Notes under the pieces: model-generated
Told to the model about the DNA's origin: nothing
The model's input: only the letters and a program-made list of their open reading frames with translations
The model's database searches: none
Assembly (NCBI GenBank): GCA_026129405.1
Contig: JAHCID010000001.1
Location: forward strand, 899,237 to 963,236
DNA length: 64,000 nt
From: a bacterium
GTDB lineage: Bacteria; Desulfobacterota; Binatia; DP-6
Direction: 5' to 3'
Made by a program: the position numbers and the translations under genes
In this document: one piece after another, positions 1-64,000 of the stretch
Layout: every line of letters begins with the position of its first letter
How positions within the stretch are numbered: the stretch's first letter is position 1

Positions 1-221
1 TCGGTCAGGTACTGGCAGATCGCCGCCGACTCGAAGAGCGCGAGGTCGCCGTCGACCAGCGTCGGCACCTGGCCGTTCGGGTTGAGCTTCAGGTACGCGG
101 GCTTCTTGTGGTCGCCCGCCGAGAGCGAGAGACGCTCGACCTCGTAGGGGACACCCAGCTCCTCGAGCAGCCAGCGCGGCCGGACCGATCGGCTCTGGGA
201 CGCGTGGTACAGCTTCAGCAT
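1..221 (-). CDS. Glutathione S-transferase, N-terminal part (cut by window start)
   Basis: The reverse strand reads from an ATG at 219-221 into a thioredoxin-fold GST N-terminal domain: MLKLYHASQSRSVRPRWLLE near the start, then LNPNGQVPTLVDGD (with the cis-Pro of the glutathione site) and a following FESAAICQYL (Glu-Ser that binds the gamma-glutamyl group). A strong ribosome site (ggaggaggg) lies about 6 bases before the ATG. Only about 73 residues are in the window, so the C-terminal helical domain that sets substrate preference is missing. GSTs conjugate or reduce electrophiles with glutathione in the cytoplasm. The family is clear, the substrate is unknown. Confidence 0.85.
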   Translation of the reverse strand, partial: MLKLYHASQSRSVRPRWLLEELGVPYEVERLSLSAGDHKKPAYLKLNPNGQVPTLVDGDLALFESAAICQYLT

Positions 222-371
222 CGTGGCCCTCCTCCGTGATGCGGTGTGGGCGGAGTGTGGGCCGGCGGATGCGGCGCCGCAAACCGCGCGGTTGCCCGGT
301 AGGAGGCCCGCAGGTATCCCTTGCCGGTTCCACCCGATGTCTCCCCCGTCTTCCCCGAGGTCCCCGGTCCG

Positions 372-1991
372 ATGACGCCCGAGCAGGCCCAGGTCGCCCG
401 CGAGGCGGCGCGGCGGCGCACGTTCGCGATCATCTCGCACCCGGACGCGGGCAAGACGACGCTGACCGAGAAGCTGCTGCTCTACGGCGGCGTCATCCGC
501 GAGGCGGGCTCGGTGCGCGGCCGCGGCGCCGCGAAGCACGCCACCAGCGACTGGATGGCGATAGAGAAGGAGCGCGGCATCTCGGTGTCGACGAGCGTGC
601 TCCAGTTCCCCTTCCAGGGGCTGTGCGTGAACCTGCTCGACACCCCGGGCCACGACGACTTCAGCGAGGACACCTACCGCACGCTCGTCGCCGCCGACTG
701 CGCGGTGATGCTGCTCGACGCCGCCAAGGGCGTCGAGCCGCAGACGATCAAGCTCTTCAAGGTGTGCCGCATGCGGCGCATCCCCATCGTGACGTTCGTC
801 AACAAGATGGACCGCTGGGGACGGGAGCCGCTCGAGCTGCTCGACGAGATCGAGGAGGTGCTCGGCATCCCGGCGACGGCGGCGACGTGGCCGGTCGGCA
901 TGGGCGAGACGTTCCGCGGCGTCTTCGACCGCTGGAGCGAGTCGCTGCTGCTCTTCGACCGCGGCGCCGGCGGCGCGCGTCGCGTGCCGCAGACGGTCGC
1001 GAGCCTCGCCGCCGACGCCGCGAGCCCGCTGCCGGAGAGCGCACGCAGGACGCTGCGCGCCGAGCTCGACCTCCTCGAGACCGCCGGCTACCCGTTCGAC
1101 CAGGACCTGTTCCTCGCCGGCGAGGTGACGCCCGTCTTCTTCGGCAGCGCCATCACCAACTTCGGCGTCGAGCCGTTCCTCGAGCGCTTCGTCGAGCTGT
1201 GCCCGCCGCCCGGCCCGCGCAAGTCCGACGGCGGTCCGGTGCCGATCGAGGGCCCCGCCTGCTCGGGGTTCGTCTTCAAGATCCAGGCGAACATGAACCC
1301 GAAGCACCGCGACCGCATCGCCTTCGTGCGCGTGTGCGCCGGACGCTTCGAGCGCGGCATGACGATCGTCCACGAGCGCACCGGCAAGCCGCTCAACGTG
1401 AACCGCGTCATGCAGCTCCAGTCGCGCGAGCGGGCGACGGTCGACGAGGCGTTCCCCGGCGACATCGTCGGCGTGTGGGACGGCGGTCAGCTCGCCGTCG
1501 GCGACTCGCTCTACGAGGCCGAGCCGATCCGCTACGAAGCGCTGCCGCGCTTCTCGCCCGAGCACTTCGTGCGCGTGCGCCTGCCGGACGCCCTGCGCCG
1601 CAAGCAGCTGCGCAAGGGGCTCGAGCAGCTCTCCGAGGAGGGCGCCGTGCAGCTCCTGTCCGACCACGCGCTGCGCGATCCCGACCCGATCCTCGGCGCC
1701 GTCGGGCCGCTCCAGTTCGACGTCGTACGCCACCGCCTGCGCGACGAGTACGGCGTCGAGGCGACGTTCTCGCCGCTGCCCTACCGGCACGCGCGCTGGA
1801 TCGCGAATCCGGGCGTCGACCTCGACGACGTCGCGCGGCGCAGCAACGTCGCCGTCTGCCTCGACGCCGACGGCAAGCCGCTCATGCTCTTCAAGAGCGA
1901 CTTCGAGATGTCCTGGGTCGCCAAGCACTGCCCCGAGCTGGAGCTGGTGGCGGCGGTGCGCGCCGGGGCGACCGCGGCGGCGGGCGCGTAG
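372..1991 (+). CDS. prfC: Peptide chain release factor 3 (RF3)
   Basis: A 539-residue translational GTPase that removes RF1/RF2 from the ribosome after termination. The GTPase motifs are intact: ISHPDAGKTT (P-loop, about residues 21-30), ERGISVSTS (switch I), DTPGHDDF (G3) and NKMD (G4). The segment GRGAAKHATSDWM between G1 and G2 separates RF3 from EF-G, LepA and TetM. Domains II and III follow at normal length. The frame is open back to a TTG at 321, but the ATG at 372 matches the usual RF3 start, a short helix before the RRTFAIISHPDAGKTT segment, and has gagg 11 bases upstream. It stands alone on the plus strand, 7 bases from a convergent small gene. Confidence 0.95.
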   Translation: MTPEQAQVAREAARRRTFAIISHPDAGKTTLTEKLLLYGGVIREAGSVRGRGAAKHATSDWMAIEKERGISVSTSVLQFPFQGLCVNLLDTPGHDDFSEDTYRTLVAADCAVMLLDAAKGVEPQTIKLFKVCRMRRIPIVTFVNKMDRWGREPLELLDEIEEVLGIPATAATWPVGMGETFRGVFDRWSESLLLFDRGAGGARRVPQTVASLAADAASPLPESARRTLRAELDLLETAGYPFDQDLFLAGEVTPVFFGSAITNFGVEPFLERFVELCPPPGPRKSDGGPVPIEGPACSGFVFKIQANMNPKHRDRIAFVRVCAGRFERGMTIVHERTGKPLNVNRVMQLQSRERATVDEAFPGDIVGVWDGGQLAVGDSLYEAEPIRYEALPRFSPEHFVRVRLPDALRRKQLRKGLEQLSEEGAVQLLSDHALRDPDPILGAVGPLQFDVVRHRLRDEYGVEATFSPLPYRHARWIANPGVDLDDVARRSNVAVCLDADGKPLMLFKSDFEMSWVAKHCPELELVAAVRAGATAAAGA

Positions 1992-1997
1992 GCCGCG

Positions 1998-2309
1998 TCA
2001 GTCCTTCTCGTTCGGCACGCCGCGGCCCGGGGGCAGGATGAGCAGCACGTCCGCCGGCCCCTCCCATATCCGCGGATTGCGCCGGCAGGCCTCGTCGCAC
2101 GGCACCGTGCCGTCGGGGTGGAGCGAGCAGCGGATCACGTGCCGCTCGCCCGGCTGCACGGCCAGCTCGATGTCGATCTGGGCGACCTCGCCCGTCGCCG
2201 GACACACCGTGTGGATGCGACGCACGAAGCGCGGGCGGTAGCGATGCGGGATGACGTGGTGCGCCAAGCGGCGCAGCGTCGACCACAGCCGGTGGCGAAC
2301 GCGCTCCAT
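1998..2309 (-). CDS. Small Cys-containing protein of unknown function
   Basis: A 103-residue protein from an ATG at 2309 (an in-frame GTG at 2336 would add nine residues). The N-terminal third is rich in Arg and His and looks nucleic-acid or membrane-surface binding. The centre carries CPATGEVAQIDIEL, and later Cys residues give the pattern C36, C61, C70, C74, which could hold a zinc ion. No family is recognised. It converges on prfC with 7 bases between the stop codons and is divergent from the lysozyme-inhibitor-like gene. The codon usage is GC3-rich like its neighbours, which supports a real gene, but the function is unknown. Confidence 0.5.
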   Translation of the reverse strand: MERVRHRLWSTLRRLAHHVIPHRYRPRFVRRIHTVCPATGEVAQIDIELAVQPGERHVIRCSLHPDGTVPCDEACRRNPRIWEGPADVLLILPPGRGVPNEKD

Positions 2310-2467
2310 GACGCACGTCCGCAGCAAGCGGCGCACCAGGTCGGGCCGCCCCCGGGAGGGTGGCCGGTTCCCGCGCCTGCATCCCGCGAGCGGCGTCCGC
2401 TCCGAGAGGCCGGAAGCGGGACGCGCCGCGGCTTGAAGGGGACGGCCCGGCGCGCGACACGTCGGGC

Positions 2468-3097
2468 GTGGCGGAAGGGCAACGGCGTCGCGAACGATTC
2501 GGCCCGCTCGTGGTCGCGCTCGCGCTCCTCGTCCCGGTGCCGGCGCCGGCCGCGACGCCGTCGTTCGACTGCGACCGTGCCCAGGGCCCGGTCGAGACGC
2601 TGCTCTGTCACAACGGCGCGCTCGCCGACCTCGATCGCCGCATGAGCCAGGTGTACGCGGACGCGCTGCGGGCGTTCTCCGAGCCGCAGCGCAGCGCGCA
2701 GATCGCGGCCCAGGAGCAGTGGCTCCGCACGCGCGACGCCTGCGCCAGCGCGCCCGACCTCGTCCGCTGCGTGCAGACGACCTATGACCTCCGCATCACC
2801 ACGCTGCAGGTCGCGGCCGGCCTCTTCCGCGTCCCCGATCCGACGGCCTGGGACTGTGGGGCAGCCGGCCCCGTGACGGTACGCCTCTACGACCTGACCC
2901 AGCTGCCTGCCGCCGTCGTGCAGGTGGGGTCGGCGCCCGAAGAGATCGCGGTCTCGCGCCCGGGCGTGCGCGGCATGCGCTATCAGGGCCGCACCCTGAC
3001 CTTCCGCATCCTCGGCGACGAGGCCGTGCTCGGGCGGCACGGCGAGACCGACGTCACCTGCACGCCGGCGGCGGCGGCGCCCGCGGGCGACCGTTAG
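2468..3097 (+). CDS. Secreted LprI-like plus MliC-like protein (lysozyme inhibitor type)
   Basis: About 209 residues when started at the GTG at 2468, which places a signal peptide (LVVALALLVPVPAPA then ATPSFDC) at the N-terminus. The frame is open to an ATG at 2360, but that start would put the signal 36 residues inside. No good ribosome site is visible at either start. After the signal comes an LprI/DUF1311-type helical domain (FDCDRAQGPVETLLCHN, LADLDRRMSQVYADAL, paired Cys) and then a small beta domain resembling MliC (WDCG, GMRYQGRTLTFRILGDEAVL). Both domain types are known in periplasmic inhibitors of C-type lysozyme. The stop overlaps the convergent dehydrogenase stop by 3 bases. Confidence 0.65.
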   Translation: MAEGQRRRERFGPLVVALALLVPVPAPAATPSFDCDRAQGPVETLLCHNGALADLDRRMSQVYADALRAFSEPQRSAQIAAQEQWLRTRDACASAPDLVRCVQTTYDLRITTLQVAAGLFRVPDPTAWDCGAAGPVTVRLYDLTQLPAAVVQVGSAPEEIAVSRPGVRGMRYQGRTLTFRILGDEAVLGRHGETDVTCTPAAAAPAGDR

Positions 3098-4209
3098 GCC
3101 GCCAGCGAGACCACGTTCTTGATCCCGGCGGGATCGGACAGCAGCAGGTCGCGGAAGGCGGTCACCGGCCAGTGCGCCGTCACCAGCCGGCGCACCACGC
3201 CCGGCCACTTGTGCTCGAAGACGCCGAGATCGCGGATGGCGGCGGCGAACGCCTCCCGGCTCGCGTTCACGGTCCCGAAGACCATCTGGTTCTTCAGCAC
3301 GAGGTCGCGCATGAGCCCGTCGGCGTCGATGGTGATCGGCCCGCGGCGTCCCGGCACGCCGGTGAAGATGAAGACGCTGTTGGCGCCCATCACGGCGAGG
3401 GTGTCGAACGCGATCTGCGCGGCGCCGGTCGCCTCGTAGACGAGGTCGACGTTACCGAGCCGCTGCGCGAGCGCGGCGATCGGCTCGTCCGCGGCCGATA
3501 CGTAGTGCGCGCCCACCTGCGCCAGCAGCTCCGAGGCCGGGTTCGGCGCCGCGGCGCGCGAGAAGACGTGGACGTCGAAGTCGGCCGCGCGCAGCGCCAG
3601 CGCGCCGAGGAGGCCGACGGGCCCGGAGCCGAGCACGATCGCCGTATGACAGTGCCCCGGCGCCTGGCCCGGGACGACCGGGCATGCCCACGGCAGCCGC
3701 TCCTGCACCTGCCAGAGCTGGATCAGCGCCTTCTCGGCGATCGTCAGCGGCTCGACGAGGACCGCGGTGTCGCGCAGCGCCCGCGGCACCGGGTTCATGT
3801 AGCGCGCCTCGTCGACCACCAGCTCGGTCATGAAGCCGTGGCGGCCCTTGATGCCGCGCTCGGTGAAGTCGCCCGTGTAGCAGAAGTCCTGGCGGCCGGC
3901 GGTGCACGCGAGGCAGGTCGGGTGCGGGCACGGGCGGCGCACCATCGGCACGACGAGGTCGCCGGGCGCGAGCCCCTGCACGTCCGGCCCGACCTCGACG
4001 ACCTCGCCCAGCGACTCGTGGCCGATGACCAGCCACTCGCTGCCCGCCGGCGGCGTGCCGTACTGGAAGTGCGCGATCTCGCGGTCGGTGCCGCAGACGC
4101 CGACTTCGAGGATGCGCAGCTTCACCTGCGTCGGCGACTCGAGCCGCGGCTCGGGATGATCGATCAGCGCGACCTCGCGCGTGGCGGGATGGACGGCGAC
4201 GGCCTGCAT
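3094..4209 (-). CDS. Zinc-dependent MDR dehydrogenase, glucose 1-dehydrogenase-like
   Basis: 371 residues of the medium-chain dehydrogenase family. Catalytic-zinc residues are visible as Cys39 in CGTDREI and His64-Glu65 in GHES. A structural zinc site is likely from Cys94, Cys99, Cys102 and Cys110 (spacing C-x4-C-x2-C-x7-C, the first gap longer than usual). The Rossmann motif is VLGSGPVGLLGAL. The CGTDREI signature is typical of archaeal-type glucose 1-dehydrogenases, so oxidation of an aldose or polyol with NAD(P) is the best guess. A gaggag ribosome site precedes the ATG at 4209. It lies 26 bases after the FAD oxidoreductase gene on the same strand and may share its transcript. Confidence 0.8.
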   Translation of the reverse strand: MQAVAVHPATREVALIDHPEPRLESPTQVKLRILEVGVCGTDREIAHFQYGTPPAGSEWLVIGHESLGEVVEVGPDVQGLAPGDLVVPMVRRPCPHPTCLACTAGRQDFCYTGDFTERGIKGRHGFMTELVVDEARYMNPVPRALRDTAVLVEPLTIAEKALIQLWQVQERLPWACPVVPGQAPGHCHTAIVLGSGPVGLLGALALRAADFDVHVFSRAAAPNPASELLAQVGAHYVSAADEPIAALAQRLGNVDLVYEATGAAQIAFDTLAVMGANSVFIFTGVPGRRGPITIDADGLMRDLVLKNQMVFGTVNASREAFAAAIRDLGVFEHKWPGVVRRLVTAHWPVTAFRDLLLSDPAGIKNVVSLAA

Positions 4210-4235
4210 CGACGGCTCCTCGGGTGGGGATGTGG

Positions 4236-6458
4236 TCAGCGATTGCGCGCCAGCCACCACGCGAACAGCGACTTCACCGTCGGCGTGAGGCGGGTGCGGT
4301 TGTAGGCGTCGCCGGCCTTCTTCACGACCTCGGCCTGCGTCGGATACGGGTGGATGACGTTGGCGACGGTGCCGAGCCCGACGCCGGCGACGATGGCGAG
4401 CGTCAGCTCGGAGACGACGTCGCCCGCGTTCGCCGCGATCAGCGTCGCGCCGACGATCGCGTCGCTGCCCTTGCGCACGACGACGCGCAGGAACCCTTCG
4501 TCGTCGTCCTCGACGATGGCGCGGTCGACGTCGTGGAGCGGCAGCGTGAGGGTCGTCGTGGCGATGCCGCGTGCCTGCGCCTCGGCGGCGGAGAGCCCGG
4601 TGTGCGCGAGCTCGGGCGACGTGTACGTGCACCAGGGCACGGTGAGCGCGCTCGCCTTCCGCCGCCCGAGGAAGAGCGCGTTGGTGAGCACGATGCGCGC
4701 GAGGGCGTCGGCGGTGTGCGTGAACCGGAAGCGGGACGCGACGTCGCCGGCGGCGAAGACGCGGCGGTTCGTGGTGCGGAGGTGGTCGTCGACCGTCACG
4801 CCGTGTGGACCGTAGGCGACGCCGGCCGCCTCGAGGCCGAGGCCCCCGAGGTTGGGCGTCCGACCGGCGGCGACGAGCAGGCGGTCGCCGGTGGCGGTGT
4901 CGGCGACGTCGCCGGCGCGCCAGTCGACGCGCGTGGCCCCGTCGATGCGGAGGACGCGTGTCACGGTGGCCCCGGTGACGAGGCGCACGCCGTCGGCGGC
5001 CATGCGGCGGGCGACGACCGCGGCGGCGTCGGCGTCCTCGCGCGGGAGGATATGGGCGGCGTCGGTGACGAGGGTCACCGTCGCGCCGAGCTGGGCGAAG
5101 GCTTGCGCCATCTCGCAGCCGACCGGGCCGCCGCCGAGCACGACCAGGCGGCGTGGCAGCTCGGTCAGCTCGAACAAGGTCTCGTTGGTGAGGAAGTCGG
5201 CCTCGGCGAGGCCGGGGATGGGCGGCACCGCGGCGCGGGCCCCGGTCGCGACGACGGCGCACGAGAACGCGAGCGTCCGGCCGTCGACCTCGATCGTCCG
5301 CGGGCCGGTGAAGCGGGCGTCGCCGAGGTGCACCTCGACGCCGAGCTGCTCGAAGCGCTGGACGGAGTCGTTGCGCGCGATGCGGGCACGCAGCGCGCGC
5401 AGGCGGGCCATGACGGCGGGGAAGTCGACGTCGACGGCGCCGACCCGCACGCCGAGCCGGTCGGCCCTGCGGGCGGCGGCCGCGGCGCGGGCCGAGGCGA
5501 TGAGCGCCTTCGACGGCACGCAGCCGGTGTTGAGGCAGTCGCCGCCCATGAGGGCGCGCTCGACCAGCGCCACCTTGGCGCCGAGCCCGGCGCCGCCCGC
5601 GGCGGCGACCAGCCCCGCCGTGCCGCCGCCCACGACGACGAGGTTGTAGCGGCCGCTCGGCGTCGGGTTCCGCCGTCCGGGCGGGTGCACGCATGCGACG
5701 AGCGCGCGGTTGTGCGTGTCGTCGGGCAGGACGAGAGGCCGGGCGGGGTCGTGGGGCGTGCGATGGATGGGGACGGCGGCGCCGCCGGGAGACGCCGCCG
5801 TCGCCTCGTCGAGCGCGCGCCGGGCGAGGCGGGTGACGACGACCGTCACCGCCACGGTGGCCGCGGCACCGAGCCAGGTGAGCGCCTGCGTCGCCGCATT
5901 GCCCGCCGGCGCGCCCGCCGCGATCTGCGTGACGCTCGTCAACAGCGAGCCGAGGTACACGTACATCGCGGTCCCCGGGATCATGCCGAGCAGCGAGCCG
6001 AGCGCGTAGTCGCGGAAGGACACGGTCGTCAGCCCGTAGGCGTAGTTCAAGAGGCTGAAGGGGAACGCCGGCGACAGGCGCGTCAGCAGCACGACCTTGA
6101 AGCCCTCGCGCCCGACGGCGCGGTCGATGGCCGCGAAGCGGGCGTCGCCGGCGACCCGCGCCGCGATGCGCTCGCGCAGCAGCGTGCGCCCGAGGAGGAA
6201 CGCCACCGCCGCACCGAGATTGGCCGCCACCCACACGAGCGGCACGCCGGCGGCGACGCCGTAGGCGAAGCCGCCGCCGAGCGTGAGGATCAGCCCGGGC
6301 ACGAAGAGCACGCAGGCGGCGACGTAGGCGAGGACGTAGACCGCCATGCCGGCGGCGCCTGCGTCGCGCATCCAGCCGACGAACGCGAGCAGCCAGGCGT
6401 TCACGGGCAGCAGGCGCACCGCCGCCACCACCGCGACCACGACGAGGACCGCGACCAC
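4236..6458 (-). CDS. TVP38/DedA-type membrane domain fused to a mercuric-reductase-like FAD disulfide oxidoreductase
   Basis: About 740 residues. Residues 1-210 form a TVP38/TMEM64 domain: several hydrophobic helices plus a GYG-like motif region (FVPGLILTLGGGFAYG, LLTRLSPAFPFSLLNYAYG). Residues 270-740 form a class I pyridine nucleotide-disulfide oxidoreductase: VVVGGGTAG for FAD, the redox pair in GGDCLNTGCVPSKAL (Cys308, Cys313), VLGGGPVGCEMAQ for NAD(P), FAAGDV, and the C-terminal HPYPTQAE with the active-site base. The N-terminal metal-binding domain of MerA is absent. Membrane tethering implies electron transfer to a quinone, disulfide or metal at the inner membrane. No in-frame ATG exists near the start. 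The GTG at 6458 is chosen because it begins just before the first helix, and a CTG about 75 bases upstream is possible. Confidence 0.8.
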   Translation of the reverse strand: MVAVLVVVAVVAAVRLLPVNAWLLAFVGWMRDAGAAGMAVYVLAYVAACVLFVPGLILTLGGGFAYGVAAGVPLVWVAANLGAAVAFLLGRTLLRERIAARVAGDARFAAIDRAVGREGFKVVLLTRLSPAFPFSLLNYAYGLTTVSFRDYALGSLLGMIPGTAMYVYLGSLLTSVTQIAAGAPAGNAATQALTWLGAAATVAVTVVVTRLARRALDEATAASPGGAAVPIHRTPHDPARPLVLPDDTHNRALVACVHPPGRRNPTPSGRYNLVVVGGGTAGLVAAAGGAGLGAKVALVERALMGGDCLNTGCVPSKALIASARAAAAARRADRLGVRVGAVDVDFPAVMARLRALRARIARNDSVQRFEQLGVEVHLGDARFTGPRTIEVDGRTLAFSCAVVATGARAAVPPIPGLAEADFLTNETLFELTELPRRLVVLGGGPVGCEMAQAFAQLGATVTLVTDAAHILPREDADAAAVVARRMAADGVRLVTGATVTRVLRIDGATRVDWRAGDVADTATGDRLLVAAGRTPNLGGLGLEAAGVAYGPHGVTVDDHLRTTNRRVFAAGDVASRFRFTHTADALARIVLTNALFLGRRKASALTVPWCTYTSPELAHTGLSAAEAQARGIATTTLTLPLHDVDRAIVEDDDEGFLRVVVRKGSDAIVGATLIAANAGDVVSELTLAIVAGVGLGTVANVIHPYPTQAEVVKKAGDAYNRTRLTPTVKSLFAWWLARNR

Positions 6459-6646
6459 GAGCCGGCCGCGCCCGGCGGGCGGCGCCGCGCGGGGCTCCGG
6501 CGCGATCCATAACCAGGCATCCGGCGCTGCCAGGAAACTCAGTGCGACGGGCCGCGGGCTCTGCCGCGGGCTCGCGGCCGCGGCACGGCCCCGCGTCGCG
6601 CCCGGGCGGCGGCGCGAGACGCTCCGGAGCGCGTGCCCGTGGCCGC

Positions 6647-7432
6647 TCAATCGAACGGGTTGCCGAGGTTGAACTGGGCGCCGAGGGCGCCGTAGTCGAC
6701 GCCGGGCCGGCGCTCGTACTCGGGCGGGAAGCACTCGCGCTTGCGCGCGTAGTAGGCGGCGCGGTGGTCGCCCGCCGCCGCCGGGTTGAAGGTCAGGTAG
6801 TACGAGCGCCGCGGCCCCGCCGAGCGGTTCGGACCGGAGCGGTGCGGCACCCAGGCGTCGAAGACGATGACGTCGCCCGGCGTCGCGAGCAGCGGCTCGA
6901 GCTCGTAGCGCTCGAGGACGCCGTCGGCGAGCGTGCCGTCGGGCTTCTGCGGCAGTAGGACGCGGGACGCGCCGTCGCGCGCCATCTCGAGGCAGCCGTT
7001 GTCGAGCGTGAAGGCGTCGACCGGGACCATCACCGTGAGGTGGTGCTCGACGCCGAAGTCCTTGTACGCGGGAGCGTCCTGGTGCGGCGCGAAGCCGGCG
7101 CCGCCCGGCAGCTTGAAGTTGATCTTGTCCTTGAAGAGAACGACGGGCTCGCCGAGGCAGTCGCTGAGCAGCTCGCGGATGCGCGTGCCCGCGACCATCT
7201 CGGCGAGCTCGGGATGGTAGGGAACGAAGTTCTCGATGCGCGCCAGCATCTTGCCGTCGGTCTGGCCGGCACGGCGCTCGTAGTAGCGCATCCACCGTCC
7301 CGGCTCCTCCGGCCAGGCCGTGATCTCCTCGGTGTGGCGTTGGAGCGCGCGCGTCTCGTCCGGCGCGAGGAAGTCGCGGACGTGGAGCCATCCGTGACGG
7401 GTCCAGTGGGCGCGCTGTGCCGCGTCGAGCAT
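6647..7432 (-). CDS. Phytanoyl-CoA dioxygenase (PhyH) family protein
   Basis: 261 residues, non-haem Fe(II)/2-oxoglutarate oxygenase. The iron triad is visible: His117 and Asp119 in FAPHQDAPAY and His197 in VPHRSGPN, with Arg208 of GPRRSYYLTF placed to bind the 2-oxoglutarate carboxylate. Length and motif spacing match bacterial PhyH proteins, which hydroxylate varied small molecules or lipids, so the substrate cannot be named. It is encoded 61 bases downstream of the GMC partner gene on the same strand, and about 190 bases separate it from the FAD oxidoreductase. No strong ribosome site is seen before the ATG at 7432. Confidence 0.85.
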   Translation of the reverse strand: MLDAAQRAHWTRHGWLHVRDFLAPDETRALQRHTEEITAWPEEPGRWMRYYERRAGQTDGKMLARIENFVPYHPELAEMVAGTRIRELLSDCLGEPVVLFKDKINFKLPGGAGFAPHQDAPAYKDFGVEHHLTVMVPVDAFTLDNGCLEMARDGASRVLLPQKPDGTLADGVLERYELEPLLATPGDVIVFDAWVPHRSGPNRSAGPRRSYYLTFNPAAAGDHRAAYYARKRECFPPEYERRPGVDYGALGAQFNLGNPFD

Positions 7433-7493
7433 CGTCCGGAGCTAGCAGAGGTCCCGCTACCTGGCGAGGGGGGTCGCGCCGGCGGCCGCAAGG

Positions 7494-8069
7494 CTACTCG
7501 GGCTCGTCGAGCGGCTGCATCGCGTCGGCGATGGTCACGGCGCCGAGCCCGAACGGCCCGGGGTAGTGCGTCAGCGGCTGCGTTGCCGCCTGGCCGTAGA
7601 ACGCTCCCATCACGATGCCGCGCACACCGGCGAAGAGCGCCTGCTTGAGGTCCATCGACGACGTCATGCAGTCGCGCAGCAGGGCGTCCTGCGCGTCGTC
7701 GTCGAGCGCGGTGAACGGACGCAGCTTCGGCAGGAGCGGCCAGACGCCGAACTCGAGCACCGTGAGCGCCTGTGCGACGAGGCCGCCGACGAGCGGCGAG
7801 CGTGCGAGCAGCGCGTCGGCCGCCGCCGCCGGGTCGACGGCGCGATCGCGGATCAGCGCGGCGCCGCGCGGGCCGACGAGCCGCGCCGCCGCGGCGGTGA
7901 GGGTCGCGTACTGGCGCGACGAGAGCACCTGGAGCGTCGTGCCTGCGGCCGGCGCCTGCCCGCCGCCGCAGCCGGTCGGCACCAGCCCCGCCGCGGCCGC
8001 CAGACCCGCCAGACGCAGGAACGTGCGGCGGTCGAGCGCCGCCGCGGCGTGCGCCACCGCGGGCGTCAC
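7494..8069 (-). CDS. Tat-exported small subunit partner of a GMC dehydrogenase
   Basis: 191 residues beginning at a GTG whose bases form the GTGA overlap with the GMC stop codon, so translation is coupled. The N-terminus has a twin-arginine signal (DRRTFLRLAGLAAAAGLV) that ends in a possible lipobox (VPTGC). The mature part is helical with no cofactor motif, as in gluconate 2-dehydrogenase subunit 3 (gamma) proteins, which carry the GMC flavoprotein across the Tat system as a folded complex. No cytochrome c subunit is encoded next to the pair, so the electron acceptor is unknown. Confidence 0.7.
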   Translation of the reverse strand: MTPAVAHAAAALDRRTFLRLAGLAAAAGLVPTGCGGGQAPAAGTTLQVLSSRQYATLTAAAARLVGPRGAALIRDRAVDPAAAADALLARSPLVGGLVAQALTVLEFGVWPLLPKLRPFTALDDDAQDALLRDCMTSSMDLKQALFAGVRGIVMGAFYGQAATQPLTHYPGPFGLGAVTIADAMQPLDEPE

Positions 8070-9637
8070 GCGATCCCCTGCGCCACGCGCAGCGCGTTGG
8101 CCATGATCGTGATCTGGGGGTTGACCCCGGTGTTGGTCGGCAGGCCGGAGGCGTCGACCACCCACAGGCCGCGCACGCCGCGCACGGCGCCGGCCTCGTC
8201 GCACACGTCGCCCATCGCGGCGCCGCCGAAGAGGTGCACGGCGTAGAGCAGGGCGAAGTCGCCCGGGCGGCGGGCGGCGGCGTCGATCGTGACCAGGTCG
8301 GACTCGCTGCGGACGGGCGGCAGGCCGTTCACCGGCAGCCACACCTCGTCGGCACCCGCGGCCAGGTAGGCGCGCGCCGACTCGCGCATGCCGACGCGCA
8401 GCCGCTCCATGTCCTCGGGCAGCAGCGCGTAGGCGACGCGGCCCTCGGCGTCGATGCGGCCGCGGCTGCGATCGTGGGCGACGACGAGCGCGCGGGCGAG
8501 GTGGGGCAGCTGCGCGAGCGCGTCGGCGTGGGCGGGGCCGAAGCCGGGTAGGGCGGTGGCGGTCGCGAGCGGCGACGCCGCCACGCTCTCGATCATGACG
8601 CCCGGCCCCCGGTTGCCGTTGACGTCGCTGAACTCGTGCACGACGAACGCCATCGTCGGTCCGTAGTAGGCGTGCACGGGCATGGGGAAGCGCGCCGACA
8701 CGTGCGTGCTCGAATGCACCGTCACCCCGTCGCCCGCCGCGATCCCGCTGCGCTGCAGGAGCGGCGGCGTCCCGAGCACGCCGGCGCCGAGGCACACGCG
8801 CGGGGTTTCGACGACGAGCGGCCGGCCGTCGGCGCCGCGGGCCTCCACCGCGCTGACGGCGCCCGCGCCGAGGCGCAGGCGCTCGACCCGCGTCGACGCC
8901 AGCACCCGCGCCTTCGCCTGCTCCGCGCGCGGTACGTAGGTGACGAGCGTCGACTGCTTCGCGTTGCTCGGGCAGCCGAAGTTGCACAGGCCGAGGTTCA
9001 CGCAGTCGCGCACGCTGCGCGGCGCGGCGCCGGCGGCCCAGCCGAGCCGCTTGGCGCCGCGCTCGAGCAGGCGGGCGTTGCGGTTCATGTGGTCGGAGCC
9101 GGTGGGCTCGGCGTGCACGTCGGCCCAGGCGGCGTCGACGAACGGCGCCATCGCGGCCTCGGTGAAGCCGGCGAGCCCGTGCCGGTCGCGCCACGCGGCG
9201 AGGATCTCCGGCGGCGGGCGGAAGCAGAGCGCGTCGTTGATGACCGTCGAGCCGCCGACGCAGGCGCCGGCGTAGAGCGTCATGCCGGCGTCGGTCGCGC
9301 CCAGCGCCCACAGGCGGGCGGTCATCTCGGCTTCGTCGCCCGTGAAGTCGCCGGCCTCGACGCGCGGCCCGGCCTCGAGGACGACGACGTCGAGGCCCTT
9401 CTCGGCGAGGACGGCCGCCGCCGGACCACCGCCGGCGCCGGTGCCCACGACGACCACATCGGCGCGCAGGCTCAGGCCGGCCTCCCGGGGGCGCGCGCCG
9501 GTGCGCGACGCGGGATCGACGAGGCCATGCGGCTGCGTAGCACCCGGTCCGCCGCTGTGCCACGCCCGCGCGTGCTCGGGATGGGCTCGGCACCGCGTGT
9601 GCCGCTCGCGGGGGCGATCGTGATAGCGCTCCCGCAT
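8066..9637 (-). CDS. GMC family FAD oxidoreductase
   Basis: A flavoprotein of the glucose-methanol-choline family, up to 523 residues from the ATG at 9637. FAD is bound by VVVVGTGAGGGPAAAVLAEK near residue 61, followed by VLEAGP and the GGSTVIND loop. A Cys cluster (CVNLGLCNFGC, C-x5-C-x3-C) resembles that of gluconate-type and long-chain alcohol GMC enzymes. The C-terminus has the catalytic His in YAVHLFGGAAMGD and the NPQITIMANALR end motif. The first 55 residues are not conserved-looking, so a later non-ATG start is possible. The ATG shares the bases CATG with the start of a plus-strand locus. It oxidises an alcohol or sugar, probably in the periplasm with the coupled Tat subunit. Confidence 0.8.
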   Translation of the reverse strand: MRERYHDRPRERHTRCRAHPEHARAWHSGGPGATQPHGLVDPASRTGARPREAGLSLRADVVVVGTGAGGGPAAAVLAEKGLDVVVLEAGPRVEAGDFTGDEAEMTARLWALGATDAGMTLYAGACVGGSTVINDALCFRPPPEILAAWRDRHGLAGFTEAAMAPFVDAAWADVHAEPTGSDHMNRNARLLERGAKRLGWAAGAAPRSVRDCVNLGLCNFGCPSNAKQSTLVTYVPRAEQAKARVLASTRVERLRLGAGAVSAVEARGADGRPLVVETPRVCLGAGVLGTPPLLQRSGIAAGDGVTVHSSTHVSARFPMPVHAYYGPTMAFVVHEFSDVNGNRGPGVMIESVAASPLATATALPGFGPAHADALAQLPHLARALVVAHDRSRGRIDAEGRVAYALLPEDMERLRVGMRESARAYLAAGADEVWLPVNGLPPVRSESDLVTIDAAARRPGDFALLYAVHLFGGAAMGDVCDEAGAVRGVRGLWVVDASGLPTNTGVNPQITIMANALRVAQGIA

Positions 9638-10086
9638 GGGAGGCCACCGCCGGCTGCTCACGCGCCGCACGTTTCTGCGTCGTGCCGTCGAGGGGACGGC
9701 GCTGCTCGCCGCCGCCCCGAGGCCCGGCGCCGCGGCTCGTGATCCACCTCGGCGCGAGCCTCGCGGCGATGGCGGACGACGGGAAGGGCGGCCGCGTGCT
9801 CGCACCGCTGCGTCTGGTTGCCGACGATCTCGATCCGGCGGCGCGCGCCGCCGTGCATGCGGCGCTGGCGCCGGCGGGGTTCGTGCCGATGTCGTCGGGT
9901 ACGTTCGCGGGCGAGGGCGCGCTCCGGCAGGGCCGTGGCGCGCCGGTCCTGTCGTTCTCGGGGACGTTCCCGCTCTTCCACACGCCGGACGGCGTGCCGG
10001 CGCGCACGATCGAGCCGGGCGCGCTGGCCCTCGTCTTCGGCGCCGTCGCCCAGGCGGCGGACGCCGCCCTCGCCGCCGGCTCCTGA
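9636..10086 (+). pseudogene. Tat-signal protein with a frame break between signal and mature region
   Basis: From the ATG at 9636 the frame encodes a twin-arginine signal (LLTRRTFLRRAVEGTALLAAA). After about 9705-9735 that frame loses normal codon usage, while the frame one base ahead becomes strongly GC3-rich and reads LVIHLGASLAAMADDGK through to a TGA at 10084-10086. Joined across one extra base near the run gccccg, the two give a protein of about 149 residues with no recognised family. Either this is a real pseudogene, a sequencing or assembly indel, or the mature part starts at the GTG at 9739 without a signal. Its start codon overlaps that of the divergent GMC gene. Confidence 0.55.
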
Positions 10087-10122
10087 CGGAGCGCGGCGAC
10101 GGAGGCTGCCGTGAGCGCGCGG

Positions 10123-10278
10123 CTACCCCGCGCTCACCGGCGCAGGACGGGGCGCGTGCGCTGCAGGGGATCCCAACCAGGCGCGTCGTCCGCGCAGTAC
10201 GAGCGCCGCGAGGAGCAGTAGCAGGCACAAGACGGCGAGCACCGTCTTGCGGCGCCGACCCTCCTTTCGGGAGATCAT
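10123..10278 (-). CDS. Possible 51-residue single-pass membrane protein
   Basis: A short reading frame fills part of the 316-base gap between 10087 and 10402. It starts MISRKEGRRRKTVLAVLCLL, a basic head followed by one long Leu/Ala helix, then a short Pro/Ala-rich tail ending at 10123. That positive-inside design is typical of small membrane peptides. There is no ribosome site upstream of the ATG. An aaaggaggg sequence lies inside the first codons, so a later GTG start is possible. The rest of the gap (10279-10402, the leader side) shows nothing recognisable. Confidence 0.35.
   Translation of the reverse strand: MISRKEGRRRKTVLAVLCLLLLLAALVLRGRRAWLGSPAAHAPRPAPVSAG
10228..10249. repeat. Perfect 8-bp inverted repeat with 6-base loop
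   Basis: CAAGACGG at 10228-10235 pairs with CCGTCTTG at 10242-10249. It lies within the small reading frame above and about 150 bases beyond the end of the SDR gene. It could be a transcription terminator for that gene, although no T run follows on either strand, or a chance effect of coding sequence. Confidence 0.4.
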
Positions 10279-10402
10279 CGCCGGGGCGGCCGCGCGCCAC
10301 GATGCGCGCGACCGCCCGTTGGTCGGAGGGGAGGGGGCACGATCCCTTCGACGCTCGAACCGCGGCTGGCATTCGACGACGTGACGGGCGGCGGCGCCGG
10401 GG

Positions 10403-11302
10403 CTACATGAACACGGGCTCGCGCGGGTTGTCGCCGAACAGCTCGTCCTTGCGCGCGAGGATGTCGGCGGCGCTGAACGCGTCGTTTCGCGCGATCGAGC
10501 CGACGACGTGCCAGCCGCGGACGAGCGTCACGTTGCCGCCCCAGACGATGAATCCCTGGCCGTTCACGTCGCCCGCCTGCTCGCTCGCGAGTGCGACGAC
10601 GAGCTGCGCCGGCCACGCCGGATGGAAGGCGTCGAAGCCGCTCTCCGGCTTGTCGAACATGGAGCTGTTCGGCATCGAGTCGGTCATGCGCGTGCGCGCC
10701 CGCGGCGCGATGAAGTTCGCGGTGACCCCGTAGCGGCCCATCTCGCGCGCCGTGCTGATCGTCAGCGCCGCGATCGCCGCCTTGGCCATGGCGTAGTTGC
10801 TGTTGCCGGCGGTGCCCATGAGCCCGGCCTCGGACGAGGTGTTGACGATGCGGCCGAAGACGCTGCCCGACGCCTTCGCCGCCGCCCGCCAGCGCGTGCT
10901 CGCGTGGTGCGTCATGGCGAAGTGGCCCTTGCAGTGGACGCGCATGACGAGGTCGAACTCCTCTTCGGTCATGTTGAACATCATCCGGTCGCGCAGCACG
11001 CCGGCGTTGTTCACGACGACGTCGAGGCGTCCGTAGGTGTCGTAGGCCTGCTCGATCGTGCGCCGCGCGCCGTCCCACGAGCCGACGTCCTCGCCGTTCA
11101 CGGCGCCGGTGCCGCCGGCCTTCACGATCTCGTCGACCACCTGCTGCGCGGGCGAGGCGTCGGTGCCCTCGCCGGCGAGCGAGGTGCCGATGTCGTTGAC
11201 GACGACCTTCGCGCCGGCCGCGGCGAGCGCCAGCGCCTCCTCGCGGCCGAGCCCGCGCCCGGCGCCCGTGACGATCGCGACCTTTCCATCGAGCAGTCCC
11301 AT
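10403..11302 (-). CDS. Short-chain dehydrogenase/reductase
   Basis: 299 residues of the classical SDR family. It has TGAGRGLG (residues 12-19) for NAD(P), NNAGV (98-102), the catalytic Ser near 156 and the Tyr170-x3-Lys174 pair in NYAMAK. The Asp in the VVVNDIG strand end and the extended C-terminal part resemble the dehydrogenase unit of multifunctional enzyme type 2 proteins of beta-oxidation, so a 3-hydroxyacyl-CoA or similar substrate is plausible but not shown. The ATG is preceded by a very strong ribosome site (aaggagga) that sits inside a perfect hairpin (separate entry). Confidence 0.85.
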   Translation of the reverse strand: MGLLDGKVAIVTGAGRGLGREEALALAAAGAKVVVNDIGTSLAGEGTDASPAQQVVDEIVKAGGTGAVNGEDVGSWDGARRTIEQAYDTYGRLDVVVNNAGVLRDRMMFNMTEEEFDLVMRVHCKGHFAMTHHASTRWRAAAKASGSVFGRIVNTSSEAGLMGTAGNSNYAMAKAAIAALTISTAREMGRYGVTANFIAPRARTRMTDSMPNSSMFDKPESGFDAFHPAWPAQLVVALASEQAGDVNGQGFIVWGGNVTLVRGWHVVGSIARNDAFSAADILARKDELFGDNPREPVFM

Positions 11303-11323
11303 CGGTCCTCCTTCCGAGGACCG
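11303..11323 (-). promoter_or_regulatory. Hairpin enclosing the ribosome binding site of the SDR gene
   Basis: On the minus strand the bases directly before the ATG read CGGTCCTC-GGAAG-GAGGACCG, an 8-bp perfect stem with a 5-base loop and no gap to the start codon. The aaggagga Shine-Dalgarno spans the loop and the 3' arm, so ribosome access requires opening the stem. This could be a thermometer-like or protein-controlled element, or an accidental self-complement. Confidence 0.5.
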
Positions 11324-11395
11324 GGGGACTAGTGCGGGGGCGGGCCGGCCGTCAAACCGCGGGGAGTCGACGCCGCTCGGCGGCGCATGCCGCGC

Positions 11396-12034
11396 CTACA
11401 GCGTGCGGCCGTACTGTGCGATGCCCGGGCAGCCCATGAGCTCCGCGAACTCGGGGTGCGTGCGCTCGCGCTGGAGCGTGAAGCCGGTCTTCTCGTAGGC
11501 GCGGCGCGCCGGGTCGTTGCCCATGAGAATGGAGATCTGTGCGTCGCGGTAGCCGGCCCGGCGGCCGCGCGCGAGGATCTCCTCGAGCAGGGCGTCGACC
11601 AGGCCGCGGCGGCGAAACTCCGGTCGCGTCGCGACCCACTCGACGATCCAGGTGCCGGCGGGCTGGTCGGGAACGCAGGTGAGGAACGGCTTGAAGCGCG
11701 CGTCGGCGGCGAGCATCTGCTCCGGCGTCCAGTCCATCGCCGACAGCTCGCTTGCCACCGCGGCGTCGACGTCGGCGACGCGGGCCGCGTCGTACGCCGA
11801 CAGTGCCGCCGCGGGCGTGCCGTCGACCTCGGCGAGCAGGAAGCCGCGCCAGTGGCAGAACGTCGCCGGCTCGACGCGCGTCAGGCGCTCGATGAACGCG
11901 AGCACGTCGGGTTCCGGCGCGTCGAGGCTGATGTCCCACGCGCCGCGCGGCAGGTGCGAGCGCGACGCGGCGAGGATGGTCCAGGCGACGAAGTCGCGGT
12001 CGGCGGCGGTGGCGGGGCGGATGGTGGTCGACAT
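11396..12034 (-). CDS. GNAT family N-acetyltransferase
   Basis: 212 residues. The acetyl-CoA binding motif A is seen as WVATRPEFRRRGLVDALLEE (R-R-x-G), followed by ARRAYEKTGF of motif B. The N-terminus IRPATAADRDFVAWTIL is typical of GNAT proteins. The substrate is unknown. It is encoded on the same strand as plsB, 18 bases downstream of its stop codon, so the two are probably cotranscribed. No strong ribosome site is seen before the ATG at 12034. Confidence 0.8.
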   Translation of the reverse strand: MSTTIRPATAADRDFVAWTILAASRSHLPRGAWDISLDAPEPDVLAFIERLTRVEPATFCHWRGFLLAEVDGTPAAALSAYDAARVADVDAAVASELSAMDWTPEQMLAADARFKPFLTCVPDQPAGTWIVEWVATRPEFRRRGLVDALLEEILARGRRAGYRDAQISILMGNDPARRAYEKTGFTLQRERTHPEFAELMGCPGIAQYGRTL

Positions 12035-12052
12035 GCGATCCTCGCTTCGGTG

Positions 12053-14419
12053 TCAGGGAATGAGGCCGGCGACGCGCGACTGCGCCAGCACCTCGATCGC
12101 GTCGGCGCGTCGTACGACGGCGCGGATCTCGGCGGCGAACGCGCGCCGCCGGACCGCGAGGTCGGGCGGACCGGGGTCGAGGAGGCCGCGGTTCTTCGCC
12201 AGGCGCAGCGCCGTTTCGAACAGGACCTTCGAGATCGACTCGGCGTTCCCGATGCGGCGCTGGAGCAGGTACTGCTGGCCGAGGCCGAGACAGCGGCTCA
12301 CGAAGGCGTTCTGGTCGAAGGCCGCGGTGGGATCCTCGCGCTCCAGCATGTCGCCGACGACGAGGTACGCGTGCAGGAACGGGCGCAGGACGCGGTGGGC
12401 GTTGAACGGCCGGAAGCGGCGCACGACGGTGCGGATCGCGTCGGCGCCGACCAGCATCGCCGACTCCCACTTCGGGTCGTGCAGCACGATCTCGTCGCGC
12501 AGCTCGACGCGGAAGCGGTCCTTCTCCTGGAAGAAGAACTCGAACTTGAGGAGATCGCGCAGGCGCATCGCCTCGTCCCAGAGGGCGGTGCGCCGGTCGC
12601 CGACGTCGTCCTCGGCGGCGCGCAGCAGCGCGAGCTCGGCGATCGCGGCGTTGACGAAGAAGTGGATCACCGTGTTGCGGTAGTACGCCGCGGTTAGGTG
12701 CTGCTGCGGCGCGACGGCGTACACCGGCTCCGGGCCGCCGGTGTAGACCGTGACGACGCCGTTCGCGACCAGCTCGTCGAGGATCGCCTGCACGCCCGCC
12801 GGCGTGTCGAGGTCGAGGGGCACCGTCGTGGGCAGCCCGCGGCGGCGCACGTAGAAGACGAGGTTGCCGAGCGCGACGACCAGCTCGGGCACGCTCATGG
12901 CGCGGTCGCCGCGGCCGAGCAGCGCGAGCGCGATCAGCGCGGTCGGCGTGATCGGCGTCACCGCGTTGATGCGCACCGACATCTCGAACGCCAGCTTCTG
13001 GATCGCCAGCGTGTCCTCGTCGTGATCGGCCTGCGTGTCGTGGTCGGCGAGCGGATCGACCGGACCGACGAGCTTCGCGAGCGAGAGCGGCTCGCCGAAG
13101 CGGATGTAGATGTCGCCGAAGCGGCGGCGCAGCCCGCGCACGACGCCGACGAACCAGCCGAAGCTCTCGCGCTCCTTCGTGCCGCCGCGTTGCTCGGCGG
13201 TGTAGGCGCCGACGTCCTGGATCTGGTCGTACGCGATCGCGACCGGGATCAGGAACACGTCCTCGCTACGGCCGCGGCGGTAGGCGTCGACGACGTTGGC
13301 GAGCAGCCCGAAGCGCGGCGGCAGCAGCTTTCCCGAGCGCGAGCGCCCGCCTTCGATGTACCACTCGAGCGGGAAGCGCTTCTCGATGAGGTAGTCGATG
13401 TAGAGGCGCAGGACGAGCTTGTAGACCAGGTTGTCCTTGAAGGTGCGGCGAATGAAGAACACGCCGCTGCGCCGCACGAGCGGTCCCACCGGGAAGAAGT
13501 TCATGTTGATGCCGCCGGCGGTGTGGTTCGGCGGGTGGCCGTTCTCGTGCAGCGCGTACTGGAGCACGAGATGATCGAGGTTCGACTTGTGCGACGGCAG
13601 GAACACCACCGGATAGCGCTGCGCGAGGGCGTAGACGCGCTCCAGCTCGGCGCGGTCGTAGTGCAGCGCCTCGCCGTACGCCTGCGTGTAGAGCAGGCGG
13701 ATCAGCTGCGCGACGACGTCGATGACGTACGGGCTGTGCGTCGCCGCGATCTCGTGCAGGTACCTCTCGGCTTCGCGCCGCACCGAGGCGGGCGGGCGGC
13801 CGAGCTGCTGTGCCAGCCGCGCGACGCCGCCGGCGAAGTTCGGGCGGGCGAGGATGTCCTCGTGGACGAAGCGCGGCACCTTGTAGCGCAGCCCGCGCAT
13901 GCGGCGCTCCGCGCGCTCGAGCGCCAGCGCCGCCTGGCGCGCGACGAAGTCGGCGAGTCCCGTCGTCTCGCTGCCGCCGGCGCCGCCGGCCTTGCGCCAG
14001 CGCTCGCGCAGCTCGGAGAGGCGCGCGGCGTCGCCGAAGACGACCTGGCAGCGGCCGGGCTTGTGCTTCACGAGCATCTGGCGCAGCGCGCCCGGATCAC
14101 GCGGATCGCCGGTCATGAGGAGCCGCAGCAGCCGGCGCCGCGGGCCGCCGGGGCGTTTGACGGCCATCCACGCGACCCGCAGGGGCGTGAAGAGCGGATC
14201 GTCGTCGGCGGCGACCGCGGCCTCGAGCCGGCGATCGAGATCGCGCCGACGCCGGTGCCGGCGCGAGGGTGGGATCGCGATCGCTTCGAACGGGCCCGGC
14301 GGCGGATTGTCGTGGATGTGCTCGAGCAGCAGACGGCGCTCGATGCCGCTCGAGGCGTCGAGCAGGAACACGACGCGACGCGCCTGCTCGGGCTCGCTGC
14401 GAAGCTGCGGGATCCCCAT
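12053..14419 (-). CDS. plsB: Glycerol-3-phosphate 1-O-acyltransferase
   Basis: 788 residues, close to the 807 of the E. coli enzyme, which puts the first acyl chain on glycerol 3-phosphate at the inner membrane. The four acyltransferase blocks are present: PSHKSNLDHL with the catalytic His277 and Asp282, NFFPVGPLVRRSGVFFIRR, WYIEGGRSRSGK, and VFLIPVAIAYD. The long N-terminal region is typical of PlsB and absent in PlsC. The ATG at 14419 is preferred, and a GTG two codons earlier is possible. It is divergent from the HAD-PlsC fusion gene, with 88 bases between the starts, so both glycerolipid acyltransferases may share a control region. Confidence 0.93.
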   Translation of the reverse strand: MGIPQLRSEPEQARRVVFLLDASSGIERRLLLEHIHDNPPPGPFEAIAIPPSRRHRRRRDLDRRLEAAVAADDDPLFTPLRVAWMAVKRPGGPRRRLLRLLMTGDPRDPGALRQMLVKHKPGRCQVVFGDAARLSELRERWRKAGGAGGSETTGLADFVARQAALALERAERRMRGLRYKVPRFVHEDILARPNFAGGVARLAQQLGRPPASVRREAERYLHEIAATHSPYVIDVVAQLIRLLYTQAYGEALHYDRAELERVYALAQRYPVVFLPSHKSNLDHLVLQYALHENGHPPNHTAGGINMNFFPVGPLVRRSGVFFIRRTFKDNLVYKLVLRLYIDYLIEKRFPLEWYIEGGRSRSGKLLPPRFGLLANVVDAYRRGRSEDVFLIPVAIAYDQIQDVGAYTAEQRGGTKERESFGWFVGVVRGLRRRFGDIYIRFGEPLSLAKLVGPVDPLADHDTQADHDEDTLAIQKLAFEMSVRINAVTPITPTALIALALLGRGDRAMSVPELVVALGNLVFYVRRRGLPTTVPLDLDTPAGVQAILDELVANGVVTVYTGGPEPVYAVAPQQHLTAAYYRNTVIHFFVNAAIAELALLRAAEDDVGDRRTALWDEAMRLRDLLKFEFFFQEKDRFRVELRDEIVLHDPKWESAMLVGADAIRTVVRRFRPFNAHRVLRPFLHAYLVVGDMLEREDPTAAFDQNAFVSRCLGLGQQYLLQRRIGNAESISKVLFETALRLAKNRGLLDPGPPDLAVRRRAFAAEIRAVVRRADAIEVLAQSRVAGLIP

Positions 14420-14507
14420 GGCCACGCCGCCAGAAGTCTAGTCCCAACCCGCCGTCGAGTGGTAGCGCTGGACCGTCCGCGCGGGCCGGCGCTATGTTCG
14501 CCGCACC

Positions 14508-15938
14508 GTGTCGACGATGGCGGATCTGGTGCGCGAGATCGAGGCGAGTCCCTCGGGATCGCACGTGGGCGCCTTCTTCGATCTCGATCGTACCCTGATC
14601 GCCGGCTTCTCGGTCCTCACCTTCGTGATGGACGGCATCGTCACCGGGCGGATCGGCGCGACCGGCCTCGGCCTGACGATGCTCGCGGGCCTGCGCTTCC
14701 AGCTCGGGCAGCTGCCCTTCAGCGACTTCGTCACCGAGACGCTCGCCCTCCTGCGGGGCGAATCGGAGGCGGCGTTCCGCGAGCTGGGCGACCGCGTCTT
14801 CGCAGAGCGGCTCGCGGCGGACCTCTACCCCGAGGCCCGCGTCCTCGTGGCGGCGCACCGGCGCAAGGGGCACACGGTGGCGATCGTCTCCTCGGCGACG
14901 CCCTACCAGACGGATCCGGTGGCGCGGGAGCTCGGCATCGAGCACGTCCTCTGTACGCGGCTCGGCGTCGCCGACGGGGTGTTCACGGGACGGATCGCGG
15001 GCGATCCGTGCTACGGAGTGGGGAAACGGGTGGCCGCCGAGGCGCTGGCGGGGGAGCGGGGGGTCGAGATGGCGGAGAGCTTCTTCTACACGGACAGCGA
15101 CGAGGACCTGCCGCTCCTCGAGGCGGTGGGGAGGCCGCGGCCCACGAACCCGAACCGCGGTCTCGCCGCCGAGGCGGTGCGCCGCGGCTGGCCGCAGCGC
15201 ACGTTCACGACGCGCGGCCTGCCCGGACCCGTCGAGGTCGTGCGCACGGGCCTGGCGCTCGGCAGCCTCGTGCCGTCGTTGCTGATGGGTGTACCGGTCG
15301 CAGTGCTCGAGGGACGCTGGCGCGCGGCGATCAACGTCGCCGCGACGATCTGGGGCGAGCTCGGCACGGGTCTCGCCGGCATCCACCTCAACGTGGAGGG
15401 CGAGGAGCACCTCTGGGCGCGGCGGCCGGCCGTGTTCACGTTCAACCACCAGAGCGCGGTCGAGACGCTGCTCCTGTGTCGGCTCCTGCGCCGCGACTTC
15501 GTCGCGATCGCGAAGCAGGAGGTGAAGAGCAACCCGTTCTTCGGGCCGGTGTTCGCGCTCGCCGGCGTCGTCTTCATCGACCGCTTCAACCGCGAGCGTG
15601 CGATCCAGGCGCTGGCGCCGGCGGTGCAGGCGCTGCGCGAGGGGCTGTCGCTCGCCATCGCGCCGGAGGGCACGCGTAGCGCGACGGGCAAGCTCGGTGC
15701 CTTCAAGAAGGGCGCCTTCCACCTGTCGATCGCCGCCGGCGTGCCGATCGTGCCGATCGTCTTCCGCAACACGGTCGACGCGCTGCCGAAGCACGGCATC
15801 ATCGCGCGGCCGTCGGAGATCGACGTCGTCGTGCACCCGCCGATCGAGACCGGCAGGCTCTCGGTGCACGACGTCGACCGCCTCATGGCCGAGGTCGAGC
15901 GGCTCTACCAGGACACCCTGGCGTCGTGGTCAAGCTGA
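14508..15938 (+). CDS. HAD-IB phosphatase fused to 1-acyl-glycerol-3-phosphate acyltransferase (PlsC)
   Basis: 476 residues. Residues 20-215 are a HAD subfamily IB phosphatase: nucleophile Asp25 and Asp27 in FFDLDRTL, VSSATP around 127-132, and DSDEDLPLLEAVG. Residues 300-475 are a PlsC acyltransferase: NHQSAVETLL, FIDRFNRERA, APEGTRS and a VPIVPIVF segment. The first block is H-x4-E (His314, Glu319) where the family norm is H-x4-D. Such fusions may make phosphatidic acid and act on a phosphoester in one chain. The start is GTG at 14508, with an in-frame ATG at 14517. The end overlaps the EthD gene by 13 bases. Confidence 0.88.
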   Translation: MSTMADLVREIEASPSGSHVGAFFDLDRTLIAGFSVLTFVMDGIVTGRIGATGLGLTMLAGLRFQLGQLPFSDFVTETLALLRGESEAAFRELGDRVFAERLAADLYPEARVLVAAHRRKGHTVAIVSSATPYQTDPVARELGIEHVLCTRLGVADGVFTGRIAGDPCYGVGKRVAAEALAGERGVEMAESFFYTDSDEDLPLLEAVGRPRPTNPNRGLAAEAVRRGWPQRTFTTRGLPGPVEVVRTGLALGSLVPSLLMGVPVAVLEGRWRAAINVAATIWGELGTGLAGIHLNVEGEEHLWARRPAVFTFNHQSAVETLLLCRLLRRDFVAIAKQEVKSNPFFGPVFALAGVVFIDRFNRERAIQALAPAVQALREGLSLAIAPEGTRSATGKLGAFKKGAFHLSIAAGVPIVPIVFRNTVDALPKHGIIARPSEIDVVVHPPIETGRLSVHDVDRLMAEVERLYQDTLASWSS

Positions 15939-16606
15939 TCTTCTGCTGTCGGCGCCGGCCGGAGCTGACGCCGGCGCGCTACGCCGAGCTGTTGCTCGAA
16001 GGTCACGTCCCGCTCGCGCTCCGTCATCATCCGACCATGCGACGGTACGTGGTCAACGTCGTCGAGCAGGTGCCGGCGGGGTTCCCGGCGTACGACAGCG
16101 TCGGCGAGCTCTCGTTCGACACGCTGGAAGACTACGAGCAGCGGCTCTACGACTCCGACGAGGGGCGCCGCGCCATCGGGCGCGACGTCGCCCGCTTCCT
16201 CGCCGGCGCCGACACCTACCTCACGACCGAGCACGTGCAGCGCGCGCCGGCGCCCGCGACGCCGCGCGGCGCGCGCTCGCCGGGCATCAAGATGCTCTGC
16301 CCGCTGCGCCGGCGCCCCGACATGACGCACGAGGCGTTCGTCGCGCACTGGCTCGGCACGCACGTCCCGCTGGCGTTGCGGCACCATCCCGGCATGTCGC
16401 GCTACGTGACGAGCGTCGTCGAGCGCCGCCTCGGCGACACGGGTGAGGAGTGGGACGGCTTCGCCGCGCTGCACTTCCCGTCCGACGAGGCCTGGCGGAC
16501 GGGGCTCTTCGATTCGCCCGAGGGCGAGCGCGTCGTGCGCGAGGACATCGCGCGCTTCATCGGCACGACCGGGCCGTATCGCGTCGCCGAGTACGTGCAG
16601 CGCTAG
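15926..16606 (+). CDS. Tandem EthD-domain protein
   Basis: 226 residues that contain two copies of one domain: copy 1 at about residues 1-105 (LTPARYAELLLEGHVPLALR, HHPTMRRYVVN) and copy 2 at 118-226 (MTHEAFVAHWLGTHVPLALR, HHPGMSRYVTS). Each is an EthD-type ferredoxin-like dimeric barrel, a fold known from ether degradation clusters and from small cyclases and monooxygenase helpers. The duplication would give a pseudo-dimer in one chain. It starts with GTG inside the end of the HAD-PlsC gene, so the two are translationally linked, though a lipid role for EthD is not established. Confidence 0.8.
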   Translation: MVKLIFCCRRRPELTPARYAELLLEGHVPLALRHHPTMRRYVVNVVEQVPAGFPAYDSVGELSFDTLEDYEQRLYDSDEGRRAIGRDVARFLAGADTYLTTEHVQRAPAPATPRGARSPGIKMLCPLRRRPDMTHEAFVAHWLGTHVPLALRHHPGMSRYVTSVVERRLGDTGEEWDGFAALHFPSDEAWRTGLFDSPEGERVVREDIARFIGTTGPYRVAEYVQR

Positions 16607-16924
16607 GCACCGACTCGGCTTCGTGTGCCCCCGGATCGGCCCATCCTGGTCGCGTGACGACCGGGCTTCCGGTGCGGCGTCGCGGTGGTAAAGGAAATCA
16701 CGCGGCTCGCCATCGAACCCACATGGTCGGTTGGGCCGTCAGGCGCGGGGCGGATGCGACTGGGACCGGCAATTCGGGCGATCGACCGACCGGTCTAATG
16801 AACGGAAGCTGTCGAGCGCAGGGGACGAGCGTTACCTTTGGCGAGCCACGCCGTTGACACATCATCCGCGCAGGTTTCGTCTGGCGGAGTGCACCCTGGA
16901 ACGGCGTGCAATGGAGAACAAGCG
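16607..16924. other. Intergenic region of 318 bases
   Basis: No coding frame with normal codon usage and no tRNA fold could be found here. The middle part is less GC-rich than its surroundings. The right half contains a perfect -35 type TTGACA at 16854-16859, so this is best read as the leader and promoter region of the XRE regulator. Confidence 0.5.
16854..16882 (+). promoter_or_regulatory. Possible sigma70-type promoter of the XRE gene
   Basis: TTGACA at 16854-16859 is a consensus -35 box, rare by chance in DNA this GC-rich. The best -10 at 17-base spacing (16877-16882) is poor, so the element is only tentative. It lies 43 bases before the XRE ATG. Confidence 0.35.
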
Positions 16925-17182
16925 ATGACACCCGAGACCACCCCCACCAACCTCGAGACCGCTACCCGGCGCCCCCCTACGTCGAACGCGGCGGAAGTCG
17001 TTCGCGGCATCCGCGCGCAGCTCAGCATGACGCAGGAGGAGCTGGCCCATGAGCTCGGCGCCACGGTGTCCACCGTGAGCCGTTGGGAGAACGGTCACGC
17101 TCGCCCGAGCGCGCTCGCCTGGAAGGCCCTGCGCGAGCTGCTCGCCCGGGCCGGCGGTCCGGCCAATCCCGAGGAACGCTGA
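16925..17182 (+). CDS. XRE-family helix-turn-helix regulator
   Basis: 85 residues. A Cro/C1-type domain runs from about residue 20 to 78: IRAQLSMTQEELAHELG, then TVSTVSRWENGHARPSALAW, ending in ALRELL. The frame is open to 16838, but the ATG at 16925 has ggagaa six bases upstream and gives a compact protein. The first 20 residues are Thr/Pro-rich and probably flexible. No effector domain is present. It stands alone between the EthD gene and a convergent secreted protein, so its targets are unknown. Confidence 0.85.
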   Translation: MTPETTPTNLETATRRPPTSNAAEVVRGIRAQLSMTQEELAHELGATVSTVSRWENGHARPSALAWKALRELLARAGGPANPEER

Positions 17183-17263
17183 GCGACCAACGGGGCGCCC
17201 GGCGCTCGGCCCAGGTGAGCATGCCTTGGGCAGCGTCCGGGCGTTCCCTCATCCCATGATGCA

Positions 17264-17282
17264 GGGCGGTCTCGAGCCGCCC
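17264..17282. terminator. Hairpin between convergent genes
   Basis: GGGCGG at 17264-17269 and CCGCCC at 17277-17282 form a 6-bp GC stem with a 7-base loop. It lies between the XRE gene end (17182) and the end of the ThuA fusion gene (17377), where a bidirectional terminator is expected. No T run follows. Confidence 0.45.
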
Positions 17283-17288
17283 CTCCTC

Positions 17289-17312
17289 TCGAATCGAGCG
17301 TCGAATCGAGCG
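17289..17312. repeat. Two tandem copies of a 12-base unit
   Basis: TCGAATCGAGCG occurs twice in a row at 17289-17300 and 17301-17312. The second copy runs into the palindrome CGAGCGCGCTCG at 17307-17318. It sits in the convergent intergenic gap next to the hairpin. No function is visible. Confidence 0.6.
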
Positions 17313-17376
17313 CGCTCGCTCTCTCGCGGCAGCCGTCGAGAGCGCCGCCGGCGGATCGAACGACGCGGGCGGCTGC

Positions 17377-20343
17377 TCATTCGAGGAAGGCGCCGCTCGG
17401 CGACGCCGGCAGTACGTTGATGCGGATGCCGTCGCGTCCGGTGATCGGCGGCTCCCCGCCGGGGCCGCCGCCGTCGGTGTAGCTGAGCTCGACGGCGAGG
17501 AAGAGGTTCGTCGCCTGGCCGTGGCTCGGCGGCACCGATACGGTGATCGTCGGGGCGCAGCCGAGCTGCACGCTGAGCGGGTGCGTGTGCGCGTTGTGAC
17601 CGAGACGGATGTCCCACCCGAGCCTGTTGCACGGGGGCGTGCCGTCCTCGGCGTCGACGACGCGACCCTGGAGCTGCAGGCGCGTGCCGTTGCGGACCGT
17701 GGCGCCGTCGACGGGCGAGAGGATCTCGACCACCGGCGCCGTGTTGCCGACGATGAGATCGGTGACGACGGGGAAGCTGCGCCGGCCGGTGTCGGTCACG
17801 ACGACGAGCGACACGGCGTAGGCGCCGTTCCTGCGAAACGTATGGCGGACGACGGGCTCGCGCGCATCGACGCGGCCGTCGCCGTCGAAGTCCCACTCGT
17901 AGCGGGCGATCTCGTCGCCCTGGCCGGGCGCGCGTGAGCCCTCGGCCGAGAACGTGACGGCGAGCGGCGCGGCGCCGTAGCGCGCCGACGCGCTCACCTG
18001 CGCCACCGGCCGCAGGTCGCCGTCGTCGGAGTACTCGATGCGCGACAGGCGCGCGTCGCTGTTGTCGCCGAAGTAGCCGCTGCCGTACTCGAGCACGTAG
18101 ACCGCGCCGTCCGGGCCGGTCTCGACGTCGATCGGACGCAGAAACTGCTCCCACGGCAGCAGGCGGCGCAGCGAGCGCAGCTCGGCGTCGGCGCCGATGT
18201 CGGCCGACGCGATCACGTCGCGCGTCCAGTCGGTCATGATGAGCGTGTCGGCCCACGGCGCCGGCAGCGCCCACGGGGCGTCGCCCGAAGGACGGCGATA
18301 GAACGTGCCTGCGATCGCCGTGCGCCCGCTGAAGAACGCGCCCTCGGCCGGCAGCGCGTTGCCGAGCGGGAGGTAGCGTACCGTCGTGTAGTCGTATGCG
18401 AGCACCGCCGGCCGGTGGCCGTCGCAGGAGAACGCGCCCATGGAAGAGCTCGTCACGTAGTCCCAGTCGGCGTAGGCGAGGTTCTCGGCGATGCAGTACG
18501 GCCAGCCGTAGTTGCCGGGCGAGGACGCGACGTTGATCTCGTCGTAGCCGCGCGGCCCGCGCGACGAGTCCACGAACGCGTCGGGTCCGACCTCGCCCCA
18601 GAAGAGGCGGCCGGTCACCTGGTCGACGGCGATGCGAAAGGGATTGCGCGAGCCCATGGTGTAGATCTGCGGCAGGCCCTCGCTGCCGTCGGCGGGGAAG
18701 AGGTTGCCCGGTGGAATCGAGCCGTCGGGGCGGATGCGCAGGATCTTGCCGCGCAGGTCGAAGGGGTTCTGCGCCGTGCGCTGCGAGTTCTCGCGCTCGT
18801 GGCCGGGGCGCTCGTCGAGCGGGGCGTAGCCGTTCGCCTGGAACGGATCGGTGTTGTCGCCGACGGAGAGGAACAGCGAGCCGTCGGGGCCGAAGGCGAG
18901 ACCGCCGCCCTCGTGGCAGCACTCGCGCTCGCTCGGCACCTCGAGGATGTCCCGTCGGGAGGCGAGGTCGAGCGTGCCGTCCGCCCGCACCGTGAAGCGC
19001 GAGAGCGTGTTCCGTCCGCGCGGGCCGGGCGGCGGCGGATCGGTGACCGGCGCCGAGTGGTAGAGGTAGAGCCGGCCGTTGCTTGCGAACTGCGGATCGA
19101 CGGCGATGCCGAGGAGGCCGTTCTCGGCCCTGGTGTCGACGGGAAGCGTGCCGGCGAGCGTCGCACGCCCGGTCGCCGGCGACCACACCCATACCTCGCC
19201 GGTGCGCTCGACGTAGAACACGCGTCCGTCCGGCGTCACCGCCATCGACATCGGATTCGCCGCACGATCGGTGAGGATCATGCGGCTCCACGACACCGGC
19301 CGTCCCGCCCAGCGCACGCCCTCGAGCAGGTGGCGCACGAAGCGCGGGTCGTTCCAGCTCTCGGGGCGGTGTCCGAGGTTGGTGTAGAACGAGCGTCCGC
19401 CCTCGAACTCCTTGTACCAGGCGATCGGGTGGTCCTCGCCCATGTTCGGTCCCGGCGGGAAGTTCGGGAAGATGAAGCCGGCCTCGTCGACGGTGAGCAG
19501 GATGGCGTTGTCCTGCCGCGGGTTGCGGTCGAAGTTGTATATCTCGTCGGTGAAGACGAAGGTTTCGGGGAGGTGCGCCGTGGACGGGTGGTCGTGGTCC
19601 TCGGTCGTCACCTCGACCTCGACCGGCAGGAGCGGATGGCGCGTGAAGTACGCGCCGACGAGGCGGCCGTACCACGGCCAGGTATACTCGGTGTCGGCCG
19701 CGGCGTGGACGCCGACCCAGCCCTTGCCGCGCCGGATGAAGCGCTCGAGCGCGCCCTGCTGCTCGTCGTCCAGGATGTCGCCGGTCGTGTTCGCGAACAT
19801 GACCACGTCGAAGGCGGCGAGGCCCTCGTCGGTGAACACGGTCGGGTCCTCGCTGATGGTCGGGACGATGCGATCGCGCGGGCCGAGCGCGCCGAGCACG
19901 CGATGCGCGTCGGCGATGGACGGGTGGCGGAAGCCGGTGGTGCGGCTGAAGACGAGGAGCCGGACGGCGCGCTCGGCGGCGAGCGACGTCGTCGTCACCG
20001 GGCTGCGCGCCTTCACCGTGCCGCCCATCTTCGCGCAGGCGCCCGGCGGCACGATGCCGTGCAGGCGGACGCGGCGCACGTCGCCGCAGCGGCGCCAGCG
20101 CGCGCGGACGTGCCAGCCGTCGGGCCGTCGCTTCACGCGCGCGGTGGCGCGCCCGCAGCCGTCCATCGTGACGAAGCGGCCCGCGACGTCGATCACCGCC
20201 GGCGCGGTACCGCCCGCGAAGAGCGGCGCGTCGGAGACGAACTGGCCGTCGCTGCAGCGCAGGCCCCGTTTGGGAGCGGCGGCGCTCGGCGTCGCGACGC
20301 CGGCGAGCACGACGAGGAGAAGGACGAAGGCGGAGGTCCGCAT
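17377..20343 (-). CDS. Secreted ThuA / glucose-sorbosone dehydrogenase / PKD multidomain protein
   Basis: 988 residues. A signal peptide (SAFVLLLVVLAGVATPSAAA) is followed by a Cys-containing module (residues about 25-110, CSDGQFV, CGRATARVKRRPDGWHVRARW, CAKMGGTVKAR). Then come a ThuA trehalose-utilisation domain (about 125-345, VGVHAAADTEYTWPWYG), a six-bladed PQQ-type sugar/sorbosone dehydrogenase propeller (about 355-780, ENGLLGIAVDPQF, CCHEGGGLAFGPDG, PYCIAENLAY), a PKD domain (about 790-880, YEWDFDGDGRVDAREP) and a C-terminal beta region. ThuA-GSDH-PKD proteins are known in bacteria that degrade complex carbohydrates. A periplasmic or surface role is expected. The gene is monocistronic. 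Confidence 0.85.
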   Translation of the reverse strand: MRTSAFVLLLVVLAGVATPSAAAPKRGLRCSDGQFVSDAPLFAGGTAPAVIDVAGRFVTMDGCGRATARVKRRPDGWHVRARWRRCGDVRRVRLHGIVPPGACAKMGGTVKARSPVTTTSLAAERAVRLLVFSRTTGFRHPSIADAHRVLGALGPRDRIVPTISEDPTVFTDEGLAAFDVVMFANTTGDILDDEQQGALERFIRRGKGWVGVHAAADTEYTWPWYGRLVGAYFTRHPLLPVEVEVTTEDHDHPSTAHLPETFVFTDEIYNFDRNPRQDNAILLTVDEAGFIFPNFPPGPNMGEDHPIAWYKEFEGGRSFYTNLGHRPESWNDPRFVRHLLEGVRWAGRPVSWSRMILTDRAANPMSMAVTPDGRVFYVERTGEVWVWSPATGRATLAGTLPVDTRAENGLLGIAVDPQFASNGRLYLYHSAPVTDPPPPGPRGRNTLSRFTVRADGTLDLASRRDILEVPSERECCHEGGGLAFGPDGSLFLSVGDNTDPFQANGYAPLDERPGHERENSQRTAQNPFDLRGKILRIRPDGSIPPGNLFPADGSEGLPQIYTMGSRNPFRIAVDQVTGRLFWGEVGPDAFVDSSRGPRGYDEINVASSPGNYGWPYCIAENLAYADWDYVTSSSMGAFSCDGHRPAVLAYDYTTVRYLPLGNALPAEGAFFSGRTAIAGTFYRRPSGDAPWALPAPWADTLIMTDWTRDVIASADIGADAELRSLRRLLPWEQFLRPIDVETGPDGAVYVLEYGSGYFGDNSDARLSRIEYSDDGDLRPVAQVSASARYGAAPLAVTFSAEGSRAPGQGDEIARYEWDFDGDGRVDAREPVVRHTFRRNGAYAVSLVVVTDTGRRSFPVVTDLIVGNTAPVVEILSPVDGATVRNGTRLQLQGRVVDAEDGTPPCNRLGWDIRLGHNAHTHPLSVQLGCAPTITVSVPPSHGQATNLFLAVELSYTDGGGPGGEPPITGRDGIRINVLPASPSGAFLE

Positions 20344-20418
20344 GCGGCGGGGCGTAGCGCACGGGCTTCCGGACCGTCAACGCGCGCTGCGCCGATCCGG
20401 CGCGTCCTGCGGCGCCCC

Positions 20419-21657
20419 TCAAGCGAGGAGGCGGTGCGTCGCGCCGGCCAGGACCTCGGGCGCCAGGCCGTGCGGGCAGGCGCCGGCGCAGGGTCGCGCC
20501 GCGCACGAGAGGCAGGCGGCGGCGCCGGCGCCGAGGAGCGCGTACTCGCGCCGCGCGAAATCGGCGTCGCCGTAGTCGCGCGCGTACATGCGGGTGCGCA
20601 GCACCTCGCCGATGGGTACGCCTTGCGGGCACGAGGTCTCGCAGAGACCGCATCCGTGGCGGCACCAGTCGTCGCGGCGGGCGCCGGCGTAGCGCGCGAG
20701 CAGCGGCAGGTCGCCCTGGCGCAGCGCGGTCGCTCCCGACGCCCCGAGATACTCGTCGATCTGCTCGCGCCCGGTCATCGAGACCACGACCGCATCGACG
20801 TTCGCGCCCGCGAGCACCCAGCGGAAGGCCGCCTGGGCGAAGGTTGCGCCGCCGGTCTCATACGGCCGCATGTCGTTCAGGCGTGCGCCCATGAGCGTCT
20901 TCATCGCAAGCGTGCCGACGCCCCTCGCGTGCGCCTTCGCCAGCACGCGCGGCAGCTCGGGCTGGACGGCGATGGTGTCGAAGTCGCGCAGCAGGCGCTG
21001 GTAGAACGCCGGGTCCTGGCCGAAGTTGTGGGCGACGAGGATCACGTCGACGCGGTCGTGGTCGAGCGCCCAGTCGAGGCACTCGACGAGGTTGCCGGCG
21101 TGGCCCGACATGCCCGCGAAGCGGATCTTGCCCTGCTGCTTCGCGTCCGCGACGAACGCCTGCCACTCGGGGTTCTGCATGCGGGCGACGTCGTTCACCG
21201 CGTGGTTGAAGTAGAGGTCGATGCGGTCGGTGCCGAGGCGGCGGAGACTGCCCTCGAGCGCCTGCATGAACTCGGCCTTCCTGCCGGTCGCCGCCGCCGT
21301 CACCTTCGAGCCGACGATCACGTCGTTGCGCCGCCCCCCGAGCCCCTTGCCGACGACGCGCTCCGAGACGCCGTCGCCGTAGCTCTCGGCCGTGTCGAAG
21401 TAGGTGATGCCGCGGTCGAGCGCGTGCCGCACGACGTCCTCCTGGCCCTCGCGCAGCCGGCTCCCGCCGAAGGAGACGTCGGAGACGCGGAGCCCGGTCT
21501 TGCCGAGCGCCCGCTGCGCGCGGACCCGTGCGGGCTCGGTGTCGGACGGCGTCGCGGCGCGCGTGGACGTCGCGAGCAGGCCGGCGCCGGCCAGCGTGCC
21601 GGCACGCAGGAAGCCGCGTCGATCCATGCCCAGATTGCGATCGTACGAGGTGCCCAT
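20419..21657 (-). CDS. Tat-exported aldo/keto reductase with C-terminal ferredoxin-type cysteines
   Basis: 412 residues from the ATG at 21657. A twin-arginine signal (MDRRGFLRAGTLAGAGLLA) begins at residue 11, and the internal ATG at 21627 is an alternative start. The aldo/keto reductase barrel keeps the tetrad Asp88, Tyr93 (FDTAESYG), Lys118 (GSKVT) and His152 (FNHAV). The C-terminus has CRHGCGLCETSC and then CLSCAARPCAGAC, two Cys groups that can hold Fe-S clusters. This fits the iron-sulfur AKR group. Periplasmic export implies reduction or oxidation of a substrate with electrons from a redox chain rather than free NADPH. Confidence 0.82.
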   Translation of the reverse strand: MGTSYDRNLGMDRRGFLRAGTLAGAGLLATSTRAATPSDTEPARVRAQRALGKTGLRVSDVSFGGSRLREGQEDVVRHALDRGITYFDTAESYGDGVSERVVGKGLGGRRNDVIVGSKVTAAATGRKAEFMQALEGSLRRLGTDRIDLYFNHAVNDVARMQNPEWQAFVADAKQQGKIRFAGMSGHAGNLVECLDWALDHDRVDVILVAHNFGQDPAFYQRLLRDFDTIAVQPELPRVLAKAHARGVGTLAMKTLMGARLNDMRPYETGGATFAQAAFRWVLAGANVDAVVVSMTGREQIDEYLGASGATALRQGDLPLLARYAGARRDDWCRHGCGLCETSCPQGVPIGEVLRTRMYARDYGDADFARREYALLGAGAAACLSCAARPCAGACPHGLAPEVLAGATHRLLA

Positions 21658-21689
21658 GACCTCCGGGCTATGTGCGGGCGGCGTGGGCG

Positions 21690-22997
21690 TCAACGGGGTG
21701 CCGGCGTCGCGCCGGGGCGGACGGGCGTCTCCACGCCGAGGGGGGAGAGGTCGGGCCACTGTGCGGCGTCGCGCGGATCGAAGAGCTGGTGCGGCTGGCC
21801 GGCAGGATTCTCGATCACGGTGCGCACCGGCTCGCCGTCCATCGCCTGGAGGAGCACGCTGGTGGGCGGGTGCGTCCAGCCCCACGACAGGGCGCGCAGC
21901 GGCGTGCGCGCCAGCGCCGTGTCCTCGAAGGCGACGAAGCCCGTTCGCGTCTGCAGGTCGAGACGATACTGCGCGAGGTAGCGTCGCCACGTCATCGCAC
22001 CGTGCACCTGCCACGCGACCACGGCGATCAGGGCGACGAGCACCTGTTAGGGCCATGCGCCGCGCGGCCGCGCGGCTGGGCTCGTGCCGGCTGGCGAGCG
22101 CGCCGGCGAGCGACAGGACCATGGGGGCCAGGAGCAGGAACAGCCGCCCCGGATGGTGCATCCAATAGGTCGGGACCCAGTCGGGCGCCCAGGGGCGGTG
22201 CTCCAGGCAGGGAGGTTGCGTGCGAGCACGACGGCGGCCCCGAAGAAGTCGCTCCGGTTCCCGGGGCGTGAGGGGCGCGACCACCGCCACGGCGCCCACC
22301 GCGACGGCGAGGCCCTCCAGGCCGAGCCCGAGCTGCAGCGTGATCCGCTCGGCGCGCCGCGCGCGCGGGCAGGCGGCGAGACGACGAAGCGTGAGCCAGC
22401 CGAGGAGCGGTCCGAGCACCACCGTCGACGGGTAGCGAAGAACGCAAGATACACGACGAGCAGGGCGCCGTGCACGATCCCGAAGCGCTCGCGGCGCACG
22501 AGTGCCGACCACGTGACCCAGTAGGCCGATGCGGCGAAGTGCGCCTCGGACACGACGAAGAACGAGGTCGCGGGATCGGTCACGAGCAGGGAGAAGGCCG
22601 GAAAGCACCAGAGCCATGCCGACCGGCGTCCCAGCGCGACGGCGCACAGCGCGAGCGCGAGCACGCGGTGGCCGAACAGACCGAGCCCGAGCAGCACCGA
22701 CAGCGTCGCGACATCGTCGATCCCGAGCAGTCGGCGGGCGACGACCACCGGCAGCTGGGTGACGTCCAGCGCGGCGATGCGGGTCCAGCCGAAGTCGAAG
22801 AACGATCCCGTCGTCAGGATGGTGAGGAGGAAGGCGCTGCCGTCGGCGTACCAGCGCCGGTGGACCACCGCCTGGAGCGCGTTGATCGCCCCCAGCGTGC
22901 CGAGCACGACGACCTCCAGCCGGACGCCGCGGTCGTCCCACCACCTTCGAAGTCGGCCCGCCTCACGTGTGGTCGTCGTGGCGGGCCGCGGCGTCAT
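21690..22997 (-). pseudogene. Polytopic membrane protein broken by several frame changes
   Basis: Coding potential runs across about 1.3 kb but alternates between two minus-strand frames. The start is an ATG at 22997 that overlaps the upstream stop (ATGA). The first frame gives several hydrophobic helices (LGTLGAINALQAVVHRRWYA, FGHRVLALALCAVALG, ALLVVYLAFF). Near 22435 it shifts to RYPSTVVLGPLLGWLTLRRL, near 22260 back to NRSDFFGAAVVLARNLP, near 22205 again to PTYWMHHPGRLFLLLAPMVL, and near 22050 back to LVALIAVVAWQVHGAMTW through the end at 21690. One in-frame stop lies at 22047. The intact protein would be an integral membrane protein of roughly 430 residues, possibly GT-C-like, with no sure family. 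Confidence 0.7.
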
Positions 22998-25024
22998 GGA
23001 GTGACGATCGGGAAGGGCGTACTGCCCGCCCGTTCGAGCAGCATCAGGAACGAAAGAAGCGCCATTCGACTGCCATCTACCTTCAACTCGTCCGAGAACA
23101 CCAGCTCCCGGAGCCCCGACTGACCGGTCACCAGGCGCACCAGGAACGGCCGCGTCAGGCGCACGGTGGCCGCGGCGGCCGGATCGGGGTCGCGGCGGGC
23201 CGCGTGCAGGACGGCGTTCGCGAGCGTCAGCACCCAGGTCTCGTCGAGGTCGGTGAAGGTGAGATTCAGGGTCGTGTCGGCGCCGTCGGCCTTGGGGCCG
23301 ACGACGCGCGCCGCCAGCGACGCGAAGAAGTCCGCGAGCGGCAGGTGCAGGAGGAGGTTCGCCGCCTCCACCGGATCGACGGCCGAGCCCTGCGGGCCGT
23401 GGCGCAGCTCGAGCGCGCCGGTGAGGTACTCGTCGCGCCAGGGGCCCGACTCGGCCTGGTAGCCCAGCTGGTCGTAGACGGCGGCCAGGCGTTCGCGTGC
23501 CGTCGCGTCGTCGGGCTCGGCGAAGACGACGTGGTTCAGGAGCGTCGCGGCCCAGCGGTAGTCGCCTGCGTCGAACGCCGCGTCCGCCTTCTCCAGCACC
23601 GCCGCGGCGCCGCCCATCGCGGCGACGTAGCGGGTGGCGGCCTCGACCGGCGGCAGCGGGTCGAGGTTGGCCGGGTTGCCGTCGTACCAGCCGAAGTAGC
23701 TCTGGTAGACGGCGCGCGCGTTCTGGCGCACGGTGCCGTAGTAGCCGCGGGTGGCGAAGCCCGTGCGCAGCGACGCCGGCAGCTCGATCTGCTCGGCGAT
23801 CTCGAGCGGCGTGGCGCCGGCGTTGGCGAGACGCAGCGTCTGGTCGTGGATGTAGCGGTACATGTCGCGCTGCTGCTCGAGGAACGCGCGCACGCGCGGC
23901 CGATCCCACACCGGCCAGTGGTGGCTCGCGAACACGACCTCGGCGTCGGGGAAGAGCTCGATGGCCTCCTCGAGATAGCCGCTCCAGCGCAGCGCGTCGC
24001 GCACCTTCGCCCCGCGCAGCGTATAGAGGTTGTGCATCGTGTGCGTGGCGATCTCCGCTGCGCAGAAGGCCTTCGCGCCGGGGAGGTAGAACGTCAGCTC
24101 CGCGGGGGCTTCCGACGCCGGCGTGTACTGGAACACGAACGGCACCCCGTCGACGTCCATCGCCTGCGGCGTGCGGTCTACGAGGTCGGTCGGTACGGCG
24201 ATCGAGAGCCCGCCGCGCGACGGCTGCTTGCCGAGCCCGGTGTCGACGTGGCCGCGCGGGCTGCGCGCGAGCGGCATGCCGTACATGAACGTCGCGCGCC
24301 GCCCCATCGCCAGGCCGGCGAGCACGTTCTCGCTCGTCGCCTCCTCGATGAAGCCCTTGGGGGCGATGAGGCGCACGCCGGCGCGCGCGGCGGCGTCGGG
24401 CAGCACGCCGTCGATGCCGCCGAAATGGTCGACGTGGCTGTGGGTGAAGATCACGGCGCGGATCGGCTGCTCGCCCAGGTGGCGGCGCGCGAGCGCCAGC
24501 GCGGCGGCGGCGGTCTCGTGCGAGCCGAGCGGGTCGACGACGATCCACCCGGTCCTGCCCGCGATGATCGACATGTTCGCGAGGTCGTAGCCGCGGACCT
24601 GGTGTATGCCCGGCGCGACCTCGAACAGGCCGTGGATGCCGTTCAGCTTCGCCTGTCGCCACAGGCTCGGGTCGACGCTCGGCGGCGCCTCGCCGGTGAC
24701 GAAGGCGTAGTCGCGCGTGCTCCAGATGCGGCGGCCGTCCGCGCCGGTGATCTCGACCTCCGGATCGCTCGCGACCAGGCCGCGGCGGGCGTCGAGGAAG
24801 TCCTGCTGGTCGTCGAGCGGCAGTGCCGCGGCGACGGCCGCGTTGCGGGCCGCGGTGCGGTCGGTGGGTGCCGTGTGGCCGCGCGCGTCGGCGACGCCGT
24901 CCGCGGGCGTCGCCGGCGGTGGCCCGGAGCGATCGCAGGCGACGGCGAGGACCAGCGCGAGCGTGGCGGCGAGGGGTCGGCGGGAGGCGAGGCCCGATCG
25001 GGCGGCGGAATGGGAGGCCGGCAC
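22994..25024 (-). CDS. Alkylsulfatase-like metallo-beta-lactamase-fold lipoprotein
   Basis: 676 residues from a GTG at 25024 that has gaggagg seven bases upstream. The N-terminus is a lipoprotein signal (LAATLALVLAVAC, lipid-attachment Cys30). The metallo-beta-lactamase motif FTHSHVDHFGG supplies His195, His197, Asp199 and His200, with later ligands in AAEIATHTMHN and FASHHWPVW. A helical dimerisation domain (about 430-550) and a C-terminal SCP2-like domain follow, the same order as in SdsA1-type secondary or primary alkylsulfatases. It probably hydrolyses alkyl sulfates at the outer or inner membrane. Its stop overlaps the start of the broken membrane gene, suggesting an operon. Confidence 0.85.
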   Translation of the reverse strand: MPASHSAARSGLASRRPLAATLALVLAVACDRSGPPPATPADGVADARGHTAPTDRTAARNAAVAAALPLDDQQDFLDARRGLVASDPEVEITGADGRRIWSTRDYAFVTGEAPPSVDPSLWRQAKLNGIHGLFEVAPGIHQVRGYDLANMSIIAGRTGWIVVDPLGSHETAAAALALARRHLGEQPIRAVIFTHSHVDHFGGIDGVLPDAAARAGVRLIAPKGFIEEATSENVLAGLAMGRRATFMYGMPLARSPRGHVDTGLGKQPSRGGLSIAVPTDLVDRTPQAMDVDGVPFVFQYTPASEAPAELTFYLPGAKAFCAAEIATHTMHNLYTLRGAKVRDALRWSGYLEEAIELFPDAEVVFASHHWPVWDRPRVRAFLEQQRDMYRYIHDQTLRLANAGATPLEIAEQIELPASLRTGFATRGYYGTVRQNARAVYQSYFGWYDGNPANLDPLPPVEAATRYVAAMGGAAAVLEKADAAFDAGDYRWAATLLNHVVFAEPDDATARERLAAVYDQLGYQAESGPWRDEYLTGALELRHGPQGSAVDPVEAANLLLHLPLADFFASLAARVVGPKADGADTTLNLTFTDLDETWVLTLANAVLHAARRDPDPAAAATVRLTRPFLVRLVTGQSGLRELVFSDELKVDGSRMALLSFLMLLERAGSTPFPIVTP

Positions 25025-25170
25025 GGCAACGCCTCCTCGCAGAAGCCGCGCCGCCTTGCCAGGCGGCGCGGCCCGCACGGCGCCGCCGCGAGGACCATCG
25101 TCGCGCCATGCCGGGCGGCGGCCGCCCGGCCGTCGCGCCGCCCCGGCGCGGTGGGCTATGGTGGCGCGTC

Positions 25171-26133
25171 GTGTCCGCCGCCGCGCCGCGCGTCTCGGTC
25201 GTCGTGCCGAACTACAACTACGCGGCGCTGCTGCCGGAGCGGATGCGGAGCATCCTCGCGCAGACGCGCCGGGACTTCGAGGTCATCCTGCTCGACGACG
25301 CGTCCACCGACGACAGCGTCGCGGTGCTGGAGCAGTACGTCGATCCGCCGCGCGTCCGCCTGGTGCGCAACGCGGAGAACGGCGGCAATCCGTTCCGGCA
25401 GTGGGCGCGCGGCATCGCGCTCGCCCGCGGCGCGTACGTGTGGATGGCCGAGGCCGACGACAGCGCCGATCCGCGGCTGCTCGCGCGCTGCGCAGGCGTG
25501 CTCGACGCCCACCCGAACGTCGGGCTCGTCCACTGCGCCTTCCGGCGGCTCGACGCGCGCGGCGTCGCCGAGGACCTGTCCGGCGTCTGGTGGCGCGACC
25601 TCGATGCGGAGCGTTGGCGCCGCGACCACGTCGCGCCGGGCGCCGAGGAGCTGCGCTGGCTGGCGTGCTGGAACGTGATCTCGAGCGCCAGCGGCGTCGT
25701 CTTCCGGCGCGCCGTGTACGACGCCGCCGGCGGCGTCGACCCGTCGTTCCGTCTCGCCGGCGACTGGGACCTGTGGGTGCGCATGGCACGGCTCGCCGAC
25801 GTCGGCTTCGTGGCCGAGCCGCTGAACCTCTGGCGCTGGCACGGCGGTAGCGTGCGCGCGACGGCGGCGCGCAGCGGCGAGGAGCAGCGTGAGGTCGAGC
25901 GCGTGCTCGCCGGGCTCGCGCGGGCGAGCGGCGCCGCGCCGGAGACGCTGCTCGCGAGCTATCATCGCCGCCACGCCGAGAGCGCGCTGCGCTGGCGCAA
26001 CGCGCCGCTCGCCCGCAAGCACGCCGCCGCGCTGCTGCGCCGCCGCCCGCTCGACGGCGACACCTGGCGCATCCTGCTGCGCAGCGGCCTGCTCCTGGCC
26101 CGGACCGGCCTGCGCCCGTCGCGGGCGGGCTGA
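25171..26133 (+). CDS. Glycosyltransferase family 2 protein
   Basis: 320 residues from a GTG at 25171, chosen because the GT-A fold begins at once (RVSVVVPNYNYAALLPERM). The nucleotide-sugar residues LLDDAS and the acidic AEADDSAD are visible, as are the later GDWDLWVRMA and a C-terminal helical part. It transfers an activated sugar, probably to a surface polysaccharide or to a modified protein. It is the first of three glycosyltransferase genes in one direction, with 7 bases to the next gene. Confidence 0.85.
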   Translation: MSAAAPRVSVVVPNYNYAALLPERMRSILAQTRRDFEVILLDDASTDDSVAVLEQYVDPPRVRLVRNAENGGNPFRQWARGIALARGAYVWMAEADDSADPRLLARCAGVLDAHPNVGLVHCAFRRLDARGVAEDLSGVWWRDLDAERWRRDHVAPGAEELRWLACWNVISSASGVVFRRAVYDAAGGVDPSFRLAGDWDLWVRMARLADVGFVAEPLNLWRWHGGSVRATAARSGEEQREVERVLAGLARASGAAPETLLASYHRRHAESALRWRNAPLARKHAAALLRRRPLDGDTWRILLRSGLLLARTGLRPSRAG

Positions 26134-26140
26134 CGCGCGC

Positions 26141-27070
26141 ATGCCGCCGCGGATCAGCGCCATCGTCTGCACGCAGGATCGTGCGGCGTACCTCGCGAAG
26201 GCCCTGCGCAGCCTCGCCGCGCAGACGCTCGTCCCGGACGCCTACGAGGTCGTGGTCGTCGACAACGCCTCGCGCGACGAGACCCCGGCCGTGATCGCCG
26301 CGGCGGCGCGGGGCGCGGTGCCGCTGATCGCCGTCCACGAGGCCCGGCGCGGCCTCGCGCACGCACGCAACGCCGGCCTGCGAGCGGCCGGCGCGCCCTT
26401 CGTCGCCTATCTCGACGACGACGCGATCGCCTCGCCGGCCTGGCTCGCAACGCTGCTCGCCGTCTTCGAGGAGGAGCGGCCGACGCCCGGCTGCGCCGGC
26501 GGCCGCGTCGACCCGATCTGGGAGGCGCCGCGCCCGGCGTGGCTGTCGGACGCGCTGCTGCCGTACCTGACGGTGGTCGACTGGACGCCGGCGCCGGGCG
26601 TGCTCGAGGAGCCGCGCTACATCGCGGGCGCGAACCTCGCCTTCGCGCGTGCGGCGCTGGAGGCGGTCGGCGGCTTCGCGCCCGAGCTCGGGCGCGTCGG
26701 CTCGGTGCTGCTGTCGAACGAGGAGATCCTGGTCGAGCGCCGCCTGCGCCGGCGCGGCTACACCTGCTACTACCACCCCGCCGCCGCGGTGGCGCACCAC
26801 GTGCCGGCGAGCCGTCTCGACCGCCGCTGGTTTCTCGACCGCTTCTGGTGGCAGGGCGTCTCCGACGCGGTGCTGGAGACGCTCGACGACCGCCGCCCCG
26901 CGTGGCGCCGGATCGCGCGCGGCATGCGCCGCGGCCTCCTGCCGGCGCTGCGCGGCTGGCGCCCGGGCGGCGCGGCGTCGGCGCATCCGGCCGCGTTCCT
27001 CGCCGCCTGCCAGGCGCGACACGACCTCGCCTACGGCCTCGGGCTGCTGCGCGGCGCCCGGCGGGGGTGA
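26141..27070 (+). CDS. Glycosyltransferase family 2 protein
   Basis: 309 residues. The N-terminal GT-A domain has ISAIVCTQDRAAYLAKALRS, VVVVDNASRDET, and a DxD-like YLDDDAIA. The acceptor part contains YIAGANLAFARAAL, ERRLRRRGYTCYYHP and an Arg-rich end. The sequence differs from the first glycosyltransferase enough to act at another step. It begins 7 bases after that gene and 51 bases before the GT4 gene, so all three should be cotranscribed. Confidence 0.87.
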   Translation: MPPRISAIVCTQDRAAYLAKALRSLAAQTLVPDAYEVVVVDNASRDETPAVIAAAARGAVPLIAVHEARRGLAHARNAGLRAAGAPFVAYLDDDAIASPAWLATLLAVFEEERPTPGCAGGRVDPIWEAPRPAWLSDALLPYLTVVDWTPAPGVLEEPRYIAGANLAFARAALEAVGGFAPELGRVGSVLLSNEEILVERRLRRRGYTCYYHPAAAVAHHVPASRLDRRWFLDRFWWQGVSDAVLETLDDRRPAWRRIARGMRRGLLPALRGWRPGGAASAHPAAFLAACQARHDLAYGLGLLRGARRG

Positions 27071-27121
27071 CCGCCACGGCTGGATCGCGTCCCGCCGAGA
27101 TGCGAAGGGACGCCGGGCGCG

Positions 27122-28297
27122 ATGCGCATCCTCGTCCTCTCGAACACGCCGTTCGCCCCGCCGACGGCCGGCAACCGCCGCCGCATCCACGACATGCTCG
27201 CCTGGCTGCGCGCGCGCGGCGCCGCGGTCGCGATGCTGATGCTGCCGGCGGAGGATCGCGGCGAGTGGGACGTCGCGGCGATGCGCACCGGGCTCGACGC
27301 CTTCGAGATCGCCGAGGAGATCGCGCCGCCGCGGCCGAGCCGGCCCGAGCGCCTGCTGCGACGGCTGGCGCCGACGCTGCCGCATCGCCCAGACGGCTGG
27401 TGCCCGCCGGCGTTCCGCGACCGCGCCGCCCGCTTCGCGGCGGCGTGGCGGCCGGACGTCGTCCTCGTCGAGTACGTCTTCCTCTCCGCCTGCATCCCCG
27501 CGCTGCGCGCGCTCGCGTCTCCGCCGCGCGTGGTGATCGATACGCACGACCTGATGCACCGGCGGGTCGCCGCCTACGGCGAGGCCGGGCTGCGCGCGCA
27601 ATGGTTCCACACCACGCGCGGCGCCGAGCGCCGCGGGCTCGCGCGCGCCGACCTCGTGCTCGCCATCCAGGAGGACGACGCGCGCGTCCTCCGCACCCTG
27701 GTGCGGCCGGACGCCGTGCTGACGGTGCCGCACGCGCAGCCGGTCGCGCCGGCGCCGCTCGCCGCCGCGACGAGCCAGTGTCTCGTCGCCGCGTCGTACA
27801 ACGACATCAACGTCGTCGGCCTCGAATGGCTGCTGCGCGAGGTGTGGCCGCGCCTGCGCGCCGCGCTGCCGGCCGCGGAGCTCGTCGTGTGCGGCAACGT
27901 CATCGCGAAGATCGGCGTGCGGCCGGCGGGGGTCGCGTTCCGCGGCGTGGTGCCGTCGCTCGACGACGCCTACGCGGCGAGCCGCGTCGTCCTCGTGCCC
28001 GTGCCGAGCGGCACGGGGCTCAAGGTGAAGCTGGTCGAAGCGCTGTGCCACGGGCGGCCGGTCGTGACCACGCCGGCGGGCGCGGCGGGCGTCGATGCGG
28101 GGGAGGGCACGGGCGTCGCCGTCGCGGCGGACGCGGAGGCGTTCGTCGCGGCGACGCGACGGCTGCTCGAGGACGAGGTCGCCTGGCGTGCGGCCGCCGG
28201 CGCCGCCGCGGCGCACGCACGGCGACGGTTCGCGCCGGACGCGGCGTTCGCGCCCCTGTGGGACGCGCTCGAAGGCCGCGTGCGGCGCGACGATTAG
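27122..28297 (+). CDS. Glycosyltransferase family 4 protein
   Basis: 391 residues of GT-B fold. The N-terminal domain starts MRILVLSNTPFAPPTAGNRR, which ends in the Gly/Asn-rich loop. The C-terminal nucleotide-sugar domain has VPSGTGLKVKLVEALCHGRP with the E-x7-E type ligands of the family, then VVTTPAGAAGVD. Neither a membrane segment nor a signal is present, so it acts at the cytoplasmic face. It completes a three-gene glycosyltransferase unit with no flippase or polymerase beside it. Confidence 0.87.
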   Translation: MRILVLSNTPFAPPTAGNRRRIHDMLAWLRARGAAVAMLMLPAEDRGEWDVAAMRTGLDAFEIAEEIAPPRPSRPERLLRRLAPTLPHRPDGWCPPAFRDRAARFAAAWRPDVVLVEYVFLSACIPALRALASPPRVVIDTHDLMHRRVAAYGEAGLRAQWFHTTRGAERRGLARADLVLAIQEDDARVLRTLVRPDAVLTVPHAQPVAPAPLAAATSQCLVAASYNDINVVGLEWLLREVWPRLRAALPAAELVVCGNVIAKIGVRPAGVAFRGVVPSLDDAYAASRVVLVPVPSGTGLKVKLVEALCHGRPVVTTPAGAAGVDAGEGTGVAVAADAEAFVAATRRLLEDEVAWRAAAGAAAAHARRRFAPDAAFAPLWDALEGRVRRDD

Positions 28298-28303
28298 CGG
28301 TGC

Positions 28304-28690
28304 TCAGGAGAAGTCGGTGAGCGACTTGCGCGTCGCGCTCCGGCGCGGGTCGAGGCGCTCCTGGCAGGAGGCGCAGCGGCTCGTCCAGGGGATCGCTTCC
28401 AGGCGCGCCGGCAGGATCGGCTCCTCGCAGTCGGCGCAGAGGCCGAAGAGGTCCGGGTCGCGCGCCAGCCGGTCGAGCGCACCGGCGATCTCGCGCAGCC
28501 GCTCCGCCTGGCCCTGGTTGCGCTTCGAGGCCAGCACCTGGTGCATCTCGCTCAGCGCCTGGGCGTCCTCGTCGCTGGTCGAGGCGTGGTCGGTGCGGTT
28601 CGGCTCGATGCGCGCCGGGTCGCGGCCGATGGTCTCGTCGCGCAGCGCCTCGAGACGCTGCTTCCACCGCGCCCGCTCGGGATCCGTCAC
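28304..28690 (-). CDS. DksA/TraR-type zinc finger protein
   Basis: 128 residues from a GTG at 28690 with ggagg six bases upstream (an upstream in-frame ATG at 28726 is less likely). A coiled-coil helical pair (residues 5-75) is followed by a C4 zinc finger, Cys85-x2-Cys88 and Cys106-x2-Cys109 (GLCADCEEPIL, RCASCQERLD). Proteins of this class bind RNA polymerase through the secondary channel. The DksA-tip Asp pair is not obvious here, so it may be a TraR-like or stand-alone relative. The GTG overlaps the upstream stop by 4 bases. Confidence 0.8.
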   Translation of the reverse strand: MTDPERARWKQRLEALRDETIGRDPARIEPNRTDHASTSDEDAQALSEMHQVLASKRNQGQAERLREIAGALDRLARDPDLFGLCADCEEPILPARLEAIPWTSRCASCQERLDPRRSATRKSLTDFS

Positions 28691-29055
28691 GCCGTCCTCC
28701 GGGCAGCGGCGAGGCAGAGGACGCACACCAGCGCTTCGACCGTGATGAAGAGCGCCGCGAAGGCGGCGCCGTGCACCACCCAGGCGACGGTGCGCCCGAC
28801 CGCCGCCGCGCCGAGGAGCCCGGCGGCGACGTGCAGCAGGCGACGGCCGCCTGGCCGTGTGCCGAGCACCATGCAGAGGCCGCCGACGAGGAAGAAGGCG
28901 GCGAAGTCGCCCACCTGGGTGCTGCGCCCCATGCCGTCGAGCAGCGGCATGCCGAGGCCCTCCGCGGCCCGCGACGGTGCCACCAGCCAGCCGAGCCCCT
29001 GGAGCGTGAAACCCGCTCCGATCACGAGCGTGAGGACGCGCAGCGCGGTGGGCAT
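28687..29055 (-). CDS. Four-helix membrane protein, DUF4345-like
   Basis: 122 residues from the ATG at 29055, which has aaggaga about ten bases upstream. Four hydrophobic segments are seen (VLTLVIGAGFTLQGLGWLV, AFFLVGGLCMVLG, LLHVAAGLLGAAAVG, FAALFITVEALVCVLCL). A GDFAAFF loop and an Arg before helix 4 fit small membrane families such as DUF4345, but the assignment is by eye. The stop overlaps the DksA-type gene start, suggesting one transcript. Confidence 0.6.
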   Translation of the reverse strand: MPTALRVLTLVIGAGFTLQGLGWLVAPSRAAEGLGMPLLDGMGRSTQVGDFAAFFLVGGLCMVLGTRPGGRRLLHVAAGLLGAAAVGRTVAWVVHGAAFAALFITVEALVCVLCLAAARRTA

Positions 29056-29137
29056 TCGAGATCGTCTCCTTCCGTCGCGGCGGCGGGCCGACGCGCCCCG
29101 GATGTACGCGGCGGGCCGGGGAGCCCGCAAGGGCGTC

Positions 29138-29560
29138 TCAGGCGACGCGGGGTCGGGCCGACGCGACCAGGCCGGCGAGCAGGATCGGCAGCGCGACCAG
29201 GACGGCGTAGTGTTCGGGGGGATGATGGCCCGAGCTCTTCAGCACCCAGCCGTTCAGGGCGTGCAGCCCGCGCTCGACGAGGACCAGCACGTACAGCGTC
29301 GGCACGAGGCTGCGGTAGCGGAGCGCCACGAGGAGCATGGTCGCGCCGAAGACGATCTGCGTCGCACCCGCCCAGGCGAAGCAGCCCACGATGGCGGGAC
29401 GGCAGGCCCCGAGGTCTATGCCGGCGATCGTTCCGGCGCCGCCGTCGGGCAGGGCTATGTGGACGATGCCCGGGAGGATGGCGAGGATGCCCAGGATCGC
29501 GAGCAGGTGCGCGGCCCACGGGGCGCCGGCGTAGGCGTCGTTCGTCGAGGGGGCGAGCAT
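29138..29560 (-). CDS. Small membrane protein of unknown function
   Basis: 140 residues from the ATG at 29560. It has four predicted membrane helices (AAHLLAILGILAILPGIVHIA, GCFAWAGATQIVFGATMLLVAL, LVPTLYVLVLVERGLHALNGW, YAVLVALPILLAGLVAS). No family is recognised. It is divergent from the TetR gene, with only 32 bases between the two ATGs, so it is the obvious candidate for control by that regulator. The ribosome site is weak. Confidence 0.6.
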   Translation of the reverse strand: MLAPSTNDAYAGAPWAAHLLAILGILAILPGIVHIALPDGGAGTIAGIDLGACRPAIVGCFAWAGATQIVFGATMLLVALRYRSLVPTLYVLVLVERGLHALNGWVLKSSGHHPPEHYAVLVALPILLAGLVASARPRVA

Positions 29561-29575
29561 CGCTCGCGGGATATG

Positions 29576-29596
29576 GCATACCGTGTGGCGATATGC
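29576..29596. promoter_or_regulatory. Candidate operator for the TetR-type regulator
   Basis: GCATA at 29576-29580 and TATGC at 29592-29596 form an inverted repeat 11 bases apart in the gap between the divergent membrane gene and the TetR gene, overlapping the TetR start codon. TetR proteins usually bind such dyads in divergent gaps. The arms are short, so confidence is low. Confidence 0.35.
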
Positions 29597-30240
29597 GCGT
29601 ATCTCGCACGCTTCCCCCTGGCCGTGCGGCGGCCGTGAGCCGCCGGGCGACCCCCTCGGCACCGGCCCTCGACGGGCGCGTGCGCCGCAGCGAGCGCAGC
29701 CGCGAGGCCATCGTCGGGGCCCTCTTCGACCTGATCGGCGAGGGGGTGCTCCAGCCTACGGCGCGGCAGGTGGCCGACCGGGCGGGCGTCGGCATCCGCA
29801 GCGTGTTCCGGCACTTCTCCGAGATGGAGTCGCTGTACCGGGCGATGGACGGACGGCTCGAAGGCGAGGCGGTGCGGATCCTGACGGCGCCGGCGGCGAC
29901 CGGCACGCTGGCGCAGCGCGTGCGGGCCCTGGTGCGGCAGCGGGTGGCGCTGTTCGAGCGCATCGCGCCCTACAAGCGCTCGGCGAACCTGCTGCGCTGG
30001 CGGTCGCCGTTCCTGCAGCAGCGGCACCAGCGGATGCGCCGGGTGCTGCGCGACGACCTGTGCACGCGCCTGCCGGAGCTGCGGCGCGCGCCGGCCGACC
30101 GGCTGGAGGCCGTCGACCTCCTCACCAGCTTCGAGACCTGGGACGACCTGCGCGTCGATCGCCGCCTCGGGGTGCCGCGGGCGGCGGCCGTCGTCGAGCG
30201 CGCGGTGCTGGCCCTGGCGGCGCCGCGGACGTCGCGATGA
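29593..30240 (+). CDS. TetR family transcriptional regulator
   Basis: 215 residues from the ATG at 29593 (a GTG at 29635 is an alternative). The DNA-binding domain spans about residues 30-80: REAIVGALFDLIGEGVLQ, TARQVADRAGVGIRSVFRHF. The C-terminal ligand domain is helical and Arg/Leu-rich. The stop overlaps the sulfatase start (ATGA), so regulator and sulfatase are translated together. Autoregulation and control of the divergent membrane gene are likely from the layout, not shown. Confidence 0.85.
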   Translation: MRVSRTLPPGRAAAVSRRATPSAPALDGRVRRSERSREAIVGALFDLIGEGVLQPTARQVADRAGVGIRSVFRHFSEMESLYRAMDGRLEGEAVRILTAPAATGTLAQRVRALVRQRVALFERIAPYKRSANLLRWRSPFLQQRHQRMRRVLRDDLCTRLPELRRAPADRLEAVDLLTSFETWDDLRVDRRLGVPRAAAVVERAVLALAAPRTSR

Positions 30241-31892
30241 GGTGGCGGCGCCTCCTCGCCACGGCCGCCGGCCTCGTCGTCGTCGCCGGAGCCGTCGTCT
30301 GGCTGAAGAGCGACACGCTGCTTCTGCCGCTCCCGGGCCGGCTCGATCGCTGGCGTGATCCGATCGGTCCGACCGCGGCGGTGACCTGGGAGCCGGGGCC
30401 GGCCACCCCGCCCGCCGAGCGGCCGCCGAACGTGATCCTCATCGTCGCCGACGACCTCGGCTACAACGACCTCACCGTCGCCGGCGGCGGCGTCGCGGAC
30501 GGCGCGGTGCCGACGCCGCGCATCGACGCGATCGCGCGCGAGGGTGTCACCTTCGCGAACGGCTACGCCGGCAACGCCACCTGCGCGCCGTCGCGCGCCG
30601 CGATCATGACCGGCCGCTTCCCGACCCGCTTCGGCTTCGAGTTCACGCCGGCGCCGAAGCAGTTCATGCGCCTCGTCGCCTGGATGAACCGTGACCAGCC
30701 GCGGCCGCCGATCTACTACGGCGAGCGCGAGGCCGACGTGCCCCCGCTGGCGCAGCAGGGCATCCCGGCGAGCGAGATCACGATCGCGGAGCTCCTGCGC
30801 GACGCCGGCTACCACACGCTGGCGCTCGGCAAGTGGCATCTCGGCGAGGCGCCGCCGATGCGCCCGACCGCCCGCGGCTTCGACGAGTTCCTCGGCTTCT
30901 ACCAGGGCGCGGCCCTCTACCTGCCGGTCGACGATCCCTCGGGCGTGAGCTCCGTGCAGGACTTCGACCCGATCGACCGCTTCCTGTGGGCGAACCTGTC
31001 CTTCAACGTCCGCAAGGACGACGGTCCGCGCTTCACGCCCGGCGCCTATCTGACCGACTACCTCGCCGACGAGGCGGCCCGCGCGATCGCCGCGAACCGC
31101 CACCGGCCGTTCTTCATGTACCTCGCCTTCAACGCGCCGCACACGCCGCTCCAGGCGCTGCGCAGCGACTACGACGCGCTGCCGCAGATCGAGAACCACA
31201 CGCTGCGCGTCTACGCGGCGATGATCCGCGCGCTCGATCGCGCCGTCGGCACGGTGCTGGACGCGCTGCGCGCGAACGGGCTCGAGGAGGATACGCTCGT
31301 CGTCTTCACGAGCGACAACGGCGGCGCGAGCTACCTCGGCCTGCCGGATCTGAACCATCCGTATCGGGGGTGGAAGATGACGTTCTTCGAGGGCGGCGTG
31401 CACGCGCCGTTCCTCGCGCGCTGGCCGGCGAAGATCGCGCCGGGAACGCGCGTCGACGCACCGGTCGCGCACGTCGACCTCTTCGCCACCGCCGCCGCGG
31501 CGGCGGGCGCGCCGCTGCCGGACGACCGCACGATGGACGGGATCGACCTCGTCGCGCTCGCCCGCGGCGAGCCCGGCGCGCGCACGCACGAGGCGATCTT
31601 CTGGCGCTCGGGCCACTACCGCAGCGTCCTCGCCGACGGCTGGAAGCTCCAGGTCTCGGAGCATCCGCCGCGTACCTGGCTCTTCGACCTGACGAGCGAC
31701 CCGACCGAGCAGCACGACCTCTCGGCCGCGCGCCCCGACCAGCTGCGCCGCATGCAGGCGGTGCTCGCCGCCCAGGAGGCGCAGATGGTGCCGCCGGACT
31801 GGCCGTCGCTCATCGAGGGCGCGATCGTGATCGACACGCCGCTCGGCATGCCGGAGCGGCCCGACTCCGACTGGGTCGCGTGGCCGAACTAG
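30237..31892 (+). CDS. Membrane-anchored or secreted sulfatase
   Basis: 551 residues. One N-terminal helix (ATAAGLVVVAGAVVWL) gives a signal or anchor. Metal-binding Asp72-Asp73 are in IVADDLGYND, and the formylglycine motif is Cys116-Ala-Pro-Ser-Arg in NATCAPSRAAIMTGR. GKWHLG and VVFTSDNGG complete the active site. It belongs to the formylglycine-dependent arylsulfatase family and hydrolyses a sulfate ester outside the cytoplasm. No sulfatase-maturing enzyme is in the window. The stop overlaps the convergent kinase stop by 3 bases. Confidence 0.9.
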   Translation: MRWRRLLATAAGLVVVAGAVVWLKSDTLLLPLPGRLDRWRDPIGPTAAVTWEPGPATPPAERPPNVILIVADDLGYNDLTVAGGGVADGAVPTPRIDAIAREGVTFANGYAGNATCAPSRAAIMTGRFPTRFGFEFTPAPKQFMRLVAWMNRDQPRPPIYYGEREADVPPLAQQGIPASEITIAELLRDAGYHTLALGKWHLGEAPPMRPTARGFDEFLGFYQGAALYLPVDDPSGVSSVQDFDPIDRFLWANLSFNVRKDDGPRFTPGAYLTDYLADEAARAIAANRHRPFFMYLAFNAPHTPLQALRSDYDALPQIENHTLRVYAAMIRALDRAVGTVLDALRANGLEEDTLVVFTSDNGGASYLGLPDLNHPYRGWKMTFFEGGVHAPFLARWPAKIAPGTRVDAPVAHVDLFATAAAAAGAPLPDDRTMDGIDLVALARGEPGARTHEAIFWRSGHYRSVLADGWKLQVSEHPPRTWLFDLTSDPTEQHDLSAARPDQLRRMQAVLAAQEAQMVPPDWPSLIEGAIVIDTPLGMPERPDSDWVAWPN

Positions 31893-34570
31893 CTCGCCGC
31901 CGCCGCGTCCGTGCGCAGCCGGAGGAGCAGGGCATGCAGCGCGTCGGGATCGACCGGCTTCACCAGGTGGCGGTCGATGCCCGAGGCGGCGGCGCGCGTT
32001 GCGTCCTCCGTCCGCCCGTAGCCGGTGAGCGCGACGATGGGCAGGTGACGCGTCCTCGCGTCGGCGCGGATGCGCTGCGCGACCTCGTAGCCGTCCATGC
32101 CCGGGAGCCCGATGTCGAGCACCACGACGTCCGGTAGGGAGGCGGCGAGCTGTGCGAGGGCCGAGGGCCCGTCGCTCGCCACGCGCACCTGGTGCCCGAG
32201 CAGCTCGAGCAGCATACGCACGGCGTCCGCGGCGTCGGCGTTGTCCTCGACGAGAAGGACGCGCGAGCCGTGCGTCGTCCCGTGCGGCAGGCGAGGCGGG
32301 TCGTGCTCGTCCGGGTGCGACGCCATGACCGGCAGCACGACGGCGAACTCGCTGCCGGCGTCGCGCCCGGCGCTGTGCGCCGTCACCCGTCCGCCGTGCA
32401 GCTCCACCAGCCGGCGCACGACGGTGAGCCCGACGCCGAGGCCGCCGTGGGCGCGGTCGAGCGGGCGCTCGGCCTGCACGAAGAGGTCGAAGACGTGCGG
32501 CAGCACGTCGGCGGGGATGCCGGAGCCCGTGTCGCGCACCCGGACCACGACCTCGGCGCCGGTGGCGGCGCTGATCTCGATGCGTCCGCCGGCCGGCGTG
32601 TAGCGGCTCGCGTTTGCGAGCAGGTTGCCGAACACCTGTTGGATGCGGGCGACGTCCGCCTCGAGCACGACGGGCTCGGCGGGCAGCGACACCGCGAGCG
32701 TCTGGCCACGCTCCTCGACGGCCTGCGTCGCGGCCTCGACCGCGCGCTGCACGACCTCGGAGAGGAGCACGGGTTCGGTGTGCAGCGTGATCTTGCCCTG
32801 GGTCACGCGCGCGACGTCGAGGAGGTCGTCGACCAGACGGCGGAGCTGGTCCGTCTGCCGGTCCGCGATCTCGAGCGCGCGCTCGCGGTGGGCCTCATCG
32901 AGACGGGCGGTGACGATGGCGTTGCGCACCGAGGCGAGCGGGTTGCGCAGCTCGTGCCCCAGCATCGCCAGGAACTCGTCCTTCGCGCGATCGGCACGGC
33001 GGAGCGCGTCCTCGGCCTGGCGGCGCGCGGTGACGTCGTGCACGAAGACGACGAGCCCGAGGACGCGGTCGTCGACCACGTGCGGGACGTAGGCGGCTTC
33101 GATGCAGCGCGCCCCGCCCCGGGTGTATGCGACCTCGGCCTCGAAGCGCACGGCATGGCCGTCGAGGGCCCGCCGCAGGTGCGGCCCGAGCGTCTCCATC
33201 GCCGTCGGTCCCACCACGTCGCCGATGTGGCGACCGGTGACCTCCGAGAGCGGCAGCCCGAACCAGTCGGTGTAGCTCTCGCTGTTCAGGCGGTAGCGCA
33301 GGTCCGTGTCGAGGTAGGCGATGAGGACGGGCAGGCGGTGGACGATGGTCTGCAGCAGCGCCGTCTGCTCGCGCAGGACCGTCTCGGCCTGCATCCGCTC
33401 GGTCACGTCGAAGACGCAGCCGACGGCGCGCACCGGCCGGCCCTCCTCGTCGCAGAGCGGCGCGCCGACGCCCTCGAGCCAGCGCACGGGGCCGCCGTCG
33501 TCGGGTTGGATGCGGTAGCGTGCGTGGTACTCGCGGCCGTGGCGCATGCCCTCGAGCCTGCGCACCGTCTCGGCGCGATCCTCGGGATGGATCTGACGCG
33601 CCCAGCCGGCGACGTCGTCGTGCAGGCGGTCGGGGGGACGCCCGAAGAGGGGGCCGGTCTCGGCCGAGCCCTCGATGCGGCCGGTCGCGAGATCGAGATC
33701 CCAGATCGCCATGCGCGCCGCTTTGGCGACGAGGCGCAGGCGCTCCTCGCCCGCCTGGACCGCGTCGGCGGCGCGCTTCTCGTCCGTCACGTCTCGCGTG
33801 ATGCCGGCCATGCGCGGCGGGCCGCCGTGGCGCGGCGTCCACGTGCGGCCCCAGCTCGCGAGCCAGCGCTCGCCGCGCTCGGGGTGGTGGATGCGGAACG
33901 TCACGCGCAGGACGCTCGCCTCGCTGCCGAGCACCCGCGCGACGGCGGCGCGGTCGCGCGGATCGACGCCCTCGAGCCAGACGTCGACCGCGGGCGGCGT
34001 TCCGGGCGGCAGCCCGAGGAGGACGCGGTGGTGCTCCGACCAGCGCAGGTGGCCGGTGCTGCGGTCGAGGTCCCAGGTGCCGGCTTCGGCCGCCTGCTGG
34101 GCGACGAGCAGGCCCTCCTGGCTCGCTCGCAGCTCCTCTTCGACGCGCCGTCGCTCCTCCATCTCGGTCGCCAGCGCGGCCTGGCTGGCGAGCGCGCGCG
34201 CCGCGGCGTCCTCGGCCGCGGCCTGGGCGGCGCGCATTCGGGTCGTCACCAGGAGGACGATCGTGCTGGTGAAGCAGAACGCGCCGGCGCCGACGAGGTC
34301 GCCGGTCGTGGCGTAGCCGAAGACGCCGCGCGGTGGGACGAAGAGCAGGCCGACGCCGGCGAACGAGGCCGCCGCGGAGAGCAGTCCGGCGCGGGCCCCG
34401 CCGAACCAGGCGGCGAAGGCGATCCCGGCGTAGGTGGTGACGTACGGCTGCCGGTCCTCGAGCAGCGGATCGAGCGCGACGCGGAGGGCGAGCGCCGCCG
34501 CGGCGGAGCCGAGCGCTGCCGCGTAGGACAGCGGACTCTTCGCGACGACGGTACGGGACGCTGTCGGCAC
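31889..34570 (-). CDS. Hybrid sensor histidine kinase with response-regulator domain
   Basis: 893 residues. The start is a GTG at 34570. Residues 10-110 hold DUF4118-like membrane helices. A coiled coil and three PAS domains follow. HisKA has the phosphorylated His near 539 (MLGHELRNPLASV). HATPase_c has NLLANASRYTPAGG and DTGSGIP. A receiver domain with the phosphoacceptor Asp near 819 (VVVLDIGLPGMDGYEVAQR) ends the chain. No partner gene is beside it, so its output is unknown. No DNA-binding domain is present. Confidence 0.9.
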   Translation of the reverse strand: MPTASRTVVAKSPLSYAAALGSAAAALALRVALDPLLEDRQPYVTTYAGIAFAAWFGGARAGLLSAAASFAGVGLLFVPPRGVFGYATTGDLVGAGAFCFTSTIVLLVTTRMRAAQAAAEDAAARALASQAALATEMEERRRVEEELRASQEGLLVAQQAAEAGTWDLDRSTGHLRWSEHHRVLLGLPPGTPPAVDVWLEGVDPRDRAAVARVLGSEASVLRVTFRIHHPERGERWLASWGRTWTPRHGGPPRMAGITRDVTDEKRAADAVQAGEERLRLVAKAARMAIWDLDLATGRIEGSAETGPLFGRPPDRLHDDVAGWARQIHPEDRAETVRRLEGMRHGREYHARYRIQPDDGGPVRWLEGVGAPLCDEEGRPVRAVGCVFDVTERMQAETVLREQTALLQTIVHRLPVLIAYLDTDLRYRLNSESYTDWFGLPLSEVTGRHIGDVVGPTAMETLGPHLRRALDGHAVRFEAEVAYTRGGARCIEAAYVPHVVDDRVLGLVVFVHDVTARRQAEDALRRADRAKDEFLAMLGHELRNPLASVRNAIVTARLDEAHRERALEIADRQTDQLRRLVDDLLDVARVTQGKITLHTEPVLLSEVVQRAVEAATQAVEERGQTLAVSLPAEPVVLEADVARIQQVFGNLLANASRYTPAGGRIEISAATGAEVVVRVRDTGSGIPADVLPHVFDLFVQAERPLDRAHGGLGVGLTVVRRLVELHGGRVTAHSAGRDAGSEFAVVLPVMASHPDEHDPPRLPHGTTHGSRVLLVEDNADAADAVRMLLELLGHQVRVASDGPSALAQLAASLPDVVVLDIGLPGMDGYEVAQRIRADARTRHLPIVALTGYGRTEDATRAAASGIDRHLVKPVDPDALHALLLRLRTDAAAAS

Positions 34571-34622
34571 GGCTCGGCGCGCGAACCGTATCGGCGTTCC
34601 CGCAGGCCGACAAGACCACGTG

Positions 34623-35633
34623 CTACGAGACCAGCAGCACCTTCCCGACGTTCACCCGCTCCTGGAGCATGCGGTGCGCCTTCGCCGCCTCGGCGAGCGG
34701 CACCGCCGCGTGGACCACGGGCGCGATCGTGCCCTTCTCGAAGCCGTCGATCAGCGTCCGCATCTCGCGGCGCAGCATGTCGATGTGCTCCCAGAGGTGG
34801 CCGAGGTTCACGCCGATGACCGCCTTGTTGTCGTTCATCAGCTTGATCGGATGGAACCAGGGCAGCTTCACGATCGCCGCCAGCGCGCGCAGCTTGCTCG
34901 GCTCGGTGCCGCTCGACGCCGACGACAGTCCGAAGCACACGAGACGCCCGAGCGGCGCGAGGCAGCGGTAGCTCTTGCGGAAGGCGCCCGTGGCGTCGAG
35001 CACGACGTCGACCCCGCGCCCGCCGGTGATGCGTCGCACGGCCTGCTCGAAGTCCTCGCTGCGGTAGTCGATGCACTCGGCGACGCCGGCGGCCTTGAGC
35101 CCCGCGTGCTTCGACGCCGATGCCGTGCCGATCACGCGGGCGCCCACCGCCTTGCACAGCTGGAGCGCCGCATGGCCGACGCCGCCCGCCGCGGCGTGCA
35201 CGAGCACCGTCTCGCCCGGCTGCAGGTTGCCGAAGCGGTAGAGCATCAGCACCGCCGTCAGGTAGTTCACCGGGATCGCGGCGCCCTGCTCGAAGCTCAT
35301 CGCGTCGGGCATCGGGAACACCTGTGCGGCGGGAACGGCGAGCATGTCCGTGTAGCCGCCGAAGCGGGTGAGCGCGAGGACGCGCTGCCCGGGCGCGAAG
35401 CCCTCGACGCCCGGCCCGAGGCGCTCGATCGTGCCGGAGACCTCGTAGCCGACGACGCAGGGGAACGGCGGCGCGTCGGGGTAGAAGCCCATGCGCGCGG
35501 AGACGTCGGCGAAGTTGACGCCGGCGGCGCGGACGCGCAGCAGCACCTGGCCGGCGGTCGGGACCGGATCGGGCGCCTCGCGTAGCTCGAGCACCTCGGG
35601 CGGACCGGCCTTGGGAATCCAGACGGAGCGCAT
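34623..35633 (-). CDS. Quinone-oxidoreductase-like MDR dehydrogenase
   Basis: 336 residues from the ATG at 35633. It is a zinc-free MDR protein: VRAAGVNFADVSARMGFYPD, the cofactor motif HAAAGGVGHAALQLCKA, and GRLVCFGLSS. The catalytic and structural zinc Cys of alcohol dehydrogenases are absent. The pattern resembles the quinone oxidoreductase/VAT-1 type group, which reduces quinones or enoyl compounds with NADPH. It is divergent from the acyl-CoA synthetase, and the 103-base gap should hold both promoters, but no clear box is visible. Confidence 0.85.
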   Translation of the reverse strand: MRSVWIPKAGPPEVLELREAPDPVPTAGQVLLRVRAAGVNFADVSARMGFYPDAPPFPCVVGYEVSGTIERLGPGVEGFAPGQRVLALTRFGGYTDMLAVPAAQVFPMPDAMSFEQGAAIPVNYLTAVLMLYRFGNLQPGETVLVHAAAGGVGHAALQLCKAVGARVIGTASASKHAGLKAAGVAECIDYRSEDFEQAVRRITGGRGVDVVLDATGAFRKSYRCLAPLGRLVCFGLSSASSGTEPSKLRALAAIVKLPWFHPIKLMNDNKAVIGVNLGHLWEHIDMLRREMRTLIDGFEKGTIAPVVHAAVPLAEAAKAHRMLQERVNVGKVLLVS

Positions 35634-35736
35634 CGTGGGCCCATAGCGCCGGGCTCGCAGCGGTTCAACGAGTCCGCGCCCCGGCGACGCGCTGCGCGGT
35701 TGCCGTCGGCGCCGGGCGATGCTTGGTACCCGGTCC

Positions 35737-37380
35737 ATGAATCTCGGACTCGCCCAGCAGGCCATCGCAGCCGGAGCCCCCGACCGCGAGTGCATCGTCA
35801 CCCCGACGCAACGTCTCACCTACGGCCAGCTGGCCGGGCGCGCCCGCCGGCTCGGCAACGTGCTGCACGCCGCCGGCCTCGGCTGCCGCCGCGAGCGCGG
35901 CGAGCTGGCCGGGCACGAGTCGGGCCAGGACCACCTCGGCATCTACATGCTGAACTGCCCCGAGTGGATCGAGTCGATGCTGGGCGCGTACCTGGCGCGG
36001 GTCGCGCCGTTCAACGTCAACTACCGCTACGTCGACGACGAGCTGCTCTACCTGCTGGCCGACGCCGAGTGCACGGCGCTCGTCTACCACGCCCGCTACG
36101 CCCCGGTGCTGGCGCGCCTGCGCGACCGGCTGCCGAAGCTGCGCCTGCTGCTCCAGGTCGCCGACGAGTCCGGCCATCCGCTGCTGCCCGGAGCCCAGGA
36201 TTACGAGGCGGCCCTCGCCGCCGCGCCCGACACGCGCCCGCCGGTCGAGCCGTCGTCCGACGACCTCTACATCCTCTACACCGGCGGCACGACGGGCGCG
36301 CCGAAGGGCGTCCTCTGGCGCCAGGAGGACATCTACCACGCGGCGATGACCGGCGGCGCACCGGGCATGCCGGGGGCGGCGAGCGTCGGGGATCTCGCGC
36401 AGGAGGCGGTCTCGAGCGGCGGCTTCATGCGGACGCTGACCACGCCGCCGCTCATGCACGGCGCGGCGCAGTGGCTGGCCTTCGGGTCGCTGCACAAGGG
36501 CGGCACCGTCGTCCTGCAGGGCAAGCCCGAGAAGCTCGATCCCGTCGACGTGCTGACGCTGGTCGAGCGCGAGGGCTGCAACACGCTGACGCTGGTGGGC
36601 GACGCCTTCGCGCGCCCCATCGTCGACGAGCTGCGGCGCAAGGCCTACGACCTGTCGCGCCTGTTCGTCATCGGCTCCGGCGGCGCCATCCTGTCGCCGC
36701 ACATGAAGGAAGCGCTGCTCGAGCTCGTGCCGCACGCGATGGTCGTCGACGGCTTCGGCTCGTCCGAGACCGGCGCCCACGGCTCGCTCGCCACCCGTGC
36801 CGGCGACGACGCCAAGACCGGCAAGTTCGCCATGTCGAACACGCTCATCCTGACGAGCGACCTCTCCGGCGAGCTGCCGCAGGACTCGACCGAGACCGGC
36901 TGGCTCGCCCGCGTCGGCCACATGCCGCTCGGCTACTTCAAGGACGCGGCGAAGACCGCGAAGACCTTCGTCGCGATCGCGGGCACGCGCTACGCCGTCC
37001 CCGGCGATCACGCCCAGTACAACCCCGACGGCTCGATCAACGTCCTCGGCCGCGGCTCGGTCTGCATCAACTCGGGCGGCGAGAAGATATACCCCGAGGA
37101 GATCGAGCAGGTGCTGCGCAAGCACGCGCAGGTCTACGACGCCGTCGTCGTCGGCACGCCCGACGAGCGCTTCGGCGAGCAGGTGACGGCGGTCGTGCAG
37201 CCGCGCCCCGGCGCCCGCCTCGAGCCCGCCGAGCTCGCCAACTTCGCCGGCCAGCATCTCGCCCGCTACAAGCTCCCGAAGACGTTCGTCGTGGTCGACG
37301 AGATGGTCCGCAGTCCCAGCGGCAAGCCGGACTACCGCTGGGCGAAACAGCGGGGCATGGAGGCGCGCGGGCTGGCGTAA
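35737..37380 (+). CDS. Acyl-CoA synthetase (AMP-binding family)
   Basis: 547 residues. The ATP-binding signature YILYTGGTTGAPKGVLW is near residue 178, DGFGSSETG near 340, the YNPDGSINVLGRGS loop and the GGEKIYPEEIE hinge follow, and the C-terminal lysine lies in SPSGKPDYRW. It forms an acyl-AMP and then acyl-CoA in the cytoplasm. The order resembles FadD-type enzymes for steroid or fatty-acid side chains. The ATG at 35737 is preferred over 35719. The YbaK-like gene follows 15 bases after the stop. Confidence 0.9.
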   Translation: MNLGLAQQAIAAGAPDRECIVTPTQRLTYGQLAGRARRLGNVLHAAGLGCRRERGELAGHESGQDHLGIYMLNCPEWIESMLGAYLARVAPFNVNYRYVDDELLYLLADAECTALVYHARYAPVLARLRDRLPKLRLLLQVADESGHPLLPGAQDYEAALAAAPDTRPPVEPSSDDLYILYTGGTTGAPKGVLWRQEDIYHAAMTGGAPGMPGAASVGDLAQEAVSSGGFMRTLTTPPLMHGAAQWLAFGSLHKGGTVVLQGKPEKLDPVDVLTLVEREGCNTLTLVGDAFARPIVDELRRKAYDLSRLFVIGSGGAILSPHMKEALLELVPHAMVVDGFGSSETGAHGSLATRAGDDAKTGKFAMSNTLILTSDLSGELPQDSTETGWLARVGHMPLGYFKDAAKTAKTFVAIAGTRYAVPGDHAQYNPDGSINVLGRGSVCINSGGEKIYPEEIEQVLRKHAQVYDAVVVGTPDERFGEQVTAVVQPRPGARLEPAELANFAGQHLARYKLPKTFVVVDEMVRSPSGKPDYRWAKQRGMEARGLA

Positions 37381-37395
37381 GGCGGGCAGGGCCGC

Positions 37396-37878
37396 ATGCC
37401 CACGCGCACCAACGCCATGCGCCTGCTCGACGCGCGCGGCATCGCGTACCGCGCGGTCGAGTACGACGCTGGGCGGAAGTTCCACGACGCGGTCGAGGTG
37501 GCCGCGCTCCTCGGGGCGCCGCTCGACAGCGTGTGGAAGACGCTGGTCGTGCTGCGCGAGGACGGCGGGCGGCCGTGCCTCGTCATGATCCCGGCGGCCA
37601 TGCACCTCGATCTCAAGCGTTGCGCCCGCGCCGTGGCGACGAAGGCGGTGCGGATGGCGTCGCAGCGCGAGGCGGAGAAGCTGACGGGGCTCCAGGTGGG
37701 CGGCATCTCGGCGCTCATGCTCGTCGGCAAGCCGTTCGACGTGTGGATCGACGACAGCGTCGAGCTGCTGGGCACGGTACACGTGAGTGCCGGCGTCCGC
37801 GGCCTCGATCTGGAGCTCCGGGTCGCGGATCTCCTGGCGGTGACGGGGGCGCAGCGGGCCGACGTCGCCGGGGCGTGA
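37396..37878 (+). CDS. ybaK: YbaK/EbsC-type aminoacyl-tRNA deacylase
   Basis: 160 residues. The family Lys48 is in DSVWKTLVV, with MIPAAMHLDLKRCARAV and TGLQVGGISALML later, which matches the YbaK fold. YbaK hydrolyses Cys-tRNA(Pro) and related mischarged tRNA to keep translation accurate. It follows the acyl-CoA synthetase by 15 bases, likely only through transcript sharing. It has full length and no sign of damage. Confidence 0.9.
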   Translation: MPTRTNAMRLLDARGIAYRAVEYDAGRKFHDAVEVAALLGAPLDSVWKTLVVLREDGGRPCLVMIPAAMHLDLKRCARAVATKAVRMASQREAEKLTGLQVGGISALMLVGKPFDVWIDDSVELLGTVHVSAGVRGLDLELRVADLLAVTGAQRADVAGA

Positions 37879-38020
37879 GCCGCGCCAAGCGGCGCGCGGT
37901 CGCCGGGCCGACGCCACCCGCGGCCGGTGGCGGTCGTACGCGGCCCGTCGCATGCGTCGATCGTGCGCCCCGACGACACGTCCTGGACGCCCGAGTACGA
38001 GGCGGTCCTGCGACGGATGA

Positions 38021-38257
38021 CACCTGGCGCGCGCCCGCGAGCCGGCCGTCGACGCCGAGGTCGTCCGGGTGGCGCCGCCGGAGTACGTGATCGTGCGTAC
38101 GCTCGAGTACGACCGGGAGGGTGGCTCGGAGAAGCACGTGCGCGACATCCACGCGATGCTCCGGGTGTCCGGCCCGGACGTCGATCGTACCGCGCTGGAG
38201 ACGTGGGTCGCGCGCCGCGGGCTGGCCGAGGTCTGGGGCCGCGTCGCGACGCCATGA
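38021..38257 (+). pseudogene. C-terminal remnant of a nucleotidyltransferase-like protein
   Basis: The frame after a stop at 38018 reads ARAREPAVDAEVVRVAPPEY, VIVRTLEYDREGGSEKHVRD and IHAMLRVSGPDVDR, then WVARRGLAEVW. This resembles the C-terminal end of small nucleotidyltransferase-like proteins that carry the pattern APPEYVIVRKLEF and HLRDI. The catalytic N-terminal part with its GS-x-DxD motif is missing. Between 37880 and 38020 no matching part is found in the same frame. It could be a truncated gene or a short gene started at a GTG at 38069. Confidence 0.45.
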
Positions 38258-38298
38258 GAGTCGTTCGCCCGGCCGCGCCTGCGTGCTACATCCCGCCC

Positions 38299-38736
38299 AT
38301 GCGAGTCCTGATCGCCTTCCTGAGCGGCCTCCTGGCCGCCTTCGTCATGACCGGGTGCTGCGGCGGCGAGCGCGCGTCGCGCGACGTCGAGCACGTCGAG
38401 GAGGCGCTCGCGGCCTACCGTCACGACCCGTCGCCCGCGGCGGCGGCCGACGTCGAGGCGGCCTTCGCCCGCCTCGACGCGAAGATCGCGGCGATGCGTG
38501 CCGAGGCGCTGCGCGAGGACGAGGACGATCGGGCCGCGCTCGACGCCGAGATCGCCCGGCTCGAGGCGCGCCGGAGCGACCTGCGCCGTGAGTCGGTCGA
38601 CACCGGCATGCGCGCGGCGGGCGCGGCGGCCGGGGATGCGTTGCGGACGATCGGCGAGTCGCTCGGGAAGCAGCTCGAGGAGGCCGGCCGCAAGCTGCGC
38701 GAGGCGGCGTCGGGCGCGGCACCGGCGAACCCGTAG
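38299..38736 (+). CDS. Small coiled-coil lipoprotein
   Basis: 145 residues. A lipoprotein signal (IAFLSGLLAAFVMTGC, Cys18) is followed by a long charged coiled coil (VEAAFARLDAKIAAMRAEAL, EIARLEARRSDLRRE) and a helix with GDALRTIGESLGKQL. It probably sits in the periplasm or outer membrane. It ends 6 bases from the convergent HDOD gene. No family is recognised. Confidence 0.7.
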   Translation: MRVLIAFLSGLLAAFVMTGCCGGERASRDVEHVEEALAAYRHDPSPAAAADVEAAFARLDAKIAAMRAEALREDEDDRAALDAEIARLEARRSDLRRESVDTGMRAAGAAAGDALRTIGESLGKQLEEAGRKLREAASGAAPANP

Positions 38737-38742
38737 TCCGGG

Positions 38743-39690
38743 TCAGTCCTCGAACATGCCGCCGAGCGAGGACTGCTCCTTCAGGAGCGCGGTCCAGATC
38801 TCCTTCCACGAATCCGCGTCGAGCAGGCCCGGCGCGAAGGCGCGGAGCTCGTCGAGGATGTCCTGGCGGGAGATGTCGCCGCTCGCGTCGGTCGAGTGCA
38901 CGAGGCGATCGGCCATCGCCACGATGGCCGGCAGGTCGAGGCCGAACTCGGGGTTCAGCGGCTCGGTGTGCAGCGCGACCGGCTCGACGAGCGCCGGCGG
39001 CATGCCCCAGAGCTGGAGCAGCCAGCCGCCCACGGTGGCGTGGTTGCAGCCGAAGGCCTCGTGCTCGGCCACGGCGGCGCCGCCCATCTCGCCGGCATCG
39101 TCGAGCAGCGACCAGTAGGTCTCGCCGAGCCGCAGGCCGAGGACGAGCTTGCCGACGTCGTGCAGGAGGCCGGCGGTGAAGGCCTGGCCGCCGTCGGCGC
39201 GCATGCGCTCGGCGAGCAGCTTCGCCGCCGACGCCACCATCGAGGTGTGATGCCACATCTTCTTGCGGTAGCGACGGCTGTCCGCGGTCGAGCCCTCGAG
39301 GGCGCCCCAGACGCTGAGGCCGAGCACCAGGTCGCGGACGCGTGCGAAGCCGAGCAGCGTCACCGCGTGCGAGATGCCGGTGACCCGCGTCCGCACCGCG
39401 AACAGCGCGCTGTTCGCGAGGCGCAGCAGGCGGGCGGCGAGCGACTGATCGCGCTCGATGAGCTGCGCCAGGGCGCGCAGGTTGACGTCTTCGCGGTTGA
39501 TGGCCACCAGCATGCGCTGCGCGACCTCGGGTGCGGACGGCAGCGATTCGACGGCCATCAGCTCGCGGTAGAAGCGCTCGAGGACGGGCGACCGCTGGGG
39601 CGTGTCCCACGTGCGCCGGCGGGTCACCTGGGACACGGCGGCTGCTGGAAGGGCCATCGGTGCTGCGGGCAGCAACCGCCATGCCAGCAT
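38743..39690 (-). CDS. HDOD-domain signalling protein
   Basis: 315 residues. The HDOD domain spans about 45-260: LPSAPEVAQRMLVAINRED, LLRLANSALFAVRTRVT, TLLGFARVRDLVL, WHHT, AGLLHDVGKLVL and EHEAFGCNHATVGGWLL. HDOD proteins are usually non-catalytic members of the HD superfamily that work in regulation, and the HD pair is kept here (LLHDVGK). The start at 39690 is the first ATG, and a later ATG at 39657 may be used. It is divergent from the cyclase gene, so the two could share control. Confidence 0.85.
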   Translation of the reverse strand: MLAWRLLPAAPMALPAAAVSQVTRRRTWDTPQRSPVLERFYRELMAVESLPSAPEVAQRMLVAINREDVNLRALAQLIERDQSLAARLLRLANSALFAVRTRVTGISHAVTLLGFARVRDLVLGLSVWGALEGSTADSRRYRKKMWHHTSMVASAAKLLAERMRADGGQAFTAGLLHDVGKLVLGLRLGETYWSLLDDAGEMGGAAVAEHEAFGCNHATVGGWLLQLWGMPPALVEPVALHTEPLNPEFGLDLPAIVAMADRLVHSTDASGDISRQDILDELRAFAPGLLDADSWKEIWTALLKEQSSLGGMFED

Positions 39691-39816
39691 CCGGCGACCG
39701 TGCGCCCTGGGCTCGCGGTCCCACGAGCGTCACGACGTCGACGCTCGCGCGCACGAATGGCGCCCCTGTCCTCATCGCAAGTTGACTTGCCCGGGGACGC
39801 GGCGTACCCGCCCTCC

Positions 39817-42800
39817 ATGCGCTGCGTCACGTGCGGCGTCGATCTGATCGCGGGCAAACCGTTCTGCCACGCCTGTGGAGCTCGCGTCGCGTCGCACTGC
39901 GGGAGCTGCGGAGCGATCCTCCAGGCAGGGTGGCGCTTCTGCCCCGACTGCGGCGCCGGGGTCGAAGGGGACGCGGCGCCGTCCCCGGCCGATCCGGTCG
40001 CTCGCGTGCTGGCGCGACGTCGCGACGCCGGCGGCGGTCCCACCGTCGTCGCTGCGTCCGGGCCGGTCGAGGGCGAGCGCAAGGTCGTCTCGGTGTTGTT
40101 CTGCGATCTCGTCGGCTCGACCGCGATCGCCGATCGTCTCGACCCCGAGGACTTCCACGAGCTCATCGAGCAGTACCTCGACGTCGCCGTGTCCGAGGTC
40201 TACCGGCGCGGCGGCGTGGTGACGCAGCTCGCGGGCGACGGCGTGATGGCCCTGTTCGGCGCGCCGGTCGCGCACGAGGACGCCCCGCACCGCGCCGTGC
40301 GCGCGGCGCTCGCCATCCGCGACGCCGTCGAGGCCCTGTCGCAGCGCCTGCGCGCGCGCCACGACGCCGGGCTGGAGCTGCGCATCGGCGTCAACACCGG
40401 GCCCGTCGTCGCCGGCACCGTCGGCAACGACCGTCGCATGGAGTACACGGCGATCGGCGACACGACGAACCTCGCCGCCCGGCTCGAGGCTGCCGCCGAG
40501 CCCGGCGTGATCCTCATCAGCGAGTCGACGCACCGGCTCGTGCGCGGGCACTTCGAGGTCGAGCCCATCGGCCAGCTCGCGCTGCGCGGCAAGAGCGAGC
40601 CGGTCGCGGCCTACGCGGTGCGCGACTGGCGGGGGCCGGCGGCGGCGATGTCGATCGCCGAGGCGCGCGGGCTGACCCCGTTCGTCGGCCGCGCCGGCGA
40701 GCTGGCGCGGCTGGAAGACGCCTACCTGCGGCTCGGCGACGGCGGCATGCAGGTGATCGCGGTCGTGGGCGACGCCGGTAGCGGCAAGTCGCGCCTCGTG
40801 CACGAGTTCCGGCAGCGGCTCGCCGGTGAGTCGGCCGCGCTCTTCGAGGGCCGCTGCGCCTCCATGCTGCACGGGCTGCCCTACCACCCCTTCCTCAGCA
40901 TGATGGGGACCTGGTTCGATCTCGACTGGGAGGACGACGTCGAGGTCGCCTGCGAGAAGGTCTCGCGCCGCTTCGGCGTTCCCTACGAGGAGGTGGAGCG
41001 CACGTATCCCGTCCTCTGCCGCTTCCTCTCGTTGCCGATCGAGCAACTCGCCGACCAGCCCGCCGACCAGCTGAAGCGCGAGACCTTCGACGCCGTCGCG
41101 CGCCTCATCATGGGCGAGGCGGCGCGGCGTCCGGTGGTGATCGTCCTCGAGGACCTGCACTGGATCGACGAGCCGTCGCGCGAGCTGCTCGAGGATCTCA
41201 TGCGGCGGCTCCACAGCGCCCACGTGCTGGTGCTGCTCACGCATCGCCCGGAGACGGCGCCGACGTTCCAGATCGCGACCGCGTTCTCGCAGCTCCTCCT
41301 GCGCCGCCTCGACGAGGCCGACGTCCGGCGCATCGCCGAGGCGGTCGCCGGCGGTACGTTGCCCGCCGACCTCGCGCCGGTGCTGGTCGCGAGGGCGGCG
41401 GGCAGTCCGTTCTTCGCCGAGGAGCTGGTGCGCGGGATGTGCGAGGACGGCACGCTCGTCTGCGAGGACGGCCACGTGCGCCTCACGCGGGCGCTGCGCG
41501 AGATGCCGATCCCCGGCACGATCCAGGAGGTCATCGCCGCGCGCCTCGATCGCTTGAGCGCCGCGGCCAAGCGCATCGTGCAGGTGGCGGCGGTGCTGGG
41601 CCGCCAGTTCCGCCGCAGCCAGCTCGAGGAGCTGCTCGCCGGCGAGCAGCTCGACGTGCCGCGCGAGCTCGAGGAGCTCGAGCGGCGCGGGCTCCTCCAC
41701 CGCAAGAACCTCCTCGCCGCCGACGAGTTCCGCTTCGGCGAGAGCCTCACCCAGGAGATCGCCTACGAGACCCTGCTCCTGCGCCAGCGCCGCCAGCTGC
41801 ACGAGCGCATCGGCCGCATGCTCGAAGGCGAGGACGCCGATCGGCCGGCCGAGCACGCGGCGCTGCTCGCACACCACTACGCGCACAGCGACGACCACGT
41901 GAAGGCCGTCGACGCCCTGCTGCGCGCCGCGACCGAGGCCGAGCGCCTGCCGTCGTACCGCGTCGCCTCGCAGTACTACCGCCAGGCATGGCAGCTCGCC
42001 GAGAGCGTGCTCGGCGAGCGCGAGGACGGGCACTTCCACCGCGCTGCGCTCGCGGGCGCCGCCGGCTTCGCCCGCCTCACCGTGTTCTTCGGCGGCGACG
42101 ACGTCTGCGAGGCGCAGCGGGCGTCCGGCCGCGGCGTCGAGCTCGCGGAGATGCTCGGGCAGCCGGCCCAGGTCGCGAACCTGCGCTACTTCCGCGGCGT
42201 GCTCACCATCATGGGCCCCGAGGCCGACTACAAGACCGGGCTCCACATGGCCGAGGAGGGCCTCGCGCTGGCGCGGCGGCTCGGGCTGCGCGACGTCGTC
42301 CAGCGCATCGTGCGCGGCGTCGCGATGAACTACACCGCCGACGGCCGCTTCGCGCAGGCCGAGGCGGCGGTGGCCGAGACGCTCGCCGAGCTCGAGCGCG
42401 ACGGGCTCACGACCGGCGAGATGTACCTCAGCACGCTCTGGGTGCGGGACATCACCCGCTACGCGAGCGACCGCTGGGACGAGGTCCTCGACAACGGCTA
42501 TCACACCAACGCGCTGGCGCTGCAGTCGGGAAACCGCACCATGCGCACCGCGATGGCGACGCTCTTCGCGCCGATCCACTACCTGCGCGGCGACTACGAG
42601 GAGGCGCGCCGCTGGGCCGATCTCGGGCTCGACCTCGCGGAGCAGATCGCCAACGTCAACGCCTACGCCACCGCGGCCTCGCTGGCGATGCTGACGCGCA
42701 CGCGGCTCGGCGAGACGTTCGACCCGGCGCCCTACGTCGATCGCATCGAGAAGGGGCTCGCCGCCGCCGGCACGATGCAGCTGAACACCCGCTTCGTCGG

Positions 42801-43170
42801 CGAAGCCCTGCTCGCGATCGGCGACGTCGACCGCGCCGACCGCATCACCGCGGGGCTGGTGGGCCGGCTCGGCGGCCGGCTCCGCCAGCTGCTCGTGCTG
42901 CTCGCGCGCGGCGACGTCCTCGTGCGGCGCGGCCGGCTGGGCGAGGCGGCGGGCTGCTTCGCCGAGGCCCGCAACCTCGCGGAGCTGATCGGCTCGCGCA
43001 GCGGCCTCGTCGGTGCGCTGCTCGGCGGTGCGGAGGTCGCGCTCGCCCGCGGCGCCACGCCGTGCGGGGTCGAGCGCGCCGCCGAGCTGGCCGACGAGCT
43101 CCGCATCGTGCATCTCGCCCCGCGCCTCGCCGCCGTGCGTGGCGCCGTCCTCGAGCTCCGCGGCGCGTGA
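39817..43170 (+). CDS. Class III nucleotide cyclase / AAA ATPase / TPR-like signalling protein with zinc ribbon
   Basis: 1117 residues. Residues 3-45 form a double zinc ribbon with four C-x2-C type pairs. Residues 88-270 are a class III cyclase domain with metal-binding Asp97 and Asp141 and the Asn218-x3-Arg222 pair. The substrate-reading Lys of adenylate cyclases appears as Gln137. An AAA ATPase follows with Walker A GDAGSGKS near 318 and Walker B VVIVLEDLHWIDEPS. The rest is helical TPR-like repeats to the end. The architecture matches large STAND-type cyclases. Its last bases overlap the mprF start (GTGA). Confidence 0.88.
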   Translation: MRCVTCGVDLIAGKPFCHACGARVASHCGSCGAILQAGWRFCPDCGAGVEGDAAPSPADPVARVLARRRDAGGGPTVVAASGPVEGERKVVSVLFCDLVGSTAIADRLDPEDFHELIEQYLDVAVSEVYRRGGVVTQLAGDGVMALFGAPVAHEDAPHRAVRAALAIRDAVEALSQRLRARHDAGLELRIGVNTGPVVAGTVGNDRRMEYTAIGDTTNLAARLEAAAEPGVILISESTHRLVRGHFEVEPIGQLALRGKSEPVAAYAVRDWRGPAAAMSIAEARGLTPFVGRAGELARLEDAYLRLGDGGMQVIAVVGDAGSGKSRLVHEFRQRLAGESAALFEGRCASMLHGLPYHPFLSMMGTWFDLDWEDDVEVACEKVSRRFGVPYEEVERTYPVLCRFLSLPIEQLADQPADQLKRETFDAVARLIMGEAARRPVVIVLEDLHWIDEPSRELLEDLMRRLHSAHVLVLLTHRPETAPTFQIATAFSQLLLRRLDEADVRRIAEAVAGGTLPADLAPVLVARAAGSPFFAEELVRGMCEDGTLVCEDGHVRLTRALREMPIPGTIQEVIAARLDRLSAAAKRIVQVAAVLGRQFRRSQLEELLAGEQLDVPRELEELERRGLLHRKNLLAADEFRFGESLTQEIAYETLLLRQRRQLHERIGRMLEGEDADRPAEHAALLAHHYAHSDDHVKAVDALLRAATEAERLPSYRVASQYYRQAWQLAESVLGEREDGHFHRAALAGAAGFARLTVFFGGDDVCEAQRASGRGVELAEMLGQPAQVANLRYFRGVLTIMGPEADYKTGLHMAEEGLALARRLGLRDVVQRIVRGVAMNYTADGRFAQAEAAVAETLAELERDGLTTGEMYLSTLWVRDITRYASDRWDEVLDNGYHTNALALQSGNRTMRTAMATLFAPIHYLRGDYEEARRWADLGLDLAEQIANVNAYATAASLAMLTRTRLGETFDPAPYVDRIEKGLAAAGTMQLNTRFVGEALLAIGDVDRADRITAGLVGRLGGRLRQLLVLLARGDVLVRRGRLGEAAGCFAEARNLAELIGSRSGLVGALLGGAEVALARGATPCGVERAAELADELRIVHLAPRLAAVRGAVLELRGA

Positions 43171-45710
43171 CCCGGCGCCTCGAGCAGGCGGGAACCGCCC
43201 TGTCGGTCGGGCTGTTCGCCCTCGTCCTGCTCCTGCTGCACCACGAGCTGCGCCAGTACCACTGGCACGAGATCGTGGCCGAGGTGCGCGCCGTGCCGTG
43301 GGCGCGCTTCGCGCTCGCGCTCGCGGCCGGCGCCGTGTCCTACGTCCTCCTCACCGGCTACGACGTCCTTGCGCTGCGCTGGATCCGGCGCCCGCTGCCG
43401 TACCGGCGCACCGCCTTCGCGTCGTTCGTCGCCTACGTCGTCAGCCACAACATCGGACCCGCGTTCCTCGGCGCCAGCGCGATCCGGCTGCGGCTCTACG
43501 GCGCCTTCGGGCTGTCGGCGGCCGACATCGGCGCCGTCGTCGTCTTCACGAGCCTGACGTTCTGGATGGGCTTCCTGCCCATCGCCGGCGTCGCGCTGCT
43601 GCTCGAGGGGCTGCCGGGGTCGGTCGTGCCGCTCGTCGCCAGCCGCGTCCTCGGGACGGTGCTGCTGCTCGCGTTCGTGCTCTACCTCGGTGCGTGCGCG
43701 GTGGTGCGGGCGCCGCTGCGCTGGCGTACCTACGAGCTGCGGCTGCCCTCGCTGCGCATGGCCGCGGCCCAGGTCGTGCTCTCGTGCGCCGACTGGATCG
43801 CGGCGGCGGCGGTGCTCTGGGTGCTGCTGCCGGCGGGGGTGGCGCCGTCGTTCATGGCGCTGCTCGGCGCCTTCGTGCTGGCGCAGCTGGCCGGGCTCCT
43901 GAGCCACGTGCCGGGCGGGCTCGGCGTCTTCGAGTCGAGCCTGCTCTTCCTCCTCGGCGACGCGGCGGCGAGCCCGGCCGTGCTGGCGAGCCTGGTCGTC
44001 TATCGCGTCGCCTACTACCTGATCCCGCTGGCCGTCGGCGTGCTGCTCCTCGGCATCCACGAGGCGCGGCCGTACGCCGGCGCCGTGCGACGCGTGGGAG
44101 GGGCGCTCGGCACCGCGGCGTCGGCGCTGGTTCCGCCGACGCTCGCGGCGGCGACCTTCATGGTCGGTGCGGTGCTGGTCGCGACGGGCGCGCTGCCGAC
44201 GACGCACGGCCGGCTCGAGGTGCTCGGCGCCCACGTGCCGCTGCCGGTCGTCGAGCTCTCCCACCTCGCGGCGAGCGTCGTCGGCGTGCTCCTCATGCTG
44301 CTCGCGCGCGGGCTCCAGCAGCGGCTCGACGTCGCCTGGAGCCTCACGGTCGGCCTTCTCGCCGCGGGCGTCGTCACGGCGCTCCTGCGTGCGCTCGACT
44401 GGGAGACGGCGCTCGCGCTGGCGCTCGTCCTCGGCGCCCTGCTGCCATGCCATCGGCGCTTCCACCGCCGGGCCGCGCTGCGCGCCGAGACCCTGACGCG
44501 CCCGTGGCTGGTCGCGGTGGCGCTGGTGGTCGTCGGGACCGGCTGGCTGCTCCTCGTCGCCTGGCGCCACGTCGAGTACGCGCACGACCTCTGGTGGCAG
44601 TTCGCGTTCGACGCCGGCGCGTCGCGGGCGCTGCGCGCCTCGGTGGCGGCGGCGATGACGCTCCTCGTGTGGGGCGGGCTGCGCCTGCTGCGCCCCGCCG
44701 GCATGCCCGCGCCGGTGGCGGCGGCGGACGAGGCGGAGCGCGTGCGGGCGGTGGTGCGCACGTCGCGGGCGCCCGACGCCCATCTCGCGCTGCTCGGCGA
44801 CAAGCGCTTCTGCTGGAACGAGCGCGGCGACGGCTTCGTCATGTACGCGGCGTCGGGCCGCACGCTGGTCGCGATGGGCGACCCGGTGGCGCCGCGCGGC
44901 GACGCGCGCGAGCTGGCGTGGCGCTTTCGCGACCTCTGCGACCGGCACGGTGCCCTGCCGGCGTTCTACGAGGTCGGGCCGGCGCTGCTCCCCGTCTACC
45001 TCGAGCTCGGCCTCGCCCTGCAGAAGCTCGGCGAGTTCGCGCGCGTCGACCTCGCCGCGTTCGGGCTCGAAGGCGGCGCGCGCAAGAGCCTGCGCACGAC
45101 CTACAACCGCCTGAGGCGCGACGGCTGCACCTTCGAGATCGTCGCGCCCGACGCCGTGCCGGCGCTGCTGCCCGCGCTGCGCGAGGTGTCCGACGCGTGG
45201 CTCACGTCGAAGCGGACGCGCGAGAAGAGCTTCTCCCTCGGCCGCTTCGACGAGCGCTATCTGGCGCAGCTCCCGCACGCGCTCGTGCACCATCAGGGCC
45301 GGCTGGTCGCGTTCGCGACGCTGTGGCAGGGCGCCGATCGGCACGAGGTGTCGGTCGATCTCATGCGCCATCGGCCCGACGGCCCGCCGAGCCTCATGGA
45401 CTTCCTCTTCACCGAGCTGCTGCTGTGGGCGAAGGCGGACGGCTGGCGCTGGTTCGCGTTCGGCATGGCGCCGCTCTCCGGGCTCGAGGCGCGCCGGCTC
45501 GCGCCGCTGTGGACGCGCGCCGGCGCGTACCTGTTCCGCCACGGCGCGCAGGTCTACAACTTCCAGGGCCTGCGCCAGTACAAGGAGAAGTTCGATCCGG
45601 TATGGGAGCCGCGCTACCTGGCGTCGCCCGGCGGGCTGGCGCTGCCGCGGGTCCTCACCGACGTCGCGACGCTGGTCTCGGGCGGCATCACGGGCGTGGT
45701 GGCGCGATGA
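43167..45710 (+). CDS. mprF: Bifunctional aminoacyl-phosphatidylglycerol synthetase/flippase
   Basis: 847 residues from a GTG in a 4-base overlap with the cyclase gene. The N-terminal part (about 1-520) has around 14 membrane helices, including the flippase signature HVPGGLGVFESSLLF. The C-terminal domain (about 530-847) is a GNAT-like transferase with LVAMGDPVAP, FYEVGPALLPVYLELG, KSLRTTYNRLRRDG and FALGMAPL-type FAFGMAPLSG. MprF adds Lys (or Ala) from tRNA to phosphatidylglycerol and moves the product to the outer leaflet, lowering negative surface charge. The donor amino acid is not decided by sequence here. Confidence 0.92.
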   Translation: MTRRLEQAGTALSVGLFALVLLLLHHELRQYHWHEIVAEVRAVPWARFALALAAGAVSYVLLTGYDVLALRWIRRPLPYRRTAFASFVAYVVSHNIGPAFLGASAIRLRLYGAFGLSAADIGAVVVFTSLTFWMGFLPIAGVALLLEGLPGSVVPLVASRVLGTVLLLAFVLYLGACAVVRAPLRWRTYELRLPSLRMAAAQVVLSCADWIAAAAVLWVLLPAGVAPSFMALLGAFVLAQLAGLLSHVPGGLGVFESSLLFLLGDAAASPAVLASLVVYRVAYYLIPLAVGVLLLGIHEARPYAGAVRRVGGALGTAASALVPPTLAAATFMVGAVLVATGALPTTHGRLEVLGAHVPLPVVELSHLAASVVGVLLMLLARGLQQRLDVAWSLTVGLLAAGVVTALLRALDWETALALALVLGALLPCHRRFHRRAALRAETLTRPWLVAVALVVVGTGWLLLVAWRHVEYAHDLWWQFAFDAGASRALRASVAAAMTLLVWGGLRLLRPAGMPAPVAAADEAERVRAVVRTSRAPDAHLALLGDKRFCWNERGDGFVMYAASGRTLVAMGDPVAPRGDARELAWRFRDLCDRHGALPAFYEVGPALLPVYLELGLALQKLGEFARVDLAAFGLEGGARKSLRTTYNRLRRDGCTFEIVAPDAVPALLPALREVSDAWLTSKRTREKSFSLGRFDERYLAQLPHALVHHQGRLVAFATLWQGADRHEVSVDLMRHRPDGPPSLMDFLFTELLLWAKADGWRWFAFGMAPLSGLEARRLAPLWTRAGAYLFRHGAQVYNFQGLRQYKEKFDPVWEPRYLASPGGLALPRVLTDVATLVSGGITGVVAR

Positions 45711-47167
45711 TCCGGCGCGCGGCGTTCGCCGCGACGCTCGCGGTGACGCTCCTCTCCTGCGGCCCGCCGTCGCAGCTCGAGCTGGCGCCGTTCGGGGCCG
45801 TCGCGCTGTGGATGCCGTCGAGCCCGGCGCGGCGCGTGGTGCTGCTGGTCTCGGACGACGCCGGGTTCGGGCCGGGGCTGGCGGAGACGGCGCGCAAGCT
45901 CGCCGCCCGCGGCGCCGCGGTCGTCGGCATCGATCTGCCGTCGTACCGCCGGGGGCTCCGAGACACGCCCGGCGACGCGGCCTGGATCGCCGCCGACCTC
46001 GAGGTGCTGAGCCAGGTGGTGCAGCGGGCGTTGCGGCTGCCGGCGTACCGCCGGCCGGTGCTGGTCGGGATCGGCGCCGGCGGCGCCTTCGTCTACGCGG
46101 CGGTGGCGCAGGGCAATCCCGGCATGTTCGCCGGCGCGGTCAGCGTCGGCTTCTGCCCGACGCTCTCCCTGCCGCGCCGCCCGGGCACGCTGCGCGGGCT
46201 CGTGACCACGCCCGGCGCCGCGGCCGACGAGTGGCAGCTCGCGCCGGCGCCCGAGCTGTTCGCGCCGTGGCTCGTCGTCGACGGGCCGCGCGACTGCGCC
46301 GCCGACGCGTTCGTGCGCGCGGTGCCGCACGCGAAGCGTGAGCCTGCCACCCGGCTGGTGACGGGCGTCGCCGCGCTGGCGCTGGCGCAGTTCGGCGAGG
46401 TCGCGCAGTCGGCCGGCGCCTCCGTCGCCGACCTGCCGCTCGTCGAGGTCCCCGCCGTCGGCCCGCGCACGGATCTCCTCGCCGTCATCCTCACCGGCGA
46501 CGGCGGCTGGGCGACGATCGACCGCGATCTCGGCAACGCGCTCGCCGGCCACGGCATCCCCGTCGTCGGCTGGAGCTCGCTCGAGTACTACTGGACGCCG
46601 CGTACGCCCGACGGCGCCGCCGCCGATCTCGCGCGCCTGCTGCGCCACTACCTCGCGGCGAAGCAGAAGCGCCGCGTGATCCTCGCCGGCTACTCCCGCG
46701 GCGCCGACGTGCTGCCGTTCCTCGTGGCCCGCCTGCCGGACGAGCTGCGCGCCCGCGTCGCGCTGGTGGCCCTCCTCGGCCCCGGCACCCACACCGACTT
46801 CACGTTCCACCTGAGCGACTGGCTCGGCGGCGGCGGCGACGACGCCTACCCGGTCGGCCCCGAGGTCCTGCGCCTGCGCGGCCTGCCGATCCTGTGCGTC
46901 CAGGGCAGCGACGAGGACGAGAGCCTGTGCCCCGAGCTGCCGCCCGGGCTCGCGACCGTCGTCGCGCTGCCGGGCGGGCACCACTTCGGCGGCGACTACG
47001 ACGCCATCGCCGCGGCGCTGATCGCCGCGGCGGAGCGGGGCGACGCGGCGATCGACGCGGGCGCGGCCGCCGCCGCTGCCGCGCCCGTCGTGCCGGTCCC
47101 CGCGGCCGCACCGCCGCCGACGGCTCCCGCCGCGGCCACTGGTGCCGGCGCCGACGGCCCCCGATAA
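45707..47167 (+). CDS. acvB: AcvB/VirJ-type periplasmic lipid hydrolase
   Basis: 486 residues from an ATG overlapping the mprF stop. A lipoprotein signal ends at Cys18 (TLLSC). The first half is an alpha/beta region with degenerate hydrolase motifs. The second half is the VirJ domain: ILTGDGGWATIDRDLGNALA, VVGWSSLEYYWTPRTP, the nucleophile elbow GYSRGADVLPF (Ser330) and GGHHFGGDYD with the probable catalytic His. In Agrobacterium AcvB hydrolyses lysyl-phosphatidylglycerol made by LpiA (MprF), and the gene order here is the same. A Pro/Ala-rich tail (about 447-486) is extra. Confidence 0.88.
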   Translation: MIRRAAFAATLAVTLLSCGPPSQLELAPFGAVALWMPSSPARRVVLLVSDDAGFGPGLAETARKLAARGAAVVGIDLPSYRRGLRDTPGDAAWIAADLEVLSQVVQRALRLPAYRRPVLVGIGAGGAFVYAAVAQGNPGMFAGAVSVGFCPTLSLPRRPGTLRGLVTTPGAAADEWQLAPAPELFAPWLVVDGPRDCAADAFVRAVPHAKREPATRLVTGVAALALAQFGEVAQSAGASVADLPLVEVPAVGPRTDLLAVILTGDGGWATIDRDLGNALAGHGIPVVGWSSLEYYWTPRTPDGAAADLARLLRHYLAAKQKRRVILAGYSRGADVLPFLVARLPDELRARVALVALLGPGTHTDFTFHLSDWLGGGGDDAYPVGPEVLRLRGLPILCVQGSDEDESLCPELPPGLATVVALPGGHHFGGDYDAIAAALIAAAERGDAAIDAGAAAAAAAPVVPVPAAAPPPTAPAAATGAGADGPR

Positions 47168-47174
47168 TCGCGCC

Positions 47175-49475
47175 GTGTCCGCGCGCGGCTTCGTCCTCAC
47201 GCCCACCTACCGCGTGCGCGCGGGCCGGCCGGCCGTCCACCTGTGGAGCGTCCTCGAGGACGGCGAGCCGGCGCTCATCGTCGACGATCGACTGACGCCG
47301 TACTGCTTCGTCCGCACCGACGACGCGACGGCGGTGCGCGGCGCGACCGTGGTCGCGACCGGGCTCACGAGCTTCGCGGGCGCGCCCATGTCGCGCCTCG
47401 AGGTGCCGACGCCGGCCGACCTCCCGCACCTGCGCCGCCGTCTCGCCGGCGTGGGCGTCGAGTGCTTCGAGGCCGACCTCCGCTTCGCCTACCGCTTCCT
47501 CATCGACCGCGACCTGCGCGGGTCGTTCACGGTCGACGGTCCGTTCGAGACCCGCCCCGGCGTCGGCCGTGTCTACACCAACCCGACGCTCGCGCCCGCC
47601 GAGTTCCTCCCGACCCTGCGCACGCTCTCGCTCGACATCGAGACCAGCCTCGACGGCAGCCGCCTGTGGTCGATCGCGGTCGCAGGCCACGGCGGCGAGC
47701 GGGTATGGATGGTGTACGACCGTCCGGTCGCCGGCGCCGAGGTGGTCGCCGACGAGGTGGCGTGCCTCGACCGCTTCCTCGCCCACGTGCGCGCCGTCGA
47801 TCCCGACGTGCTGACGGGCTGGAACGTCTGCGACTTCGACCTCACCGTGTTGCTGCGCATCGCCCATCGGCACGGCCGCACGCTGATGCTCGGCCGCGGC
47901 GACGAGGAGCTGGTGCTGCAGCGCGACCAGAGCTTCACGCGCGAGGCGCGCGCCGTGCTGGAGGGCCGCGTCGTCCTCGACGGCCTCGCGCTGCTGCGCA
48001 GCGCTTATCTGCGTCTCGACGACTACCGCCTCGAGACCGCCGCCCGCACGCTGCTCGGCAAGGGCAAGCTGCTCGGCCCCGACCACCGCGGTGCCGCGAT
48101 CGCCGACGCCTACGCCACCGACCCCGCGCACCTCGCGGCGTACAATCTCGAAGACGCCCGCCTCGTCCTCGAGCTGCTTGGCCGCACGCACCTCGTCGAG
48201 CTGACGGTGCGGCGCAGCGCCATGACCGGCATGCAGCTCGACCGCGTCAGCGCGCAGATCGCCGCGGTCGACTCGCTCTACCTGCGCGCGCTGCGCAAAC
48301 GCGGCCGCGTGGCGCCGTCGGTCGACGGCTCGCGCGCCGCCGACGCGGCCGGCATCACCGGCGGCCTCGTCCTCGAGTCCCGCCCCGGCCTCTACCGCAA
48401 CATCCTCGTCTTCGACTTCAAGAGCCTCTACCCGAGCCTCATCCGCACCTTCGACATCGATCCGCTTACCCACGTCGCCGATCCCGCACCCGGCGCCGAC
48501 CTGCGCCGCACGCCGTCGGGCGCCGCGTTCCGCTGCGACGAGCCCGGCATCCTGCCCGAGCTGGTCGCCCGTCTCTGGGAGGAACGTGCCGCCGCCCGCG
48601 CTGCCGGCGACGCGATCGGCGCCCAGGCGACGAAGATCCTCATGAACTCGCTCTTCGGCGTGCTGGGCGCGCCGGCGTCGCGCCTGTTCTCGCCCGCCGT
48701 CGCCAACGCGATCACGGTCGCCGGCCAGCATGTGATCCGCCTCGCGGCCTCGGCGGCGGAGGCCGCGGGCGCGAGCGTCGTCTACGGCGACACCGACTCG
48801 CTCTTCCTCGACGTCGGCGAGCCCGACACGGCCGCCGCCACCGCTCGCGGCACCGCGCTGCGCGCGACCATCGAAGCCGCCGTCGCGAGCAGCCTCGAGC
48901 GCGACTTCGGCGTCCGCAGCTGGCTCGAGCTGGAGTTCGAGAAGGTCTACGCCCGCTTCTTCATGCCCGAGATCCGCGGCGGCGCCACCGGCAGCAAGAA
49001 GCGCTACGCCGGCCTCACCGGCGAGAAGCTCGAGATCGTCGGCCTCGAGGCCGTGCGTCGCGATTGGAGCGAGGTCGCCCGCCACTTCCAGCGCGAGCTG
49101 CTCGGCCTGGTGCTGCGCGACCGCCCGCCGGCCGACTTCGTGCGCCGCTTCGTCGCCGACCTGCGCGCCGGCACCTTCGACGACCGCCTCACCTATCGAA
49201 AGGCGGTGCGCAAGCCTCTCGAGAGCTACACCAAGATCACGCCCGCCCACGTGAAGGCCGCCCGCAAGCGCAGCGAGGGTGACGCCGGCCGCATCGTGAC
49301 CTATGTGGTGACGCGCAACGGCCCCGAGCCCGAGGGCGCGCTGACGGCGCCGCCGGACCACGATCACTACGTGACCCAGCAGCTGAAGCCGATCGCGGAC
49401 GCGGTGCTGCGCTTCCTCGAGGGCCCGGACTTCGACGACCTGGCGGGGCTGCGGCGACAGCTGTCGCTATTCTGA
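47175..49475 (+). CDS. polB: DNA polymerase II (family B)
   Basis: 766 residues from a GTG at 47175, 7 bases after acvB. The 3'-5' exonuclease is intact: LSLDIETS (Asp154, Glu156), GWNVCDFD (Exo II) and YNLED (Tyr323, Asp327). Polymerase motifs are DFKSLYPS (A, Asp414), KILMNSLFGVLG (B) and YGDTDSLF (C, Asp539 and Asp541). Length and motif order match E. coli Pol II, which works in replication restart and mutagenic bypass. It normally has LexA control, but no SOS box is visible near the start. Its place after mprF-acvB may mean only transcript sharing. Confidence 0.92.
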   Translation: MSARGFVLTPTYRVRAGRPAVHLWSVLEDGEPALIVDDRLTPYCFVRTDDATAVRGATVVATGLTSFAGAPMSRLEVPTPADLPHLRRRLAGVGVECFEADLRFAYRFLIDRDLRGSFTVDGPFETRPGVGRVYTNPTLAPAEFLPTLRTLSLDIETSLDGSRLWSIAVAGHGGERVWMVYDRPVAGAEVVADEVACLDRFLAHVRAVDPDVLTGWNVCDFDLTVLLRIAHRHGRTLMLGRGDEELVLQRDQSFTREARAVLEGRVVLDGLALLRSAYLRLDDYRLETAARTLLGKGKLLGPDHRGAAIADAYATDPAHLAAYNLEDARLVLELLGRTHLVELTVRRSAMTGMQLDRVSAQIAAVDSLYLRALRKRGRVAPSVDGSRAADAAGITGGLVLESRPGLYRNILVFDFKSLYPSLIRTFDIDPLTHVADPAPGADLRRTPSGAAFRCDEPGILPELVARLWEERAAARAAGDAIGAQATKILMNSLFGVLGAPASRLFSPAVANAITVAGQHVIRLAASAAEAAGASVVYGDTDSLFLDVGEPDTAAATARGTALRATIEAAVASSLERDFGVRSWLELEFEKVYARFFMPEIRGGATGSKKRYAGLTGEKLEIVGLEAVRRDWSEVARHFQRELLGLVLRDRPPADFVRRFVADLRAGTFDDRLTYRKAVRKPLESYTKITPAHVKAARKRSEGDAGRIVTYVVTRNGPEPEGALTAPPDHDHYVTQQLKPIADAVLRFLEGPDFDDLAGLRRQLSLF

Positions 49476-49496
49476 GGACGCTACGGCCGCCGGCGA

Positions 49497-49526
49497 CGCT
49501 CGCGAGGCCGAAGCGGCTCGCGAGCG
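49497..49526. terminator. 10-bp perfect hairpin between convergent polB and OpgC-type genes
   Basis: CGCTCGCGAG at 49497-49506 pairs with CTCGCGAGCG at 49517-49526 around a 10-base loop. It lies 21 bases after the polB stop, and the facing gene ends at 49620. It should terminate transcription from both sides, although no T run follows. Confidence 0.6.
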
Positions 49527-49619
49527 ACGCGGGGGATGCGTCGGCACACCGCCGTCCGTCCGGGTGAGCTCGGTCGTGTCGACGCGGGCGCGCGGCGGTC
49601 GGTCCGGTTCGCGTCGCAG

Positions 49620-50942
49620 CTATCCGACGGCGTCCTCGAGATTCATGGACAGGACCTCGCTCGGCTCCTCGGAGACGGCGTCGCCCGGCTCCACGGAGAC
49701 GGCGGGCTCGTCGCGCAGCTCGGGCGCCGCCGCAGGGTCGAGGTCGGTGAGCTGGAGGCCCGAGGTGTTCGGGTCGTGCAGCCAGATCGTCGAGACGATC
49801 GCGGCGCCGGCGGCTGCCGTCGCGCCCACGCGAGCCAGGCGGGCCCACGGCAGCTCGCGTGACCATGCGACCAGGGACGGCAGGGCGACGCGGCTTTCGA
49901 CCAGGACGCAGAGTGCGACGAGCGCCACGAGGTCGAGGCCGGCCAGGGCGGTGCGCACCGCCGCCGACGGCCACCAGACCCAGGCGACCTCGAGCACCGG
50001 CACCTCGGTGAACACGTGCGCGGTGTAGACGAGCAGGCTGTGTCGTCCGAGGAGCGCGAGGACCCCTGCCACCCGGCCGCCGTCGAGACGCTGCCAGGCG
50101 ACCTGCGTCCAGGCGAGCACCACCTGGGTGATGGCGAGGTACCAGAGTAGAGCCCCGGGGCGCAGCGGGTTCTTCGCGAAGTCGAGCGGCAGCCGCTCGG
50201 CGACGATGGTGATCCCGAGGCTCGGGCCGTTGTAGCCGAGGAACGCCACCATGAACGCCGCGGTGCCGCCCATCGCCCAGGCGAGCGCCAGGCGCGGCCG
50301 CGCGCGCATGCTCGCGTAGACGTCGGCCGAGAGGAAGCCGGCGAAGAAGATCGGCTGCCACCAGATCACCGGGAACTCGCCGCGCGGCCAGTGCGCGCCG
50401 TCGGTGGCCACCGCGGCGACGTAGAGTCCGGCGCTCGCGAGCGCGATCGGCAGGTTGCCGAAGCGCCGCCAGACCTCGAACACGGCGGGCATGGCGCCGA
50501 GGATGAGCGCGTAGAGGAGGAGGATGCCGCCGGTCACGCCCGGCCGCTGCCACAGCACCAGGGCCACGACGTCGTCGAGCGAGAAGGGTGCGGGCGAGGT
50601 CGGATAGTAGCGCAGCGGGTCGATGAGCCGGTAGGCGAGGGCGGCGCCGATCTCGAGCGCCGCCAGCAGTGCTGCGCGGCGCCAGAGTCGCTGGTAGGCA
50701 CGCCGGCGATCGGCGGGCGAGCGCCGCACCTGCGGCGCGAAGACGGTGGCGACCGTCATCCCCGCGAGGAAGACGAAGCCGCCCGCCGCGAAGCGGAACC
50801 AGTGCTTCACCGCGCTGTCGAGCGGCTCGGGGAAGCCGATGCCCGCGAACGCCAGGTGGACGAGCACGACGTCGACGAGACAGAGACCGCGCCAGACGTC
50901 GAGGCGTTGATCGCGGAAGCGGGTTGCGGTGGGGGTGGGCAC
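49620..50942 (-). CDS. OpgC-type integral membrane acyltransferase
   Basis: About 440 residues from a GTG at 50942, chosen because RLDVWRGLCLVDVVLVHLAF, the conserved first helix with Asp-Arg-x-x-x-x-Asp/His pattern, follows at once. Ten or more membrane helices follow. A C-terminal tail of about 40 residues is rich in Glu, Pro and Ala. OpgC adds succinyl groups to periplasmic glucans, and relatives acylate other polymers, so the exact role is uncertain. The frame is open to 51119 but the extra region has poor codon use. Confidence 0.78.
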   Translation of the reverse strand: MPTPTATRFRDQRLDVWRGLCLVDVVLVHLAFAGIGFPEPLDSAVKHWFRFAAGGFVFLAGMTVATVFAPQVRRSPADRRRAYQRLWRRAALLAALEIGAALAYRLIDPLRYYPTSPAPFSLDDVVALVLWQRPGVTGGILLLYALILGAMPAVFEVWRRFGNLPIALASAGLYVAAVATDGAHWPRGEFPVIWWQPIFFAGFLSADVYASMRARPRLALAWAMGGTAAFMVAFLGYNGPSLGITIVAERLPLDFAKNPLRPGALLWYLAITQVVLAWTQVAWQRLDGGRVAGVLALLGRHSLLVYTAHVFTEVPVLEVAWVWWPSAAVRTALAGLDLVALVALCVLVESRVALPSLVAWSRELPWARLARVGATAAAGAAIVSTIWLHDPNTSGLQLTDLDPAAAPELRDEPAVSVEPGDAVSEEPSEVLSMNLEDAVG

Positions 50943-51048
50943 GTCGTCGCGGAGCCGCCCGTCCCATCGCCACCGCCCCCGTCGCCGCTGGATCGGCTCC
51001 GGGAACGACCCTAGCGTGTCGCGCGTACCTGCGGAAGGACGAGATGTC

Positions 51049-51756
51049 TCAAGCGTCGAGATAGGCGTCGAAACCGCGCTGCATGCCGGAGAGCGCGGTG
51101 GCCGTCCAGCGGAACGCATGACGGATGAGCGCCTGCTGATTGGCGGATTGCACGAACGGCGCCAGCGCGGCTTCGGCGTTGGCGCCGTGCTCCTCCTCGG
51201 CCTCGACGTGGATGCGATAGAACTCGAGGGCGTCCTCCGGGATGTCGTAGCGGCCGAGGCCGCGCGCGATCATCGCCGCGCCGTTCGGTCGCCCGGGCAC
51301 CTGGAGCTCGAGCCCCAGCCCGAAGCTGCCGAGTCCCTCCTCGAACGACGAGCGGCAGAAGGCTCCGAGCGCGCAGGCGGCACCGATGGTGGTCGGCAGC
51401 GGCAGGTGCGCGCGTGCCTCGTCCTCGCCGACGCCGAGCCCGCCGAGGAACTTCACGTAGAGGTCACGGTGGTCGGCCTCCTGGAGGAAGCCGAGCTCGC
51501 CGGCGAGATTGCGGGCGATGAGACGGGCGCTGTCGCGCTCGACCGTCGTCGGCGCGTGCGCCAGCCACGCGGTGAGCGCCGGGATGCCCGGCTGGACGAA
51601 GTGGTACATGTCCTTCGCCCAAGCGACGAGCTGCGGGCGCGTCAGCGTGCCCTGCAGCAGGGCCATGAAAAGCCGTCCCGGCGCGGGCTGCGTGCGTTTG
51701 AACTCGATGCACTCGTCGAGGAACTCGCGCGGGGTGGGAAGCGTCGCCGTCGCCAT
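51049..51756 (-). CDS. Heme-oxygenase-like diiron protein (TenA/PqqC/CADD superfamily)
   Basis: 235 residues, all helical. Candidate iron ligands are Glu87 (AGELGF), His96 (EADHRDLY), Glu187 and His190 in HVEAEEEHG, with His183 close by. Such heme-oxygenase-like diiron oxidases include UndA, which makes terminal alkenes from fatty acids, and CADD-type enzymes. The spacing here suggests metal binding rather than the TenA thiaminase active site, whose Cys is absent. It stands alone, with 107 bases before the OpgC-type gene start on the same strand. Confidence 0.72.
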   Translation of the reverse strand: MATATLPTPREFLDECIEFKRTQPAPGRLFMALLQGTLTRPQLVAWAKDMYHFVQPGIPALTAWLAHAPTTVERDSARLIARNLAGELGFLQEADHRDLYVKFLGGLGVGEDEARAHLPLPTTIGAACALGAFCRSSFEEGLGSFGLGLELQVPGRPNGAAMIARGLGRYDIPEDALEFYRIHVEAEEEHGANAEAALAPFVQSANQQALIRHAFRWTATALSGMQRGFDAYLDA

Positions 51757-51948
51757 GGGGCCCTCTAGCGCCACCGGCCGCGCGGCGACAAGAGGTCCGG
51801 GCGCCGGCCGCGTCGCGTCGTACGCATCCCGCCGAACCACGGCCATCCGGGGACGGACGGGCGAGCGCCGCGGCGGACCCCAAGGCGGCTGCGAACGGGT
51901 TGCGCACGGACGCATCGGGGCGCTACGGAGAGCGCGATTTCGTTTTCC

Positions 51949-54171
51949 ATGCGCCCGCTCCGCCCGCTCGTCGCCCTGCTCGTCATGGTGCTGCTCCTCG
52001 GGGCGCGCTCTGCGGCTGCGCAGTGTGGCGCGACCTCGCTCTGCGCCGCGGGCGCCGGTCCCTGCGTGGTGAACGCCAACGTGACGTTCACCGCGCCGGT
52101 GACGACCTGCGATCTCGGCGGTCGCGCGCTCACCATCGCGTCCGGCCGTCAGCTCCAGGTGAGCGGCGGCGGCGCCCTCGAGATCGTCAACGCGGCGAGC
52201 ATCACGCTGGAGCAGAACGCGCGCATCCTGAACAACGGCGGCTGGCCGAGCAGCGTGACGCTGCGTGCGCTCGGCAGCATCACCCTCGCCGCCAGCAGTC
52301 GCATCGACGTCGCCTCGGGGTCCGGGGGCGGCATCATCGAGCTCGCGACGCTCGCAGGCGACGTGCTCGCCGTGGGACGTCTGGTCGCGAACAACGGGGG
52401 CGTGAGCACCGCCGACGGCGGCCAGGTGTCCATCGTCGCGGGCGGCGACGTCGATCTCGGGACGAGCGGGATCCCGAACGTGATCAACGCGTCCGCCGGC
52501 TCCGGCGACTCGGCCTACGGCGGCAGCGTCGACATCACGGCGAACGGGAGCATCACGCTGCGCAGCCCGATCGACGTGCGCGGGCAGGAAGGCGGCAGCC
52601 TCCTGCTCGACGCCGGCCTCGACGTGAAGACCACCGCCGCCGGCGACATCGACGCGACCGCGATGTCCTTCGGCGGGGCCGGCGGCATCGTCGAGGTGGC
52701 GGCCTTGCGCGACGTGGTTCTCGACGGCGACGTCGTCAGCGCGACCAACGGGACGCTCGAGTACAGCGGCTTCGGTGGCGATCTCAGCATCGTCGCCGGC
52801 GGGGCGGTCACCGTGGTCGGCAAGGTCGATCTCTCCGGCGGGACGGTGGGCGACGGCGGGGGGCTCTCCATCGAGGGCGGAACCGCCGTGACGTTGAACG
52901 GGGCCATCACCACGCGCGGGATGAGCTCGGAGGCCTCCGGCGGCGCGATCGACGTGGCCTCGGCGGGCTCTCTCACCTTCGCCGGCTCGGCCGACGCCCG
53001 CGGCGGCTACTTCGCGGGCGACGTCGACCTCCGCGGCGACGGTGCGGTCACGCTGGCCGCGACGAGCTCCATCCGCGCGGACGCGGCGTCCACCGGCATC
53101 GGCGGTCTGGTCGCCGTCACGGGCTGCACGCTGACCATGCAGGCCGGCGCGACCATCCTCGCCACCGGCGACCCGACCCTGCCGTTCCCGTCCGGCAGCA
53201 TCCGGCTGCGTGCGAGCGCGGCGATGCTCATGGCCGGGAAGCTGACGGCGTCGGCCATGAACCGGATCGAGTACCGGGACGTGTTCCCCACCGTCACCGG
53301 GGCGTCGTCGCCGCAACGGATCATCATCCAGAATCCGGACCTGCCGTGCTGCGTCGGCTGCCCGGTCCCGACGACGACCACGACGCTGCCGACCACGACC
53401 ACGACGACGCTCGCGTCCACCACCACGACGACCACGTCCAGCACGACCACCAGCACCACGCTGCCCGCCAGCACCACGACGACCGTCGCCCCGTCGACGA
53501 CGACCACGACCACGCTGCCGCCGCCGACCACCACGACGCTCACCCCGAGCCCGACGACGTCCACCACGGCGAGCACGAGCAGCACCACGACGTCGACGAC
53601 GAGTACGACGAGCACCACGGCGAGCACGAGCAGCACCACGACGCCGACGACGAGCCCGACGACGACCACCACGACGAGCACGAGCAGCACCACGACGCCG
53701 ACGACGAGCCCGACGAGCACGTCGACGACCGTGAGCAGCACCACCACGACGCTCGCGCCGCCGGCGACGACCACCACGACGACCGCGCCCGTCCCGACCA
53801 CGACCACCACCGCACCGCCGGTGTCGTGTCTCGACGCGCCGCTCGTCGGTTTCGACGCGGTCGGGTGCCGCCTGGACCTCGTGTCGGCGACCTTCGTCGA
53901 GACTCCGCCCCAGGAGCTGGGCGGGACGCGCGCAGTGCACAGACTCGAACGACGCGTGTCGCGCGCGCGCCGCTTCCTCGACCGGGCGCGTCAGGGTCGC
54001 AAGGTGTCGCCGAGCCTCAAGCGCGCCGTGCGCGAGCTGCGCATGCTCGCCCGTGATCTCTCGAAGGCGGAGCGGAAGGGCAGGATCACCGCCGCGGTCG
54101 CGGCGCCGCTGGTCGTGCTCGTGACCGGCGCCGAGACCGAGATCGGCTCGCTCCGCGCGACGCTGCGCTGA
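51949..54171 (+). CDS. Secreted beta-solenoid protein with Thr-rich linker and C-terminal helical domain
   Basis: 740 residues. Signal peptide ALLVMVLLLGARSAAA, then Cys-containing QCGATSLCAAGAGPC, then a long Gly/Ala/Ser-rich repeat region (about 45-460) of filamentous-haemagglutinin-like beta-helix turns (SITLAASSRIDVASGSGGG, GSITLRSPIDVRGQEGG). A Thr-rich low-complexity linker fills about 474-624. The last 116 residues form a basic helical domain (AVHRLERRVSRARRFLDRAR, VSPSLKRAVRELRMLARDL) that starts with a Cys pair. The gene is the first of three in one direction and a paralogue of the next one, with the same length. Surface display is likely. Confidence 0.85.
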   Translation: MRPLRPLVALLVMVLLLGARSAAAQCGATSLCAAGAGPCVVNANVTFTAPVTTCDLGGRALTIASGRQLQVSGGGALEIVNAASITLEQNARILNNGGWPSSVTLRALGSITLAASSRIDVASGSGGGIIELATLAGDVLAVGRLVANNGGVSTADGGQVSIVAGGDVDLGTSGIPNVINASAGSGDSAYGGSVDITANGSITLRSPIDVRGQEGGSLLLDAGLDVKTTAAGDIDATAMSFGGAGGIVEVAALRDVVLDGDVVSATNGTLEYSGFGGDLSIVAGGAVTVVGKVDLSGGTVGDGGGLSIEGGTAVTLNGAITTRGMSSEASGGAIDVASAGSLTFAGSADARGGYFAGDVDLRGDGAVTLAATSSIRADAASTGIGGLVAVTGCTLTMQAGATILATGDPTLPFPSGSIRLRASAAMLMAGKLTASAMNRIEYRDVFPTVTGASSPQRIIIQNPDLPCCVGCPVPTTTTTLPTTTTTTLASTTTTTTSSTTTSTTLPASTTTTVAPSTTTTTTLPPPTTTTLTPSPTTSTTASTSSTTTSTTSTTSTTASTSSTTTPTTSPTTTTTTSTSSTTTPTTSPTSTSTTVSSTTTTLAPPATTTTTTAPVPTTTTTAPPVSCLDAPLVGFDAVGCRLDLVSATFVETPPQELGGTRAVHRLERRVSRARRFLDRARQGRKVSPSLKRAVRELRMLARDLSKAERKGRITAAVAAPLVVLVTGAETEIGSLRATLR
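53371..53820 (+). repeat. Low-complexity ACN tract coding for the Thr-rich linker
   Basis: About 450 bases made almost entirely of ACC, ACG, AGC and related codons. The opposite strand is open as a Val-rich frame (53007-53810), which is only a shadow. Inside it, two copies of a 42-base unit (53621-53662 and 53675-53716) lie 54 bases apart, encoding repeated STSSTTTPTTSPT-like residues. Slippage or recombination could change the tract length between strains. Confidence 0.85.
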
Positions 54172-54422
54172 TCCCGCGTCGCCCGGCTGCGTTCCTGCTC
54201 GCCATGGCGACCGCCTGCGGCGACGTCGCGCTTCGCCGGACGACGCGATCCCACCCGCCCTCTGGCAACGGACTTCCGAGTCGGGAGGACCAGCCTGCGA
54301 CGTCGCCCGATGGTCGTAGCCGTCGTGCCCCATCGTCCCGGCCGCGGCGCAGACCTGCGCGATGGCGCAACGGCGCAGCGCACCGCCTCGTGCGGACGCC
54401 CGTGCGCGGTACGCTTTCGGGC

Positions 54423-56642
54423 ATGCGGGTTGCTCGGGATGCGCGCGTGCGGATCGGCGCTCTGCGGGCCCTCGTGCTTTCGATCGTGGTCGTGTGCGTG
54501 GCGTTCGCGGATCCGGCTCGCGCGCAGTGCGGCGGGCAGCAGCTGTGCGCGGCGAATGCCAACCCGTGCGTGGTCTCGGGCTCCTGCGCGCTGACCAGCG
54601 GCGCCAGGTTCGATCTCGGGGGACGCGACCTGACGTTCTCCGCAGGCGCTCGCGTGACCATCCCCGGCACGACCCCGGTGGGCATCGCCATCACCAACGT
54701 GCACGACGTCGTCTTCCAGAACGACGCGCGCATCACCGCGGCGGAGTTCGACGACAGCAGCCCGGGCTTCGCCTACCGGCGCGGCCAGGAGATCGACGTC
54801 ACGGCGAGCGGGCGCATCGACATGCATCCCGCGGCGCGCATCGAGGCGCCCGGAAGCCACGAGGGCGGGGACATCGAGCTGCGCGCCGGGACCTACATCG
54901 CGCTCGGCATCATCAACGTGCGGGCCTCGAACGGCCTCGGCTTCGGCGGGCAGGTCTCGGCGCTCGCCGAGACCGGATCGCTCACCGTCGCCGGCGGCAT
55001 CGACGCCCGCGGCGGCAACCAGGTGAACGACTCGGGGGAGGGCAGCGGCGGCGGCGTGGCGTTCCTCGCCGCGGGCGGGGTCACCGTGGCGGCGGCCGTC
55101 CAGGCGACGGGCGGCGACTGCAGCTTCTGCTCGGTCAGCCTGATCGGCGAGTCGGGCAACGTCGCGCTCGCTGCGCCGGGCGGCAGACTGGAGGTCAACG
55201 CCACGGGCACCTACGGCGCCGGCGGCGAGATCGAGCTCCGCTCGGGCGGCAGCACCACGCTCGCAGGCCCCATCTTCGGCGCCGGCCGGGGCTCGGCGAG
55301 CCAGGAGGAAGGCGGCTCGGGGGCACTCGTCACGATCGATGCCGGCGGCGACGTCACGATCACCGCGCCGGTCGATCTGGTCGCGCATCAATCCTCGAAC
55401 ATCCCCGACGGCACCGGTGGGGAGCTGGCGATCGCCGCGAGCGGGCAGGTCCGCATCGGCGCTGCCGTCTCGCTCCAGGGGCCGGGCCCGTTCAGTCAGG
55501 GCGGTCGGCTCGGGGTCGACGCGGGGAGCCTTCTCGAGGTGTCGGCTGTGGTCGACGCCAGCAGCACCGCCTACGGCGGGACGATCGATCTCGACGCCAC
55601 GGGCACGATCGACGTCATGCCGGCCGGCAAGCTGCGCGTGGCCGGCGGGACGACTTCGGCCGGCGGCGCCGGCGCGCTCGACCTCCAGGCGTGCATCGTG
55701 CGCATGCGGGGCACGAGCGTAGCCGTGCGCAGCGAAGCGACGAACGGCGGCTTCGCCACCGACCCGGAGCAGCCGTTCGGCAACAACGTGCTGCGCGTCG
55801 GACAGAGCTGCGAGATCGGCGGCCGGCTTCTCGCCCCCACCGGCGAGAACCGCGTGCTGCGGCGCGACGGCGTTCCCGGCTGTCAGGTCAACGGGGCCAC
55901 CTTCGAGATCAACCCGCCCCTCACCTACGTGGACGACGACCTCCCCGAGCTGCCCTGCTGCGGCGCCGCCTGCCAGGCGACGACCACCACGCTGCCGCCG
56001 GGCACCACCACGACGACCACCGCGCCGCCCCCGACGACGACCTCCACCACCGCGCCGCCGATCACGACGACCACCACCACGCTGTCGCAGACCACGACGA
56101 CGTCGACCACCGTGCCGCAAGGCTCGACGACGACGACGACCGCACCCCCGGGCGGCACGACGACGACCACGACCGAGCCGCCGGCCGCGACCACGACCAC
56201 CACCACGTTGGGTGGCGAGCCCACGACCACGACGACGCCGGCGACGACGACCACCACCACCGCGCCGCCCGCGAGCACCACGACGACGCTGCCGCCCGAC
56301 CCGTGCGACGCCCCGGTCACGAACCAGGAGGCGGCGCGCTGCGGGCTCGTCGCGCTCGACGAGGTGCTGGCGACGCACCCGGCGGACGAGCTGGGCGGCG
56401 TCCGGCTGGTGACCAGGCTCGGGAAGCTCCTCGACCGCGCCGACAGCGCGCTCGGCCAGGCGACGACGGCGAAGAAGCCGAAGCCGAAGCTGCGGCGGGC
56501 GCGGAGCCAGCTGCGGGCGTTCGAGCGCGCGGTGCGCAAGGCGGCGCGCAAGGGGAAGGTGCGGGCCGACCTCGCCGAAGTCCTGCAGGCGCTGACGTTG
56601 CGGGTGGGCGGGGCGCTCGACGGGCTGCGCTCCAGCAGCTGA
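54423..56642 (+). CDS. Paralogous secreted beta-solenoid protein with Thr-rich linker
   Basis: 739 residues, one fewer than the neighbour. Signal peptide ending at ARA-QCGG near residue 34. The [15 protein letters not shown] start, the [12 protein letters not shown] segment, the Gly-rich solenoid, the [12 protein letters not shown] junction, the Thr-rich linker (about 519-625) and the final basic helical domain ([39 protein letters not shown]) match the first protein part by part, though the sequence identity is low. A tandem duplication is the simplest origin. No LPXTG or autotransporter barrel is seen, so how it is held on the cell is unknown. Confidence 0.85.
55979..56298 (+). repeat. Second low-complexity Thr-coding tract
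   Basis: About 320 bases of ACN codons with scattered Pro, Gly and Ala codons encode the Thr-rich linker of the second paralogue. The opposite strand is a shadow Val-rich frame. Unlike the first tract it lacks a long internal repeat. Confidence 0.8.
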
Positions 56643-56784
56643 GAGCTCGCTGCAACGCACGGTCAGCGGCTCCCGGTCGGGCGATCATGCACGATCGGGG
56701 CGAGATGGCGTACGTCCAAGGTCGCGGAATCACAGATGGCCGAACGGGCCCATGCGGCATGCCCGTTGCTCTCCTCCGGCCCCG

Positions 56785-58050
56785 ATGAAGCAGCGCGTCC
56801 TCGCCTCCGCCGTGACGCTGGCCCTCGCCGGGCTCGCATCCGCCGTCCACGCCGCGCCCGACGACACCACGCTGTACCTGCGGCGTGGGGCGACGTCCTC
56901 GATCCTCCAGCTGCTGCCGACCGCGCCCACGCGGTCGAACGCGTACGAGATCGCGACCTCGGTGTCGGACCGCAACAACCTCGTGCTCGGGCCGTTCCTC
57001 GGTCTCCCCGCGGCCGGTCCGCTCAAGGTGAACGTCGGGCAGGCGCAGGTGACCGTCTTCCTCGGCAGCGGGACGCAGGGCATCTCCGGCTGCGCGGACG
57101 TGACCGTGACCCTGCTGCGCAAGACGGCCAGCGGGGAGCGTGTCGTGCTGGGCTCGGGCGCGCTGACCAACGCCTCGCTGCCGCCGAAGAACAGCAGCCC
57201 GTCGCCGCGTCTGGAGATTCCGATCGCGATCCAGGGAACGCCGGCAAGCCGCACGCTGGCCGTGGGCGACCAGCTCGGGTTCGAGGTGACGGTCCTGAAC
57301 CGCTGCGGCGGCGCCAAGCAGGTCTCGCTGCGCTACGACGCCACGAGCCATCCGAGCCGGATCGTGTTCCTCGACAACTGTCCGAGCGTCGCCAACCCGG
57401 ATCAGACCGACAGCGACGACGACGGCGCGGGCGACGCCTGCGACAATTGCCCCGGCGTCGCCAACGGCGGCCAGCACGACGGCGACGGCGACGGCGTCGG
57501 CGACGCCTGCGACAACTGCACCTCGGCGCCGAATCCGGACCAGGCGGACAGCGATCACGACGGGCTCGGCGACGCCTGCGACTTCTGCCCCGCCGACCCC
57601 GGCGAGGGCGCGGACCCGAGCGGCTGCCCCTGCTCGCGGCTCGACTGCAACGACGGCAACGCCTGCACGACCGACGCCTGCATCCCCGCGATCGGCTGCA
57701 CCTACACCGACGCGATCTCGATCGACGGCGTCCTGTGCAAGCTCGACGCGCTACGGGCGACGGTCGTCGGTGCGCCGGCGGTCGACCTGTCGCTGCGCCT
57801 GAAGAAGCGCCGCTCGCCGCTCATGAAGGCGCTCAAGAAGTGCGACAAGTTCGCGGCGCTCACGCGCAACGAGCTGCGCCGCGGAGGCCGGAAGCTCCCG
57901 AAGCGCATCGGGCAGCTCCAGGCCGCGCTCCAGCGCTTCATCCTCGAGGTCGACCGCGCCCACCAGCGCAGCGAGGTCTCGTCGGGATTCCGCATGACGC
58001 TGCTCGCCGCCAGCGGCGAGGTCGTCGTCGCCTCGCGCCAGATCCGCTAG
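56785..58050 (+). CDS. Secreted thrombospondin type 3 repeat protein with shared C-terminal domain
   Basis: 421 residues. Signal peptide ([14 protein letters not shown]), then a beta domain (about 25-195), then calcium-binding thrombospondin type 3 repeats (about 205-270: [56 protein letters not shown]). A Cys-rich piece ([23 protein letters not shown]) follows, then a basic helical C-terminal domain of about 105 residues that resembles those of the two Thr-rich neighbours. The frame is open to 56752, but the ATG at 56785 begins the signal. No ribosome site is obvious. Confidence 0.85.
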
Positions 58051-58072
58051 CGGCGTCCCGGTAGAACGCACG

Positions 58073-58104
58073 CGGCCGCCGGATCCGTACGGATCCGGCG
58101 GCCG
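58073..58104. terminator. 32-base perfect palindrome, bidirectional terminator
   Basis: Bases 58073-58104 (centre GTAC, arms CGGCCGCCGGATCC and its complement) read identically on both strands. They fold to a 14-bp stem with a GTAC loop. The palindrome lies 23 bases after the thrombospondin-repeat gene and 28 bases from the end of the facing gene, the expected place for a terminator serving both. No T run follows, and a protein-binding site is the alternative. Confidence 0.65.
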
Positions 58105-58131
58105 GCGGCGTTCGGGACGTTCGGACGGAGG

Positions 58132-59034
58132 TCAGCGCACGATGACGTCGGCGTCGTAGCGCACGCCGTTGCGGGACTTCGACTTCACCGACGTCTTGGT
58201 GATGTCGAGCGTGCTGCCGTTGCCGCCGCTCGCGAACAGGTGCACCGAGCCGTCGCCGCTGCTGCGGATCTGGCTGCCGCGGATCGAGGCGTAGCCCGGA
58301 CCCGCCTTGCCGGCGCTGCGGCTGGTGCGCGTGCTGCGGTGCGAGCCCATGAGGACGTCGCGGCCGTTGAGCGTCGAGTCCGTCACCTGGAGGTCGCCGC
58401 CCGCGGTGACGCGCAGCGAGCCGCTGCCGGCGACCAGGCGCGAGCCCTTGCCGATGCGCACGTTGCCGCCGGTGAGGTCGCCGGTGGTGACCTCGACCAT
58501 GCCCCCGGCGCCCAGCTGGCAGCCGTCGCCGACCGTCACGTCGCCCTCCTGCGAGGCGATCGACACCATCGCGAACGAGCCGCTCTTGCTGCGCAGGTTG
58601 CAGCGGCCGCCGACCGTCACGTCCTGCATGCCGACCACCTGGAGGATGCTGTCCGTCGTGAAGCGAACCCCGTCGCCGATGCGTACGGACCCGCCGCTCG
58701 ACACGAGGAAGATGACGCCGCCGGAGCCCGAGGCGGAGAGGTCGCCGTTGACGATGATGTTGCCGGACGCCTTGACGATCAGCGCCCGCTTCTTGGAAAC
58801 GAACTTTCCAGGGAACACGACACTCACCGGGCCGAGCGGGGGCTTGTAGTTGGCCTCGGCCCTGTCGGTCGAGAACTGGCCGTCGTTGGCCAGCGCCTTG
58901 CCGATCCGAACGTCGCCTTCCGAGAAGACACCGTTGTTGTCGAGATCGGCGAAGGGCTCCTCCGCCGCATGTGCCGCACTGATGCCGAGCCCCAGAGCCA
59001 ATCCGATCGTGAGCGTCTTCCACGTCCTGCGCAT
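58132..59034 (-). CDS. Secreted protein with EF-hand-like motif and beta-solenoid repeats
   Basis: 300 residues from the ATG at 59034, preceded by ggaggagaa. Signal peptide LTIGLALGLGISAAHA, then FADLDNNGVFSEGDVRIGKA, a DxDxNG calcium-binding loop of dockerin/EF-hand type, then a repetitive Gly/Ser-rich beta region (GGSVRIGDGVRFTTDS, GGRCNLRSKSGSFAMVSI) to the end. It lacks the Thr-rich linker and the C-terminal helical domain. The solenoid style matches the two paralogues on the other strand, so the four genes may form one surface-protein cluster. Confidence 0.75.
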   Translation of the reverse strand: MRRTWKTLTIGLALGLGISAAHAAEEPFADLDNNGVFSEGDVRIGKALANDGQFSTDRAEANYKPPLGPVSVVFPGKFVSKKRALIVKASGNIIVNGDLSASGSGGVIFLVSSGGSVRIGDGVRFTTDSILQVVGMQDVTVGGRCNLRSKSGSFAMVSIASQEGDVTVGDGCQLGAGGMVEVTTGDLTGGNVRIGKGSRLVAGSGSLRVTAGGDLQVTDSTLNGRDVLMGSHRSTRTSRSAGKAGPGYASIRGSQIRSSGDGSVHLFASGGNGSTLDITKTSVKSKSRNGVRYDADVIVR

Positions 59035-59266
59035 TCGAGTTCTCCTCCGTCGATGAAGTGTTGCGAGCGCCGGAGGGGCCCAGTCCAAGACGCGTGCCAT
59101 TGCGGAGGCTGCGGATTTCCCGCGTGCGACGCACGTTTGCGCGCCGGCGCACAGGCACCTGCCGTGAGCCCTGCGCGTGGCGGCGGACAAATCTGTCGGG
59201 CGCCATCATTCGGGCGACGCTTCCCTCCCCGCCCGGTGCCGCGACGCCCTGCGGGTTGCCGTGCGC

Positions 59267-59280
59267 TGTTCCGTGGAACA
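59267..59280. promoter_or_regulatory. Short inverted repeat before the dehydrogenase gene
   Basis: TGTTCC at 59267-59272 and GGAACA at 59275-59280, separated by GT, form a dyad 49 bases before the ATG of the isocitrate dehydrogenase-like gene. It could be a repressor site. Another dyad, CGTGCG-A-CGCACG, is at 59123-59135 in the same 295-base divergent gap. Nothing else is seen there. Confidence 0.3.
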
Positions 59281-59329
59281 CGACGCGCGTATGGTGAGCG
59301 GCGGTTGCCCGGGGGCAAAGAGGAGAGCC

Positions 59330-60337
59330 ATGGCGAAGCATACGGTGGTGCTGATCGCGGGTGACGGGATCGGTCCGGAGGTCACGAAGGCCACGCGGCG
59401 CGTCCTCGACGCGGCCGGGTTCGACGCCGGCTGGATCGAGGTCCCGGCCGGCGCCACGGCCGTCGAGCAGGGACACGCCGACGTCCTGCCGGACGAGACG
59501 CTCACGGCGATCCGCACCCACAAGGTGGCGCTGAAGGGGCCGGTGACCACGCCGGTGGGCAAGGGATTCCGCAGCGTCAACGTCCAGCTCCGCCAGAAGC
59601 TCGACCTGTATGCCGCCGTGCGCCCGGTCCGGAACCTGCCCGGCGTGGCGTCACGCTACGACGGCGTCGACCTCGTGATCGTGCGCGAGAACACCGAGGG
59701 CCTCTACAGCGGCATCGAGAACGAGGTGATCCCGGGGGTGGTCACGTCGCTCAAGGTCGCCAGCGAGAAGGGTTGCACGCGCATCGCGCGCTTCGCGTTC
59801 CGCTATGCCACCCGCCGCCACCGCGCGAAGATCACGGTGTTCCACAAGGCGAACATCATGAAGCTGACGGACGGCCTCTTCCTCAACTGCGCGCGCACGA
59901 TCTACGAGGAGGAGTACCCGAACATCGCCTACGAGGAGACGATCATCGACGCCGGCTGCATGAAGCTCGTGCAGGATCCGACGCGCTTCGACGTCCTCCT
60001 CATGGAGAACCTCTACGGCGATCTCGTGAGCGACCTCTGCGCCGGTCTGGTCGGCGGTCTCGGCGTGGTGCCGGGCGCCAACATCGGCGAGGACGCGGCG
60101 GTCTTCGAGGCCGTGCACGGCTCGGCGCCCGACATCGCCGGGCAGGACGTCGCCAATCCGCTGGCCTGTCTCATGAGCGGCGTGATGATGCTGAACCACC
60201 TCCACGAGGAGGCCATCGCCGAGCGCATCAAGAGCGCCTACAATGCCGTGCTCGAGGACGGCCGTGTGCGCACGCGCGACCTCGGCGGCAGCGCGACGTG
60301 CACCGCCTTCACGGACGCCGTGATCGCCAAGCTCTGA
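59330..60337 (+). CDS. NAD-dependent isocitrate/isopropylmalate dehydrogenase family protein
   Basis: 335 residues from the ATG at 59330 with aggagag just upstream. GDGIGPEV begins the beta-decarboxylating dehydrogenase fold. VRENTEGLYSGIE, the Lys of VFHKANIMKLTDG and the metal-site VLLMENLYGDLVSDLCAG are all present, and the C-terminal HGSAPDIAG binds the cofactor. The VRENTEGLYSGIE segment and length fit the NAD-type isocitrate dehydrogenases (IDH3-like) rather than LeuB. It should make 2-oxoglutarate in the TCA cycle. Confidence 0.85.
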   Translation: MAKHTVVLIAGDGIGPEVTKATRRVLDAAGFDAGWIEVPAGATAVEQGHADVLPDETLTAIRTHKVALKGPVTTPVGKGFRSVNVQLRQKLDLYAAVRPVRNLPGVASRYDGVDLVIVRENTEGLYSGIENEVIPGVVTSLKVASEKGCTRIARFAFRYATRRHRAKITVFHKANIMKLTDGLFLNCARTIYEEEYPNIAYEETIIDAGCMKLVQDPTRFDVLLMENLYGDLVSDLCAGLVGGLGVVPGANIGEDAAVFEAVHGSAPDIAGQDVANPLACLMSGVMMLNHLHEEAIAERIKSAYNAVLEDGRVRTRDLGGSATCTAFTDAVIAKL

Positions 60338-60346
60338 CCGGGGCCG

Positions 60347-60811
60347 TCACTCCGGGATGCGCAGCACCTGACCCGGATAGATCTTGTCCGGGTCCTTCAG
60401 CATCGGGCGGTTCGCCTCGAAGATCTTCTGGTAGCGGTTGGCGTCGCCGTAGACGGTCTTCGAGATCTTCGAGAGCGTGTCGCCCTTCTGCACGGTGACG
60501 TAGCGGGCTTCGGGCGCGGCGGCGGTGACCTCGAGCCGGTCGTCGACGCGCGCGATGCCGGCCGTGTTGCCGATCGCGAGCACGATCTTCTCGCGTACCT
60601 CCTGGCTGGCGACCCGGCCCTTCACCACGGCGGTGTCGCCGGCGACCTTGATCTTGAGGTCGTCCGCGGCGAGGCCGAGGCCGCGCACGTGCGCCTCGAG
60701 GGCGGTGGCGCGCTTCGAGAGCACGGCCTCGTCGGGCGGCGGAGCCGCCGCCGTCGCCTCGCCGCCGAAGAGCTTCTCGCCGGCGCTCATCACGAAGTCG
60801 ATCAATCCCAT
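60347..60811 (-). CDS. BON and LysM domain protein (Kbp/YgaU-like)
   Basis: 154 residues, near the 149 of E. coli Kbp. A BON domain (about 27-95: VRGLGLAADDLKIKVAGDTA, VVKGRVASQEVREKI) is followed by a LysM domain (about 103-152: YVTVQKGDTLSKISKTVYGD, PMLKDPDKIYPGQVLRIP). There is no signal peptide, as in Kbp, a cytoplasmic potassium sensor. The start MGLIDFVMSAGEKLFG is also Kbp-like. It converges on the isocitrate dehydrogenase gene with 9 bases between. Confidence 0.85.
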   Translation of the reverse strand: MGLIDFVMSAGEKLFGGEATAAAPPPDEAVLSKRATALEAHVRGLGLAADDLKIKVAGDTAVVKGRVASQEVREKIVLAIGNTAGIARVDDRLEVTAAAPEARYVTVQKGDTLSKISKTVYGDANRYQKIFEANRPMLKDPDKIYPGQVLRIPE

Positions 60812-60922
60812 CGTGGCCTCCCGTGTCGATCGAGTGCCTGGACGGCGACGTCGCTCCCCAGCAGCGTGGGAAAGCGACCGATGTTCGGGTACCGGAGTCG
60901 CCCAGTTCGCCGGCTCAGGTCA

Positions 60923-61756
60923 ATGCCCCCTCGCCCCCCGCACATCGCTCTCCGGCTCCTCGTCGCCGCGCTGGCGGCGGGCGCGGCGCTCGGCGCGGCG
61001 TCGACCCCCGGCCTCGTCCTGGCGGCGGCGAGTGGGCCGGCGCTGGCGTGGACGCTCGTCGTACTGCTCGCGGCGGGGCGGCGGCGCCCCCCATGGGACG
61101 TCGTCGCCGCGACGCTTCTCGGCGGCGCCGTGCTGGCCGCGTCGCTGGCCGCGGGCGCGAACGAGGTCGCGCTCGCCCGGGGGGCGCTCGGCGCGGGACG
61201 CGTGCCGATCCTCGTCGGGCCGCTCGTCGAGGAGACCGCGAAGGGGCTCGTCCTCGCGCTCGTCGTCGCGCTGCGCCGCGAGGCGTTCGATGGGCCGCGC
61301 GCCGGCCTCGTCTGGGGCGCGCTCGTCGGCCTCGGATTCACCTGGCACGAGAACCTCCAGTACCTCGCACTGGCGGCGCTCCAGGGCGGATGGCCGGGCC
61401 TGGAGCAGGGCATCGCCGTGCGCGGCCTCGTCGGCGGGCCGGTGCATGCGGTGTTCGCGGCCGCGACCGGGGTCGGGCTCGGCTGGGCGCTCGCGGCGCC
61501 GGCGGGTTCCGTCGCGCGGATCGCGGTTGGGGCCGTCGGGATCGCCGCCGCGGTCGGGCAGCACGTCGCCTGGAACGCCGTCGGCTCGGTCCTCGTCATG
61601 CAGGCGCTCTGCGGCCCGGGGTTTCCGGCCCTCGGCTGCGCGCGGCCGCCGCGCCGATGGCCGCCCCCCGCGGTCTTGCTCGTGACGCTCGCATTCACGG
61701 CGCCGGGTGCAGGGCTCGCGTGGCTGGCGTCACGACGCGGGCCGCGCGATTCGTGA
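60923..61756 (+). CDS. PrsW-family intramembrane metalloprotease
   Basis: 277 residues with about eight membrane helices. Three motifs of the PrsW (M82) family are visible: PLVEETAKGL (Glu103, Glu104), TWHENLQYL (His142, Glu143) and GPVHAVFAA (His175). In Bacillus PrsW begins site-1 cutting of an anti-sigma factor, but many PrsW relatives have unknown targets. No anti-sigma or sigma gene is in the window. It is followed 29 bases later by an MtfA-like peptidase gene on the same strand. Confidence 0.82.
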   Translation: MPPRPPHIALRLLVAALAAGAALGAASTPGLVLAAASGPALAWTLVVLLAAGRRRPPWDVVAATLLGGAVLAASLAAGANEVALARGALGAGRVPILVGPLVEETAKGLVLALVVALRREAFDGPRAGLVWGALVGLGFTWHENLQYLALAALQGGWPGLEQGIAVRGLVGGPVHAVFAAATGVGLGWALAAPAGSVARIAVGAVGIAAAVGQHVAWNAVGSVLVMQALCGPGFPALGCARPPRRWPPPAVLLVTLAFTAPGAGLAWLASRRGPRDS

Positions 61757-61785
61757 GCCCGACGGCTCCGTGGTAGCACGCAGGC

Positions 61786-62559
61786 ATGTTCGGCTTGCGG
61801 CGCCGGCGTCGCGCGCGGCTGCGGGCGACCCCGGTGCCCGACGCGTGGCGCGAGATCATCGCGCGTAACGTCGCCATCCATCGGCGGCTGTCGGCGGAGG
61901 ATCAGCGCGAGCTGCTGGGGCACGTGCAGGTATTCCTGGCCGAGAAGCGGTTCGAGGGCTGCGGCGGGCTCGAGCTGAGCGACGAGATCCGGGTCACCAT
62001 CGCCGCGCAGGCGTGCGTTCTGCTCCTGCACCGGGAGACCGACTACTATCCCGAGTGCTCCAGCATCCTCGTCTATCCCCACGCGTACGTCGCGCCCGTA
62101 CTGGAGCTGGGGCCCGACGGCATCGTGCACGAGGGAGCCAGTGCCCGGCTGGGCGAATCCTGGGTGCGCGGCGTCGTCGTGCTGTCGTGGGACGACGTTC
62201 TCGCCGGCGCCGCCGACGTGCACGACGGCCACAACGTCGTGCTGCACGAGTTCGCGCACCAGCTCGACCAGGAGGACGGCGCCGGTGACGGCGCACCGCC
62301 GCTGCCGCGCCGGAGCATGTACGTCGCCTGGGCGCGCGTCCTCTCGGCCGAGTACGACGCCCTGCGCGCCGACGCGGCCGCCGGGCGCGTGTCGGTCCTC
62401 GACCACTACGGGGCGACGAATCCCGCCGAGTTCTTCGCGGTGGCGTCGGAATGCTTCTTCGAGAAGTCGCGCCAGCTGCGGGCCAAGCATCCCGAGCTGT
62501 ACGAAGAGCTGCGCGTGTTCTACGCCCAGGACCCGGCGGCGTTCGCCGGCGCGGATTGA
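61786..62559 (+). CDS. mtfA: MtfA-like zinc peptidase
   Basis: 257 residues. The zinc motif is HEFAHQLD (His154, Glu155, His158), with a further ligand in FAVASECFFE downstream. The N-terminal ERR-free start MFGLRRRRRARLR, then PVPDAWREIIARNV and FEGCGGLELSDEIRVTIAAQ, fits MtfA. In E. coli MtfA binds the Mlc repressor and relieves control of glucose transport, and it has aminopeptidase activity. No Mlc gene is nearby. The ATG at 61786 is the first of the frame. Confidence 0.88.
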   Translation: MFGLRRRRRARLRATPVPDAWREIIARNVAIHRRLSAEDQRELLGHVQVFLAEKRFEGCGGLELSDEIRVTIAAQACVLLLHRETDYYPECSSILVYPHAYVAPVLELGPDGIVHEGASARLGESWVRGVVVLSWDDVLAGAADVHDGHNVVLHEFAHQLDQEDGAGDGAPPLPRRSMYVAWARVLSAEYDALRADAAAGRVSVLDHYGATNPAEFFAVASECFFEKSRQLRAKHPELYEELRVFYAQDPAAFAGAD

Positions 62560-63017
62560 CCCCCGGGACGGTGCGGCGCCGCGCGCCGTACGCGGCCGTG
62601 CGACGGGCCGGATCGGCGGATCGCCGACTTGGACGCCGGCCGGCACGGCGATGACGCTGCGGCACGGAATCGACGCCCATAGGCCGGCGGCGCGCCCGCT
62701 GGTGGCGTGCGCGGGCTCCGCGGCGGCGACGGCGACAGGTGATGTCGCTCGGCCGGGACGGGGTAGCCCGTCGCACCTCCTCCACGCGGCACCGCATGAG
62801 AGGCGCGAAAGGAGCCGGAAGCACGATGGGTTGGATCGGCACCCGATCGCCTGCTGCGGCAGACGCCGGCCCCGGATGCAGGGGAGGCCATGTCCGCGCC
62901 GGCATGGGCGCTGCACCTGCGAGCGGCCACACCACACACCCCGGCGACGAGGCCGGGTCCCAAGGACGGGTCGCTGCCCTCCGTTCCCGTCCTCCGGCCT
63001 CGTCGCCCGCCCCCGGC
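62560..63017. other. Intergenic leader of 458 bases with strong structure near its end
   Basis: No gene-like frame is seen in the first 260 bases. An ATG at 62826 with aaaggag upstream is in frame with the HDOD gene, but the 64 codons between it and 63018 have clearly more A/T third bases than the gene itself, so it is probably not coding. The region ends in the stem-loop described next. Confidence 0.5.
62943..63007 (+). ncRNA. Long stem-loop in the leader of the GAF/HDOD gene
   Basis: Arms 62943-62956 and 62994-63007 are perfectly complementary over 14 bp, mostly G-C. Inside, GGACGGG (62964-62970) and CCCGTCC (62986-62992) form a second 7-bp stem with a 15-base loop and a six-base bulge between. 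The structure ends 10 bases before the ATG at 63018. It could be a regulatory leader, a transcription stop ahead of the gene, or the end of a small RNA. Confidence 0.5.
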
Positions 63018-64000
63018 ATGACCTCCGCAGAGCCCCAGTACGCCGCCGAGCTGCTTCGCGAGACGATGGCCGCCCTCGGTCGCGGCGACGCCCGCGCCGC
63101 CGTCGACGGCGTGGTCTCGGCGCTTGGGGTGCTGGCCGACGGCGATGCCGCCGGCCTCGGCCTCCGGGTCGGCGGGTGCCACGTCCTGGCGAGCACCTGG
63201 GGAGCCTGTCCGCTGCCGTGCGGGCTGCGCGCAAGCGATCTGCTCACCCGACTGGAAGGCCTCGCCGGCACGTCGTGCACCTGGCCGGTCTCGACGGCCA
63301 GCGGGCCGGTGGGCTGGCTGTGGGTCGGCCGCCGCCGCGGGCGGCGTTTCAGCCTGCGTGAAGTGGAGCTGGTCCACACGCTGGCCGACCTTACGGCGCT
63401 GCGCTTCGGGCGCGCTCGCGGGCCGGCCCCGGACGCCGGCGCGACGCGCCCGGTGCCCGCGATCCGTTTGGCGGCGCCCGCCGACGCGCCGTCCCCCGTG
63501 CCCGCCGCGTCGCCGGGCGCGGAGCCCGGTCGTCTCGTCGTCCCCACGTTTCCGCCCGCGCTCGCGCGCATCGTGGCCGCCACCGACGACGAGCGGGGAG
63601 ACCTCGCGGCGCTCGCGGACGCCGTCACGCTCGATCCGCTCCTACCTCCCCACCTCCTGCGCGCGGCCAACGCGCCGGCGCTGGGACGGCGGCGGGCCGT
63701 CGGCTCGATCACCGAAGCGCTGGGCCTGCTCGGCATGCGCGGCGTGCGCAATCTCGCCGTCGGGCAGTTCGCCCGGACGCTGTTCGCTCGCTGGGAGCCG
63801 GTGGATCAGATGCTCTGGGAGCAGGCGCTCGGCACCGCCGCGGGGACGCAGATGGTGCTCGAGCGGGCCGGCCACGGCGGCGGCGAGGACGGCTATCTCT
63901 GCGGCCTCCTGCACAACATGGCGACGGTCGCGCTCCAGAGCGCGGAGCCCGAGCGCTATCGCCGGGTCGTGGGCCGGGTCGTCGCCGGCACGACGGATTG
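63018..64000 (+). CDS. GAF-like plus HDOD signalling protein (cut by window end)
   Basis: At least 327 residues from the ATG at 63018, open to the window end. Residues 10-130 look like a small GAF-type sensor (EVELVHTLADLTALRFG at its end). A Pro/Ala-rich linker follows. An HDOD domain starts near 170: TFPPALARIVAAT, LLRAANAPALGRRRAVG, ALGLLGMRGVRNLAVGQ and CGLLHNMATVAL. The HD pair is changed to His-Asn (LLHN), so hydrolysis is unlikely. No ribosome site is seen at 63018, and the upstream ATG at 62826 in frame is an alternative. Confidence 0.7.
   Translation, partial: MTSAEPQYAAELLRETMAALGRGDARAAVDGVVSALGVLADGDAAGLGLRVGGCHVLASTWGACPLPCGLRASDLLTRLEGLAGTSCTWPVSTASGPVGWLWVGRRRGRRFSLREVELVHTLADLTALRFGRARGPAPDAGATRPVPAIRLAAPADAPSPVPAASPGAEPGRLVVPTFPPALARIVAATDDERGDLAALADAVTLDPLLPPHLLRAANAPALGRRRAVGSITEALGLLGMRGVRNLAVGQFARTLFARWEPVDQMLWEQALGTAAGTQMVLERAGHGGGEDGYLCGLLHNMATVALQSAEPERYRRVVGRVVAGTTD

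Follow-up and report, generated by a model that had tools for sequence, protein, structure and literature searches.

What joins three adjacent genes for secreted proteins whose outer parts differ, and which nevertheless appear to end in the same way? In the window, the 64,000-nucleotide stretch of bacterial DNA that we analyzed, these genes lie on the forward strand at 51949-54171 (P1, 740 aa), 54423-56642 (P2, 739 aa) and 56785-58050 (P3, 421 aa), and each of the predicted reading frames has an ATG start, a stop codon and a coding-like GC3 of 0.94-0.95. All three begin with a hydrophobic, signal-peptide-like segment, a call based on hydrophobicity. The outer parts are indeed different: P1 and P2 are beta-solenoid-like proteins with Thr-rich linkers of 106-150 residues (aa 475-624, 53371-53820 in P1; aa 520-625, 55980-56297 in P2), while P3 contains thrombospondin type 3 (TSP3) repeats (aa 197-268, 57373-57588; PF02412, 24.6 bits, just below the cut-off of 25). 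These are followed by a single Cys-rich CxDGxxCTxDxC repeat (57640-57705), which is Dicty_CTDC-like at sub-threshold significance (PF00526, E 1.9e-4) and lies immediately ahead of the tail. The tails comprise the last 114-118 residues: aa 625-740 in P1 (53821-54168, with GFDAVGCRLD at the start), aa 626-739 in P2 (56298-56639) and aa 304-421 in P3 (57694-58047). A further secreted beta-solenoid-like ORF adjoins the cluster on the opposite strand (58132-59190, minus strand), and its translation has no such tail.

The tails are weakly alike when compared in pairs. The genome search links P1 to P2 at E 6.7e-12 and BLASTP links P1 to P3 at E 0.002, while P2 and P3 have no BLASTP similarity; homology is thus a result of profile comparison. 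The family profile was seeded with eleven tails from the source genome and extended to 70 sequences (alignment A3), and the own-genome profile E-values for P1, P2 and P3 are 2.2e-26, 3.9e-20 and 3.3e-19, respectively. Against a held-out profile of 48 members, all from other genomes, the three tails score 82.9, 57.8 and 48.1 bits. The best of 2,000 shuffles for each (6,000 in total), scored with a sister model that omits only the three window tails, reach 18.4, 10.8 and 13.0 bits, and the reversed window tails score 3-8 bits against the profile. It could still be argued that composition alone makes these Lys/Arg/Ala-rich helical ends look alike and that they are unrelated, given that identity to the first tail is as low as 16-38% across the 70-member alignment, that P2 and P3 fail to match by BLAST and that helical profiles draw weak chance matches. 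However, the held-out scores lie far above all 6,000 shuffles, which rules out a composition artefact at the sequence level, and the near-invariant cysteines at fixed positions, the terminal placement of 81 of the 86 six-frame hits and the predicted fold common to the P1 and P3 tails make this explanation extremely improbable. As the original prediction had it, then, the three window tails are homologous by sequence and constitute one shared domain. In the tail tree, they are not mutual closest relatives, which indicates that a recent triplication does not by itself explain the cluster; the deep branches of this tree are poorly supported.

AlphaFold2 models of the P1 tail (pLDDT 88.3, pTM 0.80) and the P3 tail (pLDDT 82.7, pTM 0.74) have four helices in the same order, such that the common helical bundle that had been envisaged is predicted for both of the tails that were folded. 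Both models retrieve the same structural neighbors. The Cys-containing opening described earlier is also present, but it is not a separate lead-in: it runs into helix 1 and is part of the domain. Almost all members (97-99%) have a cysteine ahead of helix 1 and another within it, spaced as C-x(12)-C-R-L-D in P1. A second pair, located in the loop between helices 1 and 2 and at the start of helix 4, is complete in 19 of the 70 tails, missing altogether in 51 and never represented by one cysteine only, while a third pair, linking the loop between helices 2 and 3 with the C-terminal end, is found in approximately seven members. This co-variation in pairs points to disulfides, as in an exported domain or an oxidising compartment, and the bundle is probably stapled by them. 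The basic character of the tails holds across the family: all 70 tails have a positive net charge, with an average of +11.3 per 100 aa, and the passengers are acidic (-4.4 per 100 aa). A transmembrane anchor is ruled out, as none of the 70 tails contains a hydrophobic stretch of transmembrane grade (19-aa hydropathy of at least 1.6).

Whether the domain is undescribed, as had been suggested, depends on the depth of the comparison. At curated cut-offs, the window tails are matched by no Pfam or NCBIfam model, and to this extent the suggestion stands, but profile-profile comparison, reciprocal matches and fold reveal a distant relative in FIMAH (PF22888). The P1 tail scores 13.5 bits against FIMAH (cut-off of 24.8), the P2 and P3 tails have no match to it, and a FIMAH search of the whole source genome gives no match at E ≤ 0.01. 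Among the 70 tails, FIMAH is nonetheless the only Pfam family matched repeatedly, by nine tails at E ≤ 1 (best 2.5e-4), with two for the next best families. One member from a sister lineage (L108), and no other, passes the FIMAH cut-off (26.5 versus 24.8 bits), and the tail profile matches a FIMAH protein (L104) at E 8.7e-6. Alignment of the two profiles by hhalign scores 28.5, with helices 2-4 aligned, compared with 11.7 and 13.6 for reversed profiles and at most 11.7 for 200 column shuffles; decoys made by circularly shifting the FIMAH profile were dropped because they preserve the register.

A solved structure is available for comparison, since the C-terminal four-helix bundle of the Neobacillus novalis GH92 enzyme (PDB 7nsn, residues 1321-1411) is FIMAH by sequence (E 5.4e-18). 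The P3 model matches 7nsn_A with a Z-score of 11.5 (rmsd 2.1 Å, 91 aa) and the P1 model with 12.4 (chain range spread), values around 12 that are not discriminating for a fold as common as the four-helix bundle. Comparable structural scores are obtained for 2rld, Avd (4dwl, 8ub7), 2gsc and the plant pectin methylesterase and invertase inhibitors, all without a sequence link, and we read these as instances of a common arrangement. Matches to Rx_N, RRXRR, EzrA and SOG2 in Pfam and NCBIfam were set aside as single, sub-threshold and inconsistent across members, while comparison of the family profile with PDB sequences mainly gave designed helical repeats and coiled coils, which were treated as composition hits. 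Judged from profiles and predicted structures, the tails are distant, lineage-specific relatives of FIMAH; as the window tails fall under its cut-off, they are relatives rather than filed members. Both domains are four-helix bundles of secreted multi-domain proteins, located at the C-terminal end or close to it. The tails differ in having an extra Cys-bearing N-terminal segment with the C-x(12)-CRLD signature, a strongly basic composition, paired cysteines and dozens of copies per genome. FIMAH sequences carry only a mild charge, from -9 to +7 per 100 aa, and hence do not share the basic face as a trait. Our literature search on FIMAH found no description of the domain, with two word matches that apparently concern type 1 fimbriae genes.

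The tail family is restricted to one lineage and rare in the rest of the class. All seven genomes from the taxonomic family of the source genome carry it, in 4 to at least 31 copies each, whereas only 11 of 141 other genomes of the class have one or two copies (including one hit to a FIMAH protein), and tails are found in none of the 246 other genomes sampled from the phylum. A genome-collection search with alignment A6 recovers two loci only, both in soil "Deltaproteobacteria" MAGs, and the named relatives of the tail are soil metagenome "Deltaproteobacteria". Within the tail tree, an adjacent pair of tail genes in the source genome (L001 in G000) matches one to one with a pair in another genome (L055 in G003), suggesting gene conservation between genera.

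In the 5.6-Mb source genome, the family-profile search identifies approximately 31 copies at E ≤ 1e-4, and one more probably exists, as an FG-GAP-like protein (L004, G000:C8) is truncated by the contig end at 243445 soon after its tail starts. The passengers in this genome include beta-solenoids (P1, P2 and both L001 genes), right-handed beta helices (L038, L053), subtilases of the S8 protease type (L006, L051), a GH10 xylanase (L045), a glucose/sorbosone dehydrogenase (L146) and a PQQ propeller (L149). One further protein, a multiheme cytochrome as judged by its several CxxCH heme motifs (Cytochrome_C554-like), also has a tail (L044:1584-3776, minus strand), which perhaps places electron transfer at the cell surface. 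Most members have either a Thr-rich linker or CDDGxxCTxDxC repeats between passenger and tail. In the six-frame hits counted above as terminal, no more than 20 aa separate the end of the hit from the stop codon. The exceptions include two paralogous exported proteins of the source genome (L050:1286-2239 and L052:2746-3729, both minus strand) with an internal domain, which is followed by a Thr-rich linker of the TTTTLPP type and a C-terminal beta-rich region, i.e., in swapped order. Two other proteins, one in the source genome (L005) and one in another genus (L073), contain little more than the domain itself behind a signal peptide and a Thr linker, suggesting that the domain acts by itself. 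These results support a common domain, C-terminal in most cases, that one lineage attaches to exported proteins which are otherwise unrelated.

What such a domain does can be approached from its placement and chemistry. The reading that we put forward, with confidence that is evenly divided, is that the tail is an autonomous extracytoplasmic bundle for non-covalent retention of exoproteins on the cell surface or substrate. Sec would export the tail-bearing protein, disulfides would form and staple the bundle, and the protein would then leave the periplasm, probably via the type II system. The conserved basic face of helices 2-3 would bind an anionic polymer that belongs either to the surface of the same cell or to the substrate around it, and about 30 different enzymes and adhesin-like proteins would be kept near the cell on Thr-rich or Cys-rich spacers. 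The export route, the ligand and retention itself are what we infer here. A binding or retention module accounts most economically for the long linkers, the basic charge, the varied cargo and the existence of stand-alone and internal copies, and it gains support from the opposite charges of tails and passengers and from the occurrence of one family on unrelated passengers. A type II secretin is found in every genome tested, which makes export of a folded, disulfide-bonded protein plausible. By analogy, deletion of the bundle from the N. novalis GH92 mannosidase lowered yeast cell wall binding by approximately 50% with activity at 81%, although the Tm of the enzyme also fell and the authors caution about hydrolysis during the binding assay (PMC10167667), and this support comes from a distant relative rather than from the lineage itself. 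In this light, the "anchoring" option of the original prediction is plausible. Of a bolder version, in which one taxonomic family of uncultured soil bacteria has made a FIMAH-like bundle its general non-covalent surface-display tag, borne by about 30 exoproteins per genome and bound by one dedicated surface polymer or receptor, we are doubtful.

The strong terminal bias counts against retention, as it would also suit a sorting or secretion signal, that is, a folded C-terminal bundle recognized by an outer- or inner-membrane machine that moves or anchors the cargo. This is the main rival, and its appeal lies in more than position: the near-invariant cysteines, the presence of the tail on dozens of unrelated cargo proteins per genome within one taxonomic family, a distribution that resembles that of MYXO-CTERM (PMC11980579), and a TSP3 region in P3 that resembles that of a MYXO-CTERM protein would all fit. 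Like MYXO-CTERM/myxosortase (TIGR03901), the tail is a C-terminal element that is confined to a lineage, has an invariant cysteine and is borne by dozens of different surface proteins in which Cys-rich or TSP3 regions occur. Yet it is a folded domain of about 115 aa without a transmembrane helix or short Arg-rich cytoplasmic tail, its cysteines pair in a manner that indicates disulfides rather than a lipidation site, and MYXO-CTERM anchoring is a different chemistry. PEP-CTERM/exosortase and LPXTG/sortase likewise provide a C-terminal tag common to many exported proteins of one genome, but the tails have neither motif nor membrane segment. LPXTG is absent from all 70 tails, as the original prediction had it for the three window proteins, and exosortase EpsH (PF09721) is missing from all seven family genomes, even though the same model detects it in two other genomes of the class (G010, G013). 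The T9SS C-terminal sorting domain is a beta-sandwich, unlike the all-helical tail; a search for SprA_N gave no match, in the control genomes as well. The NCBIfam sorting-signal models have no match in P1, P2 or P3 other than a TSP3-only match to MtsC. Because internal copies (L050, L052) and cargo-free copies (L005, L073) exist, we consider a sorting signal less likely than retention, and unlikely overall.

The bundle might instead be a structural cap or an assembly domain that stabilizes its passenger or mediates homotypic association of exoproteins without an external ligand. Here the same deletion in the GH92 enzyme is suggestive, since it lowered the Tm by 7 degrees (PMC10167667), and the alternative disulfide staples suggest selection for stability. 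In many members, however, long flexible Thr-rich linkers part the tail from the passenger and make direct stabilization unlikely, and the stand-alone copies have no passenger to protect. A cellulosome-like arrangement would offer a precedent, as dockerins are repeated C-terminal modules on many exoenzymes beyond a flexible linker, but the Pfam scans list no dockerin among the families matched, and the source genome has no Pfam cohesin as a partner (cohesins are found in G002 and G013). Overall, we find a cap or assembly role quite improbable.

The retention reading bears on how anchor-less exported proteins of uncultured Gram-negatives stay with the cell. Through the FIMAH link and its solved structure, work on the function of the tail would inform both domains, and the tail could serve as a marker by which to annotate surface proteins in this lineage. 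If the display-tag version were true, it would represent a membrane-anchor-free counterpart of MYXO-CTERM and would show what FIMAH domains do. In the genome of one relative, a single tail-bearing ORF (L016, G002:C136:1465-2952, minus strand) also has a Pfam cohesin match.
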